Positions 1-64,000 of a stretch of 64,000 bases of DNA are shown piece after piece (the stretch's first letter is position 1; the number at the start of each line of letters is the position of its first letter). A model generated the notes under the pieces. The model searched no databases. It had not been told where the DNA came from and worked only from the letters and a program-made list of their open reading frames with translations. A program made the position numbers and the translations under genes. The stretch is from Oscillospiraceae bacterium (lineage in GTDB: Bacteria; Bacillota; Clostridia; Oscillospirales; Acutalibacteraceae). The stretch is taken from assembly GCA_910574995.1 (NCBI GenBank), contig CAJTCS010000006.1, positions 1 to 64,000 on the forward strand, given 5' to 3'.

Positions 1-39
1 TGCCCGAAACAGCAATGCAGTTGGCAGACCTTTTCGGGA

Positions 40-110
40 CCCCTTTAGGGGTTTTGTCCGTATTATGCCCTTCTAGGGCTATTCATGCCTCCGGCTTTGC
101 CGGAGGTTTT
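40..110 (+). terminator. Tandem hairpins ending in an intrinsic terminator
   Basis: Three short perfect hairpins follow one another. CCCC/GGGG (40-43/48-51) is followed by TTTT. GCCC/GGGC is at about 67-79. An 8-bp stem CCTCCGGC/GCCGGAGG (88-95/99-106) has a TTT loop and is followed by TTTT. The last looks like a terminator for a gene lying left of the window; the others may be processing or attenuator structures. Confidence 0.6.
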
Positions 111-141
111 GACTAACAACTAAGTTAAGGAGATTTTGAGC

Positions 142-240
142 ATGGAAGATTTGAAAATCCTATTGACGTATTTCAAGGAACACAAAAAAGGTGTCGTTGT
201 TATTCTCATTGCGACTGTCATAGGGGCCGCATGGGGGTGA
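142..240 (+). CDS. Tiny single-pass membrane protein (32 aa)
   Basis: A 32-codon frame starts at ATG 142 behind a good Shine-Dalgarno (AAGGAG at 127-132, 9 bases away) and stops at TGA 238-240. The protein has a charged N-terminal half (EDLK, KEHKK) and one hydrophobic segment at about residues 18-32 that runs to the C-terminus. It is the first of four co-directional small or unknown membrane proteins just downstream of a terminator. No family is recognised. Size and position would fit a small membrane regulator, an immunity-like peptide or a toxin peptide, but nothing in the sequence decides. The ribosome site is the main evidence that it is real. Confidence 0.45.
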   Translation: MEDLKILLTYFKEHKKGVVVILIATVIGAAWG

Positions 241-376
241 CCGCTTTTTATAACGGCTGGCTTGGCTGAACATGGACCGTAGAAAAATTTATGAAATTCC
301 ATTGGGGAAAAGCGGGAAAAGCAAAAGGGACTTTGATATAAGTCATTTCAATCTTACACCTGGAGGAAAAGGTAAA

Positions 377-508
377 ATGACGGACATAGCAAATAAAGTA
401 AAAATCTTGTTATGGGTATGTGTCGTATATATTTTGTCATCTATTTGCTATATCCCCACGATGCTGCAGCAGCATGGAATCTCTGTTCCCAAAGGAGCTA
501 TGGGGTGA
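377..508 (+). CDS. Small single-pass membrane protein (43 aa)
   Basis: The frame is open from 272, but the only start with a ribosome site is ATG 377, with GGAGG at 362-366. This gives 43 residues: a polar start (MTDIANKVK), one membrane span at about residues 9-28 (VKILLWVCVVYILSSICYI) and a short polar tail. It ends 6 bases before the start of the next gene, so the two are probably co-transcribed and translationally coupled. No known family is recognised. It could be a small accessory of the 263-residue anchored protein that follows. The longer 78-residue reading is less likely because its start lacks a ribosome site. Confidence 0.45.
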   Translation: MTDIANKVKILLWVCVVYILSSICYIPTMLQQHGISVPKGAMG

Positions 509-514
509 CGTACA

Positions 515-1306
515 TTGAGAAAGAAATCCTTAATAATTCTGGCAGGTATCGTACTGGTTGGAATTGTAAGTATTTGGGCCCTGACACAAAATAGGCCAGT
601 CGAACGAATTGTCGTTGATAACTTAAACAAGGCAATATCGAATTATACGGATCTGAACGTTAAGGACGATAAGACATATACCCTTAAAGTTTCTGATGTG
701 CAGATGCTTGTAACGACATATATGCCTGAATATACCCTCTTGGGGGTTTCTTCAGATGAATATACTGCGCGGCCCATTCAGATCAATGAAACATTGACTG
801 CGGAAAATGAGCAGGATTTTCCGATTTGCGATTATAAATATATACTGCTCTATGACGAAAAAACGGACAAGTTTTATTGTGTCAGGTTTGAGGCAAATGA
901 CGGGCCAGTAATACCGGATTTTATTGAGGCGAGAGAGTTAAGTGGAGCCGTTTACCAGCTTGAATTGCCAATCGTGGGGAAAGTAGAAAATATTATGCTC
1001 AAAAAAGATTCCGACCCTGCAATTACGATCAGCAGCAGGGATGATGTAGAAAATATTTTGCATGCGTTAAAGAATACAAAGCCCACCACAGTGAGCGGAG
1101 AAATAGGCACGCCCGTTCGCGTTGAAACCATTATCAATGTAGACTTTAACAGCAAGGGGGATGTTATCGCCAGATTATTTTTATATGAAGATAAAGGAAA
1201 ATACTTTATTGAGCAGACAGGCAACGGAGTATATCCGATTTCCAAGGAAGATTACGGTTCGATAGAAAAATATTTGCCGATGGTTATAGACGAGCAAACC
1301 GGATAG
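515..1306 (+). CDS. Membrane-anchored hypothetical protein (263 aa)
   Basis: This is a TTG start with MRKKSLIILAGIVLVGIVS at the N-terminus, a typical uncleaved signal anchor (residues 5-22), followed by a soluble domain of about 240 residues predicted to lie outside the cell. The soluble part is rich in D, E, T and Y, has no cysteines forming a motif, and matches no family I can name. The AAGGAG at 492-497 is 17 bases upstream, longer than ideal, so the start is uncertain. Base composition is clearly lower in GC than the housekeeping genes to the right, which suggests acquired DNA. It sits in a possible four-gene operon with tiny membrane proteins on both sides. Confidence 0.6.
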   Translation: MRKKSLIILAGIVLVGIVSIWALTQNRPVERIVVDNLNKAISNYTDLNVKDDKTYTLKVSDVQMLVTTYMPEYTLLGVSSDEYTARPIQINETLTAENEQDFPICDYKYILLYDEKTDKFYCVRFEANDGPVIPDFIEARELSGAVYQLELPIVGKVENIMLKKDSDPAITISSRDDVENILHALKNTKPTTVSGEIGTPVRVETIINVDFNSKGDVIARLFLYEDKGKYFIEQTGNGVYPISKEDYGSIEKYLPMVIDEQTG

Positions 1307-1315
1307 GTGACGAAT

Positions 1316-1450
1316 ATGAGAAATAAGAAACGGCTGCTGTATTTGATTTGCACAGAGGCAATGTTGATACTCTGCATCGCATTGGCGAACCTTAATCCGA
1401 CGCCAATCCCCTATTTTGTTTTCTATAATTTCCTATATGGGCTGGTGTAG
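1316..1450 (+). CDS. Small hydrophobic protein (44 aa)
   Basis: The ATG at 1316 lies 9 bases after the preceding stop (GGATAGGTGACGA just before the start is a weak ribosome site). The 44-residue product begins RNKKRLLYL and is hydrophobic almost throughout, with one or two membrane spans (residues 7-25 and 32-44). It closes the small-membrane-protein cluster; the tyrosine-recombinase fragment begins immediately after, so its C-terminus may have been cut by insertion. No family is recognised. Confidence is limited because short hydrophobic frames arise by chance. Confidence 0.35.
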   Translation: MRNKKRLLYLICTEAMLILCIALANLNPTPIPYFVFYNFLYGLV

Positions 1451-1482
1451 TAGGTGACATCAGCGCCGTAGACATCAAGGAA

Positions 1483-1821
1483 GTGCTGAACCATTGGATG
1501 GGTGAGAGTTACGCATACACCACGGTCAAGAAGATGTACATCGTCCTCAATGAATACTTCCGCTACCTGACCCAGCAGGAAATCCTGGCAAAGAATCCCA
1601 TGAACAGCGTCCCCATGATAAAGAAGTCCAACTTCATGGCAGCGCAGAACAAAGAAGACCTACCCACACAGGAAACGGTCACGGTGTTCACACCAGAGGA
1701 AATCGAGAAATTCAAAGCCGAGGCGTTTAGCAGATTTTCTAATGGCAAGCTAAAATACCGAGCCATCATAAGGTTAGCAGGCCAAGTAAGGAAAATTGTT
1801 TTCCAGTGGCACACAATTTGA
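1483..1821 (+). pseudogene. Tyrosine recombinase, N-terminal fragment
   Basis: The reading frame resembles the SAM-like DNA-binding N-terminus of phage and ICE tyrosine integrases: a helical segment with YTTVKKMYIVLNEYFRYL, then NP, then a stretch ending FTPEEIEKFKAEA that normally leads into the catalytic domain. It stops at 1821, so the catalytic RHRY domain is absent. The same frame stays open upstream of 1483 to about 1441, consistent with a broken 5' end. A second short frame reading ...EWAKITEYWLNKP ends at 1860 and looks like the tail of another lost gene. I read this as debris of an integrase-bearing element left of dapL. Confidence 0.6.
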
Positions 1822-1969
1822 GTGGGCAAAAATCACGGAATATTGGCTCAACAAGCCCTAAGAACGGTGAGGGGGATAATCCAACCATGAAACTGTAAAC
1901 TTCCTCTTGCCCATGTAGAACCTTAGGGCTGTATAATCAGGCATCTGACGCTCCGTGTCAGGCCAGCCC

Positions 1970-3166
1970 TTAATACCCTTTGCCTTTGAACAGCCATACA
2001 AGCCTCCGGGCCGCTTCTTCTGTGTCCTGGGGATTGCCAAAGGTAGAGAAGCGGAAAAACCCTTTTCCGCAGGCCCCGAAACCCTCACCGGGGGTGCCAA
2101 CCACCTGGATTTCTTTTAATAGGTAATCAAAAAGCTGCCAACCCGTCATGCCGCCAGGGCATTTTAACCAAATATAAGGGGCATTTTTCCCGCCGCAGTA
2201 CCATAGGCCCAGTTCATTAGCCGCACGCATAAAAACCTTGGCATTGTTTTTATATATCTGCAGGTTTTGCCGGATCTGCCGTTGGCCTTCCTCTGTAAAG
2301 ACCGCCGCGCCGCCTTTTTGCAGGATGTAAGATACGCCATTGGTCTTAGTGGTGCGGTTGCGCACCCACATGGCGTGCAAACCCATACCGCCGCGCTGGA
2401 GGTCTTTCGGCAAAATGGTATAGCCTAATCTTGTGCCCGTAAAGCCTGCCGTCTTGCTTAAGGAACATATCTCAATGGCACAGGTGCGGGCGCCTTCCAG
2501 CTCAAAAATGCTGTGGGGTAGGGCGGGGTCCTCAATGAAGGCCTCATAGGCTGCGTCAAAAAGGATGAGGGCCTCTTTTTCATTGGCATAATCTACCCAG
2601 GCTTGCAGCTGCTCTTTAGAAAAAACCGCGCCAGTGGGATTGTTCGGCGAACAGATGTAGAGGATATCCCCTTCCAGACGGTCGTCTGGCCGCGGTAAAA
2701 ATCCGTTTTCCTCCCCCGCCGCCAGACGCACGATTTTGCGTCCGGCCATAAGATTGGCGTCCACATAGGCGGGGTAAGCCGGTTCCATAACCAAAGCCGT
2801 GCTGCTGCGGTCAAACAGATCAAGGATGTCGCCTAATTCATCGCTGGCCCCGCTGCTGACAAAAACCTCGTCTGCTTCCAACGAAACGCCGCGTTTTTGA
2901 TAATGGGCTGCAATAGCCTCCCGCAGAAAGGGGGCGCCGCACTCGGGCATGTAACCGTGGAAGCGTTCTTTCACCCCTTGATCCGCCACCCCCTGATGCA
3001 GGGCTTTGACCACGGCGCCGCAAAGCGGCAGGGAAACGTCCCCAATGCCCATCCGGTACAGCTTTGCGTCTGGGTGGGCTTCCAAATAGGCTTGGATTTT
3101 CTGGGCAATATTATAAAACAGGTAAGAGTCTTGTAAATCCCCATAACATTTGTTTGGCTTCAGCAT
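1970..3166 (-). CDS. dapL: LL-diaminopimelate aminotransferase
   Basis: A 398-residue fold-type I PLP aminotransferase converts tetrahydrodipicolinate and glutamate directly to LL-diaminopimelate, bypassing the succinyl or acetyl branches of lysine and peptidoglycan synthesis. Visible marks are the N-terminal KLYRMGIGDVSLPL, the NNPTGA substrate/PLP segment and the PLP-lysine motif SLSKTAGFTGTRLGY. It overlaps dapF by 7 bases and is the last gene of the leftward glnA-amt-purF-asnB-pyrG-dapF-dapL series. Placement with glutamine and glutamate users fits its need for glutamate as amino donor. Length and motifs are normal, and the family assignment is firm. Confidence 0.93.
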   Translation of the reverse strand: MLKPNKCYGDLQDSYLFYNIAQKIQAYLEAHPDAKLYRMGIGDVSLPLCGAVVKALHQGVADQGVKERFHGYMPECGAPFLREAIAAHYQKRGVSLEADEVFVSSGASDELGDILDLFDRSSTALVMEPAYPAYVDANLMAGRKIVRLAAGEENGFLPRPDDRLEGDILYICSPNNPTGAVFSKEQLQAWVDYANEKEALILFDAAYEAFIEDPALPHSIFELEGARTCAIEICSLSKTAGFTGTRLGYTILPKDLQRGGMGLHAMWVRNRTTKTNGVSYILQKGGAAVFTEEGQRQIRQNLQIYKNNAKVFMRAANELGLWYCGGKNAPYIWLKCPGGMTGWQLFDYLLKEIQVVGTPGEGFGACGKGFFRFSTFGNPQDTEEAARRLVWLFKGKGY

Positions 3167-3960
3167 AGTTCCACTTCCCCCTCATATACCGTCACCGCCG
3201 GGCCGGTCATGACCACAGCGCCCTTTTCGTCTATCTCAATTTGCAGCGTACCCCCATCCAACTCCACAAGGACTGGACGGCCTTTAGGGCAATAGCCCAT
3301 GGCGGCGGCAGCTGCCACACAAGCGCAAGCCCCAGTGCCGCAGGCCAGGGTAATCCCGCTGCCCCGTTCCCAGACGCGCATGCGCAGCCGGCCAGGCCCC
3401 ACCACCTGTACGAATTCTACGTTGACCCCGCCGGGGAAAGCCGGATGGCGTTCGATCTGGGGGCCGAGGGCAGACAGGGGGGCAGCGGCCATGTCTTCTA
3501 CAAAGAGCACCGCATGGGGGTTCCCCATATCCACAGGCGTACAGGTAATAAGCGCGCCATCCAGGGAAAGGGACACGGCATCCCCCACCTGGGCCGTACC
3601 CATATCCACCGCCGCGCCGACAGCCTTCCCATTTTCGATTTGCAGGGCCAGGGTGCGCAGGCCCGCCAGCGTCTCAATGGTCAAGCGCGTCTTGGGGGTG
3701 AGGCCCTTGTCGTATACATATTTGCCCACACAGCGGATCCCATTGCCGCACATATTGGCCTCGCTGCCGTCGGCGTTGAAGATGCGCATTTTGAAATCAG
3801 CCGCCTTAGAGGGGCTGATCCAAATCATCCCATCGGCCCCGGCGCCGAAGTGGCGGTCGGAAAGCTTCCGGGAGAGGGCCTGCGGGTTTTGCGGCTCGCC
3901 GTAGACATAGAGGTAATCATTGCCTAAACCGTGCATTTTTGTAAAATGGAGCATGTTCAT
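3160..3960 (-). CDS. dapF: Diaminopimelate epimerase
   Basis: The 266-residue enzyme epimerises LL- to meso-diaminopimelate for lysine and cell-wall precursor synthesis. Both active-site cysteines are visible, one in MCGNGIRC and one in [11 protein letters not shown], each in the expected half of the pseudo-symmetric DapF fold. The N-terminus [14 protein letters not shown] is typical. The start overlaps the pyrG stop by 4 bases and the end overlaps dapL by 7, so translation is probably coupled with both neighbours. DapF directly upstream of DapL makes a two-step module from tetrahydrodipicolinate to meso-DAP. Confidence 0.95.
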
Positions 3961-5579
3961 CCCCTCTTCTTCTGGTTCTCCAACGCGGCCCGTACAAACC
4001 CGGTAAAAAGCGGGTGGGGCCTGTTGGGGCGGCTCTTAAACTCTGGGTGGTACTGTACGCCCACAAAAAAATCCTGGCCAGGCAGTTCGACAGCTTCTAC
4101 CAGGGCGCCGTCTGGGGAAAGGCCGCTGAAGACCATACCGGCTTCTTCCAGGGCGGCCCGGTATTCGTTGTTGAATTCGTACCGGTGCCGGTGGCGCTCG
4201 GAGATAGAGAGCCTGCCATAGCAGCGGGCCAGTGTGGTATGGGGACGGATCTCACAGGGGTACGCCCCCAGGCGCAGGGTGCCGCCTTTATCGGTTTCCT
4301 GGCTCTGACCAGGCATGAAACTGATGACTTTGTAAGGGCAGCCGCTGTCAAATTCCCCTGAATTAGCGCCGGGGAAGCCCCCGGCATGCCGGGCAAATTC
4401 TATGACGGCGATCTGCATCCCTAAACATATGCCGAAATAGGGCACATGTTTCGCCCGGGCAAACCGTGCGGCTTCGATCATGCCCTCTATGCCCCGCCTG
4501 CCAAACCCACCCGGTACCAGGATGCCGTCTATGCCGCCTAAAATTTCCCCGATGGATTCCGGGGCGATCCTCTCGGAATCGATCCACTCTATCTCTACAT
4601 GGGCGCCCAGGATAAACCCGCTGTGGCGCAGGGCTTCGGCTACAGAGAGGTAAGCATCGTGCATCTGCACATATTTGCCCACTATGCCGACCCGTACCGT
4701 TTTGTCAGCCGATTCCATACGCTGCACCATTGTTTCCCACCCCGAGAGATCGGGCGCCGGGGCACGCAGGGCCAGCCGCCGGCAGACCACCCCGGAAAAC
4801 CCGGAACGCTCCAGCATCAAAGGGACCGCGTAGAGGTTAGGGATGGTGCGGTTCTCAATGACGCAGTCGGGTTTTACATTGCAGAACAGGGAGATTTTCT
4901 GGAAGATAGAGGGTTCCAGCGGCTCATCGCAGCGCAGGACGATCAGGTCGGGGCTGATGCCCATGCCCTGCAATTCCTTCACGGAATGCTGGGTGGGTTT
5001 TGATTTGTGCTCGCCTGACCCCCCCAGGAAGGGAACCAAGGTCACATGGATGAAGAGGCTGTTTTCCCGGCCTACCTCCAAGGAGACCTGGCGTGCGGCC
5101 TCTAAAAAGGGCTGGCTTTCTATGTCGCCGATGGTGCCTCCAATCTCCGTGATGATCACATCGGCGCGGGCCGTTTTCCCTACGCTGTAGATGAAGCCTT
5201 TGATCTCATTGGTGATATGCGGGATCACTTGTACCGTTGACCCTAAATATTCCCCCCGGCGTTCCTTGTTAAGCACGTTCCAGTAGACTTTTCCAGTGGT
5301 GAGGTTTGAAAATTTGTTCAGGTCCTCATCAATGAAACGCTCATAATGCCCCAGGTCTAAATCGGCTTCTGCGCTGTCCTCTGTGACGTAGACCTCGCCG
5401 TGTTGATAGGGGCTCATGGTACCAGGGTCCACATTGATGTAAGGGTCCAGTTTTTGGGCCGCTACCTTGAGGCCCCTGGCCTTCAGGAGCTGCCCCAAAG
5501 AGGCCGCTGTGATCCCCTTGCCCAGCCCGGAAACCACGCCCCCTGTAACGAAGATGTACTTTTTATCCATCCGTATCAT
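3957..5579 (-). CDS. pyrG: CTP synthase, glutamine-hydrolysing
   Basis: The 540-residue protein makes CTP from UTP, ATP and glutamine. The N-terminal synthase domain has the P-loop-like [17 protein letters not shown]. The C-terminal class I glutamine amidotransferase domain has the nucleophile motif YFGICLGMQ and the His-Glu pair in VQYHPEF. Length is standard. It overlaps dapF and follows asnB by 30 bases. Together with purF and asnB it is one of three consecutive glutamine-dependent amidotransferases in this operon, consistent with control by glutamine supply. Confidence 0.97.
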
Positions 5580-5609
5580 CCTGCCTTTCCGCCGCGCTGC
5601 AGGGCGACG

Positions 5610-7193
5610 CTAATGCCCGCTTTCGCCATAATTCCCCAGCACCCGGGCCGAAGGGTCGTTTACGCCGCAGCCTTCCCAATCCCGGTTTGGCATCCAAAAT
5701 TCCTGTATCATCTCACCCTGTCCAGGATAATATTTTTCAAAAAGCTCCCGGTACAACAGGCTCTCCTTTGTAAAGGGCATGCCATGCCGGTATGCCCGCC
5801 GCCTTTCTTCCCATTCCCTGTCTGTATAGCGCCCTTCGGCGTATTCCTTTAAGTCTTCTACCATGCTATGCCCCACCGCGTCGGAAAACGCGGCTTTCTG
5901 CCGCCAAAGGATGTTTTCCGGCAATAACCCCTCCCCTTCAAAGGCTTTGCGCAGCAGGTACTTCCCTATGCCGTAGGTGTTTATTTTCAGATTAGGGTCG
6001 ATGCCCATTACATACCGTACAAAGGCCAGGTCCCCAAAGGGCACCCGTGCTTCCAGGGAGTTGACGGAGATACAGCGGTCAGCCCGCAAAACATCGTACA
6101 TATACAGCTCCCGTACGCGTTTTTCCGCTTCTTTCTGGAAGGCTTCCGCGCTGGGGGCATAGTCTGTATATTTGTAGCCAAAAAGCTCATCACTGATCTC
6201 CCCGGTCAGCAGCACCCGCAGGTCGGTTGTCTCGTGGATGGCCTTGCAGCATAAATACATCCCTATGCTGGCCCGGATGGTAGTAATATCCCAAGTGCCC
6301 AGCAACGCAACGACCTCCTCAAGGGAGCTTACCACCTGTTCCCTTGTCATGATAACCTCGGTATGGTCCGCACCGATGAAATCAGCCGCCTGCCGGGCGT
6401 ATTGCAAATCGATGGCATCGGAATCCATCCCAATGGCAAAGGTACGGATGGGCTTCTTCATAAGCTTGGCCGCTATGGCGCACACTAAACTGCTGTCCAG
6501 CCCGCCGGAGAGAAGGAAACCTATAGGCGCGTCTGCATCCAGCCGCTTTTCCACAGCCTTTATCAAGCGGTCGTGTATACCCTGGCAGATTTCCTCCACA
6601 GGCCCCATATGGCAGACAGGAGCGGAAGCCGGGTCGGCGTACCGCACAAACTCGCCCTGGGCGTAGTAATGCCCCGGCGGGAAAGGCTTGATCTTCCCGC
6701 ACAGGCCCAGCAAGTCCTTTGCCTCGCTGGCAAAAGCCATAGAACCGTCTGGTAAAGCCCCGTAAAATAAGGGCCGGATGCCAATGGGATCCCTGGCGCA
6801 GATGAAATCGCCCTTTTCACCATCGTATAAAATCATAGCAAACTCCGCGTCCAGCCTGGCAAACATATCTAAGCCATACTCGCGGTAAAGGGGCAGCAGC
6901 AGCTCGCAATCCGAACCGCTTTGAAAGCGGTAGCCTTTTCCCTCCAGCATGGCCTTGGCCTCCCGGAACCCGTACAGTTCCCCGTTGCATACGCAGGCCG
7001 TTTCGCCCAGGTAAAAGGGCTGCATGCCGCTTTCCTCCAGCCCCATAACAGCCAAGCGCTGGAACCCCAGGTAGCCTGGCCCCACCTCCCGCACCCGTTC
7101 CCTGTCCGGCCCCCTGGAGCGGGTGCGGGAAAAGCATTCCTGTATAGTTTCTTTGCTTATCCCCCGGCGGGTAACCCCTATGATTGCACACAT
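5610..7193 (-). CDS. asnB: Asparagine synthase (glutamine-hydrolysing)
   Basis: The 527-residue protein transfers glutamine amide nitrogen to aspartate with ATP. The N-terminal class II glutaminase domain begins MCAIIGV, so Cys2 becomes the N-terminal nucleophile after Met removal. The synthetase domain carries the pyrophosphate loop FLLSGGLDSSLVCAI. The length resembles the E. coli AsnB type (about 550) rather than the longer 600-residue forms. It lies 12 bases after purF and 30 before pyrG in the leftward operon. Confidence 0.94.
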   Translation of the reverse strand: MCAIIGVTRRGISKETIQECFSRTRSRGPDRERVREVGPGYLGFQRLAVMGLEESGMQPFYLGETACVCNGELYGFREAKAMLEGKGYRFQSGSDCELLLPLYREYGLDMFARLDAEFAMILYDGEKGDFICARDPIGIRPLFYGALPDGSMAFASEAKDLLGLCGKIKPFPPGHYYAQGEFVRYADPASAPVCHMGPVEEICQGIHDRLIKAVEKRLDADAPIGFLLSGGLDSSLVCAIAAKLMKKPIRTFAIGMDSDAIDLQYARQAADFIGADHTEVIMTREQVVSSLEEVVALLGTWDITTIRASIGMYLCCKAIHETTDLRVLLTGEISDELFGYKYTDYAPSAEAFQKEAEKRVRELYMYDVLRADRCISVNSLEARVPFGDLAFVRYVMGIDPNLKINTYGIGKYLLRKAFEGEGLLPENILWRQKAAFSDAVGHSMVEDLKEYAEGRYTDREWEERRRAYRHGMPFTKESLLYRELFEKYYPGQGEMIQEFWMPNRDWEGCGVNDPSARVLGNYGESGH

Positions 7194-7205
7194 ATCCTTT
7201 CCTCC

Positions 7206-8633
7206 TTATCCTTTGATTTTCCCCTCGAACCGCGCCTTTTCTCCGTGGGCCGGGATAGCCGTCGGATAGCCGCCGCCAAAACACGCCAAACACACCTTGC
7301 CGTCTGCGGCATAAGCTTTAGTGTGCTCTAAGCTTAAATAGCCTAAACTGTCCGCGCCTATCTGCTTTCCAATTTCCTTGACGCTGAACTGGCTGGCAAT
7401 AAGCGCGCCCGGGCTGTCGACGTTTGTGCCGTACCAACAGGGCGACACAAAAGGCGGGGCGCTCACCCGCATATGGATCTCTTGGGCCCCGGCCTGGCGC
7501 AGCAGGGTGATAATGCGCCGGCAGGTGGTGCCCCGCACGATGCTGTCGTCAATGAGCACTACCCTTTTTCCCGCTACAGCCGAACGTATGGGGTTGAGCT
7601 TTAAGTTGACCGCGGCTTCCCGCAGGGCTTGGTTCGGCGCAATGAAAGTCCGGGCAATGTATTTGTTTTTTGTGAACCCCATAGCATAGGGGATACCGCT
7701 TTCCCGCGCATAGCCAATGGCAGCGTCCAGCCCGGAATCCGGCACGCCAATAACCACATCCGCATCCACGGGATGTTCCTGGGCCAGCCGGGCCCCGGCT
7801 TTTTGGCGGGCCAGGCTGACGCTTACACCGTCCAGTACGGAATCGGGGCGGGAAAAATAAATATATTCAAAGGCGCATAAGGTCTTGGGGGATTTGTTGC
7901 AGTGCCGCTTATCGCCGCGGACGCCTTCCTTGCTTACCGTCACCACTTCGCCCGGCAAAAGATCCCGGACATAAACCGCCCCAGCGGCGTCCAGGGCGCA
8001 GGTCTCCGATGCGAACAACAGGGCGCCGTCGGGGCGCTTGCCCATGCACAGGGGCCTAAAGCCGTTGGGGTCACGGGCTGCCATAAGCTTGCGGGACGAA
8101 CAGATTACCAGCGAGTAGGCCCCCACCAGATGCTCCATAGCCCGGCACACGGCCTCTTCGATGCTGCCACAGCGGAGACGCTCCCGCACAATAAGATGGG
8201 CGATCACCTCTGAATCTGTAGTTGTGTGGAAAATGGAACCCTGTTCTTCTAAAAACGTGCGTAATTCATAGGCATTGACCAAGTTGCCGTTATGGCACAG
8301 GGCCATACGCCCCTTATGGTGGTTAACGAGCAGAGGCTGCGCGTTGCGCTTGCTGTCAGCCCCAGTGGTGGCGTACCGTACATGGCCCACTGCCATGCTG
8401 CCCTGCCCCAATCCTGCCAACCGCGCCGGCGTGAAAATCTCGCTGACCAACCCCGTTTCCCGGCAGGCGGTAAAGCAGCCTTGGTCATTGAGGACAATGC
8501 CCGCGCTTTCCTGCCCTCGGTGCTGCAGGGCAAACAGCCCGTAGTAACACAGGGCTGCCAGGTCCGTCTTAACGTGGGCGTAGGCCCCGAACACGCCGCA
8601 TTCTTCATGCAGGGCATCCTGCTTTGATTCCAT
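7206..8633 (-). CDS. purF: Amidophosphoribosyltransferase
   Basis: This 475-residue first-committed enzyme of purine synthesis uses glutamine and PRPP. The N-terminus MESKQDALHEE-CGVFG shows the 11-residue propeptide and processed Cys12 nucleophile of the Bacillus-type, Fe-S-containing PurF. The C-terminal VCLACFGGGYPT supplies two of the expected cluster cysteines. The PRPP-binding motif VVLIDDSIVRGTT is intact. Its separation from other pur genes and placement in a nitrogen operon is unusual but logical, since it is the main glutamine drain into purines. Confidence 0.96.
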   Translation of the reverse strand: MESKQDALHEECGVFGAYAHVKTDLAALCYYGLFALQHRGQESAGIVLNDQGCFTACRETGLVSEIFTPARLAGLGQGSMAVGHVRYATTGADSKRNAQPLLVNHHKGRMALCHNGNLVNAYELRTFLEEQGSIFHTTTDSEVIAHLIVRERLRCGSIEEAVCRAMEHLVGAYSLVICSSRKLMAARDPNGFRPLCMGKRPDGALLFASETCALDAAGAVYVRDLLPGEVVTVSKEGVRGDKRHCNKSPKTLCAFEYIYFSRPDSVLDGVSVSLARQKAGARLAQEHPVDADVVIGVPDSGLDAAIGYARESGIPYAMGFTKNKYIARTFIAPNQALREAAVNLKLNPIRSAVAGKRVVLIDDSIVRGTTCRRIITLLRQAGAQEIHMRVSAPPFVSPCWYGTNVDSPGALIASQFSVKEIGKQIGADSLGYLSLEHTKAYAADGKVCLACFGGGYPTAIPAHGEKARFEGKIKG

Positions 8634-8648
8634 CTTGATCCCCTCCCG

Positions 8649-8687
8649 CCAAAAGCCAAAGCGGGGGCAGCCGCAAAACCGCCCCGC
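8649..8687 (-). terminator. Possible weak terminator or attenuator between amt and purF
   Basis: On the minus strand a GCGGGG/CCCCGC stem (8682-8687/8661-8666) is followed by the T-containing stretch TTTGGCTTTTGG. It could reduce read-through from the highly regulated glnA-amt pair into purF. The T-run is interrupted, so this is tentative. Confidence 0.3.
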
Positions 8688-8708
8688 AGGCTTGTGGTCG
8701 ATATGCTT

Positions 8709-10433
8709 TTATCCCTTATCCTGCAAGGCTGCAAAGCCTTCCTCTCCGGTTCGGACTTTGACGACATTCTCCACATCATATATAAAAATTTTCCCATCGC
8801 CGATGTGGCCGGTATACAGGATTTTTTTTGCTGTCGCAATCACGTCCTGGACAGGGACAGCGCTGACCACGATACTCACCTGTACCTTAGGCAAAAGGCT
8901 TGTCTCCACCGCCACGCCGCGGTAATATTCAGGCTTGCCCTTCTGAACGCCGCATCCCATGACATGAGAGACTGTCATGCCGGTAATGCCCAGCTTGGAC
9001 ATAGCTTCCTTGAGGGCATAAAGGCGTTCCTCTTTACAAACAATATCAACTTTGGTGAATTTCCCCTCTGTGGGGCTTCCCAAAGCGGGTGCCCGATCTG
9101 CGGACGGAACCTCTGCGGGTGGTGTGGCGCCGGCCGCCGCAAAGCCATCCTCCAAGGCAAAACCGCTGTAGCTGTCCACTGCCGGGGCGAAATCCGCATA
9201 GGCGCTGGGCAGGCCGTGCTCGCTTGCGTCCAAACCGCGGAGCTCCTCTTCCATGCTGGCCCGCAGGCCTACCGTCTTTTTCATGATTTGGAAAGTGAGC
9301 ACCATAGCAGCTGCCGCATAAGCCGACACGCTGGCAACACCTATAAGCTGTATGCCCAATAAGGAAGCGCTGCCAGTATATAGCAGCCCGGAAAGCCCTG
9401 CCGGGGCTGACGGCGCGGCCAGCAGCCCCACCGCCAGTGTGCCCCAGATACCGTTTGCCATGTGCACCCCTACCGCGCCTACCGGGTCGTCAATATGCAG
9501 CTTTAGGTCAAGCACCTCAACGGTTACTACCACCAGGATGCCCGAAACAACCCCTACGATTGCCGCGCCAACCGCGTCCAGGGCGTCGCATCCGGCTGTG
9601 ATGCCCACCAGGCCCGCCAGGGATGCGTTTAAGCACATGGAAACGTCCGGCTTGCCGTTTTTAACCCATGTATAAACCATCGTGGTACAGGTTGCCACAG
9701 AAGGGGCAATGGTGGTGGTGAGGAAAATAGCGGACAGTTCTGTGGCCGTGGTGGCCGCCGCGCCGTTAAAGCCGTACCAGCCCAGCCACAGGATAAACAC
9801 CCCCAAAGCCCCTAATGGGATCGAATGCCCGGGGATAGCGTTGACCTTCACCACTTTCCCACTTGCGTCTTTAACATATTTGCCGGTACGCGGCCCTAAA
9901 ATCACAGCGCCTACTAAAGCCGCGATGCCGCCCACCATATGGATGGCGCAGGAGCCGGCGTAATCATGGAAGCCTATTTGGGAAAGCCAGCCGCCGCCCC
10001 AAATCCAGTGGGCCTCAATGGGGTATACCAGCAGGGAGATGACGCCGGAATAAACGCAATAGGAAGAAAACTTTGTGCGCTCGGCCATGGCGCCGGAAAC
10101 AATGGTAGCGGTGGTAGCGCAGAATACTAGATTGAATACGAAATAGGAGGCGTCTGTAAATCCTTCTTGGGGCGCGGCGATAAAATCGCCAAAGTGGATG
10201 AATAAATCCAAATTAGGCAGGCCGATAAGGCCAAACAGAGCGTCTTCCCCCATCATCAATGTGTACCCCAGCAATGAAAACACAACGGTGCCGATACAAA
10301 AATCCATCAGGTTCTTCATGATGATATTCCCGGCGTTCTTCGCACGGGTAAATCCTGTCTCTACCATAGCAAACCCCGCCTGCATCCAGAACACAAGGGC
10401 CGCACCGATCAAAAACCAAAATTCTATTGTCAT
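8709..10433 (-). CDS. amt: Ammonium transporter fused to a C-terminal PII domain
   Basis: The 574-residue protein has residues 1 to about 400 forming an Amt channel: eleven predicted spans, with pore-histidine contexts AGSCAIHMVGGIAALVG and GVHMANGIWGTL. After a linker of about 60 residues, residues from about 465 form a GlnB/GlnK-like PII domain starting KVDIVCKEERLYALKEAM and ending with GKIFIYDVENVVKVRTGE. The PII T-loop reads PEYYRGVAVETS, so the tyrosine uridylylated in enteric PII (Y51) is absent and control must be by nucleotide and 2-oxoglutarate binding. Fusion puts the gate on the channel itself. It lies 25 bases after glnA in the same operon. Confidence 0.95.
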   Translation of the reverse strand: MTIEFWFLIGAALVFWMQAGFAMVETGFTRAKNAGNIIMKNLMDFCIGTVVFSLLGYTLMMGEDALFGLIGLPNLDLFIHFGDFIAAPQEGFTDASYFVFNLVFCATTATIVSGAMAERTKFSSYCVYSGVISLLVYPIEAHWIWGGGWLSQIGFHDYAGSCAIHMVGGIAALVGAVILGPRTGKYVKDASGKVVKVNAIPGHSIPLGALGVFILWLGWYGFNGAAATTATELSAIFLTTTIAPSVATCTTMVYTWVKNGKPDVSMCLNASLAGLVGITAGCDALDAVGAAIVGVVSGILVVVTVEVLDLKLHIDDPVGAVGVHMANGIWGTLAVGLLAAPSAPAGLSGLLYTGSASLLGIQLIGVASVSAYAAAAMVLTFQIMKKTVGLRASMEEELRGLDASEHGLPSAYADFAPAVDSYSGFALEDGFAAAGATPPAEVPSADRAPALGSPTEGKFTKVDIVCKEERLYALKEAMSKLGITGMTVSHVMGCGVQKGKPEYYRGVAVETSLLPKVQVSIVVSAVPVQDVIATAKKILYTGHIGDGKIFIYDVENVVKVRTGEEGFAALQDKG

Positions 10434-10457
10434 TTTCTTTCACCTCTCAAGCGTTTT

Positions 10458-12560
10458 TCACACCCCGAACAATAAATCCCCATATGTCGGGAACGGCCAG
10501 TCTTTTTGGCCAACCATAGACTCGGCTTTGTCGCAGGGCTTCCGCAGGGCCTCCATGGCCGGGATGACCTCCCCCTTTACCAGGATCGCCTGGGCGGTCA
10601 CATCCACAGCCCTATCCAGTGCGGTAAGCTTTTCCGCAAGGGCATCCGCTGCCTGGTCGATCTCATCCAGAAGCCCGGAGATCGCGGCGCTGGCTTTCTT
10701 CTCATAGCCGCTTACAAGGGCTGGGTCAACTTTGGCCTTGTCGGCCATAGCCGCTGCCAAGCTTCCGGCGTACCGCTGCACAGCGGGCAAAATCTCCCGC
10801 CTGGCCATGTCCTCCATGGTCAGGGCCTCAATCTTGACTGTGCGGGTGTAGTTTTCCAGCTGGATCTCATAGCGGGAACGCAGTTCGCCCTCTGTAAAGA
10901 CCCCGTTCTTCAGCAGCATTTCCATATTCCCCTTGTCCAGCAGGTGCGCCATGGCGTCGGGCGTTGTGGGCAGGTTTAAAAGGCCGCGCTTTTCCACAGC
11001 TTCCTCTATCCATTGGCCATCGTAGCCGTTCCCATTAAAGAGGATGCGCTTGTGGGAGATAATGGTTTCTTTTATCAATCCATGCAGGATGGCGTCAAAA
11101 TCGCCGGCCCCTTCCAGGATGTCGGCGAACTGCCGGAGGGCTTCAGCCACTGCCGCGTTGAGCATGATGTTGGCACAGGCGATAGAATCCCCTGACCCTA
11201 CCATGCGGAACTCGAACTTATTGCCTGTAAAAGCAAAGGGGCTGGTACGGTTGCGGTCGGTAGTGTCCTGGGTGATGCGGGGCAAGGCGTCCACACCCAG
11301 CTTCATCTTTTTCTGGGCTGTCCCCTCATAGGGGCTGTCCATCTCGATAGCTTCCAGGATGGCCGAAAGCTCGTCACCCAGGAAGATGGAAACCACGGCG
11401 GGGGGCGCTTCGTTTGCCCCCAGGCGGTGGTCGTTGCCCGCGGTGGCCACGCTTAAACGCAGCAGGCTCTGATATTCGTCTACCGCCTTGATGACCGCCA
11501 CCAGGAACAGCAGGAACTGGGCGTTCTCATAAGGGGTCTCGCCGGGAGAGAGAAGGTTTACCCCGGTGTCTGTTGCCATAGACCAGTTGTTGTGTTTGCC
11601 GCTGCCGTTTACCCCGGCAAAGGGCTTTTCGTGCAGCAGGCACACCAGGCCATGCCTGCGGGCCACCTTCTTCATAATCTCCATAGTCAGCTGGTTGTGG
11701 TCGGTAGCCACGTTGGTACTGGCGTAAATGGGCGCCAGCTCGTGCTGGGCGGGGGCAACCTCGTTATGCTCGGTTTTGGCCAGGATGCCCAGCTTCCACA
11801 GCTCTTCATTGAGGTCATCCATATACGCCTGCACCCGGGGCTTGATGGAGCCAAAATAGTGGTCCTCCAGCTCTTGGCCTTTGGGCGGGTTCGCCCCAAA
11901 CAGCGTGCGGCCTGTATAAATCAAATCCTTGCGCTTAAGGTACATGTCCCGGTCTACCAGGAAGTATTCCTGCTCTGGGCCCACATGGGTGATGACGCGG
12001 CTGGCCGCTGTGTTGCCGAACAGCCGCAGGATACGCAGGGCCTGTTTATTCAGGGCCTCCATACTGCGCAGGAGAGGCGTTTTTTTATCTAAGGCTTCCC
12101 CGCTGTAGGAACAGAACGCGGTGGGGATGCACAGCGTCTTATCTTTAATAAAAGCAAAGCTGGTGGGGTCCCATGCGGTGTAGCCCCGGGCCTCGAAGGT
12201 GGCCCGCAGGCCGCCGGAAGGGAAGGAGGAGGCATCCGGTTCACCGCGGATGAGTTCTTTCCCGGAAAACTCCATAATAACCCGGCCGCCGGGAGCGGGG
12301 GTGATGAAAGAGTCATGCTTCTCCGCGGTGATGCCTGTCAACGGCTGGAACCAGTGGGTAAAATGGGTGGCCCCATTCTCTACAGCCCAAGTACACATAG
12401 CGGCGGCCACGGCGTTTGCCAAGGATAAATCCAGCCGGGCGCCCCGCCGGATAGTCTGCTTTAAAGAACGGTATACTTCTGGGGTCAGGCGGGCACGCAT
12501 GGCCTGTTCATCGAAAACTTTGCTGGCGAAAAAATCCGGCACATGATAGGGGGTCTGCAT
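10458..12560 (-). CDS. glnA: Glutamine synthetase type III
   Basis: The 700-residue GSIII (GlnN type) condenses glutamate and ammonia to glutamine. GSIII-specific features seen are the long N-terminal region, [38 protein letters not shown], and [20 protein letters not shown] with catalytic glutamates, followed by [10 protein letters not shown] and [10 protein letters not shown]. The start ATG at 12560 has AAAGGAGAG 5' of it. It is the first gene after a strong promoter and a terminator-type leader, so expression depends on antitermination. The amt-PII gene follows directly, the usual assimilation pair. Confidence 0.96.
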
Positions 12561-12586
12561 AGCTCATCTCTCCTTTTAGGTTTTCT

Positions 12587-12647
12587 AAAAAACGAAGAGA
12601 GGCAACGGCGTCTGCGGGAGGCTTTCCCATAGACGCCGTTGTCTCTC
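12587..12647 (-). terminator. Leader terminator upstream of glnA
   Basis: In the leftward transcript, GAGAG-A-CAACGGCGTCT (12647-12631) pairs with AGACGCCGTTG-C-CTCTC (12613-12597): 16 base pairs with one mismatch. TTCGTTTTTT (12596-12587) follows. This is a strong intrinsic terminator placed between promoter and ribosome site, so transcription stops before glnA unless it is prevented from folding. Confidence 0.85.
12617..12644 (-). promoter_or_regulatory. Candidate ANTAR-binding double hairpin in glnA leader
   Basis: The 5' terminator arm can instead fold as AGAC-[AACGGC]-GTCT (12644-12631), a 4-bp stem with a hexaloop having A at position 1 and G at position 4. A second small stem GGG-[AAAGCC]-TCC (12628-12617) also has an A1/G4 hexaloop, though a pentaloop pairing is possible. 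Paired A1/G4 hexaloop hairpins that exclude a terminator are the described ANTAR-protein target. The ANTAR gene at 17021 is the obvious partner. Confidence 0.7.
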
Positions 12648-12657
12648 AACGCCGACT

Positions 12658-12686
12658 AGCATACACTCATTTTTGCAAGTTGTCAA
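12658..12686 (-). promoter_or_regulatory. glnA operon promoter
   Basis: Minus strand TTGACA (12686-12681), 17-base spacer, TATGCT (12663-12658). Transcription should start near 12651, just upstream of the leader terminator. Confidence 0.8.
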
Positions 12687-12762
12687 GCTGTTTGTTGCAT
12701 TTTTGTTTATATAAACAATTTTTAAGGCATAATTTTAAAAAACCTTACTGCTATATGCAGGG

Positions 12763-12792
12763 TTGACAAGTGAAAATTGCATATCGTATAAT
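12763..12792 (+). promoter_or_regulatory. Promoter of the split glutamate synthase operon
   Basis: TTGACA (12763-12768), 18-base spacer, TATAAT (12787-12792). It is a near-consensus sigma-A promoter firing away from the glnA promoter about 80 bases off. The expected start at about 12799 falls at the very beginning of the leader hairpin. Confidence 0.85.
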
Positions 12793-12800
12793 AAGAGGCA

Positions 12801-12843
12801 AGGACAAAGGCGTTCGTGGAATACGTCTTTATGTCCTTTTTTT
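12801..12843 (+). promoter_or_regulatory. Leader terminator with alternative ANTAR-type hairpin
   Basis: AGGACA/TGTCCT and AAGGCGT/ACGTCTT pair (12801-12813 with 12823-12837, 2-base bulge) and run into TTTTTTT, giving an intrinsic terminator. The 5' arm can alternatively fold as GGAC-[AAAGGC]-GTTC (12802-12815), again a 4-bp stem with A1/G4 hexaloop and an A-G mismatch below it, the same architecture as in the glnA leader. I could not find a convincing second hexaloop hairpin here. An ATG at 12816 lies inside the structure and is not the gene start. Confidence 0.7.
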
Positions 12844-12863
12844 ATTTTGGGAGGGACTTATCT

Positions 12864-13967
12864 ATGATACGACCGGAACTTTTTGAAGGGCAAGTCCGCA
12901 TCCCTTCCGGCTGCGCTATTTCAGCGGTGATCTCACGGGAGGGGCGGCTTATCAGCGGCCAGACCATTGTGGACAGTATGCGCCCCATGCATGAGCGGTC
13001 AAACGGGCTGGGGGGCGGATTCGCGGGGTACGGCATTTATCCCGAATATAAAGATTTCTTTGCCCTGCACATCTTCTATGATACGGATGAGGCCCGCGCC
13101 GCCGTTGAATCCCACCTGCGCGCTGTGCTGGAGATTGTCCGGGCAGAGAACATCCCCACCCGCAAGCACCCGGCCATCACAGCCGAGCCTTTTATCTGGC
13201 GCTATTTCGTGGCCCCCCTGCGGTCGGTGCTGCATAGCCGCCAGCAGGATGAGGAGGAATTCATTGCCCAGCTGGCCATGCGCGTCAATACAAGCTATCC
13301 GGGGGCATACGTGTTCTCCAGCGGGAAAAATATGGGCGTATTCAAGGCTGTGGGCTACCCCGAAGACGTAGGCGTATTCTACCGGCTGGAAGAATACAGC
13401 GGCTACTGCTGGACCGCCCATGGCCGCTACCCCACGAACACCCCCGGCTGGTGGGGCGGGGCGCACCCTTTTGCGCTGCTGGACAGGACCATTGTCCATA
13501 ACGGCGAGATTTCTTCTTACGACTGCAACCGCCGCACCATCGAGATGTACGGCTACAAATGCACCCTGCAAACGGATACAGAGGTCATCACCTATATTGC
13601 TGATTTTTTACAGCGCAAGCAGGGCCTCACATTGGAAGAAATGGCCTCGGTAATCGCCGCGCCCTTCTGGTCTACTATAGAGCGGCAGCCGAAAGGCAAA
13701 AGCCGGGAGTTGGCGTATCTGCGTACAGTCTACTCCAGTTTGCTGATAACCGGGCCGTTCTCCATTATTTTGGGCTTTCGCGGCGGGCTGATGGCCCTGA
13801 ACGACCGCCTGAAATTACGCAGCATGGTGGTGGGCGAAAAAGACGACAAGGTTTACATAGCCAGTGAAGAAGCGGCTATCCGCGCAGTGGAGCCAAGCGC
13901 AGAAAACATCTGGGCCCCGGCGGGGGGCCAGCCCGTGGTAGTGCGGGTGCGGGAGGGGGCATATTAA
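12864..13967 (+). CDS. Glutamate synthase glutaminase subunit (GltB domain 1 type, GlxB-like)
   Basis: The 367-residue class II glutamine amidotransferase corresponds to the first domain of large-subunit glutamate synthase as a free protein. The start at 12864 is chosen for GGGAGGG just upstream; the earlier in-frame ATG lies within the terminator. The presumed nucleophile is Cys17 in IPSGCAISAV, preceded by 16 residues that would have to be removed. Characteristic class II segments are GRYPTNTPGWWGGAHPFALL and HNGEISSYDCNRR. It is followed after 2 bases by the FMN domain protein, so ammonia probably passes between separate chains in a complex. Confidence 0.87.
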   Translation: MIRPELFEGQVRIPSGCAISAVISREGRLISGQTIVDSMRPMHERSNGLGGGFAGYGIYPEYKDFFALHIFYDTDEARAAVESHLRAVLEIVRAENIPTRKHPAITAEPFIWRYFVAPLRSVLHSRQQDEEEFIAQLAMRVNTSYPGAYVFSSGKNMGVFKAVGYPEDVGVFYRLEEYSGYCWTAHGRYPTNTPGWWGGAHPFALLDRTIVHNGEISSYDCNRRTIEMYGYKCTLQTDTEVITYIADFLQRKQGLTLEEMASVIAAPFWSTIERQPKGKSRELAYLRTVYSSLLITGPFSIILGFRGGLMALNDRLKLRSMVVGEKDDKVYIASEEAAIRAVEPSAENIWAPAGGQPVVVRVREGAY

Positions 13968-13969
13968 AA

Positions 13970-15469
13970 ATGGGGCAATGGGAAGTTTATCCGGAATTTG
14001 AAGTGGTGCGCAGCAGCGCCCGCTGTACAAAATGTTTGGGCTGTGTGGCCCAATGCGCTAACGGGGCGCATCAATATGATGGGGCACAACTGACCTGTGA
14101 CAGCGCCAAGTGCGTGGGTTGCCACCGCTGTGTAGCTATGTGCCCCACCCGGGCTCTGAAAATCGTAAAGGCGGACTGTGCCCTGCGTGAAAACGGCAAC
14201 TGGGACAGCCAGACTATCAAAGAGATCTTTAAGCAGGCCCAAAGCGGCGGCGTTCTTTTAAGCAGCATGGGCACGCCAAAGCCCTATCCAGTCTATTGGG
14301 ACAAGCTGCTGCTCAATGCCAGCCAGGTGACCAACCCCTCCATTGACCCCTTGCGGGAGCCCATGGAAACCCGCGTCTGTCTGGGCAAGAAACCGGGCAG
14401 GCCCCAGCGCGGGCCGGACGGCCGCTTTACCTGTGAACTGCCGCCCCAGCTGAAGCTTACTATGCCCATGCTGTTTTCAGCCATGAGTTACGGCTCTGTC
14501 AGTTATAACGTCCACGAGGCCCTGGCCCGGGCGGCAGAGGAACTGGGCGTCTACTATAATACCGGCGAAGGCGGCCTGCATGAAGATTTTTATACATACA
14601 GCCCTAATACCATTGTGCAGGTGGCGTCAGGACGGTTCGGGGTGCACGAAGGGTACTTAAACGCCGGGGCGGCCATTGAAATCAAGATGGGGCAGGGGGC
14701 CAAGCCGGGCATTGGCGGGCATCTGCCCGGGACCAAGGTAGGGGCCGATATATCCCGTACCCGCATGATCCCCGAGGGCAGCGATGCTATCTCCCCGGCC
14801 CCCCATCATGATATTTATTCCATTGAAGACCTGCGCCAGCTGGTGTATTCCTTAAAGCAGTCCACCCACCACAAAAAGCCAGTCATCGTGAAGGTGGCGG
14901 CCGTGCACAACATTGCGGCTATCGCCAGCGGCATTGCCCGCAGCGGCGCGGACATTATCGCCATAGACGGCTTCCGGGGCGGTACAGGCGCCGCCCCCAC
15001 CCGAATCCGGGACAATGTGGGCATCCCCATTGAGCTGGCCCTGGCGGCGGTAGACCAACGCCTGCGTGACGAGGGGATACGGAACCAGGTAGGCATCATC
15101 GCCGGAGGGAGCATACGCTCCTCGGCAGATGTGGCTAAAGCTATCGCCCTGGGCGCAGATGCGGTTTATATTGCAACGGCGGCGCTGCTGGCGCTGGGCT
15201 GCCATCTGTGCCGTACCTGCCAGACCGGTATGTGCAACTGGGGCATTGCCACCCAAAGGCCGGAACTGGTGGCCCGTTTAGACCCCAAAGAGGGGGCAAA
15301 ACGCCTGGTAAACCTAATGACCGCCTGGAACCACGAGATTATGGAAATGCTGGGCGGCATGGGCATCAATTCTATAGAGGCCCTGCGGGGCAACCGTTTG
15401 ATGCTGCGGGGCATTGGGCTAACGGCAAAGGAACTGGAGATTTTGGGCGTAGCCCACGCGGGGGAATGA
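13970..15469 (+). CDS. Glutamate synthase FMN/Fe-S subunit (GltB central domain type)
   Basis: This 499-residue protein starts with two ferredoxin-type [4Fe-4S] motifs (CTKCLGCVAQC and CVGCHRCVAMCP, residues about 20-65). They are followed from about residue 150 by the FMN-binding glutamate synthase barrel: IEIKMGQGAKPGIGGHLPG, IAIDGFRGGTGAAP and the cluster segment CHLCRTCQTGMC-NWGIATQRP. It makes glutamate from 2-oxoglutarate and ammonia released by the amidotransferase partner. The fused ferredoxin module suggests electrons arrive from ferredoxin or an unlinked partner; no NADPH-oxidising GltD gene is in the window. Confidence 0.9.
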   Translation: MGQWEVYPEFEVVRSSARCTKCLGCVAQCANGAHQYDGAQLTCDSAKCVGCHRCVAMCPTRALKIVKADCALRENGNWDSQTIKEIFKQAQSGGVLLSSMGTPKPYPVYWDKLLLNASQVTNPSIDPLREPMETRVCLGKKPGRPQRGPDGRFTCELPPQLKLTMPMLFSAMSYGSVSYNVHEALARAAEELGVYYNTGEGGLHEDFYTYSPNTIVQVASGRFGVHEGYLNAGAAIEIKMGQGAKPGIGGHLPGTKVGADISRTRMIPEGSDAISPAPHHDIYSIEDLRQLVYSLKQSTHHKKPVIVKVAAVHNIAAIASGIARSGADIIAIDGFRGGTGAAPTRIRDNVGIPIELALAAVDQRLRDEGIRNQVGIIAGGSIRSSADVAKAIALGADAVYIATAALLALGCHLCRTCQTGMCNWGIATQRPELVARLDPKEGAKRLVNLMTAWNHEIMEMLGGMGINSIEALRGNRLMLRGIGLTAKELEILGVAHAGE

Positions 15470-15500
15470 CCCCTGTGCAAAGTAAAGGAGGCGCGGTATA

Positions 15501-16223
15501 ATGGCCTATAAAATAATGGCCCAAGGCTTAGACGCGGCCGGGCTGGGCAGGCAGATCCAAGCGCACCCCGGCCCGGTAGAGGTCGTGGGATGCCTGGGGC
15601 AGCGGTTTATCGGGGCGGGGATGCAAAAAAAGAAAATTCGTGTTACCGGCATACCAGGGAACGCCCTGGGGGCCTACCTCAACGGCGGTGAGATAGAAGT
15701 GTGCGCAAACGCCCAAGACGCTGTAGGCGACACCATGAATGCCGGCACCATTGTAATCCACGGGGATGTGGGCGACACGGTAGGGTACGCCATGCGGGGC
15801 GGGGAAATCTATGTGGAAGGCTCGGCGGGCTACCGGGCTGGGGTGCATATGAAGGAGTACCAGGACAAGGTGCCGGTAATGGTCATCGGCGGCCGGGCCG
15901 GCAGCTTCCTGGGGGAGTACCAGGCAGGCGGGGTGATCCTGGTGCTGGGGCTGACGGGTTCGGGCCCCATTGCCGGGAACTTCCCCTGTACAGGAATGCA
16001 TGGCGGCAAGGTGCTGCTGCGGTGCCGCCCGGAAGAACTCCTTTTCCCCGGCCAGGTGACGGCTCTCCCGGCATCTCCCCAAGACCTGGATGCCGTGCGG
16101 CCATATTTAGAAGAATTCTGCCGCCGCTTCGGCAAAGACCTGTCGGCTGTTTTAAACGCCCCCTTTACCCTGGCGGTCCCGGACAGCCGGAATCCGTACC
16201 GGCAGATGTATGTAGCCAATTAA
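15501..16223 (+). CDS. Glutamate synthase GXGXG-domain subunit (GltB C-terminal type)
   Basis: The 240-residue right-handed beta-helix protein equals the third domain of GltB: NAGTIVIHGDVGDTVGYAM and the repeated G-rich coils GSAGYRAGVHMKEY and GGRAGSFLGEYQAGG. It has a structural and channelling role rather than chemistry of its own. It completes the three-piece synthase with the two preceding genes. AAGGAGGCG lies 5' of ATG 15501, and the next gene starts 13 bases after its stop. Confidence 0.88.
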   Translation: MAYKIMAQGLDAAGLGRQIQAHPGPVEVVGCLGQRFIGAGMQKKKIRVTGIPGNALGAYLNGGEIEVCANAQDAVGDTMNAGTIVIHGDVGDTVGYAMRGGEIYVEGSAGYRAGVHMKEYQDKVPVMVIGGRAGSFLGEYQAGGVILVLGLTGSGPIAGNFPCTGMHGGKVLLRCRPEELLFPGQVTALPASPQDLDAVRPYLEEFCRRFGKDLSAVLNAPFTLAVPDSRNPYRQMYVAN

Positions 16224-16236
16224 CAGGAGGATACTT

Positions 16237-17016
16237 ATGGAATTTACCCAAGACGATGTATTGCGCTATGTAAAAAGCGAAGATGTGAAATTCATCCGTT
16301 TGGCGTTCTGTGATACCGAAGGGCGCCAGAAGAACCTGGCCATCATGCCGGAGACGCTTCCCCGGGCGTTCTCCCAGGGTATTCCAGTAGATGGCCAGGC
16401 ATTACCGGGTTTTGGAACCGAGCCTGTGCTTTTGCGCCCAGACCCCAAGACTTTGCTGCAAATGCCCTGGCGGCCCCAGCACGGGCGGGTGGTGCACATG
16501 TTCTGCGATCTGGTGACCTTGGACGGTACGCCCCACCCCCAGGACGTCCGGTGGCAGCTGAAAGAACTCACACAGCAGATGGAGTGTACTGTAGCGGCAG
16601 AGATGCTTTTTGCCCTGTACAAACTGGATGAGCAGGGCCGCCCCACAACTGAGCCCCAGGACGAAGCGGGGTATCTGGACATAGCCCCCACAGACCGCGG
16701 GGAGAATGTGCGCCGGGCCATCTGCCTAACCCTGGAGCAGATGGGCATCCAGCCGGAAAGCTCCCACCACGGGGCGGGGCCGGGCAGGAACCTGATCCGC
16801 TACCAGGGCGCGGGCCCTTTAAAGGCTGCGGACAACATGGTAACGTTTCAGGCGGTGGTACGCACAATAGCGGACCAAAACGGGCTTTTTTCAGAATTCC
16901 CCCATCCTCCCCGGCTCTTTATAACCCAGGGGGCTAACGTGCGGGAAGCCATACCCCAAAAGGACTGGCAAAACCCGTACCGGCTCATGGCAGCTCTGGC
17001 AGGAGGGCAGGTGTAA
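16237..17016 (+). CDS. Truncated glutamine-synthetase-like protein lacking catalytic glutamates
   Basis: 259 residues align to the first 60% of GSI: the beta-grasp N-terminus (VKFIRLAFCDTEGRQKNLAI), a DLVTLDGTPHPQDVR segment, then YLDIAPTDRGENVRRAICLTLEQMGI and KAADNMVTFQAVVRTIA. GSI has ASHHEVAPGQHE, where both glutamates bind metal; this protein reads SSHHGAGPGRNL, so both are lost. The ATP and ammonia-site half is missing and the protein ends with a normal stop behind an intact frame. A conserved-looking, non-decayed ORF with a good ribosome site (AACAGGAGG) suggests a retained pseudoenzyme, not a pseudogene. The ANTAR regulator begins 4 bases after it, so I infer a sensory or regulatory role. 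Confidence 0.85.
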   Translation: MEFTQDDVLRYVKSEDVKFIRLAFCDTEGRQKNLAIMPETLPRAFSQGIPVDGQALPGFGTEPVLLRPDPKTLLQMPWRPQHGRVVHMFCDLVTLDGTPHPQDVRWQLKELTQQMECTVAAEMLFALYKLDEQGRPTTEPQDEAGYLDIAPTDRGENVRRAICLTLEQMGIQPESSHHGAGPGRNLIRYQGAGPLKAADNMVTFQAVVRTIADQNGLFSEFPHPPRLFITQGANVREAIPQKDWQNPYRLMAALAGGQV

Positions 17017-17020
17017 GCAT

Positions 17021-17608
17021 ATGGTATTCGAACCGGAGCCTTATAGTGTACTTATTGTTTCCCCAGGCGACCGTTTCCGGGAAAGCCTGTCCCCCCTCTT
17101 GCCGCCAGGTTCCTTTAACCCGGTTTGTGTTGCCCACAGCTGTGCCGAAGCAAGGCGGAAGCTGCTGGAGCGGGGGTTTGACCTGGTTCTCATCAATTCC
17201 CCCTTGCCCGATGGCCCAGGCCTGCCTTTAGCGGAGGATCTGTGCGCCGAAACAGAAGCCGGGGTGCTGCTGTTGGTTCCGGCGGGGGCCTACGAGGAAA
17301 CCGCTGCCCAGGCCCAGCAGAGCGGGGCAATCACACTGCATAAACCCAGCGGCCGGCTGCTGGCTTCACACAGCCTGCAAGCCCTCTGCGCTATGCGGGA
17401 ACGGCTGCGGGCACGGAGCCGCAGGCAGGTTACGGTAGAAGAGAAGATCCAAGAGCTGCAGCTGATTGACCGGGCCAAGTGGGTACTGATAGAAAAGAAA
17501 GGTTTTACAGAGCCAGAAGCCCACCGGGCTTTAGAACGCATGGCGATGGAACAACGCATAACCAAGACGCAGGCCGCTCAGCGGATAGTGGGGGGAATAT
17601 CGATTTGA
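17021..17608 (+). CDS. ANTAR-domain antiterminator with degenerate receiver
   Basis: The 195-residue protein has residues about 8-125 with a response-regulator receiver fold. The phosphoacceptor position reads FDLVLINSPLPDG, Asn59 in place of Asp. The N-terminal acidic pair is reduced to SPGD. The switch Lys108 (LHKPSG) remains. A short helix (KIQELQLIDRAK) leads into an ANTAR domain (about 135-195) with WVLIEKKGFTEPEAHRALERMA and an I-TKTQAAQRIV ending, the RNA-binding module that stabilises A1/G4 hexaloop hairpins. No histidine kinase is near. Both divergent leaders at 12.6-12.8 kb carry matching hairpins, so this is probably their antiterminator, including its own operon (autoregulation). 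Confidence 0.9.
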   Translation: MVFEPEPYSVLIVSPGDRFRESLSPLLPPGSFNPVCVAHSCAEARRKLLERGFDLVLINSPLPDGPGLPLAEDLCAETEAGVLLLVPAGAYEETAAQAQQSGAITLHKPSGRLLASHSLQALCAMRERLRARSRRQVTVEEKIQELQLIDRAKWVLIEKKGFTEPEAHRALERMAMEQRITKTQAAQRIVGGISI

Positions 17609-17612
17609 AAAG

Positions 17613-17659
17613 GCAGATTTTGAGGTGGGGCGCATTTTGCGTCCCACCTCAAAATCTGC
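17613..17659. terminator. 22-bp perfect hairpin between convergent genes
   Basis: The arms 17613-17634 and 17638-17659 pair over 22 bases with one G-T pair and a 3-base loop, beginning 4 bases after the ANTAR stop. On the minus strand it is followed by CTTTTC, so it works best as a terminator for the leftward MFS gene; the plus side lacks a T-run. Its length is unusual for a bacterial terminator. Confidence 0.7.
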
Positions 17660-17695
17660 GCTGCTTAACAAAGAAACGTAATTTTGATACGATTT

Positions 17696-18934
17696 TCAAT
17701 GAGGCGTCTCTTGATTTGAAATCCGAACACGTCTTTTCGGATTATTCCCATCCTTCCTCTCAACACCCCACAAAACCACAAGAGCCATCATGAGCATCCC
17801 ACCGCTGGCCAGCGGCAGAACAAACGCAGGCCACACCTCCGACAGCCCGCCTGCAAGGACAAGCGACAGCGGGATCAGCACATAAGAAATGGCCGTAGAT
17901 ATGCCCAGCACCCTGCCCAGGAAGGCTGGATTGACAAAAAGCTGGAGGGTGGTTTTCGTTTGTATGTTGATGTCTACCGACAGCCACCCGACGGCAAACA
18001 TAATGGCACAAAGCGCTGTCACAGACCAAGATTGATGGCCAGTCAGGCACGCTGACAGGGAGAGAAGCAGCGTGCAGCCCCCAAGGAACCCCATTTTCCC
18101 GAAAGGGTACTGTAAGCGGCTGGTGCCGGGGGATTTCGTCCGCCACACCGCGCACAGCACCGACCCTGCCGCTGTGCTGCTGGAAATTACCCCGTAGCCG
18201 CCGGAGGAGATGCCCAGGGCCGTGGTGACGATCAAGGGTAAAGCCACATTGATGCCAGCGGTAACAAAGAAGTTCCCCAGGCTGTCCGCGAGGAAGAAGG
18301 CGCGCAGCTTCCCTGACCCGAACATGTAGGCAAGCACCGCCCGGCTGTCGGCCTTATCCGGCAAAGGCTGACTTGCCTGCCGGGGACGGTATTTCAGCCA
18401 CAATTCCCCAAACGCGGACAGTAAAAAAGACGCCATGTTGATGGCCGCGAACATCTGCACTGGCAATACTTGGATTAGCAAACCGCCCAAAGAGGGGGCG
18501 ATGATATTAGCGCCCGAGGTAATGGACTGCACAGCAGAGGCCAGCCTTTTCAAGCTTTCGGGGTTGTCCACGCCCTCCAGGTGGACGAGGTGCGCGTCCA
18601 TAACATTATTGAAAACAGCGGAGATAGCAGACAGAAGGAAAATCGTGACGTAAATGCTTATTAGGCTCAAATGAACCAGCGGCAGGCAGCAGACCACCGC
18701 GCTGGCCGCGTCGCACAAAACCAGCAGGCGGTTGGGATGGCGGGCCTTGCCGCTGATATGCCCCGCAAGGAGGGAGAGGAGGATCTGCGGCAGGTAGTTG
18801 ACCAGGAGGGACAGGCTGAAGTCCATGCCAGAACCGGATTCGGATAAAATGTACCAGCTCAGGGCAAAGGTGAACAGGCGTGTGCCGATGTGGGACGCGC
18901 CTTTGCTGAATAAGAATAATACCCTATTTTTCAT
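17696..18934 (-). CDS. MFS transporter
   Basis: This is a major-facilitator protein of 412 residues from the preferred ATG 18934 (MKNRVLFLFSKGASHIGTRL); an ATG at 18970 overlapping the HEPN stop would add 12 unlikely residues. About twelve hydrophobic spans are seen, with NVMDAHLVHL and GLLIQVLPVQMFAAINMASF in the positions typical of the MefA/enterobactin-exporter-like MFS subgroup. It likely exports drugs or small molecules across the cytoplasmic membrane; no substrate can be deduced. It is preceded by the HEPN gene and ends at the 22-bp hairpin. The gene lies in acquired DNA. Confidence 0.85.
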   Translation of the reverse strand: MKNRVLFLFSKGASHIGTRLFTFALSWYILSESGSGMDFSLSLLVNYLPQILLSLLAGHISGKARHPNRLLVLCDAASAVVCCLPLVHLSLISIYVTIFLLSAISAVFNNVMDAHLVHLEGVDNPESLKRLASAVQSITSGANIIAPSLGGLLIQVLPVQMFAAINMASFLLSAFGELWLKYRPRQASQPLPDKADSRAVLAYMFGSGKLRAFFLADSLGNFFVTAGINVALPLIVTTALGISSGGYGVISSSTAAGSVLCAVWRTKSPGTSRLQYPFGKMGFLGGCTLLLSLSACLTGHQSWSVTALCAIMFAVGWLSVDINIQTKTTLQLFVNPAFLGRVLGISTAISYVLIPLSLVLAGGLSEVWPAFVLPLASGGMLMMALVVLWGVERKDGNNPKRRVRISNQETPH

Positions 18935-18966
18935 CGCGTACCCCGTTCCACAGTGCCGTAAGCGTT

Positions 18967-19275
18967 TCATTTTGAAACGCCGCCACCCGGCGACAGATCT
19001 TTCGAGAATATACCGGGTTTAATATATTTTTCCCTGAAATGGGAAATCACACCGGAATGTTTCTTATAATCAACGCCTTCCAACGCAAGAACAGCCCTCA
19101 TACTATGGAATATCGTGTAATAGGAGCGATTAACGCAGTCCTTGTACCGAGCATTTTCGTAAAGGAGTCGGGCAGTTTTCAGGGTCTCTTTAGCCGCCTC
19201 AATTCTATAGTTGGAAAACTTCTCGCCATTTGGTATCAGGCATATAACTGCACCCCTTCGTTGTGGATGTTCCAA
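18967..19275 (-). CDS. HEPN-domain protein, shortened (HepT-like)
   Basis: This is a 102-residue frame whose residues 18-90 match HEPN proteins: FSNYRIEAAKETLKTARLL, then CVNRSYYTIFHSMRAVL containing the ribonuclease motif R-x6-H, then VDYKKHSGVISHFREKYI. The usual last 35-40 residues of a HEPN protein are missing; after GIFSKDL the frame ends SPGGGVSK. It overlaps the upstream MNT gene by 40 bases and no better in-frame start exists, so the N-terminus is also uncertain. HEPN/MNT pairs are type VII toxin-antitoxin systems in which the MNT enzyme AMPylates the HEPN RNase. The truncation may have inactivated the toxin while keeping its catalytic motif. Confidence 0.75.
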   Translation of the reverse strand: MEHPQRRGAVICLIPNGEKFSNYRIEAAKETLKTARLLYENARYKDCVNRSYYTIFHSMRAVLALEGVDYKKHSGVISHFREKYIKPGIFSKDLSPGGGVSK

Positions 19276-19577
19276 TAATATGGCAGCACATTTTGATAAT
19301 TCTGAAAATCTGCAAAAGGAATAGCGGTAGGCGAAACGGTGATCCCATAGGTTAGGCTCAGTTCAGAAGAAATCTCGCCCAATCGTGCAAAGGCTTTGTG
19401 GAGTGTTTCCCGGGAACAGTCTACAAGTGCGGCGACATCCACATCAGATTCTTCGTCAGGGTTTCCCCGAGCGTAGGAACCGTATAAAATGACCTGCCGA
19501 AGGGAATCGCCAAATAACCTGCGATACTCTGAAACCAAATCGGCGGTTAATCCATTTAGCTGCTCAACGGTACACAT
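19236..19577 (-). CDS. MNT-type nucleotidyltransferase antitoxin (MntA-like)
   Basis: 113 residues from ATG 19577, chosen for GGAGGGAGC immediately upstream. The minimal nucleotidyltransferase signature G-S-x10-D-x-D is present as GSYARGNPDEESDVDVAALV, the metal-binding pair being the two aspartates. In type VII systems this protein adds AMP to a tyrosine of the partner HEPN toxin. It is first in a two-gene unit with the HEPN gene and has its own promoter at 19609-19637. Confidence 0.85.
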   Translation of the reverse strand: MCTVEQLNGLTADLVSEYRRLFGDSLRQVILYGSYARGNPDEESDVDVAALVDCSRETLHKAFARLGEISSELSLTYGITVSPTAIPFADFQNYQNVLPYYWNIHNEGVQLYA

Positions 19578-19608
19578 ACACGCTCCCTCCTCAACTTTTG
19601 TTAAATTT

Positions 19609-19637
19609 AGTATAGCATAGATTATGAAAATGCTCAA
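19609..19637 (-). promoter_or_regulatory. Promoter of MNT/HEPN unit
   Basis: Minus strand TTGAGC (19637-19632), 17-base spacer, TATACT (19614-19609), 32 bases before the MNT start codon. Confidence 0.65.
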
Positions 19638-19716
19638 GTAGGGTATTTGCAGGGCTTACATGTCATCAACTCTACCCTCAGTTGAGTTTTCCTCCCAAAA
19701 AACAAAAAATCCGTTA

Positions 19717-19745
19717 TTGTAGCGCAAACACGATTTGCTTATAAT
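19717..19745 (+). promoter_or_regulatory. Promoter of HTH-AIRS/ABC operon
   Basis: TTGTAG (19717-19722), 17-base spacer, TATAAT (19740-19745), 33 bases before ATG 19778. AACTCTACCCTCAGTTGAG, an imperfect inverted repeat at about 19669-19687, lies upstream and could bind a regulator. Confidence 0.6.
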
Positions 19746-19777
19746 AGTATTTAAGGTAGCAAGAGGAGGAACACAAT

Positions 19778-21013
19778 ATGCTTGACAGCCAAAAAATATC
19801 CAATTTTATAGCCGTGAAACGGAAAGAATTGCGGCTGACCCAGGCCGAGATTGCGGAAAAGCTCAAGGTTTCCTATCAGGCGGTATCCAGGTGGGAAAAT
19901 GGTACGATTCCCAATGTGGAAATTCTGGTGGAACTGGCCCGGCTATTGAACGTGTCGGTAGATACATTGCTCAGTGGTGGGGATAGGATCACTTATGAGC
20001 AGGCCAACATGGATTTAGCCCATTTCTCCGCGCTGAAAGAAAAAATTGTTCGCCATCTTACCACAGATGACAGTCGCATCCTAAAAGGGCCTGTGGCACA
20101 TACGATGTTTTATGACTTCCAGTTTCCCGACATAGAATCGCCAGTGCTAGTCACAAGCTCTGGATGGTCTATGTCAAAATGCAAACTGGCGGCACAGTAT
20201 GGATACGGCGAATTAGTGGGCTGCGATATTGTGAATGACTTGGTAAGTAATATAATCGCAGCAAGAGCAAAACCACTCTTTGTTACAGACTGCCTTGCAA
20301 TTGGAAATGACAGCGATGATGTTTTGATGTCTATCATAAAGGGGATTTCTGACGCCTGTAAGGAAAGCGGTTGTTCTTTGGTAGGCGGCGGTACCTATAT
20401 TCAATCACCGTCATTGCTAAAAGACACATATACTATATCCGCCAACATTTCAGGCGTTGTATCAAAGAAATGTCTTATGGATGGGCACTTGATCTGTGAT
20501 GGTGACATAATACTTGCAATAGCGTCTAATGGGCCGCACAGCGCAGGTTACACGCTGATCAATGTACTTATAGATAAGAACCCGCTGATTAAAAAACAAT
20601 TGGTGGCTGGAGAACCTTTCCTTAAACAGGTAATGAAGCCTCATGCGTCCTACTATAAGGCGCTCAGCCCTCTGGTTGGCAGATCGGATGTCCATGGGAT
20701 AGTCCACCACAGCCGGGGGCGCGACCATTTACGGCGACTCCTTCCGGAGGGTCTGTGCGCCGAAATTTATCTAAATCAGGTGCGTCCGCTGCCCATATTC
20801 AGTTACATCAAAAAGATGGGAAATATCCCGGAAAGGGAAATGCTTGCATCCTATAATTGCGGCATGGGAATGTGGATAGTCGTCGCTAAAGAGAGTGCAA
20901 GTGAAATTGCGGATATAGTGGGCAAGCATTACGACTGCTACCCGATAGGAAAAATCACGGCCGGGCACGATATATCCGAAAAAGTGATGTACAAAGGGGC
21001 TGTAAATTGGTAG
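19778..21013 (+). CDS. XRE-type HTH fused to an AIR-synthase-like domain
   Basis: 411 residues. Residues 1-65 form a Cro/CI-type helix-turn-helix (LRLTQAEIAEKLKVSYQAVS, RWENG). Residues about 90-405 follow the PurM/AIR synthase fold: DIVNDLVSNIIAARAKPLF, IIKGISDACKESGCSLVGGG, GDIILAIASNGPHSAGYTLI and LLPEGLCAEI. The nucleotide loop, GTDGVGTK in PurM, reads SSGWSMSK; the aspartate of the VND motif is displaced; and the glycine motif HITGGG is replaced by HHSRGR. I infer a ligand-sensing transcription factor rather than a purine enzyme. It heads an operon with an ABC-2 exporter. Around 20700-20740 another frame preserves an AGGAT stretch, so a compensated frameshift is possible. Confidence 0.8.
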   Translation: MLDSQKISNFIAVKRKELRLTQAEIAEKLKVSYQAVSRWENGTIPNVEILVELARLLNVSVDTLLSGGDRITYEQANMDLAHFSALKEKIVRHLTTDDSRILKGPVAHTMFYDFQFPDIESPVLVTSSGWSMSKCKLAAQYGYGELVGCDIVNDLVSNIIAARAKPLFVTDCLAIGNDSDDVLMSIIKGISDACKESGCSLVGGGTYIQSPSLLKDTYTISANISGVVSKKCLMDGHLICDGDIILAIASNGPHSAGYTLINVLIDKNPLIKKQLVAGEPFLKQVMKPHASYYKALSPLVGRSDVHGIVHHSRGRDHLRRLLPEGLCAEIYLNQVRPLPIFSYIKKMGNIPEREMLASYNCGMGMWIVVAKESASEIADIVGKHYDCYPIGKITAGHDISEKVMYKGAVNW

Positions 21014-21051
21014 GCTTAGCGCATGATCAAAATAGATAGGGAGGAGTATTT

Positions 21052-21840
21052 TTGAAAAAATATCTCACGGTTTTCATTAAGTCGCTAAAATCAGAACTAA
21101 TCTACCGCTGGGCGGCACTATGGGGTATGGTTGGTGCCGTGCTGGGTTTTCTGATACAGATATTCTTGTGGCAGGCGCTGTTAAGCACCGGGGTGCGCAA
21201 TGACACCAGCTTTCCGGACATGCTGCTGTATGTGCTGATAAACTCTTTCATGCTCCAACTTACCCGTACCGATGTGGCTAGCATAATAGAGAACACCATG
21301 ATAGACGGCGCCATATCCATGGAGCTGCTGCGGCCCATCTCTTACAAAGGCTATATGCTGGCCCAGACCCTGGGCAAAAATATCTATGGCTCTTTGACGG
21401 CTACTGTACCGCTGCTCTTATTAAGCCTGTTTTTCCTTTCTGGGGCTGCGTTTCCGAACGTGGCACATATTTTGCTGTTTACCCTGTCGGCGCTGCTGGG
21501 AATCGCGCTGATGTTTGAAGTGACATATTTGGTGGGGCTGACAGCCTTTTGGCTGCAGCGCTGCTGGTTTATCCGCTTTTATCTGAACGGTCTGCGCAGC
21601 ATATTTGGTGGCACGATGGTGCCCCTTTGGTTCTACCCGGAGTTTTTAATAACTCTCAGCTATTGGCTACCGTTCCGCTACATGACCTTTGAGCCAATCA
21701 ACATATTCTTAATGAAAACCCCGCTGGAACAGGCATGGATACCCATATTGGCAGCACTCATGTGGCTGGTTGGACTAAGCATAGCGGATAATCTGATATG
21801 GCGGGCGGCCACAAAAAAGCTGGCCGTCAACGGCGGCTGA
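21052..21840 (+). CDS. ABC-2 family permease, first subunit
   Basis: The 262-residue polytopic protein starts at TTG 21052 behind GGGAGGAG. Six hydrophobic segments are seen, with RTDVASIIENTMIDGAISMELLRPISYKGY between spans 2 and 3, resembling COG4587-type permeases. With the next permease and the ATPase it forms a three-component exporter of unknown substrate; related sets are described as multidrug or antibiotic-peptide exporters. It is 38 bases downstream of the HTH-AIRS gene and probably controlled by it. Confidence 0.82.
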   Translation: MKKYLTVFIKSLKSELIYRWAALWGMVGAVLGFLIQIFLWQALLSTGVRNDTSFPDMLLYVLINSFMLQLTRTDVASIIENTMIDGAISMELLRPISYKGYMLAQTLGKNIYGSLTATVPLLLLSLFFLSGAAFPNVAHILLFTLSALLGIALMFEVTYLVGLTAFWLQRCWFIRFYLNGLRSIFGGTMVPLWFYPEFLITLSYWLPFRYMTFEPINIFLMKTPLEQAWIPILAALMWLVGLSIADNLIWRAATKKLAVNGG

Positions 21841-21853
21841 AAGGAGGCGCAGT

Positions 21854-22663
21854 ATGAAAGATTTTTGGAAACTTTTCAGCAGCTTTTTCACAGTTGCCCT
21901 GCGCAGGCAAATGGCCTATCGGGGCACATATTTTGCAGGGATTATAGGCCAGTGGATCAGCAACGGTGCGACTTTCCTAGGTATTTACATCATGGTTTCC
22001 AGTTTTGACCTTTTGGGTGGATGGAATGGTTCAGAGGTGCTGATGCTCTTTGGTTTGTCCGTCATGTCATACGCCATTGGAGCGTCATTTTTCTTCAATT
22101 TTGCCACAGGCCTTGCAGGGCGCATCCGCTCAGGAGAGTTTGACGCGTCTCTCACTAAACCGGTTCACCCATTTTTGCACGAGGTGTTTTCTGCCGGGTA
22201 TAATGTGGGTTATATTAGCCATTTCACGCTGTCTCTGTTCATTGTGATCGTGGCGTTATCCAGTGTATCTTATACACCAGATGCACAAGGAGTGCTATTC
22301 CTAATTACAGCGGTGTTTGGGGCAGCACTAATCCAAGCGGCGGCCTTGATTGCATCCTCCGTGTTGAGTTTTTTCTCCGTGGGCAGGAATCCCATTATAG
22401 ACTTTTTGCTGGTAGACATGAAGGAATTTACAAATTATCCTATAACAATTTTCCCAAGAGGAATACAGTTTGTGCTGACGTTCATCTTGCCCTTCGCGTT
22501 TATGAATTTCTACCCGGCAGCCGCTCTACTTGGAAAGGCCATCCCGGAGGGATATCCGGCCATACTACCATATCTCAGCCCATTGGCAGGGGCGGTGGTA
22601 TTTGCGCTGAGTATCCTGTTGTGGAACTGGGGACTAAAAAATTACAAGAGTACAGGCTCTTGA
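21854..22663 (+). CDS. ABC-2 family permease, second subunit
   Basis: This 269-residue protein has six predicted spans and the inter-span segment AGRIRSGEFDASLTKPVHPFLHE, typical of DUF990/COG3694 permeases that pair with COG4587. ATG 21854 follows AAAGGAGGC. It lies 13 bases after the first permease and is followed by the ATPase; together they form a heteromeric membrane domain. Confidence 0.82.
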   Translation: MKDFWKLFSSFFTVALRRQMAYRGTYFAGIIGQWISNGATFLGIYIMVSSFDLLGGWNGSEVLMLFGLSVMSYAIGASFFFNFATGLAGRIRSGEFDASLTKPVHPFLHEVFSAGYNVGYISHFTLSLFIVIVALSSVSYTPDAQGVLFLITAVFGAALIQAAALIASSVLSFFSVGRNPIIDFLLVDMKEFTNYPITIFPRGIQFVLTFILPFAFMNFYPAAALLGKAIPEGYPAILPYLSPLAGAVVFALSILLWNWGLKNYKSTGS

Positions 22664-22686
22664 GAGCTGGTCATAAGGAGGCCAAT

Positions 22687-23673
22687 ATGAGTTTTATTGA
22701 AGTAACAGGCTTGTGTAAGGATTACCGCATCGCCAAACAGGAAAAGGGGATAACAGGCGCGGTCAAGTCGCTGTTTCACCGGGAATATACCGTCAAAGAG
22801 GCGGTACGGAACGTATCCTTCTCGCTGGAAAAGGGTGAGGTCGTGGGCTATATCGGCCCCAACGGCGCGGGGAAATCTACCACCATCAAAATGCTTTCCG
22901 GGGTGCTGCTGCCCACCAGCGGCGTGGCAAAAACAGGGGATATCATCCCATATGAGAACCGCAAGGAGAACGCCAAGCGCATTGGGGTGGTATTCGGTCA
23001 GCGCTCCCAGCTTTACTGGGACCTGCCCATATCAGACACTTTTGACCTATACGAGAGCCTATACTCCGTGCCACGGGAGCGGTTCCGCCAAAACTGCAAC
23101 TTCTTCACGGAATTGCTGGATATGGGGGATTTTTTGCACCAGCCTGTGCGCCAGCTGAGCCTGGGCCAGAAAATGAAGGCCAACATCGCCATTGCCCTGC
23201 TCCACGATCCGGAGGTGCTGTACTTGGACGAGCCCACCATCGGACTGGACGTGACCAGCAAGAAGGTGCTGCGGGACGCATTGAAAAATATCAACACCCA
23301 GCGGAACACCACCATTATTCTGACCACGCACGATATGGACGATATCGAGGCGGTGTGCCAGCGGCTTATTATGATTGACCAGGGGCAAAAGCTGTTTGAC
23401 GGTACACTGGGGGATTTCCGCTCCAAATATAACGATGGGTTTACTGTGAAATTGGAGTTTGATACTGTGCCGCCGCCCTGGCAGGAGAACGGAGAGTATG
23501 AGCTTTTGGAGGGGGACGAGCGCCATTGGCTTATCAAATCCAAGACAGAAATGACCGCCAAGACCGCTATGATCGACTTGATTGGGATATACGACCCCAT
23601 GAACCTTTATGTGCAGGAGGAGAGGATCGAGGATATTGTACGAAGGGCGTACGCGGTGGATGAGGTGGTATAA
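22687..23673 (+). CDS. ABC transporter ATP-binding protein
   Basis: 328 residues from ATG 22687, preceded by AAGGAGG. The ATPase motifs are complete: Walker A GPNGAGKSTTIKML, signature LSLGQKMKANIAI, Walker B VLYLDEPTIGLD and H-loop LTTHDMDD. The insertion between the N-terminal strand and Walker A (KGITGAVKSLFHREYTVKEA) is typical of COG4586 ATPases that serve DUF990-type permeases. It energises the exporter encoded by the two preceding genes. Confidence 0.92.
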   Translation: MSFIEVTGLCKDYRIAKQEKGITGAVKSLFHREYTVKEAVRNVSFSLEKGEVVGYIGPNGAGKSTTIKMLSGVLLPTSGVAKTGDIIPYENRKENAKRIGVVFGQRSQLYWDLPISDTFDLYESLYSVPRERFRQNCNFFTELLDMGDFLHQPVRQLSLGQKMKANIAIALLHDPEVLYLDEPTIGLDVTSKKVLRDALKNINTQRNTTIILTTHDMDDIEAVCQRLIMIDQGQKLFDGTLGDFRSKYNDGFTVKLEFDTVPPPWQENGEYELLEGDERHWLIKSKTEMTAKTAMIDLIGIYDPMNLYVQEERIEDIVRRAYAVDEVV

Positions 23674-23794
23674 ATAGTGTTGTGGCCCCACCTACATGAG
23701 GAGCGTGTCAGGCGCTTTAGAGCAACAGTCGAGGAAGTTGACGGGCACTGGCAAAGAACGCCATGTGAAAGCATTCAATTTGTGAAAGCCGTGT

Positions 23795-24661
23795 TTGTTG
23801 AGAGGAATAACGTGGCCAAAGTATATCTCCTACGGGGATATCCACAAGGGCGTCCATATGCGCATCAACCGCATTGCCAGAGTAGATGAAGAACTGGTGG
23901 AGCAGTACGAGTCCATCGCGCCCCAGCTTCTCACCATCTCCCGGCAGCTCCAGCGGAGCATCACGAAGGAACTGAAGGAGCACCGGCGCGGCGGCAAGCA
24001 GACCGGCCTTGTGATGGGCCGCAGGCTCGACACCCACACCCTGTGCCGTAACGACGGCAAGGTGTTCTACAAAAACGCCCTCCCCAACGAGAGTCCCGAA
24101 CTGGCCGTGGGCCTGCTGGTGGATGAATCCGGTTCCATGTACTGTGCAGACCGCGCCACCTACGCCCGGGCCGCAGCCATCATCCTCCACGACTTCTGCG
24201 AGGGGCTGGAAATCCCCGTGATGGTTTATGGTCATTCTACAGGCCGCAGCAGCCATGGAAACACGGTAGAAATGTACTCCTATGCCGAGTTTGTGGGCTT
24301 TGACCGGGACGACAAGTACCGGCTGATGGACATCAGCGCCCGGGATGGCAACCGGGACGGCGCGGCCCTGCGGTATGTGGCGGAAAGGCTTTCCACCCGC
24401 CCCGAGGCCGTCAAGCTGCTGATTTTGGTGTCAGACGGCCAGCCCGCTGATATGGACTATAGCGGTACAGCCGCAGAAGAAGACCTGCGGGGCATCAAAC
24501 AGGAGTACCAGCGCAAGGGCGTGATGTTTGTTGCCGCCGCCATTGGCGAGGACAAGCCTAGCATCCAGCGGATATGCGGGGACTCGTTCCTGGATATCAC
24601 GGATTTGGAGAAATTGCCGGGGAAGCTGACGGCAGTGGTGAAAAAACATATACGGATATAG
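23795..24661 (+). CDS. VWA-domain protein, C-terminal part (5'-truncated)
   Basis: 288 codons are open, but the only starts are a TTG (23795) without ribosome site and an internal ATG at 23858. The region YGDIHKGVHMRINR resembles sequence found in the middle of larger CobT/NorD-like VWA proteins, so the N-terminal half appears lost. The VWA domain is intact, with MIDAS motif LLVDESGSM and later ILVSDGQPAD. Such proteins work as metal-dependent adaptors, often with an AAA+ ATPase, absent here. GC is higher than in the preceding ABC genes, so this is a separate fragment. The 120 bases before it (23674-23794) hold no convincing gene. Confidence 0.65.
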   Translation: MLRGITWPKYISYGDIHKGVHMRINRIARVDEELVEQYESIAPQLLTISRQLQRSITKELKEHRRGGKQTGLVMGRRLDTHTLCRNDGKVFYKNALPNESPELAVGLLVDESGSMYCADRATYARAAAIILHDFCEGLEIPVMVYGHSTGRSSHGNTVEMYSYAEFVGFDRDDKYRLMDISARDGNRDGAALRYVAERLSTRPEAVKLLILVSDGQPADMDYSGTAAEEDLRGIKQEYQRKGVMFVAAAIGEDKPSIQRICGDSFLDITDLEKLPGKLTAVVKKHIRI

Positions 24662-24665
24662 GCAG

Positions 24666-24699
24666 TTGCATTTTGTACATAATAATGATATAATTATGT
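24666..24699 (+). promoter_or_regulatory. Promoter and palindromic operator of the YefM/RelE-type pair
   Basis: TTGCAT (24666-24671), 17 bases, TATAAT (24689-24694). The palindrome ACATAAT/ATTATGT (24677-24683/24693-24699) overlaps the -10, as expected for autorepression by an antitoxin or TA complex. Confidence 0.6.
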
Positions 24700-24719
24700 G
24701 CAGAAAAGGAGGGAGCGAT

Positions 24720-24983
24720 ATGCCTCAAATCAGACCCATCACGGATCTCAGGAATACAACAGAAATTTCGGATATCTGCCATGCCAAACACGAGCCTGTG
24801 TTCATTACAAAAAACGGTTACGGTGACCTGGTAGTCATGAGTATCGAAACTTATGAAGAAATGCTTGAGGCCCAGGCGGCGGATAGGGCCATCGCAGAAG
24901 CGGAAGCGGAGTATGCCTCTACAAGTCAGCTGCACGATGCAAAAGAGGCGCTTTCCGGTTTGCGGAGGAAACACTTTGGGTGA
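24720..24983 (+). CDS. Phd/YefM-family antitoxin
   Basis: 87 residues from ATG 24720, preceded by AAAGGAGGG. The N-terminal half shows the Phd/YefM DNA-binding fold (PITDLRNTTEISDICHAKHE, PVFITKNGYGDLVVMSIETY); the C-terminal half is an acidic helix that would wrap the toxin. It overlaps the toxin start by 8 bases and is autoregulated through the palindrome over its promoter. Confidence 0.88.
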   Translation: MPQIRPITDLRNTTEISDICHAKHEPVFITKNGYGDLVVMSIETYEEMLEAQAADRAIAEAEAEYASTSQLHDAKEALSGLRRKHFG

Positions 24984-25278
24984 GTATAGTGTAAAAATCA
25001 TGAACCGGGCTTTGCAGGATTTAGACGGCATCTACACCTACATCGCCAATCGACTGCTGGAACCTGATGTAGCATTGAAGTTGATTGACACGATTGAAGA
25101 GAAGATTTTATCTTTGGAGTACATGCCACATCGCTGCCCGGAACGAAGGATGGGAGCTTATGGAGGGAAAGGCTATCGGCAGTTACAGGTTAAGAATTAT
25201 ACGGTAATTTTTCGTATCAATGAAACGACCAAGATGGTCATTGTAGTAACAGTCAGGTACTCCTCCAGTCAATTTTGA
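24976..25278 (+). CDS. RelE/ParE-family toxin
   Basis: 100 residues. The start TTG 24976 is chosen because GGAGG (24964-24968) is 8 bases before it and the frame then overlaps the antitoxin stop. The fold markers are VKIMNRALQDLDGIYTYIAN, then RCPERRMG and the C-terminal strand pair YRQLQVKNYTVIFRINE and VVTVRYSSSQF. RelE members cut ribosome-bound mRNA and ParE members poison gyrase; the sequence alone does not separate them, though loss of typical RelE basic catalytic residues favours ParE. It forms a TA module with the preceding gene. Confidence 0.85.
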   Translation: MGEYSVKIMNRALQDLDGIYTYIANRLLEPDVALKLIDTIEEKILSLEYMPHRCPERRMGAYGGKGYRQLQVKNYTVIFRINETTKMVIVVTVRYSSSQF

Positions 25279-25294
25279 TAAGCGCCTCCCAGGG

Positions 25295-25332
25295 GAAGGG
25301 CACCGGGTTCGCCGGTGCCCTTCTTGGGTTTT
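25295..25332 (+). terminator. Terminator after the first TA pair
   Basis: The 12-bp perfect stem GAAGGGCACCGG/CCGGTGCCCTTC (25295-25306/25312-25323) is followed by TTGGGTTTT. It follows the toxin stop by 17 bases. Confidence 0.8.
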
Positions 25333-25419
25333 CACTATGGTACTTACGTCTGGGATCCCCGGTATAAGGGGTTGGATGATTTCATCTGGACAAAACTGAA
25401 AACAGAACTGGAAAAATGA
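25333..25419 (+). pseudogene. C-terminal scrap of an unknown gene
   Basis: The frame reads HYGTYVWDPRYKGLDDFIW followed by TKLKTELEK and a stop, protein-like and ending just before a terminator, but with no start and cut at its left side by the preceding terminator. It is likely the tail of a lost gene. No family is recognised. Confidence 0.35.
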
Positions 25420-25427
25420 AGCAGTTG

Positions 25428-25455
25428 GAAAAGAGCGGTTCAGGCCGCTCTTTTC
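25428..25455 (+). terminator. Intrinsic terminator
   Basis: The 11-bp stem GAAAAGAGCGG/CCGCTCTTTTC (25428-25438/25445-25455) has a 6-base loop; the T-run is part of the 3' arm. It isolates the second TA operon from upstream transcription. Confidence 0.7.
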
Positions 25456-25482
25456 TCTGACCTCGACCGCACGAAGGTTATA

Positions 25483-25511
25483 TTGACAACTACTATTGAA
25501 TAGGGTATACT
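25483..25511 (+). promoter_or_regulatory. Promoter of the second TA pair
   Basis: TTGACA (25483-25488), 17 bases, TATACT (25506-25511), 22 bases before the toxin start at 25534. Confidence 0.75.
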
Positions 25512-25533
25512 TGAATGGAAAGCGGGGAAGGGA

Positions 25534-25884
25534 ATGATACGTGAACTTGTTATGACCGCCGAATTTGACAGGCAGTGGAAGGCTATGGAATTAACGGATG
25601 CGGATCTTGCCAGACTTCAGCAAATGATATTGGCTGACCCAGGAATCGGGCCGGTAATAAGGGAAACGGGCGGGCTGCGGAAAGTACGGTTCCCTTTTGA
25701 GGGAAGAGGAAAAAGGGGCAGCGCCCGCGTGGCCTATATCGATTTCTTATTTTGTGAGAGAATTTATCTCATCAGTGCATATTCTAAAAAAGAGAAGGAA
25801 AATCTCACAAAGGCAGAGCGTAATGAAATTAAAAAGATGATCATGGCGATTGAAAAGACTCTGAAAAATGGAGGCACAGTATGA
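25534..25884 (+). CDS. RelE/HigB-like toxin
   Basis: The 116-residue protein has the HigB-type layout: MTAEFDRQWKAMELTDADL, then LRKVRFPFEGRGKRGSARVAY with basic residues expected at the RNA-contacting site, then IYLISAYSKKEKENLTKAER and a C-terminal helix. Toxin-first order with an HTH antitoxin downstream is characteristic of higBA-like systems. The stop overlaps the antitoxin start (ATGA). Confidence 0.85.
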   Translation: MIRELVMTAEFDRQWKAMELTDADLARLQQMILADPGIGPVIRETGGLRKVRFPFEGRGKRGSARVAYIDFLFCERIYLISAYSKKEKENLTKAERNEIKKMIMAIEKTLKNGGTV

Positions 25885-26204
25885 GTATTTATGAAGGCAT
25901 CATGAAAGGGCTGGGGGAAGCCCTTGAGCATGCGGAAGGGAAGCGTACGCTTCGGACTGTTCGTGTTTCATCGAAGGAGATCGCGCCGCTTTCGGCTTAT
26001 ACGCCGGAGACGATCAAAGAGATCCGTTCCGAACAGGAAATGACGCAGGTTACCTTTGCCAAATTCCTGGGGGTTTCCCCCAAGACCGTAGAGGCGTGGG
26101 AAGTCGGCAGGAATCAGCCCAATGGGCCGGCATGCAGGATATTATCTATGCTCCAGCAAGACCCAGAACTTCCTGAAAAATATGGATTCATAAAGACAAG
26201 ATGA
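25881..26204 (+). CDS. HTH antitoxin (HigA-like)
   Basis: 107 residues. The C-terminal part carries an XRE helix-turn-helix (MTQVTFAKFLGVSPKTVEAW, EVGRNQPNGPA); the N-terminal about 45 residues are variable and probably contact the toxin. It is translationally coupled to the toxin by a 4-base overlap and expected to repress the promoter at 25483-25511. A terminator follows 16 bases later. Confidence 0.87.
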   Translation: MSIYEGIMKGLGEALEHAEGKRTLRTVRVSSKEIAPLSAYTPETIKEIRSEQEMTQVTFAKFLGVSPKTVEAWEVGRNQPNGPACRILSMLQQDPELPEKYGFIKTR

Positions 26205-26220
26205 TACAAGGCGAAGAATG

Positions 26221-26248
26221 AGAGCGGCCATGCCGCTCTTTTCTTTTG
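26221..26248 (+). terminator. Terminator after the higBA-like pair
   Basis: The stem AGAGCGGC/GCCGCTCT (26221-26228/26232-26239) with a CAT loop is followed by TTTCTTTT. Confidence 0.8.
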
Positions 26249-26327
26249 CAAATTTTGCGTATTCCCGTTGTAAATGCGCACTATAAAGCGTGTAATCCCA
26301 ACAAATAATCCGTTGGAGGTTTTTCCC

Positions 26328-27245
26328 ATGTTAATAGCCATCGACCACGGCAACTATGCCATCAAAACGCCCCGGTTCTCCTTTGTTTCCGGCCTGGCCG
26401 AGCACACGGTGAGGCCGCCCATGTCCGAAGAAATCCTGGAGTACGGGGGCAAATTCTGGACGCTCACTACCCGCCGCCTGCCCTACATGCGGGACAAGAC
26501 CCAGGATGACCGCTACTTTATCCTGACCCTCTTTGCCATCGCCCGAGAGTTAGAGCGCAAAGGCCAGTATTCCCCCACCGAGCGCATCCAACTGGCCGTG
26601 GGCCTGCCGCCGGAGCATTACGGCAGCCTGAAGGAGAAATTCGCCGCCTATTTCAAACGCAGCGGCCCGGTAAAATTTACCTATAAAGACCGTGCCTACA
26701 CCATTTTCATCGACCAGGTGATGGTATTCCCCCAAGCCTTCGCCGCCGTAGTACCCCGCAGCAGCGTGGTGGTCAAGACCTTGCGGCTGTTCATCATCGA
26801 CATTGGCGGCTACACCACAGACGTTCTTCTCCTGCAAAACGGCAAGCCTGACCTGCAATTCTGCCGTTCGCTGGAAACCGGTGTAATCACCATGAACAAT
26901 GAAGTCATCCGCAAGGTCAGCACCAAATTCGATATGCGTATTGAAGACGACCATATTTCGGCTGTCCTCCAAAACCGGGAAACCTACCTCCCGGATGAGG
27001 TGAAGGAGGAGATTTTCAAAGCCGCCCAACTCCACGCCAACGATATCCTTCATCAGCTCCGGGAGCTGCAAGTGGATTTGCGTGCTAATCCAGCCGTGTT
27101 CATCGGTGGGGGCAGCATCCTGCTGCAGCCCTATCTAAGCGAATCGCCCCTGGTGGGCAAGGCCGAGTTTATGGACTCTCCCAACGCCAATGCTTTGGGC
27201 TATGAGATGTTGGGAGAAAGCCAGCTTGCCCGTATGGGGAGGTAG
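26328..27245 (+). CDS. ParM/StbA-like actin, plasmid-type segregation
   Basis: 305 residues from ATG 26328, chosen for TTGGAGG upstream. The actin-fold ATPase marks are phosphate-1 IAIDHGNYAIK, phosphate-2 LFIIDIGGYTTDVLLL and the adenosine motif AVFIGGGSILLQPYL. ParM-type filaments push sister plasmids apart and need a ParR adaptor bound to a centromere; the next gene fits. These modules also occur in large ICEs. GC and codon use differ from the TA genes just upstream, which suggests a separate origin. Confidence 0.88.
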   Translation: MLIAIDHGNYAIKTPRFSFVSGLAEHTVRPPMSEEILEYGGKFWTLTTRRLPYMRDKTQDDRYFILTLFAIARELERKGQYSPTERIQLAVGLPPEHYGSLKEKFAAYFKRSGPVKFTYKDRAYTIFIDQVMVFPQAFAAVVPRSSVVVKTLRLFIIDIGGYTTDVLLLQNGKPDLQFCRSLETGVITMNNEVIRKVSTKFDMRIEDDHISAVLQNRETYLPDEVKEEIFKAAQLHANDILHQLRELQVDLRANPAVFIGGGSILLQPYLSESPLVGKAEFMDSPNANALGYEMLGESQLARMGR

Positions 27246-27248
27246 CCT

Positions 27249-27599
27249 ATGCGTAAAAATGGGAAATACCGTTTCACCCTGCAATTCCCGGCTGAGACGG
27301 ACGAACAGATCCAGGCCGGCGAGCTGCTGGAACGGCTGGGCAACCGCAAAAGCGCCGTGCTGGTGGCGGCCCTGTATGAGTATTTGCAGGCCCACCCGGC
27401 TCTCCAGAACCCGGAGTGCAAAATTGAACTCACGGCTACCCACAGCTACCCGCCAGAGGCTATCGCCCAACTGGTGCGGGAAATGGTAGGAGAGCAGTTG
27501 GCCCAGGCAGGGGGCACGGCGCCACGGGAAACACCCAGCAGCCCACAGCCAGGGCCTGATGTAACAGAGATGCTGGATAACTTGGACATGTTCCTGTAA
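27249..27599 (+). CDS. ParR-like centromere-binding protein
   Basis: The 116-residue protein starts 3 bases after parM. The N-terminal half, KYRFTLQFPAETDEQIQAGE and LLERLGNRKSAVLVAALYEY, looks like a ribbon-helix-helix DNA-binding domain. The middle is helical and the tail is P/Q-rich, ending VTEMLDNLDMFL, a short acidic-hydrophobic motif suited to docking on the filament end. Assignment rests on position and RHH character rather than strong identity. Confidence 0.7.
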   Translation: MRKNGKYRFTLQFPAETDEQIQAGELLERLGNRKSAVLVAALYEYLQAHPALQNPECKIELTATHSYPPEAIAQLVREMVGEQLAQAGGTAPRETPSSPQPGPDVTEMLDNLDMFL

Positions 27600-27945
27600 A
27601 CGAGGAAAAAATTCACACAAAGTAAGATTTTAGCATTTAGAGAACGTCTATGGCTTACTTTTCCCCTTGAAGGTCTTACAGTATAATATGTAAACGAAGG
27701 GAAAATAAGTAGATTAAACGATTTTAAGATTTACTGTAGCAAATACGGTTTAGAAGCCGGTTTGCCGCATGGCAAGGGGCGGCTCCACTAGAAAAAGTGG
27801 GCTGTCCCTTTTGCGCCTTTTAATAAGGGTACTTGAAAGAAAATCCAGGCCAAAAATTTTTGAGTCCAGGCATACCATCAAGGTATGTCTGGGCTTCTTC
27901 GTTCCCTGTCCTCTGGTGGTGTGCTTTGGCAGAAAGGAGCACACC
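27600..27945 (+). other. Intergenic region with a 14-bp hairpin; possible parC
   Basis: This 346-base AT-rich gap holds no gene I can support. Related segments recur in both orientations (for example TTACTTTTCCCCTT at about 27653 and GAAGGGAAAATAAGTA at about 27698), which could be a centromere-like site next to parMR. A perfect 14-bp stem with G-T pairs (27863-27876/27882-27895, loop ATCAA) lies 50 bases before the sigma-like gene and may be an attenuator; no T-run follows. Confidence 0.4.
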
Positions 27946-28356
27946 ATGTACGAGCAAAGCACAGACCGGGACGAGTTGAGGGCAAGGTTTACCAAGTGGA
28001 TGGAGGTGACAGTCTATAGGGCGCGGCTCAACTATTTGAAAGCACAGAGCCGGCATATAGACGCAATTCCATTGGAAGAAGTGGAAGAACAACTGCGCAG
28101 CCCCGAAGATGAGGGACGATGGATTCAGGAAATAGGCTTGTCGGATTCGTTTGATTTTGAAGAAGAAGCACTTGTGACCGCCTTTTCCCATCTGCCTGCC
28201 ATGAAAAAGAAAGTCATTACGATGCTATTTCTACTGAATATGACGCCGCATGAGATTGCGGAAGAATTAGGCTGCGCCACGCAATACGTCTATAAACAGA
28301 GGTCGCTGGCACTAAAAAGACTCCGGGGAGCTTTGAAAGGCGGTGATGTACTGTGA
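27946..28356 (+). CDS. Sigma-70-like regulator of mobile elements
   Basis: 136 residues from ATG 27946 (GAAAGGAGC upstream). The protein is helical, and residues about 75-130 form a sigma region 4-like HTH: FSHLPAMKKKVITMLFLLNM, then TPHEIAEELGCATQYVYKQR. It lacks region 2, as in the small sigma-like proteins common in Tn916/Tn1549-type elements. It overlaps the next gene by 4 bases (GTGA), so the two are coupled. Likely role: transcriptional control of the element. Confidence 0.78.
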   Translation: MYEQSTDRDELRARFTKWMEVTVYRARLNYLKAQSRHIDAIPLEEVEEQLRSPEDEGRWIQEIGLSDSFDFEEEALVTAFSHLPAMKKKVITMLFLLNMTPHEIAEELGCATQYVYKQRSLALKRLRGALKGGDVL

Positions 28357-28544
28357 CTGCCGACAAGTTCCGCAGAACGCTTACAGAAGCGATAGAAGGC
28401 TGCACTGAAGCCCTGGCAGATATTATCGAGCTGTATATGCCCCTCATAAACAGACACAGCCAGGTAGACGGCAAGCTGGATGAAGATCTGCGCCAATACA
28501 TATTGCTACACATTTTCAATAAAATTTCAAATTTTTCTATCTGA
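28353..28544 (+). CDS. Small helical ICE protein (Tn916 orf8/HTH_16-like)
   Basis: 63 residues starting at GTG 28353 in the stop of the preceding gene. The sequence FRRTLTEAIEGCTEALADII, then ELYMPLINRHSQVDGKLDED and LRQYILLHIFNKISNF, matches the helix-rich companions found after the sigma-like gene in Tn916-family elements. Function is unknown in detail; it may bind DNA or the sigma-like partner. Confidence 0.75.
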   Translation: MTADKFRRTLTEAIEGCTEALADIIELYMPLINRHSQVDGKLDEDLRQYILLHIFNKISNFSI

Positions 28545-28945
28545 AGGGGTAGATTCCCCATTTTTCGGTTGTTCTTATAGATTGAAAGGCAATCCCCATG
28601 CCCTGCACCTTGACAATTTCACAGTCTGACCCGGTACATTCCCTGTGGGCGAGCGGCTATCCCCAGTCTGGCAAACTGGCCATGAGCACTCATATGCTGG
28701 TAGCACCAGCATAACGCGGCGACCTCACAGCGAGACAATGATACTTCCGTAATTCGCGGCCCGGCCATGAGGAAGGCGGGGAGGTTGAGATACCTATGGC
28801 CCGTTAGCTGCGGGCGCCGGGAAAGATTTTTTATATTTTAAGTTGCAACGAACGGCTGCAACGCGTGTAATTCCAATAGAAACTGTGCTTGGTAACTCGA
28901 TTACGCAAGGAAGAACCAGACCATACTAACTTTTGAGGTGATATC
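28545..28945 (+). other. 400-base structured intergenic region before the recombinase module
   Basis: There is no credible ORF. Palindromes are dense: CCAGT/ACTGG (about 28669-28685), the perfect ATGCTGGT/ACCAGCAT (about 28696-28714) and a G/C-rich block at 28757-28825 with CCCGGC/GCCGGG. A run GATTTTTTATATTTTAAG (about 28825) follows the last G/C-rich block and could end an RNA. It may hold an oriT, a recombination-control site or a small RNA; the sequence does not choose. Confidence 0.4.
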
Positions 28946-29122
28946 ATGAATATGACGGTAGTACGCTATATCAACAACCAGCCTTATCGTGGTGAAGAGC
29001 TTCCAGCTATAGAAGTGGATAATCCAGGTGTTATCATGGTTCTGAAGGACTTACAACGACGCCTTATCTGTACAGGGGAAAAAGAAACCAAAAGCGTAGA
29101 AAATGGAAAATTCGTCCATTGA
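28946..29122 (+). CDS. Small protein preceding the serine recombinase (58 aa)
   Basis: The ATG at 28946 follows GAGGTGATATC; the 58-residue product starts MNMTVVRYINNQPYRGEELP and ends VENGKFVH. It looks soluble with a beta-rich start and a basic middle (LKDLQRRLICTGEKETK). Its spacing before the recombinase (66 bases) suggests co-transcription, and it could act as a directionality or accessory factor. No family is recognised with confidence. Confidence 0.55.
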   Translation: MNMTVVRYINNQPYRGEELPAIEVDNPGVIMVLKDLQRRLICTGEKETKSVENGKFVH

Positions 29123-29188
29123 TTTTATGTACGGTAGATGTTATACTGGAATTGCCTTGCAGAGGACAATTTCCGGAAAGGAGACAAA

Positions 29189-30631
29189 GTGGCAGCAAAG
29201 CCATGCAAAGAGTTAGAAACCAGGTTCCGCGTTCTGTATATCCGCGTATCAACAGAAGCGCAGGCGGAAGAAGGTTATTCCATCGGTGCCCAGCAGGAAA
29301 GGTTAGAGTCATACTGCCGCGCCATGGGGTGGACTAACTATCAAACTTATATTGACCCGGGATTTTCCGGGAGCAACCTGAACCGCCCCCAAATGCAGCA
29401 GCTGATTACAGATGTGCAGGCGGGGAAAGTATGCGCGGTGGTAGTCTACAAGCTGGATCGTCTATCCCGTAGCCAAAAAGATACTTTGTATTTGATTGAG
29501 GACATTTTCATTCCCCATGATGTCGCGTTTGTATCCTTAAACGAGAACATCGACACAGGTACACCCTATGGGCGGGCCATGATCGGCATCCTCTCGGCAT
29601 TTGCCCAATTAGAGCGCGAAAACATATACCAGCGCACACGCATGGGTATGTTGGAGAGGGTCAAGCAAGGCTACTGGATGGGTGGCGGCGGCATCCCCTT
29701 TGGATATGACTATGACCGCAATAAAGGGATCCTTGTGCCCAATGAGCGGCAGGCAGAGCAGGTTCGCAAGATGTATGACTTGTACCTGAAAGGGTACTCA
29801 GCACAGAAGATTGCCAACATGTTGGGCTTGCGCTATGATCGAATCGTTACACAAATACTGACCCGAAAGAGCAATACAGGCGTGATATGCTATAAAGGGG
29901 AGGAGTATCCTGGTTTACACGAAGCAATTATTTCGGAAGAAATCTTTAATCTAACCCAAATAAAAATGCGTGAACGCTCTGAAAGAAGCAGAGTCCCCAC
30001 AAAAGGGACTCATCTGTTGGCAGGTTTGGTCTATTGCGGTGAGTGCGGCGCTCGAATGCGGTATGTGAAGTGGGGAAAGAACGGTTTCAAGTTATACTGC
30101 TATTCAAAGGATAATTCCAAACCACATATGAAGCGAGTTGATTCCTGTGAATCGGAGCCCTGTTGGGCTGACCAGATAGAGGATTTGGTGATGCAGGATC
30201 TGTTTAACATTTCGGCCAACTTAGAGCAATCTGTGACGGAGAAAAACGGTTCGGTTGTTAATCCTCTCCACGAGTTGGAAAGCCAGATTGCCCAAACGGA
30301 GGTAAAAGTTAAACGGTTGTACAACCTCTACGCTGTTGACGGAAATGATATACTGCTTAACACCATTGAAGAAAACAAGCGCCAGCTAGCGCTCCTTCGG
30401 GAACAGCTTACTATGGAGGAAGAGACTTGCACCCGAGCAAAGCATATGGATCTCGTGAGGGAACAAGTGGTCAGCATCCGGTCAGCCTGGAATATGCTCA
30501 GCACTCAGGAAAAACAAACTGTACTACGGGACTGTATCGAACGAATTATCATTTACAAAAATAAGGTGGAGATATTCTATACCTTCTTGAAAGGCAAGGA
30601 GAAAGCAGGAACGCCCCAATATGTTGCGTAA
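29189..30631 (+). CDS. Large serine recombinase
   Basis: 480 residues from GTG 29189 (AAAGGAG 5 bases before). The N-terminal resolvase domain has the catalytic Ser21 in VLYIRVSTEAQAEEG and the downstream KLDRLSRSQKDT. A recombinase domain at about 170-270 includes GGIPFGYDYDRNKGI. The zinc ribbon LVYCGECGARMRYVKWG continues with C-Y-S and a second Cys pair. A coiled-coil follows at about 390-450 (ELESQIAQTEVKVKRLYNLY). This architecture belongs to the TnpX/phiC31-like integrases that insert and excise ICEs and skin-type elements. It ends 46 bases from the break in sigG, so it is almost certainly the enzyme responsible. Confidence 0.95.
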   Translation: MAAKPCKELETRFRVLYIRVSTEAQAEEGYSIGAQQERLESYCRAMGWTNYQTYIDPGFSGSNLNRPQMQQLITDVQAGKVCAVVVYKLDRLSRSQKDTLYLIEDIFIPHDVAFVSLNENIDTGTPYGRAMIGILSAFAQLERENIYQRTRMGMLERVKQGYWMGGGGIPFGYDYDRNKGILVPNERQAEQVRKMYDLYLKGYSAQKIANMLGLRYDRIVTQILTRKSNTGVICYKGEEYPGLHEAIISEEIFNLTQIKMRERSERSRVPTKGTHLLAGLVYCGECGARMRYVKWGKNGFKLYCYSKDNSKPHMKRVDSCESEPCWADQIEDLVMQDLFNISANLEQSVTEKNGSVVNPLHELESQIAQTEVKVKRLYNLYAVDGNDILLNTIEENKRQLALLREQLTMEEETCTRAKHMDLVREQVVSIRSAWNMLSTQEKQTVLRDCIERIIIYKNKVEIFYTFLKGKEKAGTPQYVA

Positions 30632-30680
30632 AAGCTGTTCGATGCCTCAAAATATTGCTTTTCCCCAAGGTACACTCATG
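30632..30680. other. Element boundary (att half-site) inside sigG
   Basis: The sigG-like reading on the minus strand is collinear with the family until codon 96 (position 30677) and then diverges into SVPWGKAIF and a stop. The crossover therefore lies at about 30674-30680, around TACACTCATGG. Large serine recombinases recombine at short 2-3 base cores, so no long direct repeat is expected. The partner site is not in the window. Confidence 0.65.
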
Positions 30681-30964
30681 GGCACGCCGTAGGTGGAGAA
30701 CTGGACGCCCTGGTTTACGTCGAAGTGGTCGATGGCCTTCATCAGGCCAATGCAGCCCACCTGGAACAGGTCGTCCGGGTTCTCCCCCCTGTTGCTGAAA
30801 CGCTGGATCACGCTGAGCACCAGCCGCAGGTTCCCGGCGATGAGCTTCTCCCTGGCGTCCCGGTCGCCTTCGTGGCTTTTGATCAGCAGTTCCCGCATCT
30901 CGTCGCTTTTCAGCACCTTCAGCCGCGAGGTGTTCACCCCGCATATCTCCACTTTTCCCTGCAT
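30647..30964 (-). pseudogene. sigG: Sporulation sigma factor SigG, 5' part interrupted by the element
   Basis: The gene opens with a proper ribosome site (GGAGGTAG) and the SigG-specific start MQGKVEICGVNTSRLKVL, followed by region 2 sequence: GNLRLVLSVIQRFSNRGEN, DDLFQVGCIGLMKAIDHFD and VQFSTYGVPM. Ninety-six residues match; the family then continues with an IIGEIRRYLRDN-type sequence, but here nine foreign residues and a stop follow. Regions 3 and 4 (about 160 residues) are missing. SigG is the late forespore factor, so unless excision rebuilds the gene or a second copy exists, late sporulation should fail. No 3' half is found elsewhere in the window on either strand. Confidence 0.88.
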
Positions 30965-31270
30965 CTGACTACCTCCAAAAGTTTTCTTCCGTTGGTAGTC
31001 TTTGCTTTTTCAGGGCCATTTAATCCTGGCTGGCCCGGCTTTTCCCATGGGCTTTTTTGGCCTTCTAAGGCCCGCCTGAAAGCCCTGGGGAACGGCTTGC
31101 TGCGTTTCTTCATATGAAAAACCCCCGAATGGGCCGCCCATATTTTACAAGCGCGCGTATTTTAATGGGGGTTCCCCCCGCGCCCGCCCCGCCCCCAAAA
31201 CCTGGCGCTTCCCCTATGGCCGGGCAGCCCCGGAAGGAGCCTCCTTCCGCCCCCTTCCGGCGGGGCGTTT

Positions 31271-31306
31271 GTAAAAAAAAGCCCCTCCCACATGTGCGGG
31301 AGGGGC
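31271..31306 (-). terminator. Terminator downstream of the isomerase operon
   Basis: On the minus strand, GCCCCTCCC/GGGAGGGGC (31306-31298/31289-31281) with an 8-base loop is followed by TTTTTTTT. It ends the leftward GNAT-isomerase transcript. Confidence 0.85.
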
Positions 31307-31380
31307 CGTGGCGGTCCTCGAAGGTATGAAAAAAATCCAGCGCCCTTTTTTCATCCTTCCCGGGACCCCGCTTTAGCCTA

Positions 31381-31541
31381 GGGCTCGTTCGAAAAATCGC
31401 AAACACCGTCTTTTTGCCCAAAACGGGCGTTTCCTGTGTTGGAAATCCTCGAAAACCGAAAGGTTTTCTTGCGGTTTCCGCCTTGAAACCGCTCCGTTTT
31501 GAACAAAAATTCCGGCGCTTTCTCTATTTTCAAACAAGCCC
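31381..31541. repeat. MITE-like 161-bp repeat with terminal inverted repeats
   Basis: The left end GGGCTCGTTCGAAAAAT (31381) and the reversed right end GGGCTTGTTTGAAAAT (31541-31526) match at all but a few positions. The interior is full of smaller hairpins (GCCC-AAAAC-GGGC, AAAACC-GAAA-GGTTTT, GCGGTTTC/GAAACCGC). There is no ORF inside. A related end, GGGGCTTGTTCGCAAAAC, stands at 35427. The rest of the 30965-31545 gap holds only the terminator and low-complexity G/C-rich sequence. Confidence 0.55.
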
Positions 31542-31545
31542 TGGT

Positions 31546-32457
31546 TTAGTCTAAGATCATCAGGTCGCGGATGTATTTGATGGTGTACTTCACGCCCAGC
31601 TCGCCCTTTTCGCCGCGCCAGGTGGGGCTGTGGGGCTCGATGGCCAGGTAGCCGTCATACCCGTACTTGTACAGGATGGCGAAGAACGCCCGCCAGTTGA
31701 TCACGTCGATGCCGGCCGGTGGGTTGTCGTACCAGTCGTTGTCCATGTGGCTGATGGCGGAGCCGAACTCTTCCTTCAGCTGGGGGAACTTCTCGCACAG
31801 GGCGCGCTTGGCCCACATGTCGGGTTCGCGGGAATCGCCCCGCTGGATGACGCCCTTGACATGGCAGTATTTGAAGTGGCCGCCCCACTCCAGGCCTTCC
31901 TCCAGGTACGCGCCGTACTGGCCGCCGTGGACGAAGCTGTGGGAAGGGTCATACTTGATGCCAAGGCCCGGCACCTCGCTGAGGATGAGCTTCCACTGCT
32001 CGGGGGTGCGGATGTAGTTGTCGCCCATGATGCAGTTGACGATGGCGGTCTCCATGCCCTTTTCCTTGGCGTAGGCCACAATGTCGTTGAGCACCTTGAT
32101 GGCGCAGGTGATGTTCTGGTAGTAAGAGATCTCCTTCACATAGGCGCAGCTGCACAGGTAATACTTAGCGCCCAGGTACGCGCCGAAATCGATGACGCCC
32201 TTGACGGCCTCCCACTCCTCGGGGATGACCTGGCCCTTTTCGTCCAGGATGCGGCTGGCCCAGCGGCCCACCGCGCCCACCTCCACGCCGGTGCGCTGGA
32301 TGGCGGCTTTCAGCTCTTCCTGCACGGCGTGGAGCTCTTCCACGGGCCTGCCAAAGAAAGCGGTGGGGTTGCAGTCGAATTCCACGAAATCCAGGCCAAG
32401 CTCTTTGGCGTGGTCGAAGCTTTGGGCTTCGGGCGCGGAAATGATGCCCAATTTCAT
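31546..32457 (-). CDS. Sugar phosphate isomerase/epimerase, xylose isomerase-like TIM barrel
   Basis: 303 residues from ATG 32457 (TGGAGGACG upstream). It is an AP-endonuclease-family-2 type barrel: MKLGIISAPEAQSFDHAKEL, GLDFVEFDCN, later GLGIKYDPSHSFVHGGQYGA with metal-ligand candidates Asp and His, GHFKYCHVKGVI, and near the end NWRAFFAILYKYGYDGYLAI followed by EPHSPTW. Members isomerise or dehydrate sugars and inositols; the substrate cannot be told. No sugar transporter or kinase is nearby. It is probably co-transcribed with the GNAT gene 63 bases upstream. Confidence 0.85.
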   Translation of the reverse strand: MKLGIISAPEAQSFDHAKELGLDFVEFDCNPTAFFGRPVEELHAVQEELKAAIQRTGVEVGAVGRWASRILDEKGQVIPEEWEAVKGVIDFGAYLGAKYYLCSCAYVKEISYYQNITCAIKVLNDIVAYAKEKGMETAIVNCIMGDNYIRTPEQWKLILSEVPGLGIKYDPSHSFVHGGQYGAYLEEGLEWGGHFKYCHVKGVIQRGDSREPDMWAKRALCEKFPQLKEEFGSAISHMDNDWYDNPPAGIDVINWRAFFAILYKYGYDGYLAIEPHSPTWRGEKGELGVKYTIKYIRDLMILD

Positions 32458-32520
32458 AGTGTATCGTCCTCCAGATAAATATTGAAACATAAGCCGTGCG
32501 CGCGGGGAAGCCCCCGACAT

Positions 32521-32997
32521 TTACAGCTCTGCTTCCAACGTGATGGACCGGGCGGCAAAGCCCAGCCTTTCATAAAAAGCCAGGGCCCCTTGGTTGAAGG
32601 GCCATACCAGCAGGGTGAGGCGCTGGGCCCCTTTTTCCCTGCCCAGGCGCCGGGCGGCTTCCAGCAGCGCCCGGCCCACGCCCCTGCGGCGGTACCCCTC
32701 CTCCACGAACAGGTCGCCAATGTGCAGGGCCTTGGCCGGGTGTAGGAAGGGGCGGTCCGGGGGCTGCGCAAGCCTTGCCGCGCAGATGCCCGCCGGCGCG
32801 CCCCCGGCCTCTGCGATGAGCAGGATCTGCCTCGGGTCGCCCAGCATGCTTTCAAATTCCTCCCGGGTGAACAGGTGCCGGCAGGGGGCGAACAGGTCGG
32901 GCCGGGCCTGCTGGTGCAGGGCGTGCAGGGCGGCGTCGAACCGGTCGAAAGCGGGGAAATCCCCCGAAACCATGGGGCGGACGCAAAGGTTTTCCAT
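32521..32997 (-). CDS. GNAT family N-acetyltransferase
   Basis: 158 residues from ATG 32997, chosen for AAAGGAGCG directly upstream; the frame extends further up without a ribosome site. The acetyl-CoA site is clear (LFVEEGYRRRGVGRALLEAA), followed by the usual FNQGALAFYERLGF ending. The acceptor substrate is unknown. It precedes the isomerase on the same strand. Confidence 0.85.
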   Translation of the reverse strand: MENLCVRPMVSGDFPAFDRFDAALHALHQQARPDLFAPCRHLFTREEFESMLGDPRQILLIAEAGGAPAGICAARLAQPPDRPFLHPAKALHIGDLFVEEGYRRRGVGRALLEAARRLGREKGAQRLTLLVWPFNQGALAFYERLGFAARSITLEAEL

Positions 32998-33151
32998 GGG
33001 CGCTCCTTTCAAAAGAGGGGCTGGATTTAATACAATCTTACCATACAAGGGCCAAATTTGCAACGGAAAACGTGGAAAATATCAAAAAATTTGGGGAAAC
33101 CTGCCAGGGGGAGGGGGCGCGGCGGGAAAATTTTTGCCAAGGGCATCTTAG

Positions 33152-33164
33152 TTCCAAATTGGAA
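33152..33164. promoter_or_regulatory. Perfect 13-base palindrome upstream of rubredoxin
   Basis: TTCCAAATTGGAA lies 57 bases before the rubredoxin start, between divergent transcription units. It has the size and symmetry of a dimeric repressor operator. No canonical -35/-10 pair could be placed with normal spacing. Confidence 0.4.
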
Positions 33165-33221
33165 TAATAAACCCGATAAACCGGCATATGATAAAAGGAA
33201 AAAGAAAAGGAGGCTTTTTCC

Positions 33222-33380
33222 ATGGACGTGTATGTATGCGAGGCCTGCGGCTACCGCTATGACCCCGAGGTGGGCGACCCGGACAACGGCATTGCCCCGG
33301 GCACCAAGTTTGAGGACATCCCCGAAGACTGGGTGTGCCCCCTGTGCGGCCTGGGCAAGGACGAGTTTGCAAAGGAATAA
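33222..33380 (+). CDS. Rubredoxin
   Basis: The 52-residue one-iron electron carrier starts at ATG 33222 behind AAAAGGAGG. The four iron ligands are in the two standard knuckles, [16 protein letters not shown] and [13 protein letters not shown], with the usual [13 protein letters not shown] between. It serves oxygen or peroxide detoxification or other redox chains in anaerobes; no partner such as rubrerythrin is adjacent. It is a single-gene unit closed by a strong terminator. Confidence 0.97.
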
Positions 33381-33390
33381 AAAAGGGAGG

Positions 33391-33419
33391 CGGCCCGCGG
33401 CGGTGCGGGCCGTTTTTTT
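33391..33419 (+). terminator. Rubredoxin terminator
   Basis: The stem CGGCCCGC/GCGGGCCG (33391-33398/33405-33412) is followed by TTTTTTT. Confidence 0.9.
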
Positions 33420-33453
33420 GCCCGGGCTCGTCCAACTTTTAACAAATTAGCCA

Positions 33454-33482
33454 TTGATTCTTTGCCCGGGCTGTGATAGAAT
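33454..33482 (+). promoter_or_regulatory. pckG promoter
   Basis: TTGATT (33454-33459), 17 bases, TAGAAT (33477-33482), about 70 bases before the start codon. Confidence 0.65.
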
Positions 33483-33550
33483 GAGGCTGGGTAACAAGTG
33501 CCCCCTTTGTCACATATTTTTGCCCTGGCGGCGAAAGGAGATAACCAAAC

Positions 33551-35326
33551 ATGACCAACAATCAGTCCGTTTTAAGCTGGATCGAAGAGATGAAGGCTTT
33601 GGTCACCCCCGACCAGCTGGTGTGGATCGACGGCTCTGAGGAGCAGATCGAGGCCCTGCGCAAGGAGGCCTGCACCACCGGCGAGATGATCAAGCTTAAC
33701 GAGGAGAAGCTTCCCGGGTGCTACTACCACCGCACGGCCGTGAACGACGTGGCCCGCGTGGAGGACCGCACTTTCATCTGCGCCAAGAAGGAAGAGGACG
33801 CGGGCCCCACCAACCATTGGATGGAGCCGGAGAAGGCCTATAAGATGCTGTTCGACATTGCCCGGGGCAGCTATAAGGGCCGCACCATGTACGTCATCCC
33901 CTATTCCATGGGCCCTGTGGGCTCCCCCCTGGCTAAGATCGGCGTGGAGCTGACCGATTCTATCTATGTTGTGCTGAACATGTGCATCATGACCCGCGTG
34001 GGCAACAAGGTATGGGAGGCCCTGGGCGACGGCACCGACTGGGTGAAGGGCCTGCACTGCAAGTGCGACATCGACGCGGAGAAGCGGTACATCTGCCACT
34101 TCCCCGAGGACAACTATATCATCAGCGTCAACTCCGGCTACGGCGGCAACGTGCTGCTGGGCAAGAAGTGCTTTGCCCTGCGCATCGCCTCTTACCAGGC
34201 CAAGAACGAAGGCTGGATGGCCGAGCACATGCTGATTCTGGGCATTGAGAACCCCAAGGGCGAGATCAAATATGTCTGCGCCGCGTTCCCCTCTGCCTGC
34301 GGCAAGACCAACCTGGCCATGATGATCCCCCCCGAGGGCTACAAGCAGAACGGCTATAAGGTATGGACCGTAGGCGACGACATTGCCTGGATGCGCCCGG
34401 GCGCCGACGGCCGCCTGTACGCCATCAACCCGGAGAACGGCTTCTTCGGCGTGGCCCCCGGCACCAACATGAAGTCCAACCCCAACGCCCTCATCTCTAC
34501 CCAGAAGGGCACCATCTTCACCAACGTGGGCCGCAACCTGGACGAGAATACCGTCTGGTGGGAGAGCCTGGACAAGAACCCCCCTGTCAACGCGCAGGAG
34601 TGGAAGGGCGCCGAGGTCAACGGCCCCGAATATACTGCCGAGGGCAACAAGCTGGCCCATCCCAACAGCCGCTTCACCGCCCCCGCCCAGAACTGCCCCT
34701 GCCTGTCCAGCGAGTTTGAGAACACCCAGGGCGTGCCTGTTTCCGCCATCATCTTCGGCGGCCGCCGCCCCGACACCGTGCCCCTGGTTTACCAGTCCCG
34801 CAGCTGGAACAACGGCGTGTTCATCGGCTCCATCACCGGCTCTGAGACCACCGCCGCCGCCGCCGGCGCCGTAGGCGTAGTCCGCCGCGACCCCATGGCC
34901 ATGCTGCCCTTCTGCGGCTACCACATGGGCGACTACTTCCAACACTGGATCGAGATGGGCGAGAAGCTGGGGGACAAGGCCCCCAAGATCTTCAACGTCA
35001 ACTGGTTCCGGGTAGACGGGGAAGGCCACTTCATTTGGCCCGGCTTTGGCGATAACCTGCGCGTGCTGGAGTGGATCATCAAGCGTTGCGAGAACCAGGT
35101 GGACGCTGTGGAGACCCCCATCGGCTTTGTACCCAAGCCCGAGGATATCAACCTGGAGGGCCTGGAGGACTTCTCCATCGAGACCCTGAAGGGCATCCTG
35201 GAGATCGACAAGGAGAAGTGGGCCAAAGAGGCCGCCGGCGTAGAGGAATTCTACACCAAGTTTGGCGACAAGCTGCCCGCCGCCCTGCGCCAGGAGCTGG
35301 AGACCCTGAAAGCCAACTGCCAGTAA
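33551..35326 (+). CDS. pckG: Phosphoenolpyruvate carboxykinase (GTP)
   Basis: The 591-residue GTP-type PEPCK interconverts oxaloacetate and PEP with GTP/GDP. The hallmark nucleotide loop FPSACGKTNLAMM is present, unlike the ATP-type GDEGVFGFEGG. Other marks are GSPLAKIGVELTDS, NSGYGGNVLLGKKCFALRIA and VGDDIAWMRPGADG. In gut anaerobes the enzyme often runs toward oxaloacetate for succinate or anaplerosis. Codon use is strongly biased to C/G-ending codons, as expected for an abundant protein. It is monocistronic: its own promoter, and a terminator 50 bases after the stop. A long antisense frame is a by-product of that bias. Confidence 0.97.
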   Translation: MTNNQSVLSWIEEMKALVTPDQLVWIDGSEEQIEALRKEACTTGEMIKLNEEKLPGCYYHRTAVNDVARVEDRTFICAKKEEDAGPTNHWMEPEKAYKMLFDIARGSYKGRTMYVIPYSMGPVGSPLAKIGVELTDSIYVVLNMCIMTRVGNKVWEALGDGTDWVKGLHCKCDIDAEKRYICHFPEDNYIISVNSGYGGNVLLGKKCFALRIASYQAKNEGWMAEHMLILGIENPKGEIKYVCAAFPSACGKTNLAMMIPPEGYKQNGYKVWTVGDDIAWMRPGADGRLYAINPENGFFGVAPGTNMKSNPNALISTQKGTIFTNVGRNLDENTVWWESLDKNPPVNAQEWKGAEVNGPEYTAEGNKLAHPNSRFTAPAQNCPCLSSEFENTQGVPVSAIIFGGRRPDTVPLVYQSRSWNNGVFIGSITGSETTAAAAGAVGVVRRDPMAMLPFCGYHMGDYFQHWIEMGEKLGDKAPKIFNVNWFRVDGEGHFIWPGFGDNLRVLEWIIKRCENQVDAVETPIGFVPKPEDINLEGLEDFSIETLKGILEIDKEKWAKEAAGVEEFYTKFGDKLPAALRQELETLKANCQ

Positions 35327-35378
35327 ACACAGGCGCGGCTGACGCGCTTGCACAAAGCATTGCATAAAAGCGGACAAG

Positions 35379-35416
35379 AGGGCGGGCCCTGTTAAGGGGC
35401 CCGCCCTTTCTTTTTG
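35379..35416 (+). terminator. pckG terminator
   Basis: The 11-bp stem AGGGCGGGCCC/GGGCCCGCCCT (35379-35389/35397-35407) is followed by TTCTTTTT. Confidence 0.9.
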
Positions 35417-35469
35417 CCCGGCTTCCGGGGCTTGTTCGCAAAACCGCAAGGGCCCCGGGAAAAATACCC

Positions 35470-35498
35470 TTGCATTTTCGGGGAAAAGGTGGTATACT
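35470..35498 (+). promoter_or_regulatory. rpmE promoter
   Basis: TTGCAT (35470-35475), 17 bases, TATACT (35493-35498), 46 bases before ATG 35545. Confidence 0.75.
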
Positions 35499-35544
35499 AC
35501 GTCATGTTTGGGTACGGCATCAAAAAAGAAGAGGTGAAACGAGA

Positions 35545-35745
35545 ATGAAGCAGAATATACATCCCGACTACCAGGAGACCACCATCACCTGCGCCTGCGG
35601 CAATGTGATTAAGACGCGGTCTACCAAGAAGGACATCAAGGTCGAAATATGTTCAAAATGCCATCCGTTTTTCACGGGCAAGCAGAAGCTGGTGGATACC
35701 AGCGGCCGTGTGGATATGTTCAAGAAGCGTTACGGCCTGAAATAA
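35545..35745 (+). CDS. rpmE: Ribosomal protein L31, zinc-binding form
   Basis: The 66-residue L31 has the complete zinc ligand set, C16 and C18 (ITCACGN) and C36 and C39 ([12 protein letters not shown]), so it is the C+ paralogue used when zinc is sufficient. ATG 35545 follows AAGAGGTGAAACGAG. The ending [10 protein letters not shown] is typical. It lies upstream of yigZ in the same direction; co-transcription is possible. Confidence 0.97.
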
Positions 35746-35838
35746 GGGCAGTGCGCGGGAAAGCGATGACAGCCTATAGGCGGTGCAGCAGTGCGCCGCC
35801 TGTTTTCTGTTCCCGGTTTTCAGAAAGGGGGCGGGCCT

Positions 35839-36465
35839 GTGGAGTACATCACGGTGGCGGGGCAGGGCCAGGCCGAATTTGTGGAAAAGAAATCACGGTT
35901 CATTGGCAGCTGCTGCCCTGTGCAGACGGAGGAAGAGGCCCTGGCGTTTATAGAAGAGAAAAAGAAACAGTATTGGGACGCCTCGCACAACGTATACGCC
36001 TATGTGCTGCGGGAGGGGGGCGTGCAGCGGTTTTCTGACGACGGCGAGCCCCAGGGCAAGGCGGGCATACCGGTAATCGATTCCCTGAAAAAATCCGGGG
36101 TGACAGACGCGGTGGTGGTAGCCACCCGGTACTTCGGGGGCACCCTGCTGGGGGGCGGCGGGCTGATACGGGCCTATTCCCATACGGCTACCGTCGGCGT
36201 CCAGGCGGCGGGGAAGGTGCTGATGCGGGAATGCCTGCTGTTGCGCGTAGAGTGCGACTATGCCCTGTACGGCAAGGTACAGGGCATTATACCGGAAAGC
36301 GGCGGGAGCGTGGACGGGACGGAATTTTTAGAGAAGGTGGCCATGCGGTTCCACCTGGCGCCGGAGGGGCTGCCCGCCCTGCAGAAGCGCCTGGCGGACG
36401 CGACCGGCGGGAAGGCCGCCGCCCAGGAGGAGGGGCGGCGCTTCTTCCCCTTCCCTTGCGTATAG
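35839..36465 (+). CDS. yigZ: YigZ/IMPACT family protein
   Basis: 208 residues from GTG 35839 (AAAGGGGGC upstream). The N-terminal IMPACT domain has KKSRFIGSCCPVQTEEEALAF, SHNVYAYVL, FSDDGEPQGKAGIPV and TRYFGGTLLGGGGLIRAYS; the C-terminal part is the small EF-G-domain-like segment (DUF1949). Eukaryotic homologues modulate GCN2; the bacterial role is unclear, though a ribosome- or proline-dipeptidase-linked function has been proposed. The family call is firm and the function is not. Confidence 0.9.
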   Translation: MEYITVAGQGQAEFVEKKSRFIGSCCPVQTEEEALAFIEEKKKQYWDASHNVYAYVLREGGVQRFSDDGEPQGKAGIPVIDSLKKSGVTDAVVVATRYFGGTLLGGGGLIRAYSHTATVGVQAAGKVLMRECLLLRVECDYALYGKVQGIIPESGGSVDGTEFLEKVAMRFHLAPEGLPALQKRLADATGGKAAAQEEGRRFFPFPCV

Positions 36466-36583
36466 GGGCCAGGCCGGGTATAGCGGGAAAAAATTTCCCG
36501 GGGAACAAGCATTTTCATTATCCCCTGCGTATATATTAGGCAAACGCCCCTGCTGTGGGCAGATGGAGGGAGATGGACAGGCC

Positions 36584-37588
36584 ATGACAGTACGGGAAGA
36601 GATACAGCGGCGGGAAAGGGAAGACCTGGCCCCCTGGGCGGCCAGGTCGGCCGAGACGAAGGGGCGCAAGCGCCCAGAGGCGGAATGCCCCTTGCGCACG
36701 CCTTACCAGCGCGACCGGGACCGGGTGATACACTGCAAGTCTTTCCGCCGGCTGAAGCATAAGACACAGGTGTTCCTCTCCCCAGAGGGGGACCATTACC
36801 GCACCCGGCTGACCCACACCCTGGAGGTTTCCCAGATTGCCCGCACCATCGCCAGGGCGCTGCGGCTGAACGAGGACCTGACCGAGGCGGTGGCCTTGGC
36901 CCACGACCTGGGCCACACGCCCTTTGGCCATGCGGGCGAGCGGGCCCTGAACGCCCTGCTGCCCAACGGCTTCCGGCACTATGAGCAGAGCGTGCGGGTG
37001 ATTGGCCGCCTGGAAAAGGACGGCCGGGGGCTGAACCTGACTTATGAGGTGGCCAACGGCGTGCTGTGCCATACAGACGGCCTGGAAGCGGAGACCGCCG
37101 AAGGGCGCGTTGTGCGGTGGGCGGACCGGATCGCCTACATAAACCATGACATTGACGACGCCATACGGGCCGGGGTGCTGCGGGAGGAGGACATCCCCCG
37201 GGACATCACGGACAAGCTGGGGCACAACAAGACCCAGCGGCTGACCACGCTGATCGCCTCGGTGGTTGAGAACAGCGCGGAGGGCAGGATCGGCATGGAC
37301 CCGGAGACAAAGGAACGGTATGAGGCCCTGCAGGCCTTTATGCACGAGGCGGTGTACCGGAACGAATATGCCAAAAAGGAAGAGAAAAAGGTGCCGCATA
37401 TTATCCACAGCCTTTTTACCTATTTCCTCCAGCACCCGCAGGCCCTGCCAGGCTATATGCAGGCCATCGCCCGGGAGGAAGGCCCCCAGCGGGCGGCCTG
37501 CGACTATGTGGCGGGCATGACGGACCACTTTGCCGTGGCCAAGTACCAAGAACTGTTCATCCCCAAGGCCTGGAACCTGGGGCTGTGA
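36584..37588 (+). CDS. dgt: dGTP triphosphohydrolase-like HD protein
   Basis: 334 residues from ATG 36584 (an ATG at 36563 has no ribosome site). HD-domain metal ligands are in the expected places: H in THTLEVSQIAR, HD in ALAHDLGHTPFGHAGE and D in NHDIDDAIRAG. The preamble RTPYQRDRDRVIHCKSFRRL is family-specific. It hydrolyses dNTPs to deoxynucleoside and tripolyphosphate. It directly precedes dnaG and rpoD, a conserved clostridial order replacing the rpsU-dnaG-rpoD arrangement. Confidence 0.92.
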   Translation: MTVREEIQRREREDLAPWAARSAETKGRKRPEAECPLRTPYQRDRDRVIHCKSFRRLKHKTQVFLSPEGDHYRTRLTHTLEVSQIARTIARALRLNEDLTEAVALAHDLGHTPFGHAGERALNALLPNGFRHYEQSVRVIGRLEKDGRGLNLTYEVANGVLCHTDGLEAETAEGRVVRWADRIAYINHDIDDAIRAGVLREEDIPRDITDKLGHNKTQRLTTLIASVVENSAEGRIGMDPETKERYEALQAFMHEAVYRNEYAKKEEKKVPHIIHSLFTYFLQHPQALPGYMQAIAREEGPQRAACDYVAGMTDHFAVAKYQELFIPKAWNLGL

Positions 37589-37739
37589 CGCGGCTGTGTA
37601 CCCGGGCCCGTCCCGCTGCCAAAGCGGCGGAAGGCGTAGGCAGCCTGTAGAGCCGGGAAGCGGTAAAGCGGCGGGACGCCCAATGGACACAGACGGGAAA
37701 ATTTTTGCAGGGCCTTGACAGGAAGGGGGGAGGGGGAGC

Positions 37740-39503
37740 GTGGCGTTCCCACCGGAGTTTTTACAAGAGCTGGAGGCCCGCAGCCCCCTGGAGGAGATTG
37801 CGGCAAGCTATGTGGAGCTGAAGCGCCGGGGCCGGAACCTGGTGGGGCTGTGCCCCTTCCACAACGAGAAGACCCCCTCCTTCAACATATACCCGGACAA
37901 CAATTCCTATTACTGCTTCGGCTGCCAGAACGGCGGCGGCGTGGTGAATTTTGTCATGAACATCGAACGGCTGGACTTCCCCGAGGCTGTGCGCTGGCTG
38001 GCCCAGCGGGCAGGCATGCCCCTGCCCGAGGACAGCGTGGACGACAGCCTTTCCAAGCTGCGGGTGCGCATTTTGGAGATCAACCGGGAGGCGGGGCGCT
38101 TCTTTTATAAGACGCTCTCTACGCCAGAGGGGCGGGAGGGCCTGGAGTACCTGCGCCGCCGGGGCCTGGACGGGGCTGCCATCCGGCATTTCGGGCTGGG
38201 GTTCTCCCCGGCGGGGGGCTTTGCTTTGGTAAACCATCTGCGGGGGAAGGGCTACTCTACAGAGGAGATGGTGCAGGCGGACGTGGCGCGCATGTCTAAA
38301 AACGGCAACCCTTACGACCGGTACCGGGGCCGGGTGATGTTCCCCATCTTCGACCTGCGGGGCAACGTGGTGGCCTTTGGGGGGCGCATCCTTACCGACG
38401 AGAAGCCCAAATACATCAACACCGCCGACACCCTGGTGTACCACAAAAGCAGCGGCCTTTTCGCCATGAATTTTGCCAAGAACCACGGCTCGCGCACCTT
38501 GATCCTGGCAGAGGGCTATATGGACGTAATCGCCCTCCACCGGGCGGGCTTTACAAACGCCATCGCCTCGTTGGGCACCTCGCTGACAGAGGAGCAGGCC
38601 CGCGTCATCAAGCGGTATGCCGACGAGGCCGTGATCTGTTACGATTCCGACGAAGCCGGCCGCCGGGCTACCCAGCGGGCCATCCCCATCCTGCGGGGGG
38701 CCGGCCTGCGGGTGCGGGTGGTTACGGTGCCTGGCGGCAAGGACCCGGACGAGTTTATGAAGCTGCATGGGGAAGACGGCCCCCTGCGCTTTAAGCAGCT
38801 GCTGGAAAAGGGCGGCACGGACACGGAGTACCGCCTGGGGGCTATCCGGGACAAGTATGACCTTTCCGTGGACGAGGGGAAGTACCGCTATATGCAAGAG
38901 GCGGTGGAGCAGGTGCTGTGCAGGCTGCAAAACCCCATGGAGCGGGAGGTGTACGCCAACCGCCTTTCCGGGGAGACGGGGGTGGGCGCGGCCAGCATTT
39001 TGGAGACCTGCAGGCGGCTGGCGGCGCGGGGGGCGAAAAAAGAAGAAAAAAAACGCATACAGGCCCAGCAGGAGGTTACGGCGGCCCGCAGCGTGGCCAA
39101 CCCGGAGAAGAAACGGCACCTGCGGGCGGCGCTGGCAGAGGAGGGGGCCATCGCGTTCCTGTTCCGCAACCAGGGCAAGGCCCAGGAGCTGGAAAAGCTG
39201 ATACCGCCGGAAATCTTCGTGACCGCCTGGAACCAAAGAGTATATAAGCTTTTGCTGGGTAAAATACGGTATGCGGACGTGTCTTTGGCAGAATTTTCCC
39301 AGGGGCTGACCGGGGAGGAGACGGCCGAGCTGACGCGCATCCTGGCGGAAAGCCAGGCCGCGCCCCCCACCTGGAAGGACATGGAGGCGTACGCCAAGCT
39401 TATACAGGGGGAGAAGGGCTTTTCAGACCCAGAGTGGGTGAAAGGGGCCAGCCCCGACGACATACAGCGGCAGCTGCAGGCGCTGCGGGACCGGAAAGCG
39501 TGA
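37740..39503 (+). CDS. dnaG: DNA primase
   Basis: The 587-residue protein starts at GTG 37740 behind GGGGGAG. The N-terminal zinc ribbon has CPFHNEKTPSFNIYPDNNSY then YCFGCQNGGG; the catalytic core and TOPRIM domain show LILAEGYMDVIALHRAG and ICYDSDEAG; and the C-terminal helicase-binding helical domain is rich in A, E and R. It synthesises RNA primers at the replication fork. It is upstream of rpoD in the macromolecular synthesis operon. Confidence 0.97.
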   Translation: MAFPPEFLQELEARSPLEEIAASYVELKRRGRNLVGLCPFHNEKTPSFNIYPDNNSYYCFGCQNGGGVVNFVMNIERLDFPEAVRWLAQRAGMPLPEDSVDDSLSKLRVRILEINREAGRFFYKTLSTPEGREGLEYLRRRGLDGAAIRHFGLGFSPAGGFALVNHLRGKGYSTEEMVQADVARMSKNGNPYDRYRGRVMFPIFDLRGNVVAFGGRILTDEKPKYINTADTLVYHKSSGLFAMNFAKNHGSRTLILAEGYMDVIALHRAGFTNAIASLGTSLTEEQARVIKRYADEAVICYDSDEAGRRATQRAIPILRGAGLRVRVVTVPGGKDPDEFMKLHGEDGPLRFKQLLEKGGTDTEYRLGAIRDKYDLSVDEGKYRYMQEAVEQVLCRLQNPMEREVYANRLSGETGVGAASILETCRRLAARGAKKEEKKRIQAQQEVTAARSVANPEKKRHLRAALAEEGAIAFLFRNQGKAQELEKLIPPEIFVTAWNQRVYKLLLGKIRYADVSLAEFSQGLTGEETAELTRILAESQAAPPTWKDMEAYAKLIQGEKGFSDPEWVKGASPDDIQRQLQALRDRKA

Positions 39504-39569
39504 AGGCCCCCTTTGGCAAGGGGGCTGGCGGGAGAGCGACGGGAATCATAGAAAGGAATGGTAGCAAGC

Positions 39570-40664
<1,095 letters not shown>

Positions 40665-40714
40665 GGCCCTTCGGGCGGGGGCCGACATATAGGATAAGGG
40701 GCGGTAGAACAGGG

Positions 40715-41167
40715 ATGGTCATGACACTGGAAGCGGACTACGCCGTGCGAATCGTAGAATACTTGACGAAGCATCCCTGCCGGTGCGATGCGAAGACCAT
40801 TTCAGAGCAGATGCAGGTGCCCCTGCGGTTCTCGCTGAAAATTTTGCGGAAGCTGGTGGCCGAGGGGATGGTATGCTCGTATAAAGGCGCCAAAGGGGGG
40901 TATACCCTGGCAAAGCCCGCCGGGGAGATCACGCTGCTGGCGGTGATCGAATCGGTGGAAGGGGAGTATATGCTTAGCCGCTGCCAGAAGGAGGAGTACA
41001 GCTGCGGCCGGGCCCATTGCCGCCTGCACGCCATCTATGAGAAGGTCTCCCAGGACGTGCGCAAGGAACTGGGAAGCTACACCTTCGATGTGATCTGCGC
41101 GGAAAGCAAGGAGGGGTGCCGCGATGGTGCCGTTGGTGCTGATAAAGCGGGCCCGGATATTGGATAA
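40715..41167 (+). CDS. Rrf2-family transcriptional regulator
   Basis: 150 residues from ATG 40715; the frame is open far upstream inside rpoD but that part is antiphase rpoD sequence. The N-terminal winged helix has LEADYAVRIVEYLTKHPCRC, SEQMQVPLRFSLKILRKLVA and YKGAKGGYTLAKP. A three-cysteine segment SRCQKEEYSCGRAHCRLH at about residues 87-104 is placed like the Fe-S ligands of IscR/NsrR-type proteins, so it may sense Fe-S, NO or redox state. Its C-terminal 15 codons overlap the next gene. Targets are unknown. Confidence 0.85.
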   Translation: MVMTLEADYAVRIVEYLTKHPCRCDAKTISEQMQVPLRFSLKILRKLVAEGMVCSYKGAKGGYTLAKPAGEITLLAVIESVEGEYMLSRCQKEEYSCGRAHCRLHAIYEKVSQDVRKELGSYTFDVICAESKEGCRDGAVGADKAGPDIG

Positions 41168-41330
41168 GCTGAAAAAGGCCGGGGCTGTCAGCCCCCAGGC
41201 GGCCATAACCCTGGAAGAAGCCGGGGTTGCAAAGGGCGACCGGGGATACCCGGGGCTTGTAAAGATGATGCTGCGTGAGAAGGACATAGCGGAGGCCGGG
41301 CCCGGGCTATTTTATGTACGGGAAGAATAG
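41124..41330 (+). CDS. Hypothetical protein overlapping the Rrf2 gene (68 aa)
   Basis: ATG 41124 has a strong ribosome site (AAGGAGGGG) although it lies inside the Rrf2 coding region, with a 44-base overlap in another frame. The product is MVPLVLIKRARILDKLKKAG with VSPQAAITLEEAGVAKGDRG and ends in FYVREE, small and basic at first, probably helical. A terminator follows 14 bases after the stop, which supports it as the last gene of the unit. No known family is recognised. Confidence 0.65.
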   Translation: MVPLVLIKRARILDKLKKAGAVSPQAAITLEEAGVAKGDRGYPGLVKMMLREKDIAEAGPGLFYVREE

Positions 41331-41344
41331 GCAGTAAAAATAAA

Positions 41345-41381
41345 GCCGCGCCTGGATGGGCGCGGCCTGCTTGTGTTTTGC
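41345..41381 (+). terminator. Terminator of the dgt-dnaG-rpoD-rrf2 unit
   Basis: The stem GCCGCGCC/GGCGCGGC (41345-41352/41359-41366) is followed by CTGCTTGTGTTTT. Confidence 0.7.
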
Positions 41382-41395
41382 ATTTTTGTTATATT

Positions 41396-42133
41396 TTATT
41401 CCGTTGCCCGGGGCATCGGTGTGACTTGCGGGCCGGGGGTAGGGTCGTCCGGGGGGCCGTTGTATGTCTTGATATCCTCTGGGGCGGGGGATATCACCTG
41501 GTCTTCCAAAAATTCGCTCAGGCCGCCGTCGTCCGGGATATGGACGGCGGTGAACTTGCCCTCTTCATTGAACCAAGCCGCGCCTTGGATGGTGAAAGTG
41601 GTTTCCGTACCGTCCTTTTCCGTAAGGGTGACGGGGGCGGTGAACTGCCAAAAGCCGTCTTCCAGGTACTCGCTTACTACAGAGGCGCAGGCTAAAGTGG
41701 AGCCATCCGCCCAACCCAGCATCTTTTCCAGGCCCACAGGGAAGTCGGGGTTTATGCCGTAGCGGGAATACCGGGGGCCGATAATACCAAGGGCGGCTAC
41801 ATAGCTGTTGGCATAGCTGTCGGAAAGGGTGGTAAGCTCCTCCAGCACACCGGGGGCGAAATCGTCCGGGTGGAAGCGGGAGCGGTCGTGGGCTTCCCAG
41901 GCCCGCAGGGCTTCGGGGAAGCTTTCTGTTTCATGGTTCCAGAAGAGGGCCTTGCGGTTTTCCTCGTCTTGGTGGTATTCGTCCGGTAAGGTGTAAAGGG
42001 CGGCGGCCAGCGAAAAAATGCGGTCCTCCGGCGTGCCGCAGCTGCACAAAGGGGCGGGTTCCGCGCTTTTGGCGGAACAACCCGCCAGGCAGAGCAGGAG
42101 GGCAGCCAGGCAAAGGGCAAAGGCTTTTTTCAT
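41396..42133 (-). CDS. Secreted lipoprotein of unknown function
   Basis: 245 residues from ATG 42133. The signal peptide MKKAFALCLAALLLCLAGC ends in a lipobox (LAGC), so Cys19 would be lipidated and the protein held on the outer face of the membrane. The mature part is about 225 residues, with PLCSCGTPEDRIFSLAAALY near the start and a DUF-like beta-rich domain (WQFTAPVTLTEKDGTETTFT, IQGAAWFNEEGKFTAVHIPD). The tail is proline-rich (PPDDPTPGPQVTPMP). It lies convergent to the Rrf2 unit and divergent from rpoB. Function is not recognised. Confidence 0.8.
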   Translation of the reverse strand: MKKAFALCLAALLLCLAGCSAKSAEPAPLCSCGTPEDRIFSLAAALYTLPDEYHQDEENRKALFWNHETESFPEALRAWEAHDRSRFHPDDFAPGVLEELTTLSDSYANSYVAALGIIGPRYSRYGINPDFPVGLEKMLGWADGSTLACASVVSEYLEDGFWQFTAPVTLTEKDGTETTFTIQGAAWFNEEGKFTAVHIPDDGGLSEFLEDQVISPAPEDIKTYNGPPDDPTPGPQVTPMPRATE

Positions 42134-42215
42134 AGGGCAAGCGCCGCCTTTCAGGGGGAAGGCCCATAAAATAAGGAAAAACCGCCCAAAGGCGGGAAAA
42201 AGTGCAAAGAAACGC

Positions 42216-42244
42216 TTGACAAGCCCGGGGAAATGCGGTACACT
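42216..42244 (+). promoter_or_regulatory. rpoBC promoter
   Basis: TTGACA (42216-42221), 17 bases, TACACT (42239-42244). A leader of about 185 bases precedes the rpoB start codon. Confidence 0.8.
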
Positions 42245-42436
42245 AACATAATGTATCACCATGGGGTTGGAAGGCCTGCCCAGTACTACAACACAGTATA
42301 GCATAAAGGGCAAAAATAATCAAGAGTTTTGCCGAAAAAAGTGCAAACTGTGCCGGGTGCTTCTGTCCCGCGCCGCATTTTGGAAGATTTTTGGGAACGA
42401 CAGACGACAAAAAAAGATTGGAGAGTGGCTGAGCCA

Positions 42437-45400
42437 ATGGTGAATGTGAAACCGGTTCAACTGGGCAAAAATACCCGCATGAGCTTTTCCAAGATCGAGG
42501 AAGTTTTGCAGATGCCGAACCTCATCGAGATCCAGAAGAACTCGTACGAATGGTTCCTGACGCAGGGCCTGAAGGAGGTTTTCCACGACGTTTCGGGCAT
42601 TACGGACTTCAACAACAACCTGGTATTGGACTTTGTAGACTATAAGCTGGACGATAAGCCCAACTACAGCGTGCCGGAGTGCAAGGAGCGGGACGCCACC
42701 TATGCCGCCGCCCTGCGGGTGACGGCGCGGCTGCTGAACAAGGAGACCGGGGAGATCAAGGAGTCGGAGGTGTTCATGGGGGACTTCCCTTTGATGACCC
42801 AAAGCGGCACGTTTGTGATAAACGGCGCCGAGCGCGTCATCGTCTCCCAGCTGGTGCGCTCTCCCGGCGTGTATTTCAAGATGGACTACGACCGCTCTGG
42901 CAAAGAGCTGTTCTCCTCCACCATCATCCCCAACCGGGGGGCGTGGCTGGAGTATGAAAACGACATAAACGACGTGTTCTACGTGCGCATCGACAAAAAC
43001 CGGAAGATCCCCATCACGGTGTTCATCCGGTGCCTGGGGCTGGGCACAGACCAGGAGATCCTGGATATGTTCGGCGACGACGACCGCATCCGGGCCACCA
43101 TTGAGAAGGATACCTGCAAGACGGTGGAAGAGGCCCTGTTCGAGATCTACCGCAAGCTGCGCCCCAGCGAGCCCCCCACCATCGAAAGCGCCCAGGCCCA
43201 TATCAACGGCCTGTTCTTCGACCCCCGCCGGTATGACCTTTCCCGGGTGGGGCGCTACAAATATAATAAGAAGCTGCGGCTGGAGGGGCGCCTGACGGGG
43301 CAGACCCTGGCCCGGCCCGTCGCCCACCCGGGCACCGGGGAGGTGCTGGCGGAAGCCGGGGCCACCGTTACCCGGGAACTGGCCGAGGAGCTGGACGACG
43401 CGGGCGTAATGGAGGCCGTGGTACTGCTGGAGGAGAAGGAGGTCAAGATCCTCTCTAACGGCATGGTGGACATCCAGAAGTATGTGGATTTCGACGCCAA
43501 GGCCCAGTGCGGCATCAACGAGCGCGTGTGCTATAAGGTGCTTGCGGAGATATTGGAAAGCGCCGGGGGGGACGCGCAGGCCCTGAAGGCCGCCCTGCGG
43601 GCCCGCCGGGGGGAGCTGATCCCCAATTTCATCACCGTCGAGGATATTTTCGCCTCGATCAACTATATGAACTGCCTGGCCGTGGGCCTGGGCGTGACGG
43701 ACGACATCGACCACCTGGGCAACCGGCGCATCCGCTCTGTGGGCGAACTGCTGCAGAACCAGTTCCGCATCGGCTTCTCCCGCCTGGAGAGGGTCATCCG
43801 GGAACGCATGACCCTGCAGGCCCAGGACCTGGAGGCCCTGACCCCCCACAGCCTGATCAACATCCGGCCGGTGGTGGCGGCCATCAAGGAATTCTTCGGC
43901 TCTTCGCCCCTTTCGCAGTTCATGGACCAGACCAACCCCCTTTCCGAGCTGACCCACAAGCGCCGCCTTTCGGCCCTGGGCCCCGGCGGCCTTTCCCGGG
44001 ACCGGGCCAGCTTCGAGGTGCGCGACGTGCACTATACCCATTATGGCCGCATGTGCCCCATCGAGACGCCGGAAGGCCCCAACATCGGCCTGATCTCGTA
44101 CCTGGCCACCTTTGCCCGCATCAACGAGTACGGGTTTATCGAGGCCCCCTTCCGCAAGGTTGACAAGGAGGCCGGCCGGGTGACCAACGAGGTGGACTAT
44201 ATGACCGCCGACGTGGAGGATGAGTTCATCGTGGCCCAGGCCAACGAGCCCCTGGACAGCGAAGGGCACTTTGTCAACAGCAAGGTGGTGGGCCGCTACC
44301 GCAGCGAGTTCGTAGAGGTGGAGGCCAACCAGGCCGACTATATGGACATCACCCCCCGGATGGTGGTGTCTGTGGCCACGGCGATGATCCCCTTCCTGGA
44401 AAACGACGACGCCAACCGGGCGCTGATGGGCTCGAACATGCAGAAGCAGGCCGTGCCGCTGATCCGCTCGGAAAGCCCTATTGTGGGCACGGGCATGGAG
44501 TATAAGGCCGGGGTCGACTCGGGCGTGTGCGTGCTGGCGCGGCGGGGCGGCGTGGTGAAATCCGTCAGCGCCAACCGGGTGCGCGTGACGGCGGACAACG
44601 GCGATATCGACGAGTATGAGATCATCAAGTTCATGCGCTCGAACCAAAGCACCTGCATCAACCAGGTGCCGGTGGTGTCTGTAGGCGACCGGGTGGAAAA
44701 GGACGACGTGATTGCCGACGGCCCCGCCATCAAGAACGGGGAGATCGCCCTGGGCAAGAACGCCCTCATCGGCTTTATGACCTGGGAGGGCTATAACTAC
44801 GAGGACGCGGTCCTCTTGAACGAGAAGATCGTGCGGGACGACGTGTACACCTCCATCCACATCGAGGAGTACGAGATGGAGGCCCGGGACACCAAGCTGG
44901 GCCCAGAGGAGATTACCCGGGACATCCCCAACGTCAACGAGGAACTTTTGCGGGACCTGGACGACCGGGGCATCATCCGCGTGGGCGCGGACGTGCGCGC
45001 CGGGGATATTTTGGTGGGCAAGGTGACGCCCAAGGGCGAGACCGAGCTGACCGCGGAAGAGCGCCTTCTGCGGGCCATCTTCGGCGAAAAGGCCCGGGAG
45101 GTACGGGACACCTCCCTGCGGGTGCCCCACGGCGAATACGGCGTGGTGGTGGACGTGAAGGTGTTCACCCGGGAGAACAGCCACGACGAGCTTTCCCCAG
45201 GGGTGAATAAAGTGGTGCGATGCTACATTGCCCAGAAGCGGAAGATCTCGGTGGGCGACAAGATGGCCGGCCGCCATGGCAACAAGGGCGTTGTTTCCCG
45301 CATCCTGCCCGAGGAGGAGATGCCCTTCCTGCCCGACGGCACCCCCCTGGACATCGTGCTGAACCCCCTGGGCGTGCCCAGCCGCATGAACATCGGCCAG

Positions 45401-46147
45401 GTGCTGGAGGTGCACCTGGGCATGGCCGCCAAGACGTTGGGGTGGAAGATTATGACCCCGGTGTTCGACGGCGCCCACGAGGCGGACATCCGGGAGGCTT
45501 TCCGCATAGGCGGCCTGCACGAGGACGGCAAGTTCCTGCTGCGGGACGGCCGCACCGGCGAATATTTCGACAACCCGGTCACCGTTGGCTATATGTACTA
45601 CCTGAAGCTGCACCACCTGGTGGACGACAAGATACACGCCCGCAGCACCGGCCCCTACTCTTTGGTAACCCAGCAGCCCCTGGGCGGCAAGGCCCAGTTT
45701 GGCGGGCAGCGGTTCGGCGAGATGGAGGTGTGGGCCCTGGAGGCCTACGGCGCGGCCTATACCCTGCAGGAGATCCTGACGGTAAAGTCGGACGACGTGG
45801 TGGGCCGTGTGAAGACCTACGAAGCCATTGTAAAGGGCCAGAACATCCCCACGCCGGGCATCCCAGAGAGCTTCAAGGTGCTGATCAAAGAGCTGCAGTC
45901 CCTGGGCCTGGACGTGAAGGTGCTGGACAAGGACAACCAGGAGATCGACCTGAAGCAGAACTTCGACGACGACGATATGGGCCTGTCCCGGGGCGACCCC
46001 ATGTTCGACGAGGAGAACGTGGCCGACGACCTGGACGGCTATTCCATGGAGGACGAGAACGGAGACCCCCTCTTCGACGAGGAGGAGGAAGAGGAGACCG
46101 GCTTTACCGAAGAGGACTTCGACCTGGATGACGACGATTTAATGTAG
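42437..46147 (+). CDS. rpoB: RNA polymerase beta subunit
   Basis: 1236 residues from ATG 42437 ([20 protein letters not shown]); the open frame extends 36 codons upstream without a sensible start. The rifampicin pocket reads [20 protein letters not shown] and [19 protein letters not shown]; the positions most often mutated in resistance (Asp, His and Ser of DQ, THK and RLSALG) are wild-type. The C-terminus ends in a long acidic tail ([18 protein letters not shown]). It is 23 bases before rpoC. The ribosomal protein genes rplJ-rplL that usually precede it are absent here. Confidence 0.99.
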
Positions 46148-46170
46148 GGAGAAAGGATGGGAGCGCAATT

Positions 46171-49854
<3,684 letters not shown>

Positions 49855-49884
49855 AAAAACGCCCGCAAAAAAGCGGGAAAAGGC

Positions 49885-49914
49885 TTGACACATATAGACG
49901 CGTGATGCTATAAT
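49885..49914 (+). promoter_or_regulatory. str operon (rpsL-rpsG-fusA) promoter
   Basis: TTGACA (49885-49890), 18 bases, TATAAT (49909-49914), both full consensus, 130 bases before rpsL. Confidence 0.85.
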
Positions 49915-49925
49915 GCCAAATTGAG

Positions 49926-49957
49926 GGCTTTTGGGGCGGTTTTGCGCCCCAAAAGCC
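49926..49957 (+). promoter_or_regulatory. Perfect 13-bp hairpin at the 5' end of the rpsL leader
   Basis: GGCTTTTGGGGCG/CGCCCCAAAAGCC (49926-49938/49945-49957) with a GTTTTG loop starts a few bases after the expected transcription start. No T-run follows, so it is not a plain terminator; it may protect the mRNA 5' end or bind a ribosomal protein. Confidence 0.55.
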
Positions 49958-50043
49958 GCGAAAGCCGCAAGGCGATGCCCCGGCGGGGCCCCAGTGGGGC
50001 GGCCGCCTGCGCATAGATATCCCATACCAAGGAGGTGCAAAGT

Positions 50044-50466
50044 ATGCCAACCTTTAACCAGCTTATCCACAACGGACGTTCCATTGCGGAGAAGAAGAGC
50101 AAGGCCCCCGCCCTGTTGAAAGGGTGGAACTCGAAAAAGCGCACTGCCATCGACCAGGATTCCCCCCAGAAGCGCGGCGTGTGTACCACGGTGAAGACCC
50201 AGACCCCCAAGAAGCCCAACTCTGCCCTGCGTAAGATCGCCCGTGTGCGGCTTTCCAACGGGATCGAGGTCACCGCGTACATCCCGGGCGTAGGCCACAA
50301 CCTGCAGGAGCACAGCGTGGTGATGATCCGCGGCGGCCGTGTGCGCGACCTGCCCGGCGTGCGGTACCACATCATCCGCGGCACCTTGGACGCCCAGGGC
50401 GTAGCCAAGCGCATGCAGGCCCGCTCTAAGTACGGCGCAAAGCGGCCCAAGGCCGGCAAGAAGTAA
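50044..50466 (+). CDS. rpsL: Ribosomal protein S12
   Basis: 140 residues from ATG 50044 (AAGGAGG 8 bases upstream). The decoding-centre loops are [11 protein letters not shown] (Lys56/57, matching E. coli K42/K43) and [20 protein letters not shown]. At the position of E. coli Lys88 this protein has Arg101; Lys-to-Arg there is a known streptomycin-resistance change in other bacteria, here probably the natural state. The N-terminal insertion is the usual Gram-positive form. It is first gene of the str operon. Confidence 0.98.
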
Positions 50467-50685
50467 GACCGCGCTTGCTTTTTACCTTTTCGTAAAGACA
50501 AAGAATACCTAACGGCCGCCGCAAGCAGCGGCATGGCCTTTACTATAGATCGGGCGGCGGCGGGGACACCCCGCGCGGGGCCGCCCGGGTCAGGTAAGGC
50601 GCCTGGAAGGCACATGTGCCTTTGGCCTAGCGGGAGTATTTGCTTTCGAGTACCGATGAGTTCATTATATGAAGGAGGGAAGATC

Positions 50686-51156
50686 ATGCCAAGAAGAGGC
50701 AATGTGGCAAAGCGCGACGTTTTGCCCGATCCACTGTATAATTCCAAGCTGGTGACACGCCTGATCAACAGCGTGATGCTGGACGGCAAGAAGGGCGTAG
50801 CCCAGAAGATCGTGTACGGCGCGTTCGAGATCGTACAGGAAAAGACAGGCAAGGAGCCCCTGGAGGTTTTCGAGCAGGCGATGGAGAACGTGATGCCAAG
50901 CCTGGAGTGTAAGTCCCGCCGTGTGGGCGGCTCTACCTACCAGGTGCCCATGGAGGTGCGGCCCGAGCGCCGCCAGACCCTGGGCTTGCGGTGGCTCACC
51001 GCGTTTTCCCGCACGCGCAGCGAGCGCACCATGCGGGAGAGGCTGGCCGGAGAGATCCTTGACGCGATAAACGGCGCCGGCGGCGCCGCCAAGAAGCGCG
51101 ACGATACCCACAGGATGGCAGAGGCCAACCGTGCCTTTGCGCATTACAGATGGTAG
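50686..51156 (+). CDS. rpsG: Ribosomal protein S7
   Basis: 156 residues from ATG 50686 (GAAGGAGGG upstream), the standard length. [40 protein letters not shown] and the C-terminal [14 protein letters not shown] are diagnostic. It nucleates assembly of the 30S head and in E. coli represses its own operon by binding the rpsL-rpsG spacer. The spacer here is 219 bases with G/C-rich stems, long enough for such a site. Confidence 0.98.
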
Positions 51157-51328
51157 CAGCGTGAAGCTGCGTCCACGACGCGGGGGCGTGCGCTGCGCGC
51201 GCTCTGTCTGCGGGGAGGGGAAGCACGCATATTGCGGGCGGGCCGCCAGGCCTGCCAGGCTTTTTCCCGCACACGGATATGACAGGCAGGAAACACGCCC
51301 CGGTGGGCTGTATTAAAAGGAGGAAATT

Positions 51329-53425
51329 ATGGCCAGACAGGTACCACTAGAATTGACCAGGAATATCGGCATCATGGCCCACATCGACGCCGGCAAAACC
51401 ACGACGACAGAACGTATCCTGTTCTATACAGGCGTCAACTATAAGATAGGCGAGACCCACGAAGGCGCGGCCACCATGGACTGGATGGCGCAGGAGCAAG
51501 AGCGCGGCATTACGATCACGTCCGCTGCCACCACCTGTTTCTGGCCGGACCGCAACGGCAAGCAGAACCGTATCAACATCATCGACACCCCCGGCCACGT
51601 GGACTTCACCGTAGAGGTGCAGCGGTCCCTGCGCGTGCTGGACGGCTCTGTGACTGTGTTCTGCGCCAAGGGCGGCGTAGAGCCCCAGTCTGAGACCGTG
51701 TGGCGCCAGGCGGACGAGTACCAGGTGCCCCGCATGGCGTATGTCAACAAGATGGACATCATGGGCGCGGACTTCTACCGGGTGGTGCAGATGATGAAGG
51801 ACCGCCTGAAGTGCAACGCGGTGCCCATCCAGCTGCCCATTGGGGCCGAGGAGACCTTTAAGGGGATCATCGACCTGGTGGAGATGAAGGCCTATGTCTA
51901 TTATGACGACCTGGGCAAGGACATCCGCTGCGAGGATATCCCCGCGGACATGCTGGAGAAGGCCCAGCAGTACCGGGCCGAGATGGTGGAGCATGTGGCC
52001 GAGCTGGACGACGCCCTGATGGAGAAATACCTGGCGGAGGAAGAGATCACCGTAGAGGAGATTAAGGACTGCATCCGCAAGTCCACCATCGCCAACCATA
52101 TGGTGCCCGTTACCTGCGGCACTTCTTATAAGAACAAGGGCGTACAGAAGCTTCTGGACGCTATCGTGGATTATATGCCCGCCCCCACGGACGTGCCCGC
52201 TATCAAGGGCGTGAACCCGGACACCGAGGAGGAAGTGGTGCGCAATTCTTCCGACGAAGAGCCCTTCTCCGCTTTGGCCTTTAAGATTGCCACAGACCCC
52301 TATGTGGGCAAGCTGTGCTTCTTCCGGGTATATTCCGGTTCCATCGAGGCCGGGTCTACCGTGTACAATTCCGTAAAGGACAACAACGAGCGCATGGGGC
52401 GCATCGTGCAGATGCACGCCAACGACCGTAAGGACATCGACCGTGTGTACGCGGGCGACATCGCCGCCGCCGTGGGCCTGAAGAACACCACCACCGGCGA
52501 CACCCTTTGCGACGAGAAGCACCCGGTCATCCTGGAGTCTATGGAGTTCCCAGACCCCGTTATCCGCGTGGCCATCGAGCCCAAGACCAAGGCCGGCCAG
52601 GAGAAGATGGGCATCGCCCTTTCCAAGCTGGCTGAGGAAGACCCCACCTTCAAGGCGTATACCGACGAGGAGACGGGCCAGACCATCATCGCCGGCATGG
52701 GCGAGCTGCACCTGGAGATCATCGTAGACCGCCTGTTGCGGGAATTCAAGGTAGAGGCGAACGTGGGCAAGCCCCAGGTTGCCTATAAGGAGACCATCCG
52801 CAAGAACGCCGAGGCCGACACCAAATACGCCCGGCAGTCCGGCGGTAAGGGCCAGTACGGCCACGTCAAGATCCGTATCGAACCCAACCCGGGCCAGGGC
52901 TACGAGTTCAGTAACGACATTGTGGGCGGCTCGATCCCCAAGGAGTATATCCCCGCGGTAGACCAGGGCATCCAGGGCGCTATGTTGGCCGGCGTGCTGG
53001 CCGGGTACAACGTGGTGGACGTGAAGGTAAGCCTGTACGACGGCTCGTACCACGAGGTGGACTCTTCTGAGATGGCCTTTAAGATCGCCGGTTCTATGGC
53101 TTTCAAGGAGGCCATGCGCAAGGCGGATCCCGTGCTGATGGAGCCCATCATGAAGGTGACGGTCATCACGCCCGAGGAGTATATGGGCGACGTGATTGGC
53201 GACCTGAACTCCCGCCGGGGCATGATTTTGGGCATGGACGCCCTGCCCGGCGCCCAGCAGGTAAATTCGGAAGTCCCCCTGTCCGAGATGTTCGGGTATG
53301 CTACCGACATGCGCTCGAAGACACAGGGCCGCGGCCAGTATACCATGGAGCCCGCCCATTACGCCGAGGTGCCCAAGAACATTTCGGAGAAGATCATGAC
53401 CGAGCGGGGCAAAAAGTCCGAATAA
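51329..53425 (+). CDS. fusA: Elongation factor G
   Basis: The 698-residue translocation GTPase has G1 [21 protein letters not shown]3 DTPGHVDFT and G4 NKMD. Domain IV has [17 protein letters not shown] and ends with [20 protein letters not shown] strong ribosome site (AAAAGGAGG) precedes ATG 51329. It follows rpsG by 172 bases in the str operon; tuf after it has its own promoter. Confidence 0.99.
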
Positions 53426-53438
53426 AGGAAAATATCTC

Positions 53439-53467
53439 TTGATTTTTCCGTGCATTGTTGGTACAAT
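53439..53467 (+). promoter_or_regulatory. tuf promoter
   Basis: TTGATT (53439-53444), 17 bases, TACAAT (53462-53467), located between fusA and tuf, allowing separate high expression of EF-Tu. Confidence 0.7.
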
Positions 53468-53520
53468 GAACCATAAGAGCAAGGAAAGCATTTCGTTTCA
53501 ATAAAAGGAGGCACATCCCA

Positions 53521-54723
53521 ATGGCAAAGGCAAAATTTGAAAGAAATAAACCCCATGTCAACATTGGCACCATCGGCCACGTTGACCACGGCAAGACCAC
53601 CCTGACAGCCGCCATCACCAAGGTGCTGGCCATGAAGGGCGACGCGGACTTTATGGATTACGCCAACATTGACAAGGCCCCCGAGGAGCGGGAGCGCGGC
53701 ATCACCATCAATACCGCCCACGTGGAATATCAGACCGACGAGCGCCACTATGCCCACGTAGACTGCCCCGGCCACGCCGACTATGTCAAGAACATGATTA
53801 CCGGCGCTGCCCAGATGGACGGCGGCATCCTGGTGGTTTCCGCCGCCGACGGCCCCATGCCCCAGACCCGTGAGCATATCCTGCTGGCCCGTCAGGTGGG
53901 CGTGCCCAGCATTGTGGTTTTCATGAACAAGGTTGACCAGGTGGACGACGAGGAGCTGCTGGAGCTGGTGGAAATGGAAATCCGCGACCTCTTGAGCGAG
54001 TATGAATTCCCCGGCGACGACACCCCCATCATCAAGGGCTCTGCCCTGAAGGCCCTGGAGTGCGGCAGCAACGATCCTTCCGACCCTGCTTACGCCCCTA
54101 TCCTGGAGCTGATGAAGGCGGTTGACAGCTATATCCCCACCCCCGAGCGCAAGGCTGACCTGCCCTTCCTGATGCCTGTGGAAGACGTGTTCACCATCAC
54201 TGGCCGCGGCACTGTGGCCACTGGCCGTGTGGAGCGTGGCCAGCTGAAGATGTCTGAGGAAGTGGAGATTGTAGGCCTGAACGAGGAGACCCGCAAGTCT
54301 GTTGTTACCGGCATTGAGATGTTCCGCAAGCTGCTGGATTACGCCGAGGCTGGCGATAACATCGGCGTTCTGCTGCGCGGCATCCAGCGTACCGATATCG
54401 AGCGCGGCCAGGTGTTGGCCAAGCCCGGCTCTATCAACCCCCACACCAAGTTCAAGGGCCAGGTGTACGTGCTGACCAAGGATGAAGGCGGCCGTCACAC
54501 CCCCTTCTTCAACAACTACCGTCCCCAGTTCTATTTCCGTACCACCGACGTGACCGGCGTTATCTCCCTGCCCGAGGGCACTGAGATGTGCATGCCCGGC
54601 GACAACGTTGTGATGGACGTAGAGTTGATTACCCCCATCGCCATTGAAGAGGGCCTGCGCTTCGCTATCCGCGAGGGTGGCCGCACGGTTGGCTCTGGCG
54701 TTGTTACCGCTATCAACTCCTAA
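53521..54723 (+). CDS. tuf: Elongation factor Tu
   Basis: 400 residues. The G motifs are [14 protein letters not shown], the switch region [24 protein letters not shown] and NKVD. The catalytic His follows in the GHADYVKNM context. Domains 2 and 3 run to the normal end ([15 protein letters not shown]). Codon use is the most strongly biased in the window. A good ribosome site (AAAAGGAGG) precedes ATG 53521 and a terminator closes the operon 30 bases after the stop. Confidence 0.99.
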
Positions 54724-54753
54724 TTTGACGGCGGTTACTTTCTAAAAGAATTG

Positions 54754-54783
54754 GCGCGGCCTTGTTGAGGGGCCGCGCTTTTC
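54754..54783 (+). terminator. tuf terminator
   Basis: The stem GCGCGGCC/GGCCGCGC (54754-54761/54771-54778) is followed by TTTTC. Confidence 0.85.
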
Positions 54784-54831
54784 TATGTTATATGTATGAA
54801 ACAAAGGCACTTTAGCCCCTGGGGGACTTTT

Positions 54832-55305
54832 TTAAGCATGTGAACGAAGAATATCCAAGAGCGGGGCAAAATAGTCGTCATTTGCCGAATATGCCCAGCG
54901 GCTGTAATCGAAGTGCCCGTCCACAATTTTGCTTTTGGAAATCGTTGCGCCATAGTCAAAAATTTCCAGACAGGCCAATTCTTTGTGGAGGCGGTCGTAG
55001 ATATACACCTGGTTTTCTCCCGCGCAGCCCATCATGTCGGTTACATCCTTCCGGAAATCAAAATGGAAGCTATTAAAGCAGTGCATGAAAGCGTCAATCG
55101 ATTCCCGGTCCGTGTAGGTTACGTCTTTCCGGCCTATCAGGGAGGCCGTGATGCTGCCTACGTCCCCGCTGTTTATCTGTAGGGCATCCGCAAAAGAGCC
55201 TCCAATGGACAGCTTCGCGCCGATGAAAAGCATAATTGCCAAGAAAAAGGAAAACAGGGTAGCTGTTATGCGGCGTTTCCAATCTCTTTTAGTGGTATTT
55301 GTCAT
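54832..55305 (-). CDS. Membrane-anchored hypothetical protein (157 aa)
   Basis: Start ATG 55305 has AAAGGAGGG upstream; the frame extends 10 codons further without a ribosome site. N-terminal RDWKRRITATLFSFFLAIML is a signal anchor (span about residues 9-30). The outside domain of about 120 residues is rich in D, Y and S, with YTDRESIDAFMHCFNSFHFD and HKELACLEIFDYGATISKSK. Low GC relative to tuf and hisH suggests recent acquisition. No family is recognised. It is a single gene reading toward tuf. Confidence 0.65.
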   Translation of the reverse strand: MTNTTKRDWKRRITATLFSFFLAIMLFIGAKLSIGGSFADALQINSGDVGSITASLIGRKDVTYTDRESIDAFMHCFNSFHFDFRKDVTDMMGCAGENQVYIYDRLHKELACLEIFDYGATISKSKIVDGHFDYSRWAYSANDDYFAPLLDILRSHA

Positions 55306-55391
55306 AAAAAGCCCTCCTTTAGGTAAATATACCATATTTGTAATGGGAAGTAAAGAAAAGATAAGGTGATTTCCTGAAAAAAATCCGGGGC

Positions 55392-55420
55392 TTGCAAATG
55401 GGATGGGAAAATGGTATGAT
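55392..55420 (+). promoter_or_regulatory. hisHF promoter
   Basis: TTGCAA (55392-55397), 17 bases, TATGAT (55415-55420), 31 bases before ATG 55452. Confidence 0.7.
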
Positions 55421-55451
55421 TACTTTAATAAAGTAGAGAGGTGAAGCAAAT

Positions 55452-56066
55452 ATGATCTCGATCTTGGACTATGGCGCGGGGAACCTGCAAAGCGTGGAAA
55501 AGGCCCTGCGCCATATTGGCTGCCAGTGCCAGGTAACGGCCGACCCGGCCGCCTTGCTGGCCGCGCAAGCCGCTGTGCTCCCTGGGGTGGGTGCCTTTGG
55601 CGATGCCATGCAAAGCCTGCGGGCCCGGGGCCTGGAAGCCCCCATACAGGAATATGTGGCTTCTGGCCGTCCCTTTTTGGGCATTTGCCTGGGGCTGCAG
55701 GTGTTGTTTGAAAGCAGCGAGGAAGCCCCAGGGGCAAAAGGGCTGGGCCTGTTGAAAGGGAAGGTGGTGCGGCTGCCAGAAGGGGCCGGGCTGAAGGTGC
55801 CCCACATTGGCTGGAATTCCCTGGACATACGCAGGCCTGGCGGGCTGTTTGCCGGGCAGCCCCTTCAGCCCTATGTCTACTTTGTCCATTCGTACTATTT
55901 ACAGGCGGAGGAGGACGTGGTTACGGCCACGGCCCAGTATGGGGCCACCATACACGCCGCCGTGCAGAAGGGGAACCTGTGGGCCTGCCAGTTCCACCCG
56001 GAGAAGAGCGGGCAGGCGGGCCTTGCCATGCTGGAAAGCTTTGCCCGGTCGGCCGGGGAACTGTGA
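55452..56066 (+). CDS. hisH: Imidazole glycerol phosphate synthase, glutaminase subunit
   Basis: The 204-residue class I amidotransferase supplies ammonia to HisF. It has the standard start MISILDYGAGNLQSVEKAL, nucleophile motif FLGICLGLQVLF, and the His-Glu pair in CQFHPEKSGQAG. AGAGGTGAAGC precedes ATG 55452. It sits in a two-gene unit with hisF, 27 bases apart, with no other histidine gene in the window. Confidence 0.96.
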   Translation: MISILDYGAGNLQSVEKALRHIGCQCQVTADPAALLAAQAAVLPGVGAFGDAMQSLRARGLEAPIQEYVASGRPFLGICLGLQVLFESSEEAPGAKGLGLLKGKVVRLPEGAGLKVPHIGWNSLDIRRPGGLFAGQPLQPYVYFVHSYYLQAEEDVVTATAQYGATIHAAVQKGNLWACQFHPEKSGQAGLAMLESFARSAGEL

Positions 56067-56093
56067 GGGGAAAATATAGGAGGATGTGAGGGT

Positions 56094-56861
56094 ATGTACG
56101 CAAAACGCATCATCCCATGCCTGGACGTAAAGGACGGCAGGGTGGTAAAAGGTACGGGCTTTGTCAATATCCGGGACGCGGGGGACCCAGTGGAATGCGC
56201 CGTGGAGTATGACCGTCAGGGCGCGGACGAACTGGTGTTGCTGGACATCACCGCCTCTTCGGATGCCCGGGAAATTATTACGGACATAGTGGCCCAGGTG
56301 GCGGAAAACGTGTTCATCCCCTTTACCGTGGGGGGCGGCATCCGCACGGTGGAGGACTTTACGGGCATCCTGCGGGCCGGGGCCGACAAGGTGGCGGTAA
56401 ACTCGGCGGCGCTGCGCAACCCGGGGCTGGTCAGCCAGGCGGCGGAGAAATTCGGCAGCCAATGCGTGGTGGTAGCCATGGACGCCAAGCGCAGGCCCAC
56501 AGGGGGCTGGACGCTGTACCTGAACGGCGGGCGCGTGGACACGGGCATAGACGCGGTGGAATGGGCGGACAAGGTGCAGCGGCTGGGCGCTGGGGAGATC
56601 TTACTGACCAGCATGGACCAGGACGGCGTAAAAACGGGCTATGACCTGGAGCTGACCCGGGCCGTGTCCCAGGCGGTGTCCATCCCGGTCATAGCCTCGG
56701 GCGGGGCGGGGGCCATGGAGCACTTTTACGACGCCTTTACCCAAGGGCAGGCGGACGCGGTGCTGGCGGCGTCCCTGTTCCACTACAAGGAGACCACCGT
56801 CCCCCAGGTAAAACGCTGGCTTGCCGCCAGGGGCATACCGGTGCGGCCCCCGGCGGCTTAG
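56094..56861 (+). CDS. hisF: Imidazole glycerol phosphate synthase, cyclase subunit
   Basis: The 255-residue TIM barrel has catalytic Asp11 in [16 protein letters not shown] and the second half repeat [19 protein letters not shown]. Both phosphate sites are seen ([13 protein letters not shown] and [14 protein letters not shown]). With HisH it converts PRFAR to imidazole glycerol phosphate and AICAR. AGGAGGATGT lies upstream of ATG 56094. A CCAAAAGCC/GGCTTTTGG stem (56885-56893/56917-56925) lies after the stop and may help termination. Confidence 0.97.
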
Positions 56862-56972
56862 GGGGATTTCTTTGCGGGAAAGCCCCAAAAGCCTTTCCCT
56901 GGCGGGCCGGACGGCGGGCTTTTGGCAAAAGGGGCGGTTATCCAAAATTTACACAAAGGCCCCGGGCGGCAC

Positions 56973-57001
56973 TTGAGAAAGCGGGCCGGTTGTGGTATAA
57001 T
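56973..57001 (+). promoter_or_regulatory. MATE gene promoter
   Basis: TTGAGA (56973-56978), 17 bases, TATAAT (56996-57001), followed by a leader of about 105 bases. Confidence 0.7.
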
Positions 57002-57113
57002 AGTCCAATATGCATGGCAGGCGCCCAGCCCCAGGCATTGGCCCGCCGGGACGTTTTTTGCGGATCCTTAAGGCAGGTTTTGGCGCGGCCCCATTAAAAA
57101 AGGAGGGATCCCA

Positions 57114-58496
57114 GTGGAGGACACACAGAAGACGCGGCTGTTTGAAAGCACGCCGGTGCCAAAGGCCGTGATGACCTTGGCCATCCCCACGGTGCTCAGT
57201 TCCTTGGTCATGGTGCTGTACAACCTGGCGGATACATACTTTGTGGGCATTTTGAACGACCCCGTCCAGACGGCGGCCGTCACCCTGGCGGGCCCGGTGC
57301 TGCTGGCCTTCAACGCCGTAAACAACCTGTTTGGCGTCGGGTCCTCCAGCATGATGAGCCGGGCCTTGGGCTCGAAGGACTTTGAAACCGTAAAGCGCAG
57401 TTCCGCCTTTGGGTTTTACCTGGCCCTGTTTTCCGGCGTCCTGTTCTCTGTGCTGTGCACAGTGTTCCAGGGGCCGCTGCTAAGGCTTCTGGGCACCAAC
57501 ACGGAGACAAACGCCGCCACCGGCGCCTATATGCTGTGGACCGTTACCTGCGGGGCGGCCCCGGCCATTGTCAATGTGGTGATGGCCTACCTGGTGCGCA
57601 GCGAGGGCGCGGCCCTTCATGCCAGCATCGGCACCATGAGCGGCTGTGTGTTGAACATCATCCTGGACCCGGTGTTTATTTTGCCTTGGGGCCTGGATAT
57701 GGGCGCGGCTGGGGCGGGCCTGGCCACCTTCCTCTCCAACTGCGTGGCCTGCCTGTATTTTTTCGTGCTGCTGTTCTGCAGGCGGGGCAAGACCTACGTC
57801 TGCGTCAGCCCCCGGATGCTCTGCTTCCGCCGCTCCATTGTGCTGGGGGTATGCGGGGTGGGGGTGCCGGCCTCCATCCAGAACCTGCTGAACGTGACGG
57901 GCATGACCATCCTGAACAACTTTGCCTCCGCCTACGGCTCGGACGCGGTGGCGGCCATGGGCATCTCCCACAAGGTGCAGATGATACCCATGCAGGTTTC
58001 CATGGGTATTTCCCAGGGCATAATGCCCTTAATCAGCTATAACTATGCCAGCGGCAACACCCCCCGCATGAAGAAGACCCTTTTCTTTACCATGCGGATT
58101 TCCTTAAGCTTCATCACCCTGGCCACCGCCGGCTTCTGCGTATTTTCTGGGCCCATTACCGCCCTGTTTATGGAAAAGCCCGAGATCGTGGCCTACGGCG
58201 GGCAGTTCCTGCGGGCCATGTCCTTGGCGCTGCCATTCCTGTGCATGGATTTCCTGGCGGTGGGGGTGTTCCAGGCCTGCGGCATGGGTTCGAAGTCTTT
58301 GCTGTTTGCCATTTTGCGCAAGATCGTCTTAGAAATACCCGCCCTGTTCGTTTTAGACTGGCTCTTCCCCCTATACGGCCTGGCCTGGGCCCAAACGGTG
58401 GCGGAGTTCATCCTGGCGGTGGCGGCGGTGGTTGTGCTGATGCGCCTGTTCCGGCGGCTGGAGAAGCGGGACCGCCTGCGGGCGGAAAAAGGATGA
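57114..58496 (+). CDS. MATE family efflux transporter
   Basis: 460 residues from GTG 57114 (AAGGAGGGA upstream). Twelve predicted spans in two six-helix bundles are seen, with TLAIPTVLSSLVMVLYNLAD near the start (the DTYFVG region that follows is family-typical) and GVPASIQNLLNVTGM opening the second half. Na+- or H+-driven export of drugs or metabolites is the family role; substrate unknown. The C-terminus is basic (RRLEKRDRLRAEKG). Confidence 0.92.
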   Translation: MEDTQKTRLFESTPVPKAVMTLAIPTVLSSLVMVLYNLADTYFVGILNDPVQTAAVTLAGPVLLAFNAVNNLFGVGSSSMMSRALGSKDFETVKRSSAFGFYLALFSGVLFSVLCTVFQGPLLRLLGTNTETNAATGAYMLWTVTCGAAPAIVNVVMAYLVRSEGAALHASIGTMSGCVLNIILDPVFILPWGLDMGAAGAGLATFLSNCVACLYFFVLLFCRRGKTYVCVSPRMLCFRRSIVLGVCGVGVPASIQNLLNVTGMTILNNFASAYGSDAVAAMGISHKVQMIPMQVSMGISQGIMPLISYNYASGNTPRMKKTLFFTMRISLSFITLATAGFCVFSGPITALFMEKPEIVAYGGQFLRAMSLALPFLCMDFLAVGVFQACGMGSKSLLFAILRKIVLEIPALFVLDWLFPLYGLAWAQTVAEFILAVAAVVVLMRLFRRLEKRDRLRAEKG

Positions 58497-58612
58497 TCGC
58501 AGACCGGCCGGGGTATCCGGTTAAAGGGTAGGTGCGGAAGAAAGGGAGCGGCGCGCTTTGCGGTAGTTTTGCCGGGCTGGCCCGGGATTTTTACACAACA
58601 GGAGATGGGGAC

Positions 58613-59338
58613 ATGAAAGAATATCCATATAAATATGAAATGCACTGCCACACCAACTGGTGCAGCGCCTGCGCCCACAACGGGCCGGAGGAGATGGCGG
58701 AGGCCTATTACAAGGCCGGGTATGCGGGGATGGTCATAACCGACCATTTCCTGCGGGGCAACACGGCTGTAGACCGGTCTTTGCCCTGGGAAGAGAAGAT
58801 GCGCTGTTATTGGCGCTCGTATGAAGCGGCCAAGGCCTGGGCAAAGGGGAAGGGGTTCCAGGTGCTGTTTGGCATAGAGCACTATTATGGGGACGGCAAA
58901 GAGGTGCTGACCTACGGCATTGGGCTGGATTTCCTGCTGGCCCACCCAGACCTGCACATGTACACGCTGGCCGACTACAGCAAGGCCGTGCATGAAGCGG
59001 GGGGGTTCCTCTCACAGGCGCACCCTTACCGCCACGCGTCCAACATCGACCCGGATGTGGCGCCCCAGCCCCAATACCTGGACGCGGCGGAGGTGTTCAA
59101 CGCCTGCAATACCCTGGAGGAGAACCGCATGGCGGCACAGATGGCCCGTGAAAACGGGCTGCTTGTCACGGCCGGCGGGGATGTCCATTCGGTACGGGAG
59201 GGGTTCCTGGGCAAGGCCGGGCTGGCTTTTGCCACGCCCCCCCAAGATGTACAGGAACTGGTGAGGCTGCTGCGGGCCGGGGACTACAAGCTGGTCATAG
59301 AAGGGGAACTGCAGGATAAGGGCTGGGGGCTTGCGTAA
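58613..59338 (+). CDS. PHP-domain phosphoesterase
   Basis: 241 residues from ATG 58613 (CAGGAGATGG upstream). PHP metal ligands are seen in EMHCHTNWCSAC, GMVITDHFLRG, LFGIEHYY, SQAHPYR and the C-terminal GGDVHSVREG. Relatives include histidinol-phosphate phosphatases and nucleases; with hisH-hisF 2 kb upstream a histidinol-phosphatase role is possible, but size and motifs fit general PHP hydrolases equally. The preceding frame upstream to 58532 lacks a good start. Confidence 0.8.
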   Translation: MKEYPYKYEMHCHTNWCSACAHNGPEEMAEAYYKAGYAGMVITDHFLRGNTAVDRSLPWEEKMRCYWRSYEAAKAWAKGKGFQVLFGIEHYYGDGKEVLTYGIGLDFLLAHPDLHMYTLADYSKAVHEAGGFLSQAHPYRHASNIDPDVAPQPQYLDAAEVFNACNTLEENRMAAQMARENGLLVTAGGDVHSVREGFLGKAGLAFATPPQDVQELVRLLRAGDYKLVIEGELQDKGWGLA

Positions 59339-59484
59339 AGGGCCGGCCCCAGAAGGCGCGCCGTGCGGGTTTTGCACGGTGGTCCGCCGCATATCGGCTG
59401 TGCCTGCCAGGCGGGCCGTGCCGTTTGGGGGCGGGCGGCCGCTTTCGCCGGCGCAAAAGGAGCTTTTCCGCCAGAAAATCCCCC

Positions 59485-59513
59485 TTGCAATGGGGCCGCG
59501 CTTCGTATATAAT
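59485..59513 (+). promoter_or_regulatory. ssrA promoter
   Basis: TTGCAA (59485-59490), 17 bases, TATAAT (59508-59513), 18 bases before the mature tmRNA 5' end. Confidence 0.8.
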
Positions 59514-59530
59514 AGGGTATATAGAGAAAC

Positions 59531-59880
59531 GGGGATGTAAAGGTTTCGACGGGGAAGGAGAGCCCTGGTAAGCGAGCAGCGGCGCGGACCGCTATAAAAC
59601 CGCAAACCTTACAAGTAAACGACAACAATTCTGTTGCTGTTGCTGCTTAACTAAGCAGCCGTTCTTGCCTGGAATACCGCGGCCAGGACAAGAGCGTCGA
59701 TGAGCGGTGAACGTGAACGAGGGCGCCGCCTTTCGCCCCCGTCATGATTTAAAAGGCTACTGACCTCCAAAGCCTGCTTTTGGGCGTTGGACAGAGGGAA
59801 TGCAAAACCAAAAGCTACGCTCGTAGAAAGCCTTGGTAATCTTTTTTCGGACGCGGGTTCGATTCCCGCCATCTCCACCA
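59531..59880 (+). ncRNA. ssrA: Transfer-messenger RNA (tmRNA)
   Basis: The 350-base gene begins GGGGATGTAAAGGTTTCGAC and ends in a tRNA-like TTCGATTCCCGCCATCTCC-ACCA with the CCA encoded. The 7-bp acceptor stem GGGGATG/CATCTCC closes with one G-T pair. The tag frame resumes at about GTA 59615 and stops at TAA 59648: VNDNNSVAVAA, a normal proteolysis tag with the -AVAA type end. It rescues stalled ribosomes with SmpB. An intrinsic terminator follows. Confidence 0.97.
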
Positions 59881-59897
59881 TCTTTACAAAGCAAAAA

Positions 59898-60000
59898 AGA
59901 TGCCACCCCCGAAAAACCGCGCCACAGCGCGGTTTTTCGGCGTTCAAGAGGCCAAAAAACGACCGTCACGGGATGACGTGTTTTGGGAGATGCCACCCCG
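59898..60000 (+). repeat. 12-base direct repeat after ssrA
   Basis: AGATGCCACCCC occurs at 59898-59909 and 59988-59999, 90 bases apart, flanking the ssrA terminator. It could be a protein-binding site or a trace of nested integrations at the tmRNA site. Confidence 0.4.
59911..59938 (+). terminator. ssrA terminator
   Basis: The 12-bp stem GAAAAACCGCGC/GCGCGGTTTTTC (59911-59922/59927-59938) has a CACA loop; the T-run is within the 3' arm. Confidence 0.85.
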
Positions 60001-60073
60001 ATTTTTGGGATCTGAACCGTCACACAGACCAAAACCAAGCCCAACGGAGACAGCAAAAGAAAAAATTTTTGAG

Positions 60074-60107
60074 AAGGCTCACAGGAAAAAACCTGTGGGC
60101 CTTTTCG
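60074..60107 (+). terminator. Hairpin before the first ICE gene
   Basis: AAGGCTCACAGG/CCTGTGGGCCTT (60074-60085/60092-60103) is followed by TTCG. It is probably a terminator or leader attenuator; the T-run is short. Confidence 0.5.
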
Positions 60108-60142
60108 CATTTCTGGACAAATTTTCAAGGAGGTATGACAGG

Positions 60143-60301
60143 GTGCCGCGCTTTACAAATAACGTGATTGATCAGGCATACGAAAACTTCATGAAGCAGA
60201 TTCCTGGTTTCCACCGGGAGCCTGACGAAGCCAGGACGATCCAGAAGGACATGGAGAGGGATAAGAAGAAGGGAGGGCGTTCTCATGATCTTCCGAAATG
60301 A
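60143..60301 (+). CDS. Small ICE protein (52 aa)
   Basis: GTG 60143 lies 9 bases after AAGGAGG (60127-60133). The product reads MPRFTNNVIDQAYENFMKQI, then PGFHREPDEARTIQKDMERD and a lysine-rich end. It is helical and charged, with no recognised domain. It overlaps the start of the next gene by 17 bases, which supports translation. It is the first gene of the post-tmRNA module. Confidence 0.6.
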   Translation: MPRFTNNVIDQAYENFMKQIPGFHREPDEARTIQKDMERDKKKGGRSHDLPK

Positions 60302-60686
60302 CACGCATGGCGTGCTGTTTGAAAAGGAAATACGGCTTCATAAGGGCTGCGGTAAAAAGATAACCGCAGCCCTTTTTTTATTGACGGCGGACTATAGGCT
60401 GTGGGCGCAGGTGGAGCCTTTCGTGGGCAGAAGGAGCATCGAAATCGAATCAGCCCGGCCCCGGCACTTGAACGGGCTGTCTTATGTGTGCTTTGTGCTG
60501 GCCAAGGATATCCTGACCGGCAGCCGGACAGTAGCTCTGGGGGAGCTGGCCGACCCCAGCCTGCTCTCACCCCGGAACTTTATGATGGTGTCACTGGCCA
60601 TGTTCATCCGGGCTTACGGGTTGAGTGCCGCAAATCAAGTGGTTATGATTCCAAAATGTGAAGGAGGCAGCGAGGATGAACTTTGA
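60285..60686 (+). CDS. ICE-associated hypothetical protein (133 aa)
   Basis: ATG 60285 follows GAAGGGAGGGCG. The 133-residue soluble protein has MIFRNDTHGVLFEKEIRLHK near the start and LLTADYRLWAQVEPFVGRRS with a helical middle; it resembles the DUF6075-type proteins seen in conjugative elements of gut Clostridia, an impression not checked by search. It overlaps both neighbours, so the cluster is tightly coupled. Confidence 0.65.
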   Translation: MIFRNDTHGVLFEKEIRLHKGCGKKITAALFLLTADYRLWAQVEPFVGRRSIEIESARPRHLNGLSYVCFVLAKDILTGSRTVALGELADPSLLSPRNFMMVSLAMFIRAYGLSAANQVVMIPKCEGGSEDEL

Positions 60687-60942
60687 TAGAAGCAAGGTTG
60701 AAAGGGTGAAAGCGCGGTATCCCGTGGGCACTCGTATCGAACTGAAAGGGCTATGCAATGACGAGCCGGGGATGCCCCCCGGCCTGTGCGGGACGGTGAT
60801 CGGGGTGGATGACCAGCCTGCTCTGCTCATGAAGTGGGATAATGGCCGGGGGTTGAGTCTTTTGCCTTATGAGGATTCCTTCTCTGTAATCGAGCAGGAA
60901 CAGGAGCAGGCCCAGGAGTCCGGCCTCACCATGCAGCTATGA
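60676..60942 (+). CDS. DUF4314-type protein (88 aa)
   Basis: ATG 60676 overlaps the preceding stop by 11 bases and follows AAGGAGGCAGCG. The protein has an SH3-like barrel motif: YPVGTRIELKGLCNDEPGMP, PGLCGTVIGVDDQPALLMKW and DNGRGLSLLPYEDSF, matching the DUF4314 family common in ICEs. The tail is glutamine- and glutamate-rich. Function is unknown. Confidence 0.8.
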   Translation: MNFDRSKVERVKARYPVGTRIELKGLCNDEPGMPPGLCGTVIGVDDQPALLMKWDNGRGLSLLPYEDSFSVIEQEQEQAQESGLTMQL

Positions 60943-61000
60943 GCAACGGACACTGGCAGCGGGGGCCTCCCCCGAAACATAAATTTCAAAAGATTGGACG

Positions 61001-61855
61001 GTGATTTTTATACTGGCAATGTTACCCTGGGTCGGCGGCAAGCAGGCCCTGTTTAAGACGATTATCAAGCGGTTCCCCTCGGACTACCGCAGGAGGACGT
61101 ATGTGGAGGTTTTCGGCGGCGGGGGCACCATGCTGCTGAACAAAGACCGCTCTGTGAAAGAAATTTTCAATGACGCCAACGGTAACCTGGTAAACCTGTA
61201 CCGGGTGGTGCGTCAGCAGCCGGAGGAACTCATGCGGCGGCTTACTTACGTCCTCAACTCCAAGGCGGATTTCCTTCTCACGAAAGAGCAGATCAAACTG
61301 GGACAGTACCGCGACCCTGTCCAGTGGGCGGCGGATTACTACCAGCTTATCAAACAGAGCTATGCGGGCAAGGGTTCTACCTTTGGTGGGAATGGCAGGA
61401 GTATGTGGGCGGCGTTCCCGCTCATCGACGCCATCTGCGCCCGGCTCCAGTATGTGGTCATCGAGAACGCGGATTTCGGGAAGGTCATCCCGGCGAACGA
61501 CTCTTCCAATACCATTTTCTATCTTGACCCGCCGTACTACTTCACGGAGGACTACTATCCCGGCCAGATCTTCACGGAGGCAGACCACTACAGGCTGTTT
61601 GAAACGGTCATGGGCATCAAGGGGCTGTGGCTGTTGTCTTACAATTTCTGCCCGGAAACGGTTGACCTTTACAGCAAGCCGGGGCTGTACATCGAAAAGC
61701 TGGAGCGGCCCAACAACATGGCCCAGAAGTACGATCCTGGCTCCATGTATGAGGAAATTTTGGTGTCTAACTTTGACACCTCAAAGCCGCGGCCGCTGCA
61801 AATGAGTTTATCCGGCGATGCGCCGGAGGAAAGGGAATTTATATGGAAACCATGA
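61001..61855 (+). CDS. DNA adenine methylase (Dam-like, D12 class)
   Basis: 284 residues from GTG 61001 (ATG 61019 is an alternative; neither has a clear ribosome site). The SAM site is near the N-terminus (MLPWVGGKQALFKTII, YVEVFGGGGTMLLNK), and catalytic DPPY is in FYLDPPYYFTEDYYPG. It methylates adenine N6 at an unknown target. No restriction endonuclease adjoins, so it is an orphan methylase probably protecting or regulating the element. Confidence 0.88.
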   Translation: MIFILAMLPWVGGKQALFKTIIKRFPSDYRRRTYVEVFGGGGTMLLNKDRSVKEIFNDANGNLVNLYRVVRQQPEELMRRLTYVLNSKADFLLTKEQIKLGQYRDPVQWAADYYQLIKQSYAGKGSTFGGNGRSMWAAFPLIDAICARLQYVVIENADFGKVIPANDSSNTIFYLDPPYYFTEDYYPGQIFTEADHYRLFETVMGIKGLWLLSYNFCPETVDLYSKPGLYIEKLERPNNMAQKYDPGSMYEEILVSNFDTSKPRPLQMSLSGDAPEEREFIWKP

Positions 61856-62187
61856 GGATGCTCAGGATTCTGGGCAAGAGGGGCCGCGTCACGGTGCCCC
61901 AGGAGGTGCGGGATGAGATAGGATTGGAGCGGGGCGACGTGGTGAGTTTTAACCTGGTGGACGAGGACAGCGTCCTCGTGAAGCGGGAAAAACTGTGCGA
62001 TAACTGCGTCACCCAGACGAACCAGACAGACATGATGGAGCTGCTGTTGCAGGCGATGCGGTTCGCCCATCCGGGGGAATCGGCGCAGGACGCCTTCGAG
62101 TTTTTGACTGATTTGACCCCGCGCCAGCGCTTTGAGTGCATAGCAAGAATAATCGCAGATTGGGCTGAGAAAATCCATGAGAAATAA
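61843..62187 (+). CDS. SpoVT/AbrB-domain transcription regulator
   Basis: The 114-residue protein overlaps the methylase by 13 bases (GGAGGAAAGGG upstream). The N-terminal swapped-hairpin DNA-binding domain has LRILGKRGRVTVPQEVRDEI and GLERGDVVSFNLVDEDSVLV. The C-terminal helical part carries a CDNC pair. It is likely a local regulator of element genes. Confidence 0.87.
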   Translation: METMRMLRILGKRGRVTVPQEVRDEIGLERGDVVSFNLVDEDSVLVKREKLCDNCVTQTNQTDMMELLLQAMRFAHPGESAQDAFEFLTDLTPRQRFECIARIIADWAEKIHEK

Positions 62188-62196
62188 GGTGGCAAT

Positions 62197-62697
62197 ATGG
62201 CAAAGAGAAAAACGAAACAGGATATGGATATCGCGGTGGATGAAGCTGTGCAGCCTCCTGCCGCTGAACCGGTCTCTGCGGGCCAGCCGGAACCGCCGAT
62301 GGAAAAGGCGATCCCGGAGCTGACGGTGCGCATCTTCCCTGTGAAGAACGCAAGAAGCAAGCTGCGGGCTACCGCTAACGTCAATATTGCGGGGGCCTTT
62401 GCCGTCCAGGGCTTCCGCATTTTTGACTCGAAAAACGGGTTGTTCGTGAAGGAGCCGGAGCGGCAGTATGTGAAGGACGGTACACAACTGTCGCAGTCGG
62501 TATTCTTCCCCATCACCAGGGAGGCGCGGGAGAAGCTGTACGGTCAGATTTTACACTCTTATGAAATGGTGATGGATCAGCAGCAGGCCCAGGGCCAGGA
62601 AGTGGATATCCCCTTTTTGACAGACGAGGACGCACCGCCAGCGCCGGAAGAGATCAGCCCCGATGACGATCTGCCCTTTGGGGTCATGCAGATGTAA
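62197..62697 (+). CDS. SpoVG family protein
   Basis: 166 residues. The core about 45-130 matches SpoVG (LTVRIFPVKNARSKLRATAN, VNIAGAFAVQGFRIFDSKNG, LFVKEPERQYVKDGT, VFFPITREAREKLY), with N-terminal and C-terminal acidic extensions not present in chromosomal SpoVG. ICE-borne SpoVG proteins are frequent in gut Firmicutes; SpoVG binds DNA or RNA and affects septation and gene expression. ATG 62197 follows AAATAAGGTGG. Confidence 0.88.
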   Translation: MAKRKTKQDMDIAVDEAVQPPAAEPVSAGQPEPPMEKAIPELTVRIFPVKNARSKLRATANVNIAGAFAVQGFRIFDSKNGLFVKEPERQYVKDGTQLSQSVFFPITREAREKLYGQILHSYEMVMDQQQAQGQEVDIPFLTDEDAPPAPEEISPDDDLPFGVMQM

Positions 62698-62744
62698 CAG
62701 GCCCGGCATGGAAAAATATTTTTAAAGATTTTTTCAAAAAATAG

Positions 62745-62774
62745 TAGACATATACCCAGCATTCCCGGTATACT
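62745..62774 (+). promoter_or_regulatory. SLH-protein gene promoter
   Basis: TAGACA (62745-62750), 18 bases, TATACT (62769-62774), 47 bases before ATG 62822. An AT-rich block with runs of A and T at 62712-62742 could act as an UP element. Confidence 0.6.
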
Positions 62775-62821
62775 GGAAGCAGCGGATAAAACCGCAAAAT
62801 CCAATGTGGGGAGTGTAAAAA

Positions 62822-63841
62822 ATGAGCAAGCTGTTCCGAAGGTTCATGGCCGCCAGCGCGGCGGCCCTCATGCTGGCAGCGCCCATGACAGCCCATGCCG
62901 CCGCCGAAAAATTCACCGACGTAAAGCCCGGCGCGTGGTATTATGACGCGGTGGACTACGCCGCCAGTGAGGGGCTGTTCAACGGCACCGGCCCCTCCAC
63001 CTTCGACCCGGAGGGCGGCATGACCCGTGGGATGTTCGTGACGGTGCTGGCCAACAAGACGGACGGGTTCGTGGCCGGGCGGTATAAGGAATCCACGTTT
63101 GCTGACGTGGCGGCGGGCCAGTGGTACGCCCCGCCAGTGGGCTGGGCCAGCCAGAACAAGCTGGTGGGCGGCGTCGGGAACGGCAGGTTCGCCCCCAACG
63201 ACAGCGTAACGCGGGAACAGATTGCTAAAATCCTCTATGACTACGCCCAGCAGACAGGGAATGACACCAGCGCGGACGAGTCCAGCCTGCAGGGGTTCGG
63301 GGATGCGGGGAAGGTTTCAAGCTGGGCCAGGCAGGCCATGGCCTGGGCCACCACCCACAGGGTCATCAAGGGGGACGGCGGCAGGCTGGACCCCCAGGGC
63401 ACGGCAACCAGGGCGCAGGTGGCGCAGATCTTCTACAACAGCCGGGGCCTGCTCACCAGCAGCACCATCCTCTCCCCCGTAGCCACCTGGGTGGTGGACG
63501 TGCCGGGGCACTATGAGACTGTGACGCGACTGGAACTACAGGAAGTGACAGTAGGCGAAGTCGGGCATTGGGAAGATATGTGGTATACAGAATGGGTATA
63601 TCGATGCAATAAATGTGGTTTTACTGCAGACACGGTCGAAGGAATCAACGCGCACTTAGACAGTACCATAGATTGGGATACCATGACAGGCCATGGAACT
63701 TATACAATGGTGTCAGGTGACCCGATTTACACGGGAGAAAAAATTTGGGTGGTGGATGTGCCCGGCCACACCGAACTCAAAATGGTAGAAGTCAAGGAAG
63801 AAGTATGGGTAGAGGAAGCAGGCCATTGGGAGTACAACTGA
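62822..63841 (+). CDS. S-layer-homology-domain surface protein
   Basis: 339 residues. The signal peptide FMAASAAALMLAAPMTAHA is cleaved near AHA-AAE. Three SLH repeats (about 28-75, 90-140, 155-205) anchor it to the cell-wall polymer: FTDVKPGAWYYDAVDYAASE, FADVAAGQWYAPPVGWASQN and FGDAGKVSSWARQAMAWATT. After about residue 225 the composition changes to lower GC and to repeated WVVDVPGHYE / WVVDVPGHTE units surrounding a zinc-finger-like YRCNKCGFTADTVEGINAHL. It has its own promoter and terminator. Likely a cell-surface factor of the ICE. Confidence 0.88.
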   Translation: MSKLFRRFMAASAAALMLAAPMTAHAAAEKFTDVKPGAWYYDAVDYAASEGLFNGTGPSTFDPEGGMTRGMFVTVLANKTDGFVAGRYKESTFADVAAGQWYAPPVGWASQNKLVGGVGNGRFAPNDSVTREQIAKILYDYAQQTGNDTSADESSLQGFGDAGKVSSWARQAMAWATTHRVIKGDGGRLDPQGTATRAQVAQIFYNSRGLLTSSTILSPVATWVVDVPGHYETVTRLELQEVTVGEVGHWEDMWYTEWVYRCNKCGFTADTVEGINAHLDSTIDWDTMTGHGTYTMVSGDPIYTGEKIWVVDVPGHTELKMVEVKEEVWVEEAGHWEYN

Positions 63842-63859
63842 ACAAGGCATAACGGCTGG

Positions 63860-63890
63860 AAAAGCCCTCTGAGACATCAGAGGGCTTTTG
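63860..63890 (+). terminator. SLH-protein gene terminator
   Basis: The 13-bp stem AAAAGCCCTCTGA/TCAGAGGGCTTTT (63860-63872/63877-63889) with a GACA loop can work in both directions. Confidence 0.88.
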
Positions 63891-63983
63891 TCATGCCCAT
63901 TTTTCATTGGAAGGGGTGCTGCGGGGCTCTCCGCCTGCCCAGCAAGGGAAGAAAATCAACAACAGACGGGAAAGGAAGGTTCA

Positions 63984-64000
63984 ATGAAACAAATATATAA
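63984..64000 (+). CDS. Start of the next gene, cut by the window end
   Basis: ATG 63984 has a good ribosome site (AAAGGAAGG) and reads MKQIY before the window stops. Product unknown. Confidence 0.4.

Follow-up and report, generated by a model that had tools for sequence, protein, structure and literature searches.

In Clostridium saccharobutylicum the genes glnA and nitR are presumably neighbours. NitR, an ANTAR protein, is described in a review as capable of antitermination and as inducing genes of the GS/GOGAT cycle on nitrogen limitation (PMC6316151). The ANTAR regulators AmiR and NasT are controlled by partner proteins; AmiR is a non-phosphorylated pseudo-receiver, NasS resembles a nitrate-binding protein and AmiC binds small molecules (PMC3369936, PMC3795266). 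A dual-hairpin (two-hexaloop) antiterminator motif has also been published (PMC3369931). In Bacillus, glutamine synthetase (GS) itself informs GlnR and TnrA, docking through the E flap, the D50 loop and α14-15 of the feedback-inhibited active enzyme (PMC9249791). Across the listed titles and abstract openings of open-licence PMC papers, no half or dead GS paired with an ANTAR protein was found.

Here we describe such a pair in a window of 64,000 nucleotides from an Oscillospiraceae bacterium. In this group of gut bacteria a glutamine-making enzyme seems to have become, through successive losses, a non-enzymatic partner of an ANTAR regulator of nitrogen genes; in the window genome about half of the enzyme remains, and selection still maintains it.

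A GS-like gene behind three glutamate synthase genes

The genes of the locus are as follows.

8709..10433, minus strand: ammonium transporter fused to a C-terminal PII domain
10458..12560, minus strand: type III glutamine synthetase (GSIII), one of two GSIII genes
12864..13967, plus strand: glutamate synthase glutaminase-domain protein (listed open reading frame from 12816; likely start 12864, with the homologous start in locus L059)
13970..15469, plus strand: glutamate synthase FMN-domain protein with a 4Fe-4S segment
15501..16223, plus strand: glutamate synthase GXGXG-domain protein
16237..17016, plus strand: GS-like pseudoenzyme, 259 residues, β-grasp domain and first half of the GS barrel
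17021..17608, plus strand: ANTAR regulator, 195 residues, composed of a pseudo-receiver in which Asn takes the place of the phospho-Asp, together with a coiled coil and an ANTAR domain (Pfam ANTAR, 53.7 bits)

Three glutamate synthase domain genes thus precede the GS-like gene, while GSIII and the transporter-PII fusion run divergently; GSIII (10458..12560) is likely the working GS beside this locus. The genome (99.98% complete) holds two GSIII genes and, besides the window gene, no other Gln-synt_C match; relocation of the C-terminal GS half to another site was rejected, as the matches at an E-value of 0.001 comprise these three genes only. GSIII was present in 43 of 44 genomes tested, and in the exception, G008, the GS encoded at this locus retains both flap Glu and thong, a single case that fits the view that the presence of GSIII freed the locus GS from catalytic duty. 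The transporter-PII fusion is a possible second nitrogen sensor at the locus. In L059 (5578-7262), ferredoxin-like and FAD oxidoreductase genes lie between the FMN and GXGXG genes, where the window has neither.

The open reading frame at 16237-17016 (plus strand) begins with ATG, is preceded by an AGGAGG ribosome site and encodes 259 residues, and the ATG of the ANTAR gene lies at 17021, four bases after the stop codon. The intact frame, good translation signals and four-base spacing that an earlier note had read from the DNA are therefore borne out. The encoded protein has β-grasp and catalytic-domain homology to type I GS (GSI): it matches Gln-synt_N with 49.6 bits (cut-off 33.4) over residues 16-93, the β-grasp domain, and Gln-synt_C with 65.7 bits over residues 113-221, a match confined to positions 18-137 of the 344 in the profile (Pfam). 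Its GlnA equivalog score, 117.7 bits, is below the cut-off of 429.15 (NCBIfam). The predicted fold is compact and confident, the best PDB matches are GSI enzymes, and likeness to GSI in fold and sequence spans residues 1-225.

The last ~30 residues (..NPYRLMAALAGG) are a candidate remnant of the GS NPY helix, and the gene may have been shaped by an internal deletion rather than by plain truncation. Structural alignment (VIA-align) matches residues 1-259 of the model to 1-353 of GS chain 7tdp_C, although the NPY pairing it contains is not independent because the alignment supplied to AlphaFold had already paired these residues. Support for the remnant by hhalign was not significant (E 0.17, score 11.6, with shuffles reaching 17.7), nor was the profile alignment, which 36, 46 and 22 of 150 shuffles matched. 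The earlier view that the protein ends before the ATP half holds in that this half is absent; that the cause was plain truncation is less secure, since an NPY-helix remnant may be retained.

Loss of the catalytic residues

The metal ligands of GSI, which we take to be E132, E134, E189, E196, H245 and E333 (B. subtilis numbering), are largely missing. The window protein displays SSHHGAGPGRNLI at the place where 4s0r has ASHHEVAPGQHEI, and in its E-x-E pair the first Glu is retained (AEMLF) and the second lost, so that the retained part has lost three of its four metal glutamates. The same pattern is seen in all four window-type proteins: E132 is retained, E134 is replaced by Leu or Pro, E189 by Gly and E196 by Leu, Asn or Val is aligned at H245, and the E333 region is absent or an uncertain remnant. 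The segment that carries H245, R298, flap residue E304, R316 and R321 is absent from the window protein, and the flap and arginines are gapped in 4/4 window-type sequences. The earlier note had described a protein devoid of metal-binding glutamates, which is correct for E134, E189 and E196 and incorrect for E132, the first of the E-x-E pair. Its further proposal, that this pseudo-GS binds glutamine or a nucleotide, finds no support, as E134, E189, E196 and the H245-R321 segment are gone; with these elements lost, the classical glutamine and ATP sites cannot form. On these sequence grounds, classical binding of either ligand by the window form is not supported, although the protein may sense a ligand through a new site.

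The shortened gene is retained under purifying selection

The window form of the gene occurs in four species, the window and three further genomes of the genus whose proteins display 95, 94 and 70% identity to it; because the same form recurs in these three genomes it is neither a chance product nor an assembly error. The reading frame is open in all four despite up to 30% protein divergence. The dN/dS of the window gene against the three species is 0.21 (0.08-0.41), 0.17 (0.09-0.29) and 0.167 (0.10-0.25), similar to the values for the ANTAR gene (0.14-0.18), and 80 of 101 family-conserved positions are unchanged in all four window-type proteins. The last 34 residues (226-259) are less constrained, with a ratio of 0.48-0.62 in two close pairs, and the β-grasp part gave 0.53 between L056 and L057 (4 synonymous and 7 nonsynonymous changes). 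Selection on the gene is thus purifying (dN/dS about 0.17-0.21 across four species), as the retention proposed earlier requires, and the relaxed selection and frameshifts that would have spoken against it were not observed.

The GS-like gene is linked to an ANTAR gene

An ANTAR gene lies at most 275 bases downstream at 50 of 51 distinct GS-like loci, and the remaining locus runs into a contig end. The window is among the 30 best family matches, which together with L059 and 20 other loci of the genus make up the 51. The 30 are the best-scoring matches, lower-scoring ones (36-43% identity, probably ordinary GSI) being left out except for L054, a separate canonical GSI of 443 residues with no ANTAR gene, which together with repeat records is excluded from the 51. 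L056-L058 seem to represent the same species as L035-L037, each of which is counted once in the linkage, while L053 and L055, two pieces of one fragmentary genome, are omitted from the protein tables.

The association was also evident in a survey that started from the ANTAR gene. Among 147 genomes of the order, 78 contained an ANTAR match, and GS was encoded directly upstream in 40 of the 43 readable loci (45 opened from 80 match rows, two of them cut by contig ends); three of these 40 are from genomes that had been included before. At the other three of the 43 the GS gene is absent upstream of the ANTAR gene within the stretch read. One of these, L141 (572-1968), has the ANTAR gene directly after the GXGXG gene of a glutamate synthase operon, with the GS gene missing, and such loci indicate that the ANTAR protein can work without GS. 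In larger stretches the GS-ANTAR pair was intact in 24/24, and a complete glutamate synthase adjoined it in 19/24; the five pairs lacking one are L062, L075, L076, L077 and L078, with a GXGXG gene ~10 kb away in the last. The earlier note had suggested a check for co-occurrence of short GS homologues with ANTAR genes; linkage of GS-like and ANTAR genes is near-universal at the loci surveyed (50/51, 40/43 and 24/24), and the lack of linkage elsewhere that would have undermined its proposal is not seen.

The two proteins also diverge in concert. The correlation of GS and ANTAR distances is 0.92, and the partial correlation given GXGXG is 0.75 (33 genomes), a value that was reached in 0 of 1,000 permutations, which ignore shared ancestry. 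In the window type both evolve relatively faster (GS 2.0-fold, ANTAR 1.55-fold, compared with 1.15-fold for GXGXG). Both the linkage and the rate co-variation could be a mere effect of membership of one operon.

Relatives display a graded loss of flap, thong and metal ligands

The aligned set comprised 87 GS proteins, after L101, L111 and L121 had been dropped as their genomes were already present. Flap Glu and thong are both present in nine of the 87, including L054. The flap residue is Lys in 58 proteins, Arg in three, Asn in one and Gly in eight, and the thong is absent from all 70 of these. The flap Glu is present but the thong absent in L028 and L128, another two proteins have the thong and Ala or Leu at the flap, and the region is missing from the four of the window type. 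Relatives with flap Glu and thong that lie beside an ANTAR gene are L029, L126, L127, L133, L135, L137, L139 and L140, and they are candidates for working GS enzymes that also inform the ANTAR protein. One idea is that the flap Lys found in 58/87 might mimic bound ammonium and so lock the GS site.

In the tree, flap loss is a single event (support 95/86) that arose within the flap-Glu stock; the deepest rooting is unsure because the long branches of L054 and L139 meet. Within the flap-lost clade metal ligands have been lost in three supported clades, the window type (100/100), clade B (100/100) and a K189 clade (98/95). Clade B (L045-L052) encodes nearly full-length proteins beside ANTAR genes in which E134D, E189I, E196R and H245R are found in 8/8, and its GS-like protein is, as judged from these residues, an independent pseudoenzyme. 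Scattered single ligand changes occur in L011, L030, L104/L119 and L131. L128 and L134/L136, which do not belong to the flap-lost clade, have lost ligands as well, and the order of the steps is therefore not strict. L059, with 393 residues and all ligands, is the sister of the window type (100/98).

All six metal ligands are kept in 62 of 82 relatives, with at least one lost in the other 20; among complete copies from the genus at least one is lost in 16/20. In the first set of ~403-residue relatives, 31 of 37 keep all six, R298, R316, R321 and R335 are present in 37/37, and Lys, Arg or Asn stands in place of the flap Glu in 35/37. Most of the ~400-residue relatives might, on their residues, bind a ligand or catalyse some reaction, and the dN/dS is 0.05-0.07 in two intact ~403-residue pairs.

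Constraint on the two halves of the protein changes with the flap. In flap-Glu proteins the halves diverge equally (median distance ratio 1.02, 45 pairs), whereas in flap-lost proteins the first half is the more constrained (0.79, 1,891 pairs; 0.78 in clade B, 28 pairs). The first 225 residues had the lower dN/dS in 9/9 pairs, none of which is of the flap-Glu kind and some of which share a member. The more constrained half is the one kept by the window lineage, in which most of the second half has been lost.

The ANTAR regulator has a pseudo-receiver

The gene at 17021-17608 is the only ANTAR (PF03861) match in its genome. The AlphaFold model of the protein (pLDDT 91.7, pTM 0.71) displays a receiver-like fold, a coiled coil and an ANTAR domain. 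Profile matches include 1s8n (a putative antiterminator), EutV, AmiR and the nitrate regulatory protein 4akk, while structure matches to the model were mostly receiver domains, with EutV the sole ANTAR protein among the best 50 (VIA). Of 49 ANTAR proteins, 44 have Asn at the phospho-acceptor position and a single one has Asp, and the acidic pocket is not preserved. Control by phosphorylation is thus unlikely, and the absence of a phosphorylatable receiver makes a protein partner a plausible input, as in the direct control by the pseudo-GS that the earlier note proposed.

Immediately after the gene, at 17611-17660, lies a long near-perfect palindrome (-43.8 kcal/mol, z -9.12), which is probably a terminator between two convergent genes; its arm occurs once elsewhere in the genome, with two mismatches. 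An Rfam search of 8000-20000 returned one chance match below its cut-off, on this palindrome.

Conserved leaders precede both divergent operons

The elements found in the leaders of the window are listed below.

12763..12792, plus strand: promoter-like TTGACA-N18-TATAAT of the glutamate synthase operon (sequence, pattern test)
12802..12815, plus strand: hexaloop hairpin GGAC[AAAGGC]GTTC in the glutamate synthase leader
12800..12843, plus strand: intrinsic-terminator-like hairpin with T-run, overlapping the hexaloop (mutually exclusive folds; 12788-12862, -18.2 kcal/mol, z -2.23)
12631..12644, minus strand: hexaloop hairpin AGAC[AACGGC]GTCT in the leader of the divergent GSIII-amt operon
12587..12641, minus strand: terminator hairpin CAACGGCGTC..GACGCCGTTG with T-run, overlapping the GSIII-amt hexaloop (12561-12660, -47.3 kcal/mol, z -6.71)

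A promoter-like site, a hexaloop and a T-run were present in 20/20 readable glutamate synthase leaders (25 stretches examined), compared with 1 of 4,000 dinucleotide shuffles. The loop follows the consensus A..GGC, with A at position 1 and G at position 4. Stem positions paired in 115 of 125 cells versus 46-72 when the alignment was slid, the search pattern itself fixing two letters of the 3' stem. On the divergent strands (300 nt read) the element and a promoter were found in 12/20, ten of which also have the T-run. The overlap between hexaloop and folded terminator, computed for the window, holds on both strands. By eye, a second hexaloop, a hairpin of the GGG[AAAGCY] type, could be traced in the GSIII leaders from the window, L056 and L057, with none clear elsewhere. 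Genome-wide, GACAANGGCGTY occurs at 19 sites versus nine for the reversed control, and two of the 19 are at this locus, both in leaders. By eye, the short flanks of the other 17 contain no promoter/terminator layout and look coding. The second GSIII gene (C3) displayed no such hexaloop/terminator leader in the stretch read.

Discussion

The explanation that we favour, and consider reasonably probable, is that this GS-derived pseudoenzyme is a dedicated, non-enzymatic protein partner of the adjacent ANTAR antiterminator. Its basis in the sequence comprises the catalytic loss, the predicted fold that has been kept, purifying selection, the ANTAR linkage, the pseudo-receiver and the conserved leaders. 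The GS-like protein would dock on the pseudo-receiver through its β-grasp/half-barrel part, and docking would either hold the ANTAR protein in, or release it from, a dimer competent to bind RNA. Such a switch would set antitermination of the operon that carries the glutamate synthase genes along with the GS-like and ANTAR genes themselves, and the same switch may act on the divergent GSIII-amt operon.

Stages of this conversion may still be alive among the relatives. The ancestral partner would have been a canonical-looking GS whose active site could signal glutamine or ATP status; once the flap Glu was lost, constraint on the catalytic half would have weakened, and most of that half disappeared in the window lineage. 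With it gone, the window form must be an adaptor, or else sense through a new site or another protein. A canonical ligand signal is possible in the long relatives, but not in the window form. We give even odds to the full sequence of steps, in which an enzyme became a regulator by losing the flap and the ring-linking tail, then, repeatedly, the metal site, and in one lineage became a half-subunit that is only a docking partner of a pseudo-receiver. The outcome would be a new architecture of ANTAR control, in which the partner has the GS fold.

Other readings of the locus account for part of these data. The GS-like protein may be an accessory or assembly subunit of glutamate synthase or of GSIII, its adjacency to the ANTAR gene reflecting only co-expression, and the complete glutamate synthase that adjoins 19 of 24 pairs, the neighbouring GSIII operon and the near-universal GSIII (43/44 genomes) are in keeping with such a role. 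We nevertheless find it fairly improbable, as the pair persists at the five loci lacking an adjoining complete glutamate synthase and the GS-ANTAR rate co-variation survives removal of the GXGXG signal. It is also conceivable, though improbable, that the ~403-residue relatives are functional enzymes, either slow GS or ligases for a different amine, and that the window form branched off and took on a new, unrelated function. The replacement of the flap Glu by Lys, Arg or Asn in 35/37, the loss of the thong, the weaker constraint on the catalytic half, unlike that in flap-Glu relatives, and the loss of metal ligands without truncation in a second ANTAR-adjacent clade all argue against this reading, which draws on the six ligands in 31/37, the four arginines in 37/37 and the low dN/dS (0.05-0.07) of two pairs.

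The loss of about half of the domain and of most catalytic residues, together with the faster tail (226-259), might instead point to a decaying pseudogene, kept only because the ribosome site of the ANTAR gene lies in its end. This is disfavoured and highly improbable: such a site would need the last codons only, while the frame is open in four species with dN/dS of 0.17-0.21, 80/101 conserved positions are unchanged and the fold is confident. The pseudogene reading was rejected on the dN/dS and the retention in four species.

In Bacillus it is hard to separate catalysis, ligand binding and protein surface as the source of the GS signal. The relatives described here have lost the flap, the metal site and half of the protein while keeping the regulator, and the question of which part of GS talks to a regulator thus becomes testable. 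If the dedicated-partner explanation is true, a GS-fold partner joins the known inputs of ANTAR antiterminators. The data also suggest a possible mode of nitrogen-gene control for a large group of Clostridia in which GSIII is the probable working GS.

Compared with type I-α GS (GlnA), the window protein is alike over residues 1-225 and has lost metal ligands, the flap, the arginines and the thong. In the Bacillus system a GS protein likewise informs a nitrogen regulator encoded beside it (glnRA); that regulator, however, is a MerR-type DNA binder, whereas the one in the window is an ANTAR protein, and the docking parts are here changed or missing (PMC9249791). As the E flap and α14-15 thong are missing from the window protein, the GlnR/TnrA mode should not apply, and docking of this type was rejected. 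In C. saccharobutylicum, GS, ANTAR and glutamate synthase genes are likewise under one nitrogen control (PMC6316151), and the flap-Glu relatives in the present order resemble this arrangement. It differs in that the GS beside the ANTAR gene is here a pseudoenzyme without most of the catalytic half, the likely working GS being GSIII with its own leader. The leaders fit the logic of ANTAR antitermination as outlined in PMC3369931, but the second hexaloop was not consistently found. With AmiC-AmiR and NasS-NasT the window pair has in common a conserved adjacent partner gene and an input domain that, by its residues, is non-phosphorylated. AmiC has a periplasmic-binding-protein fold, while the putative partner in the window has the fold of GS and is not periplasmic-binding-protein-like.
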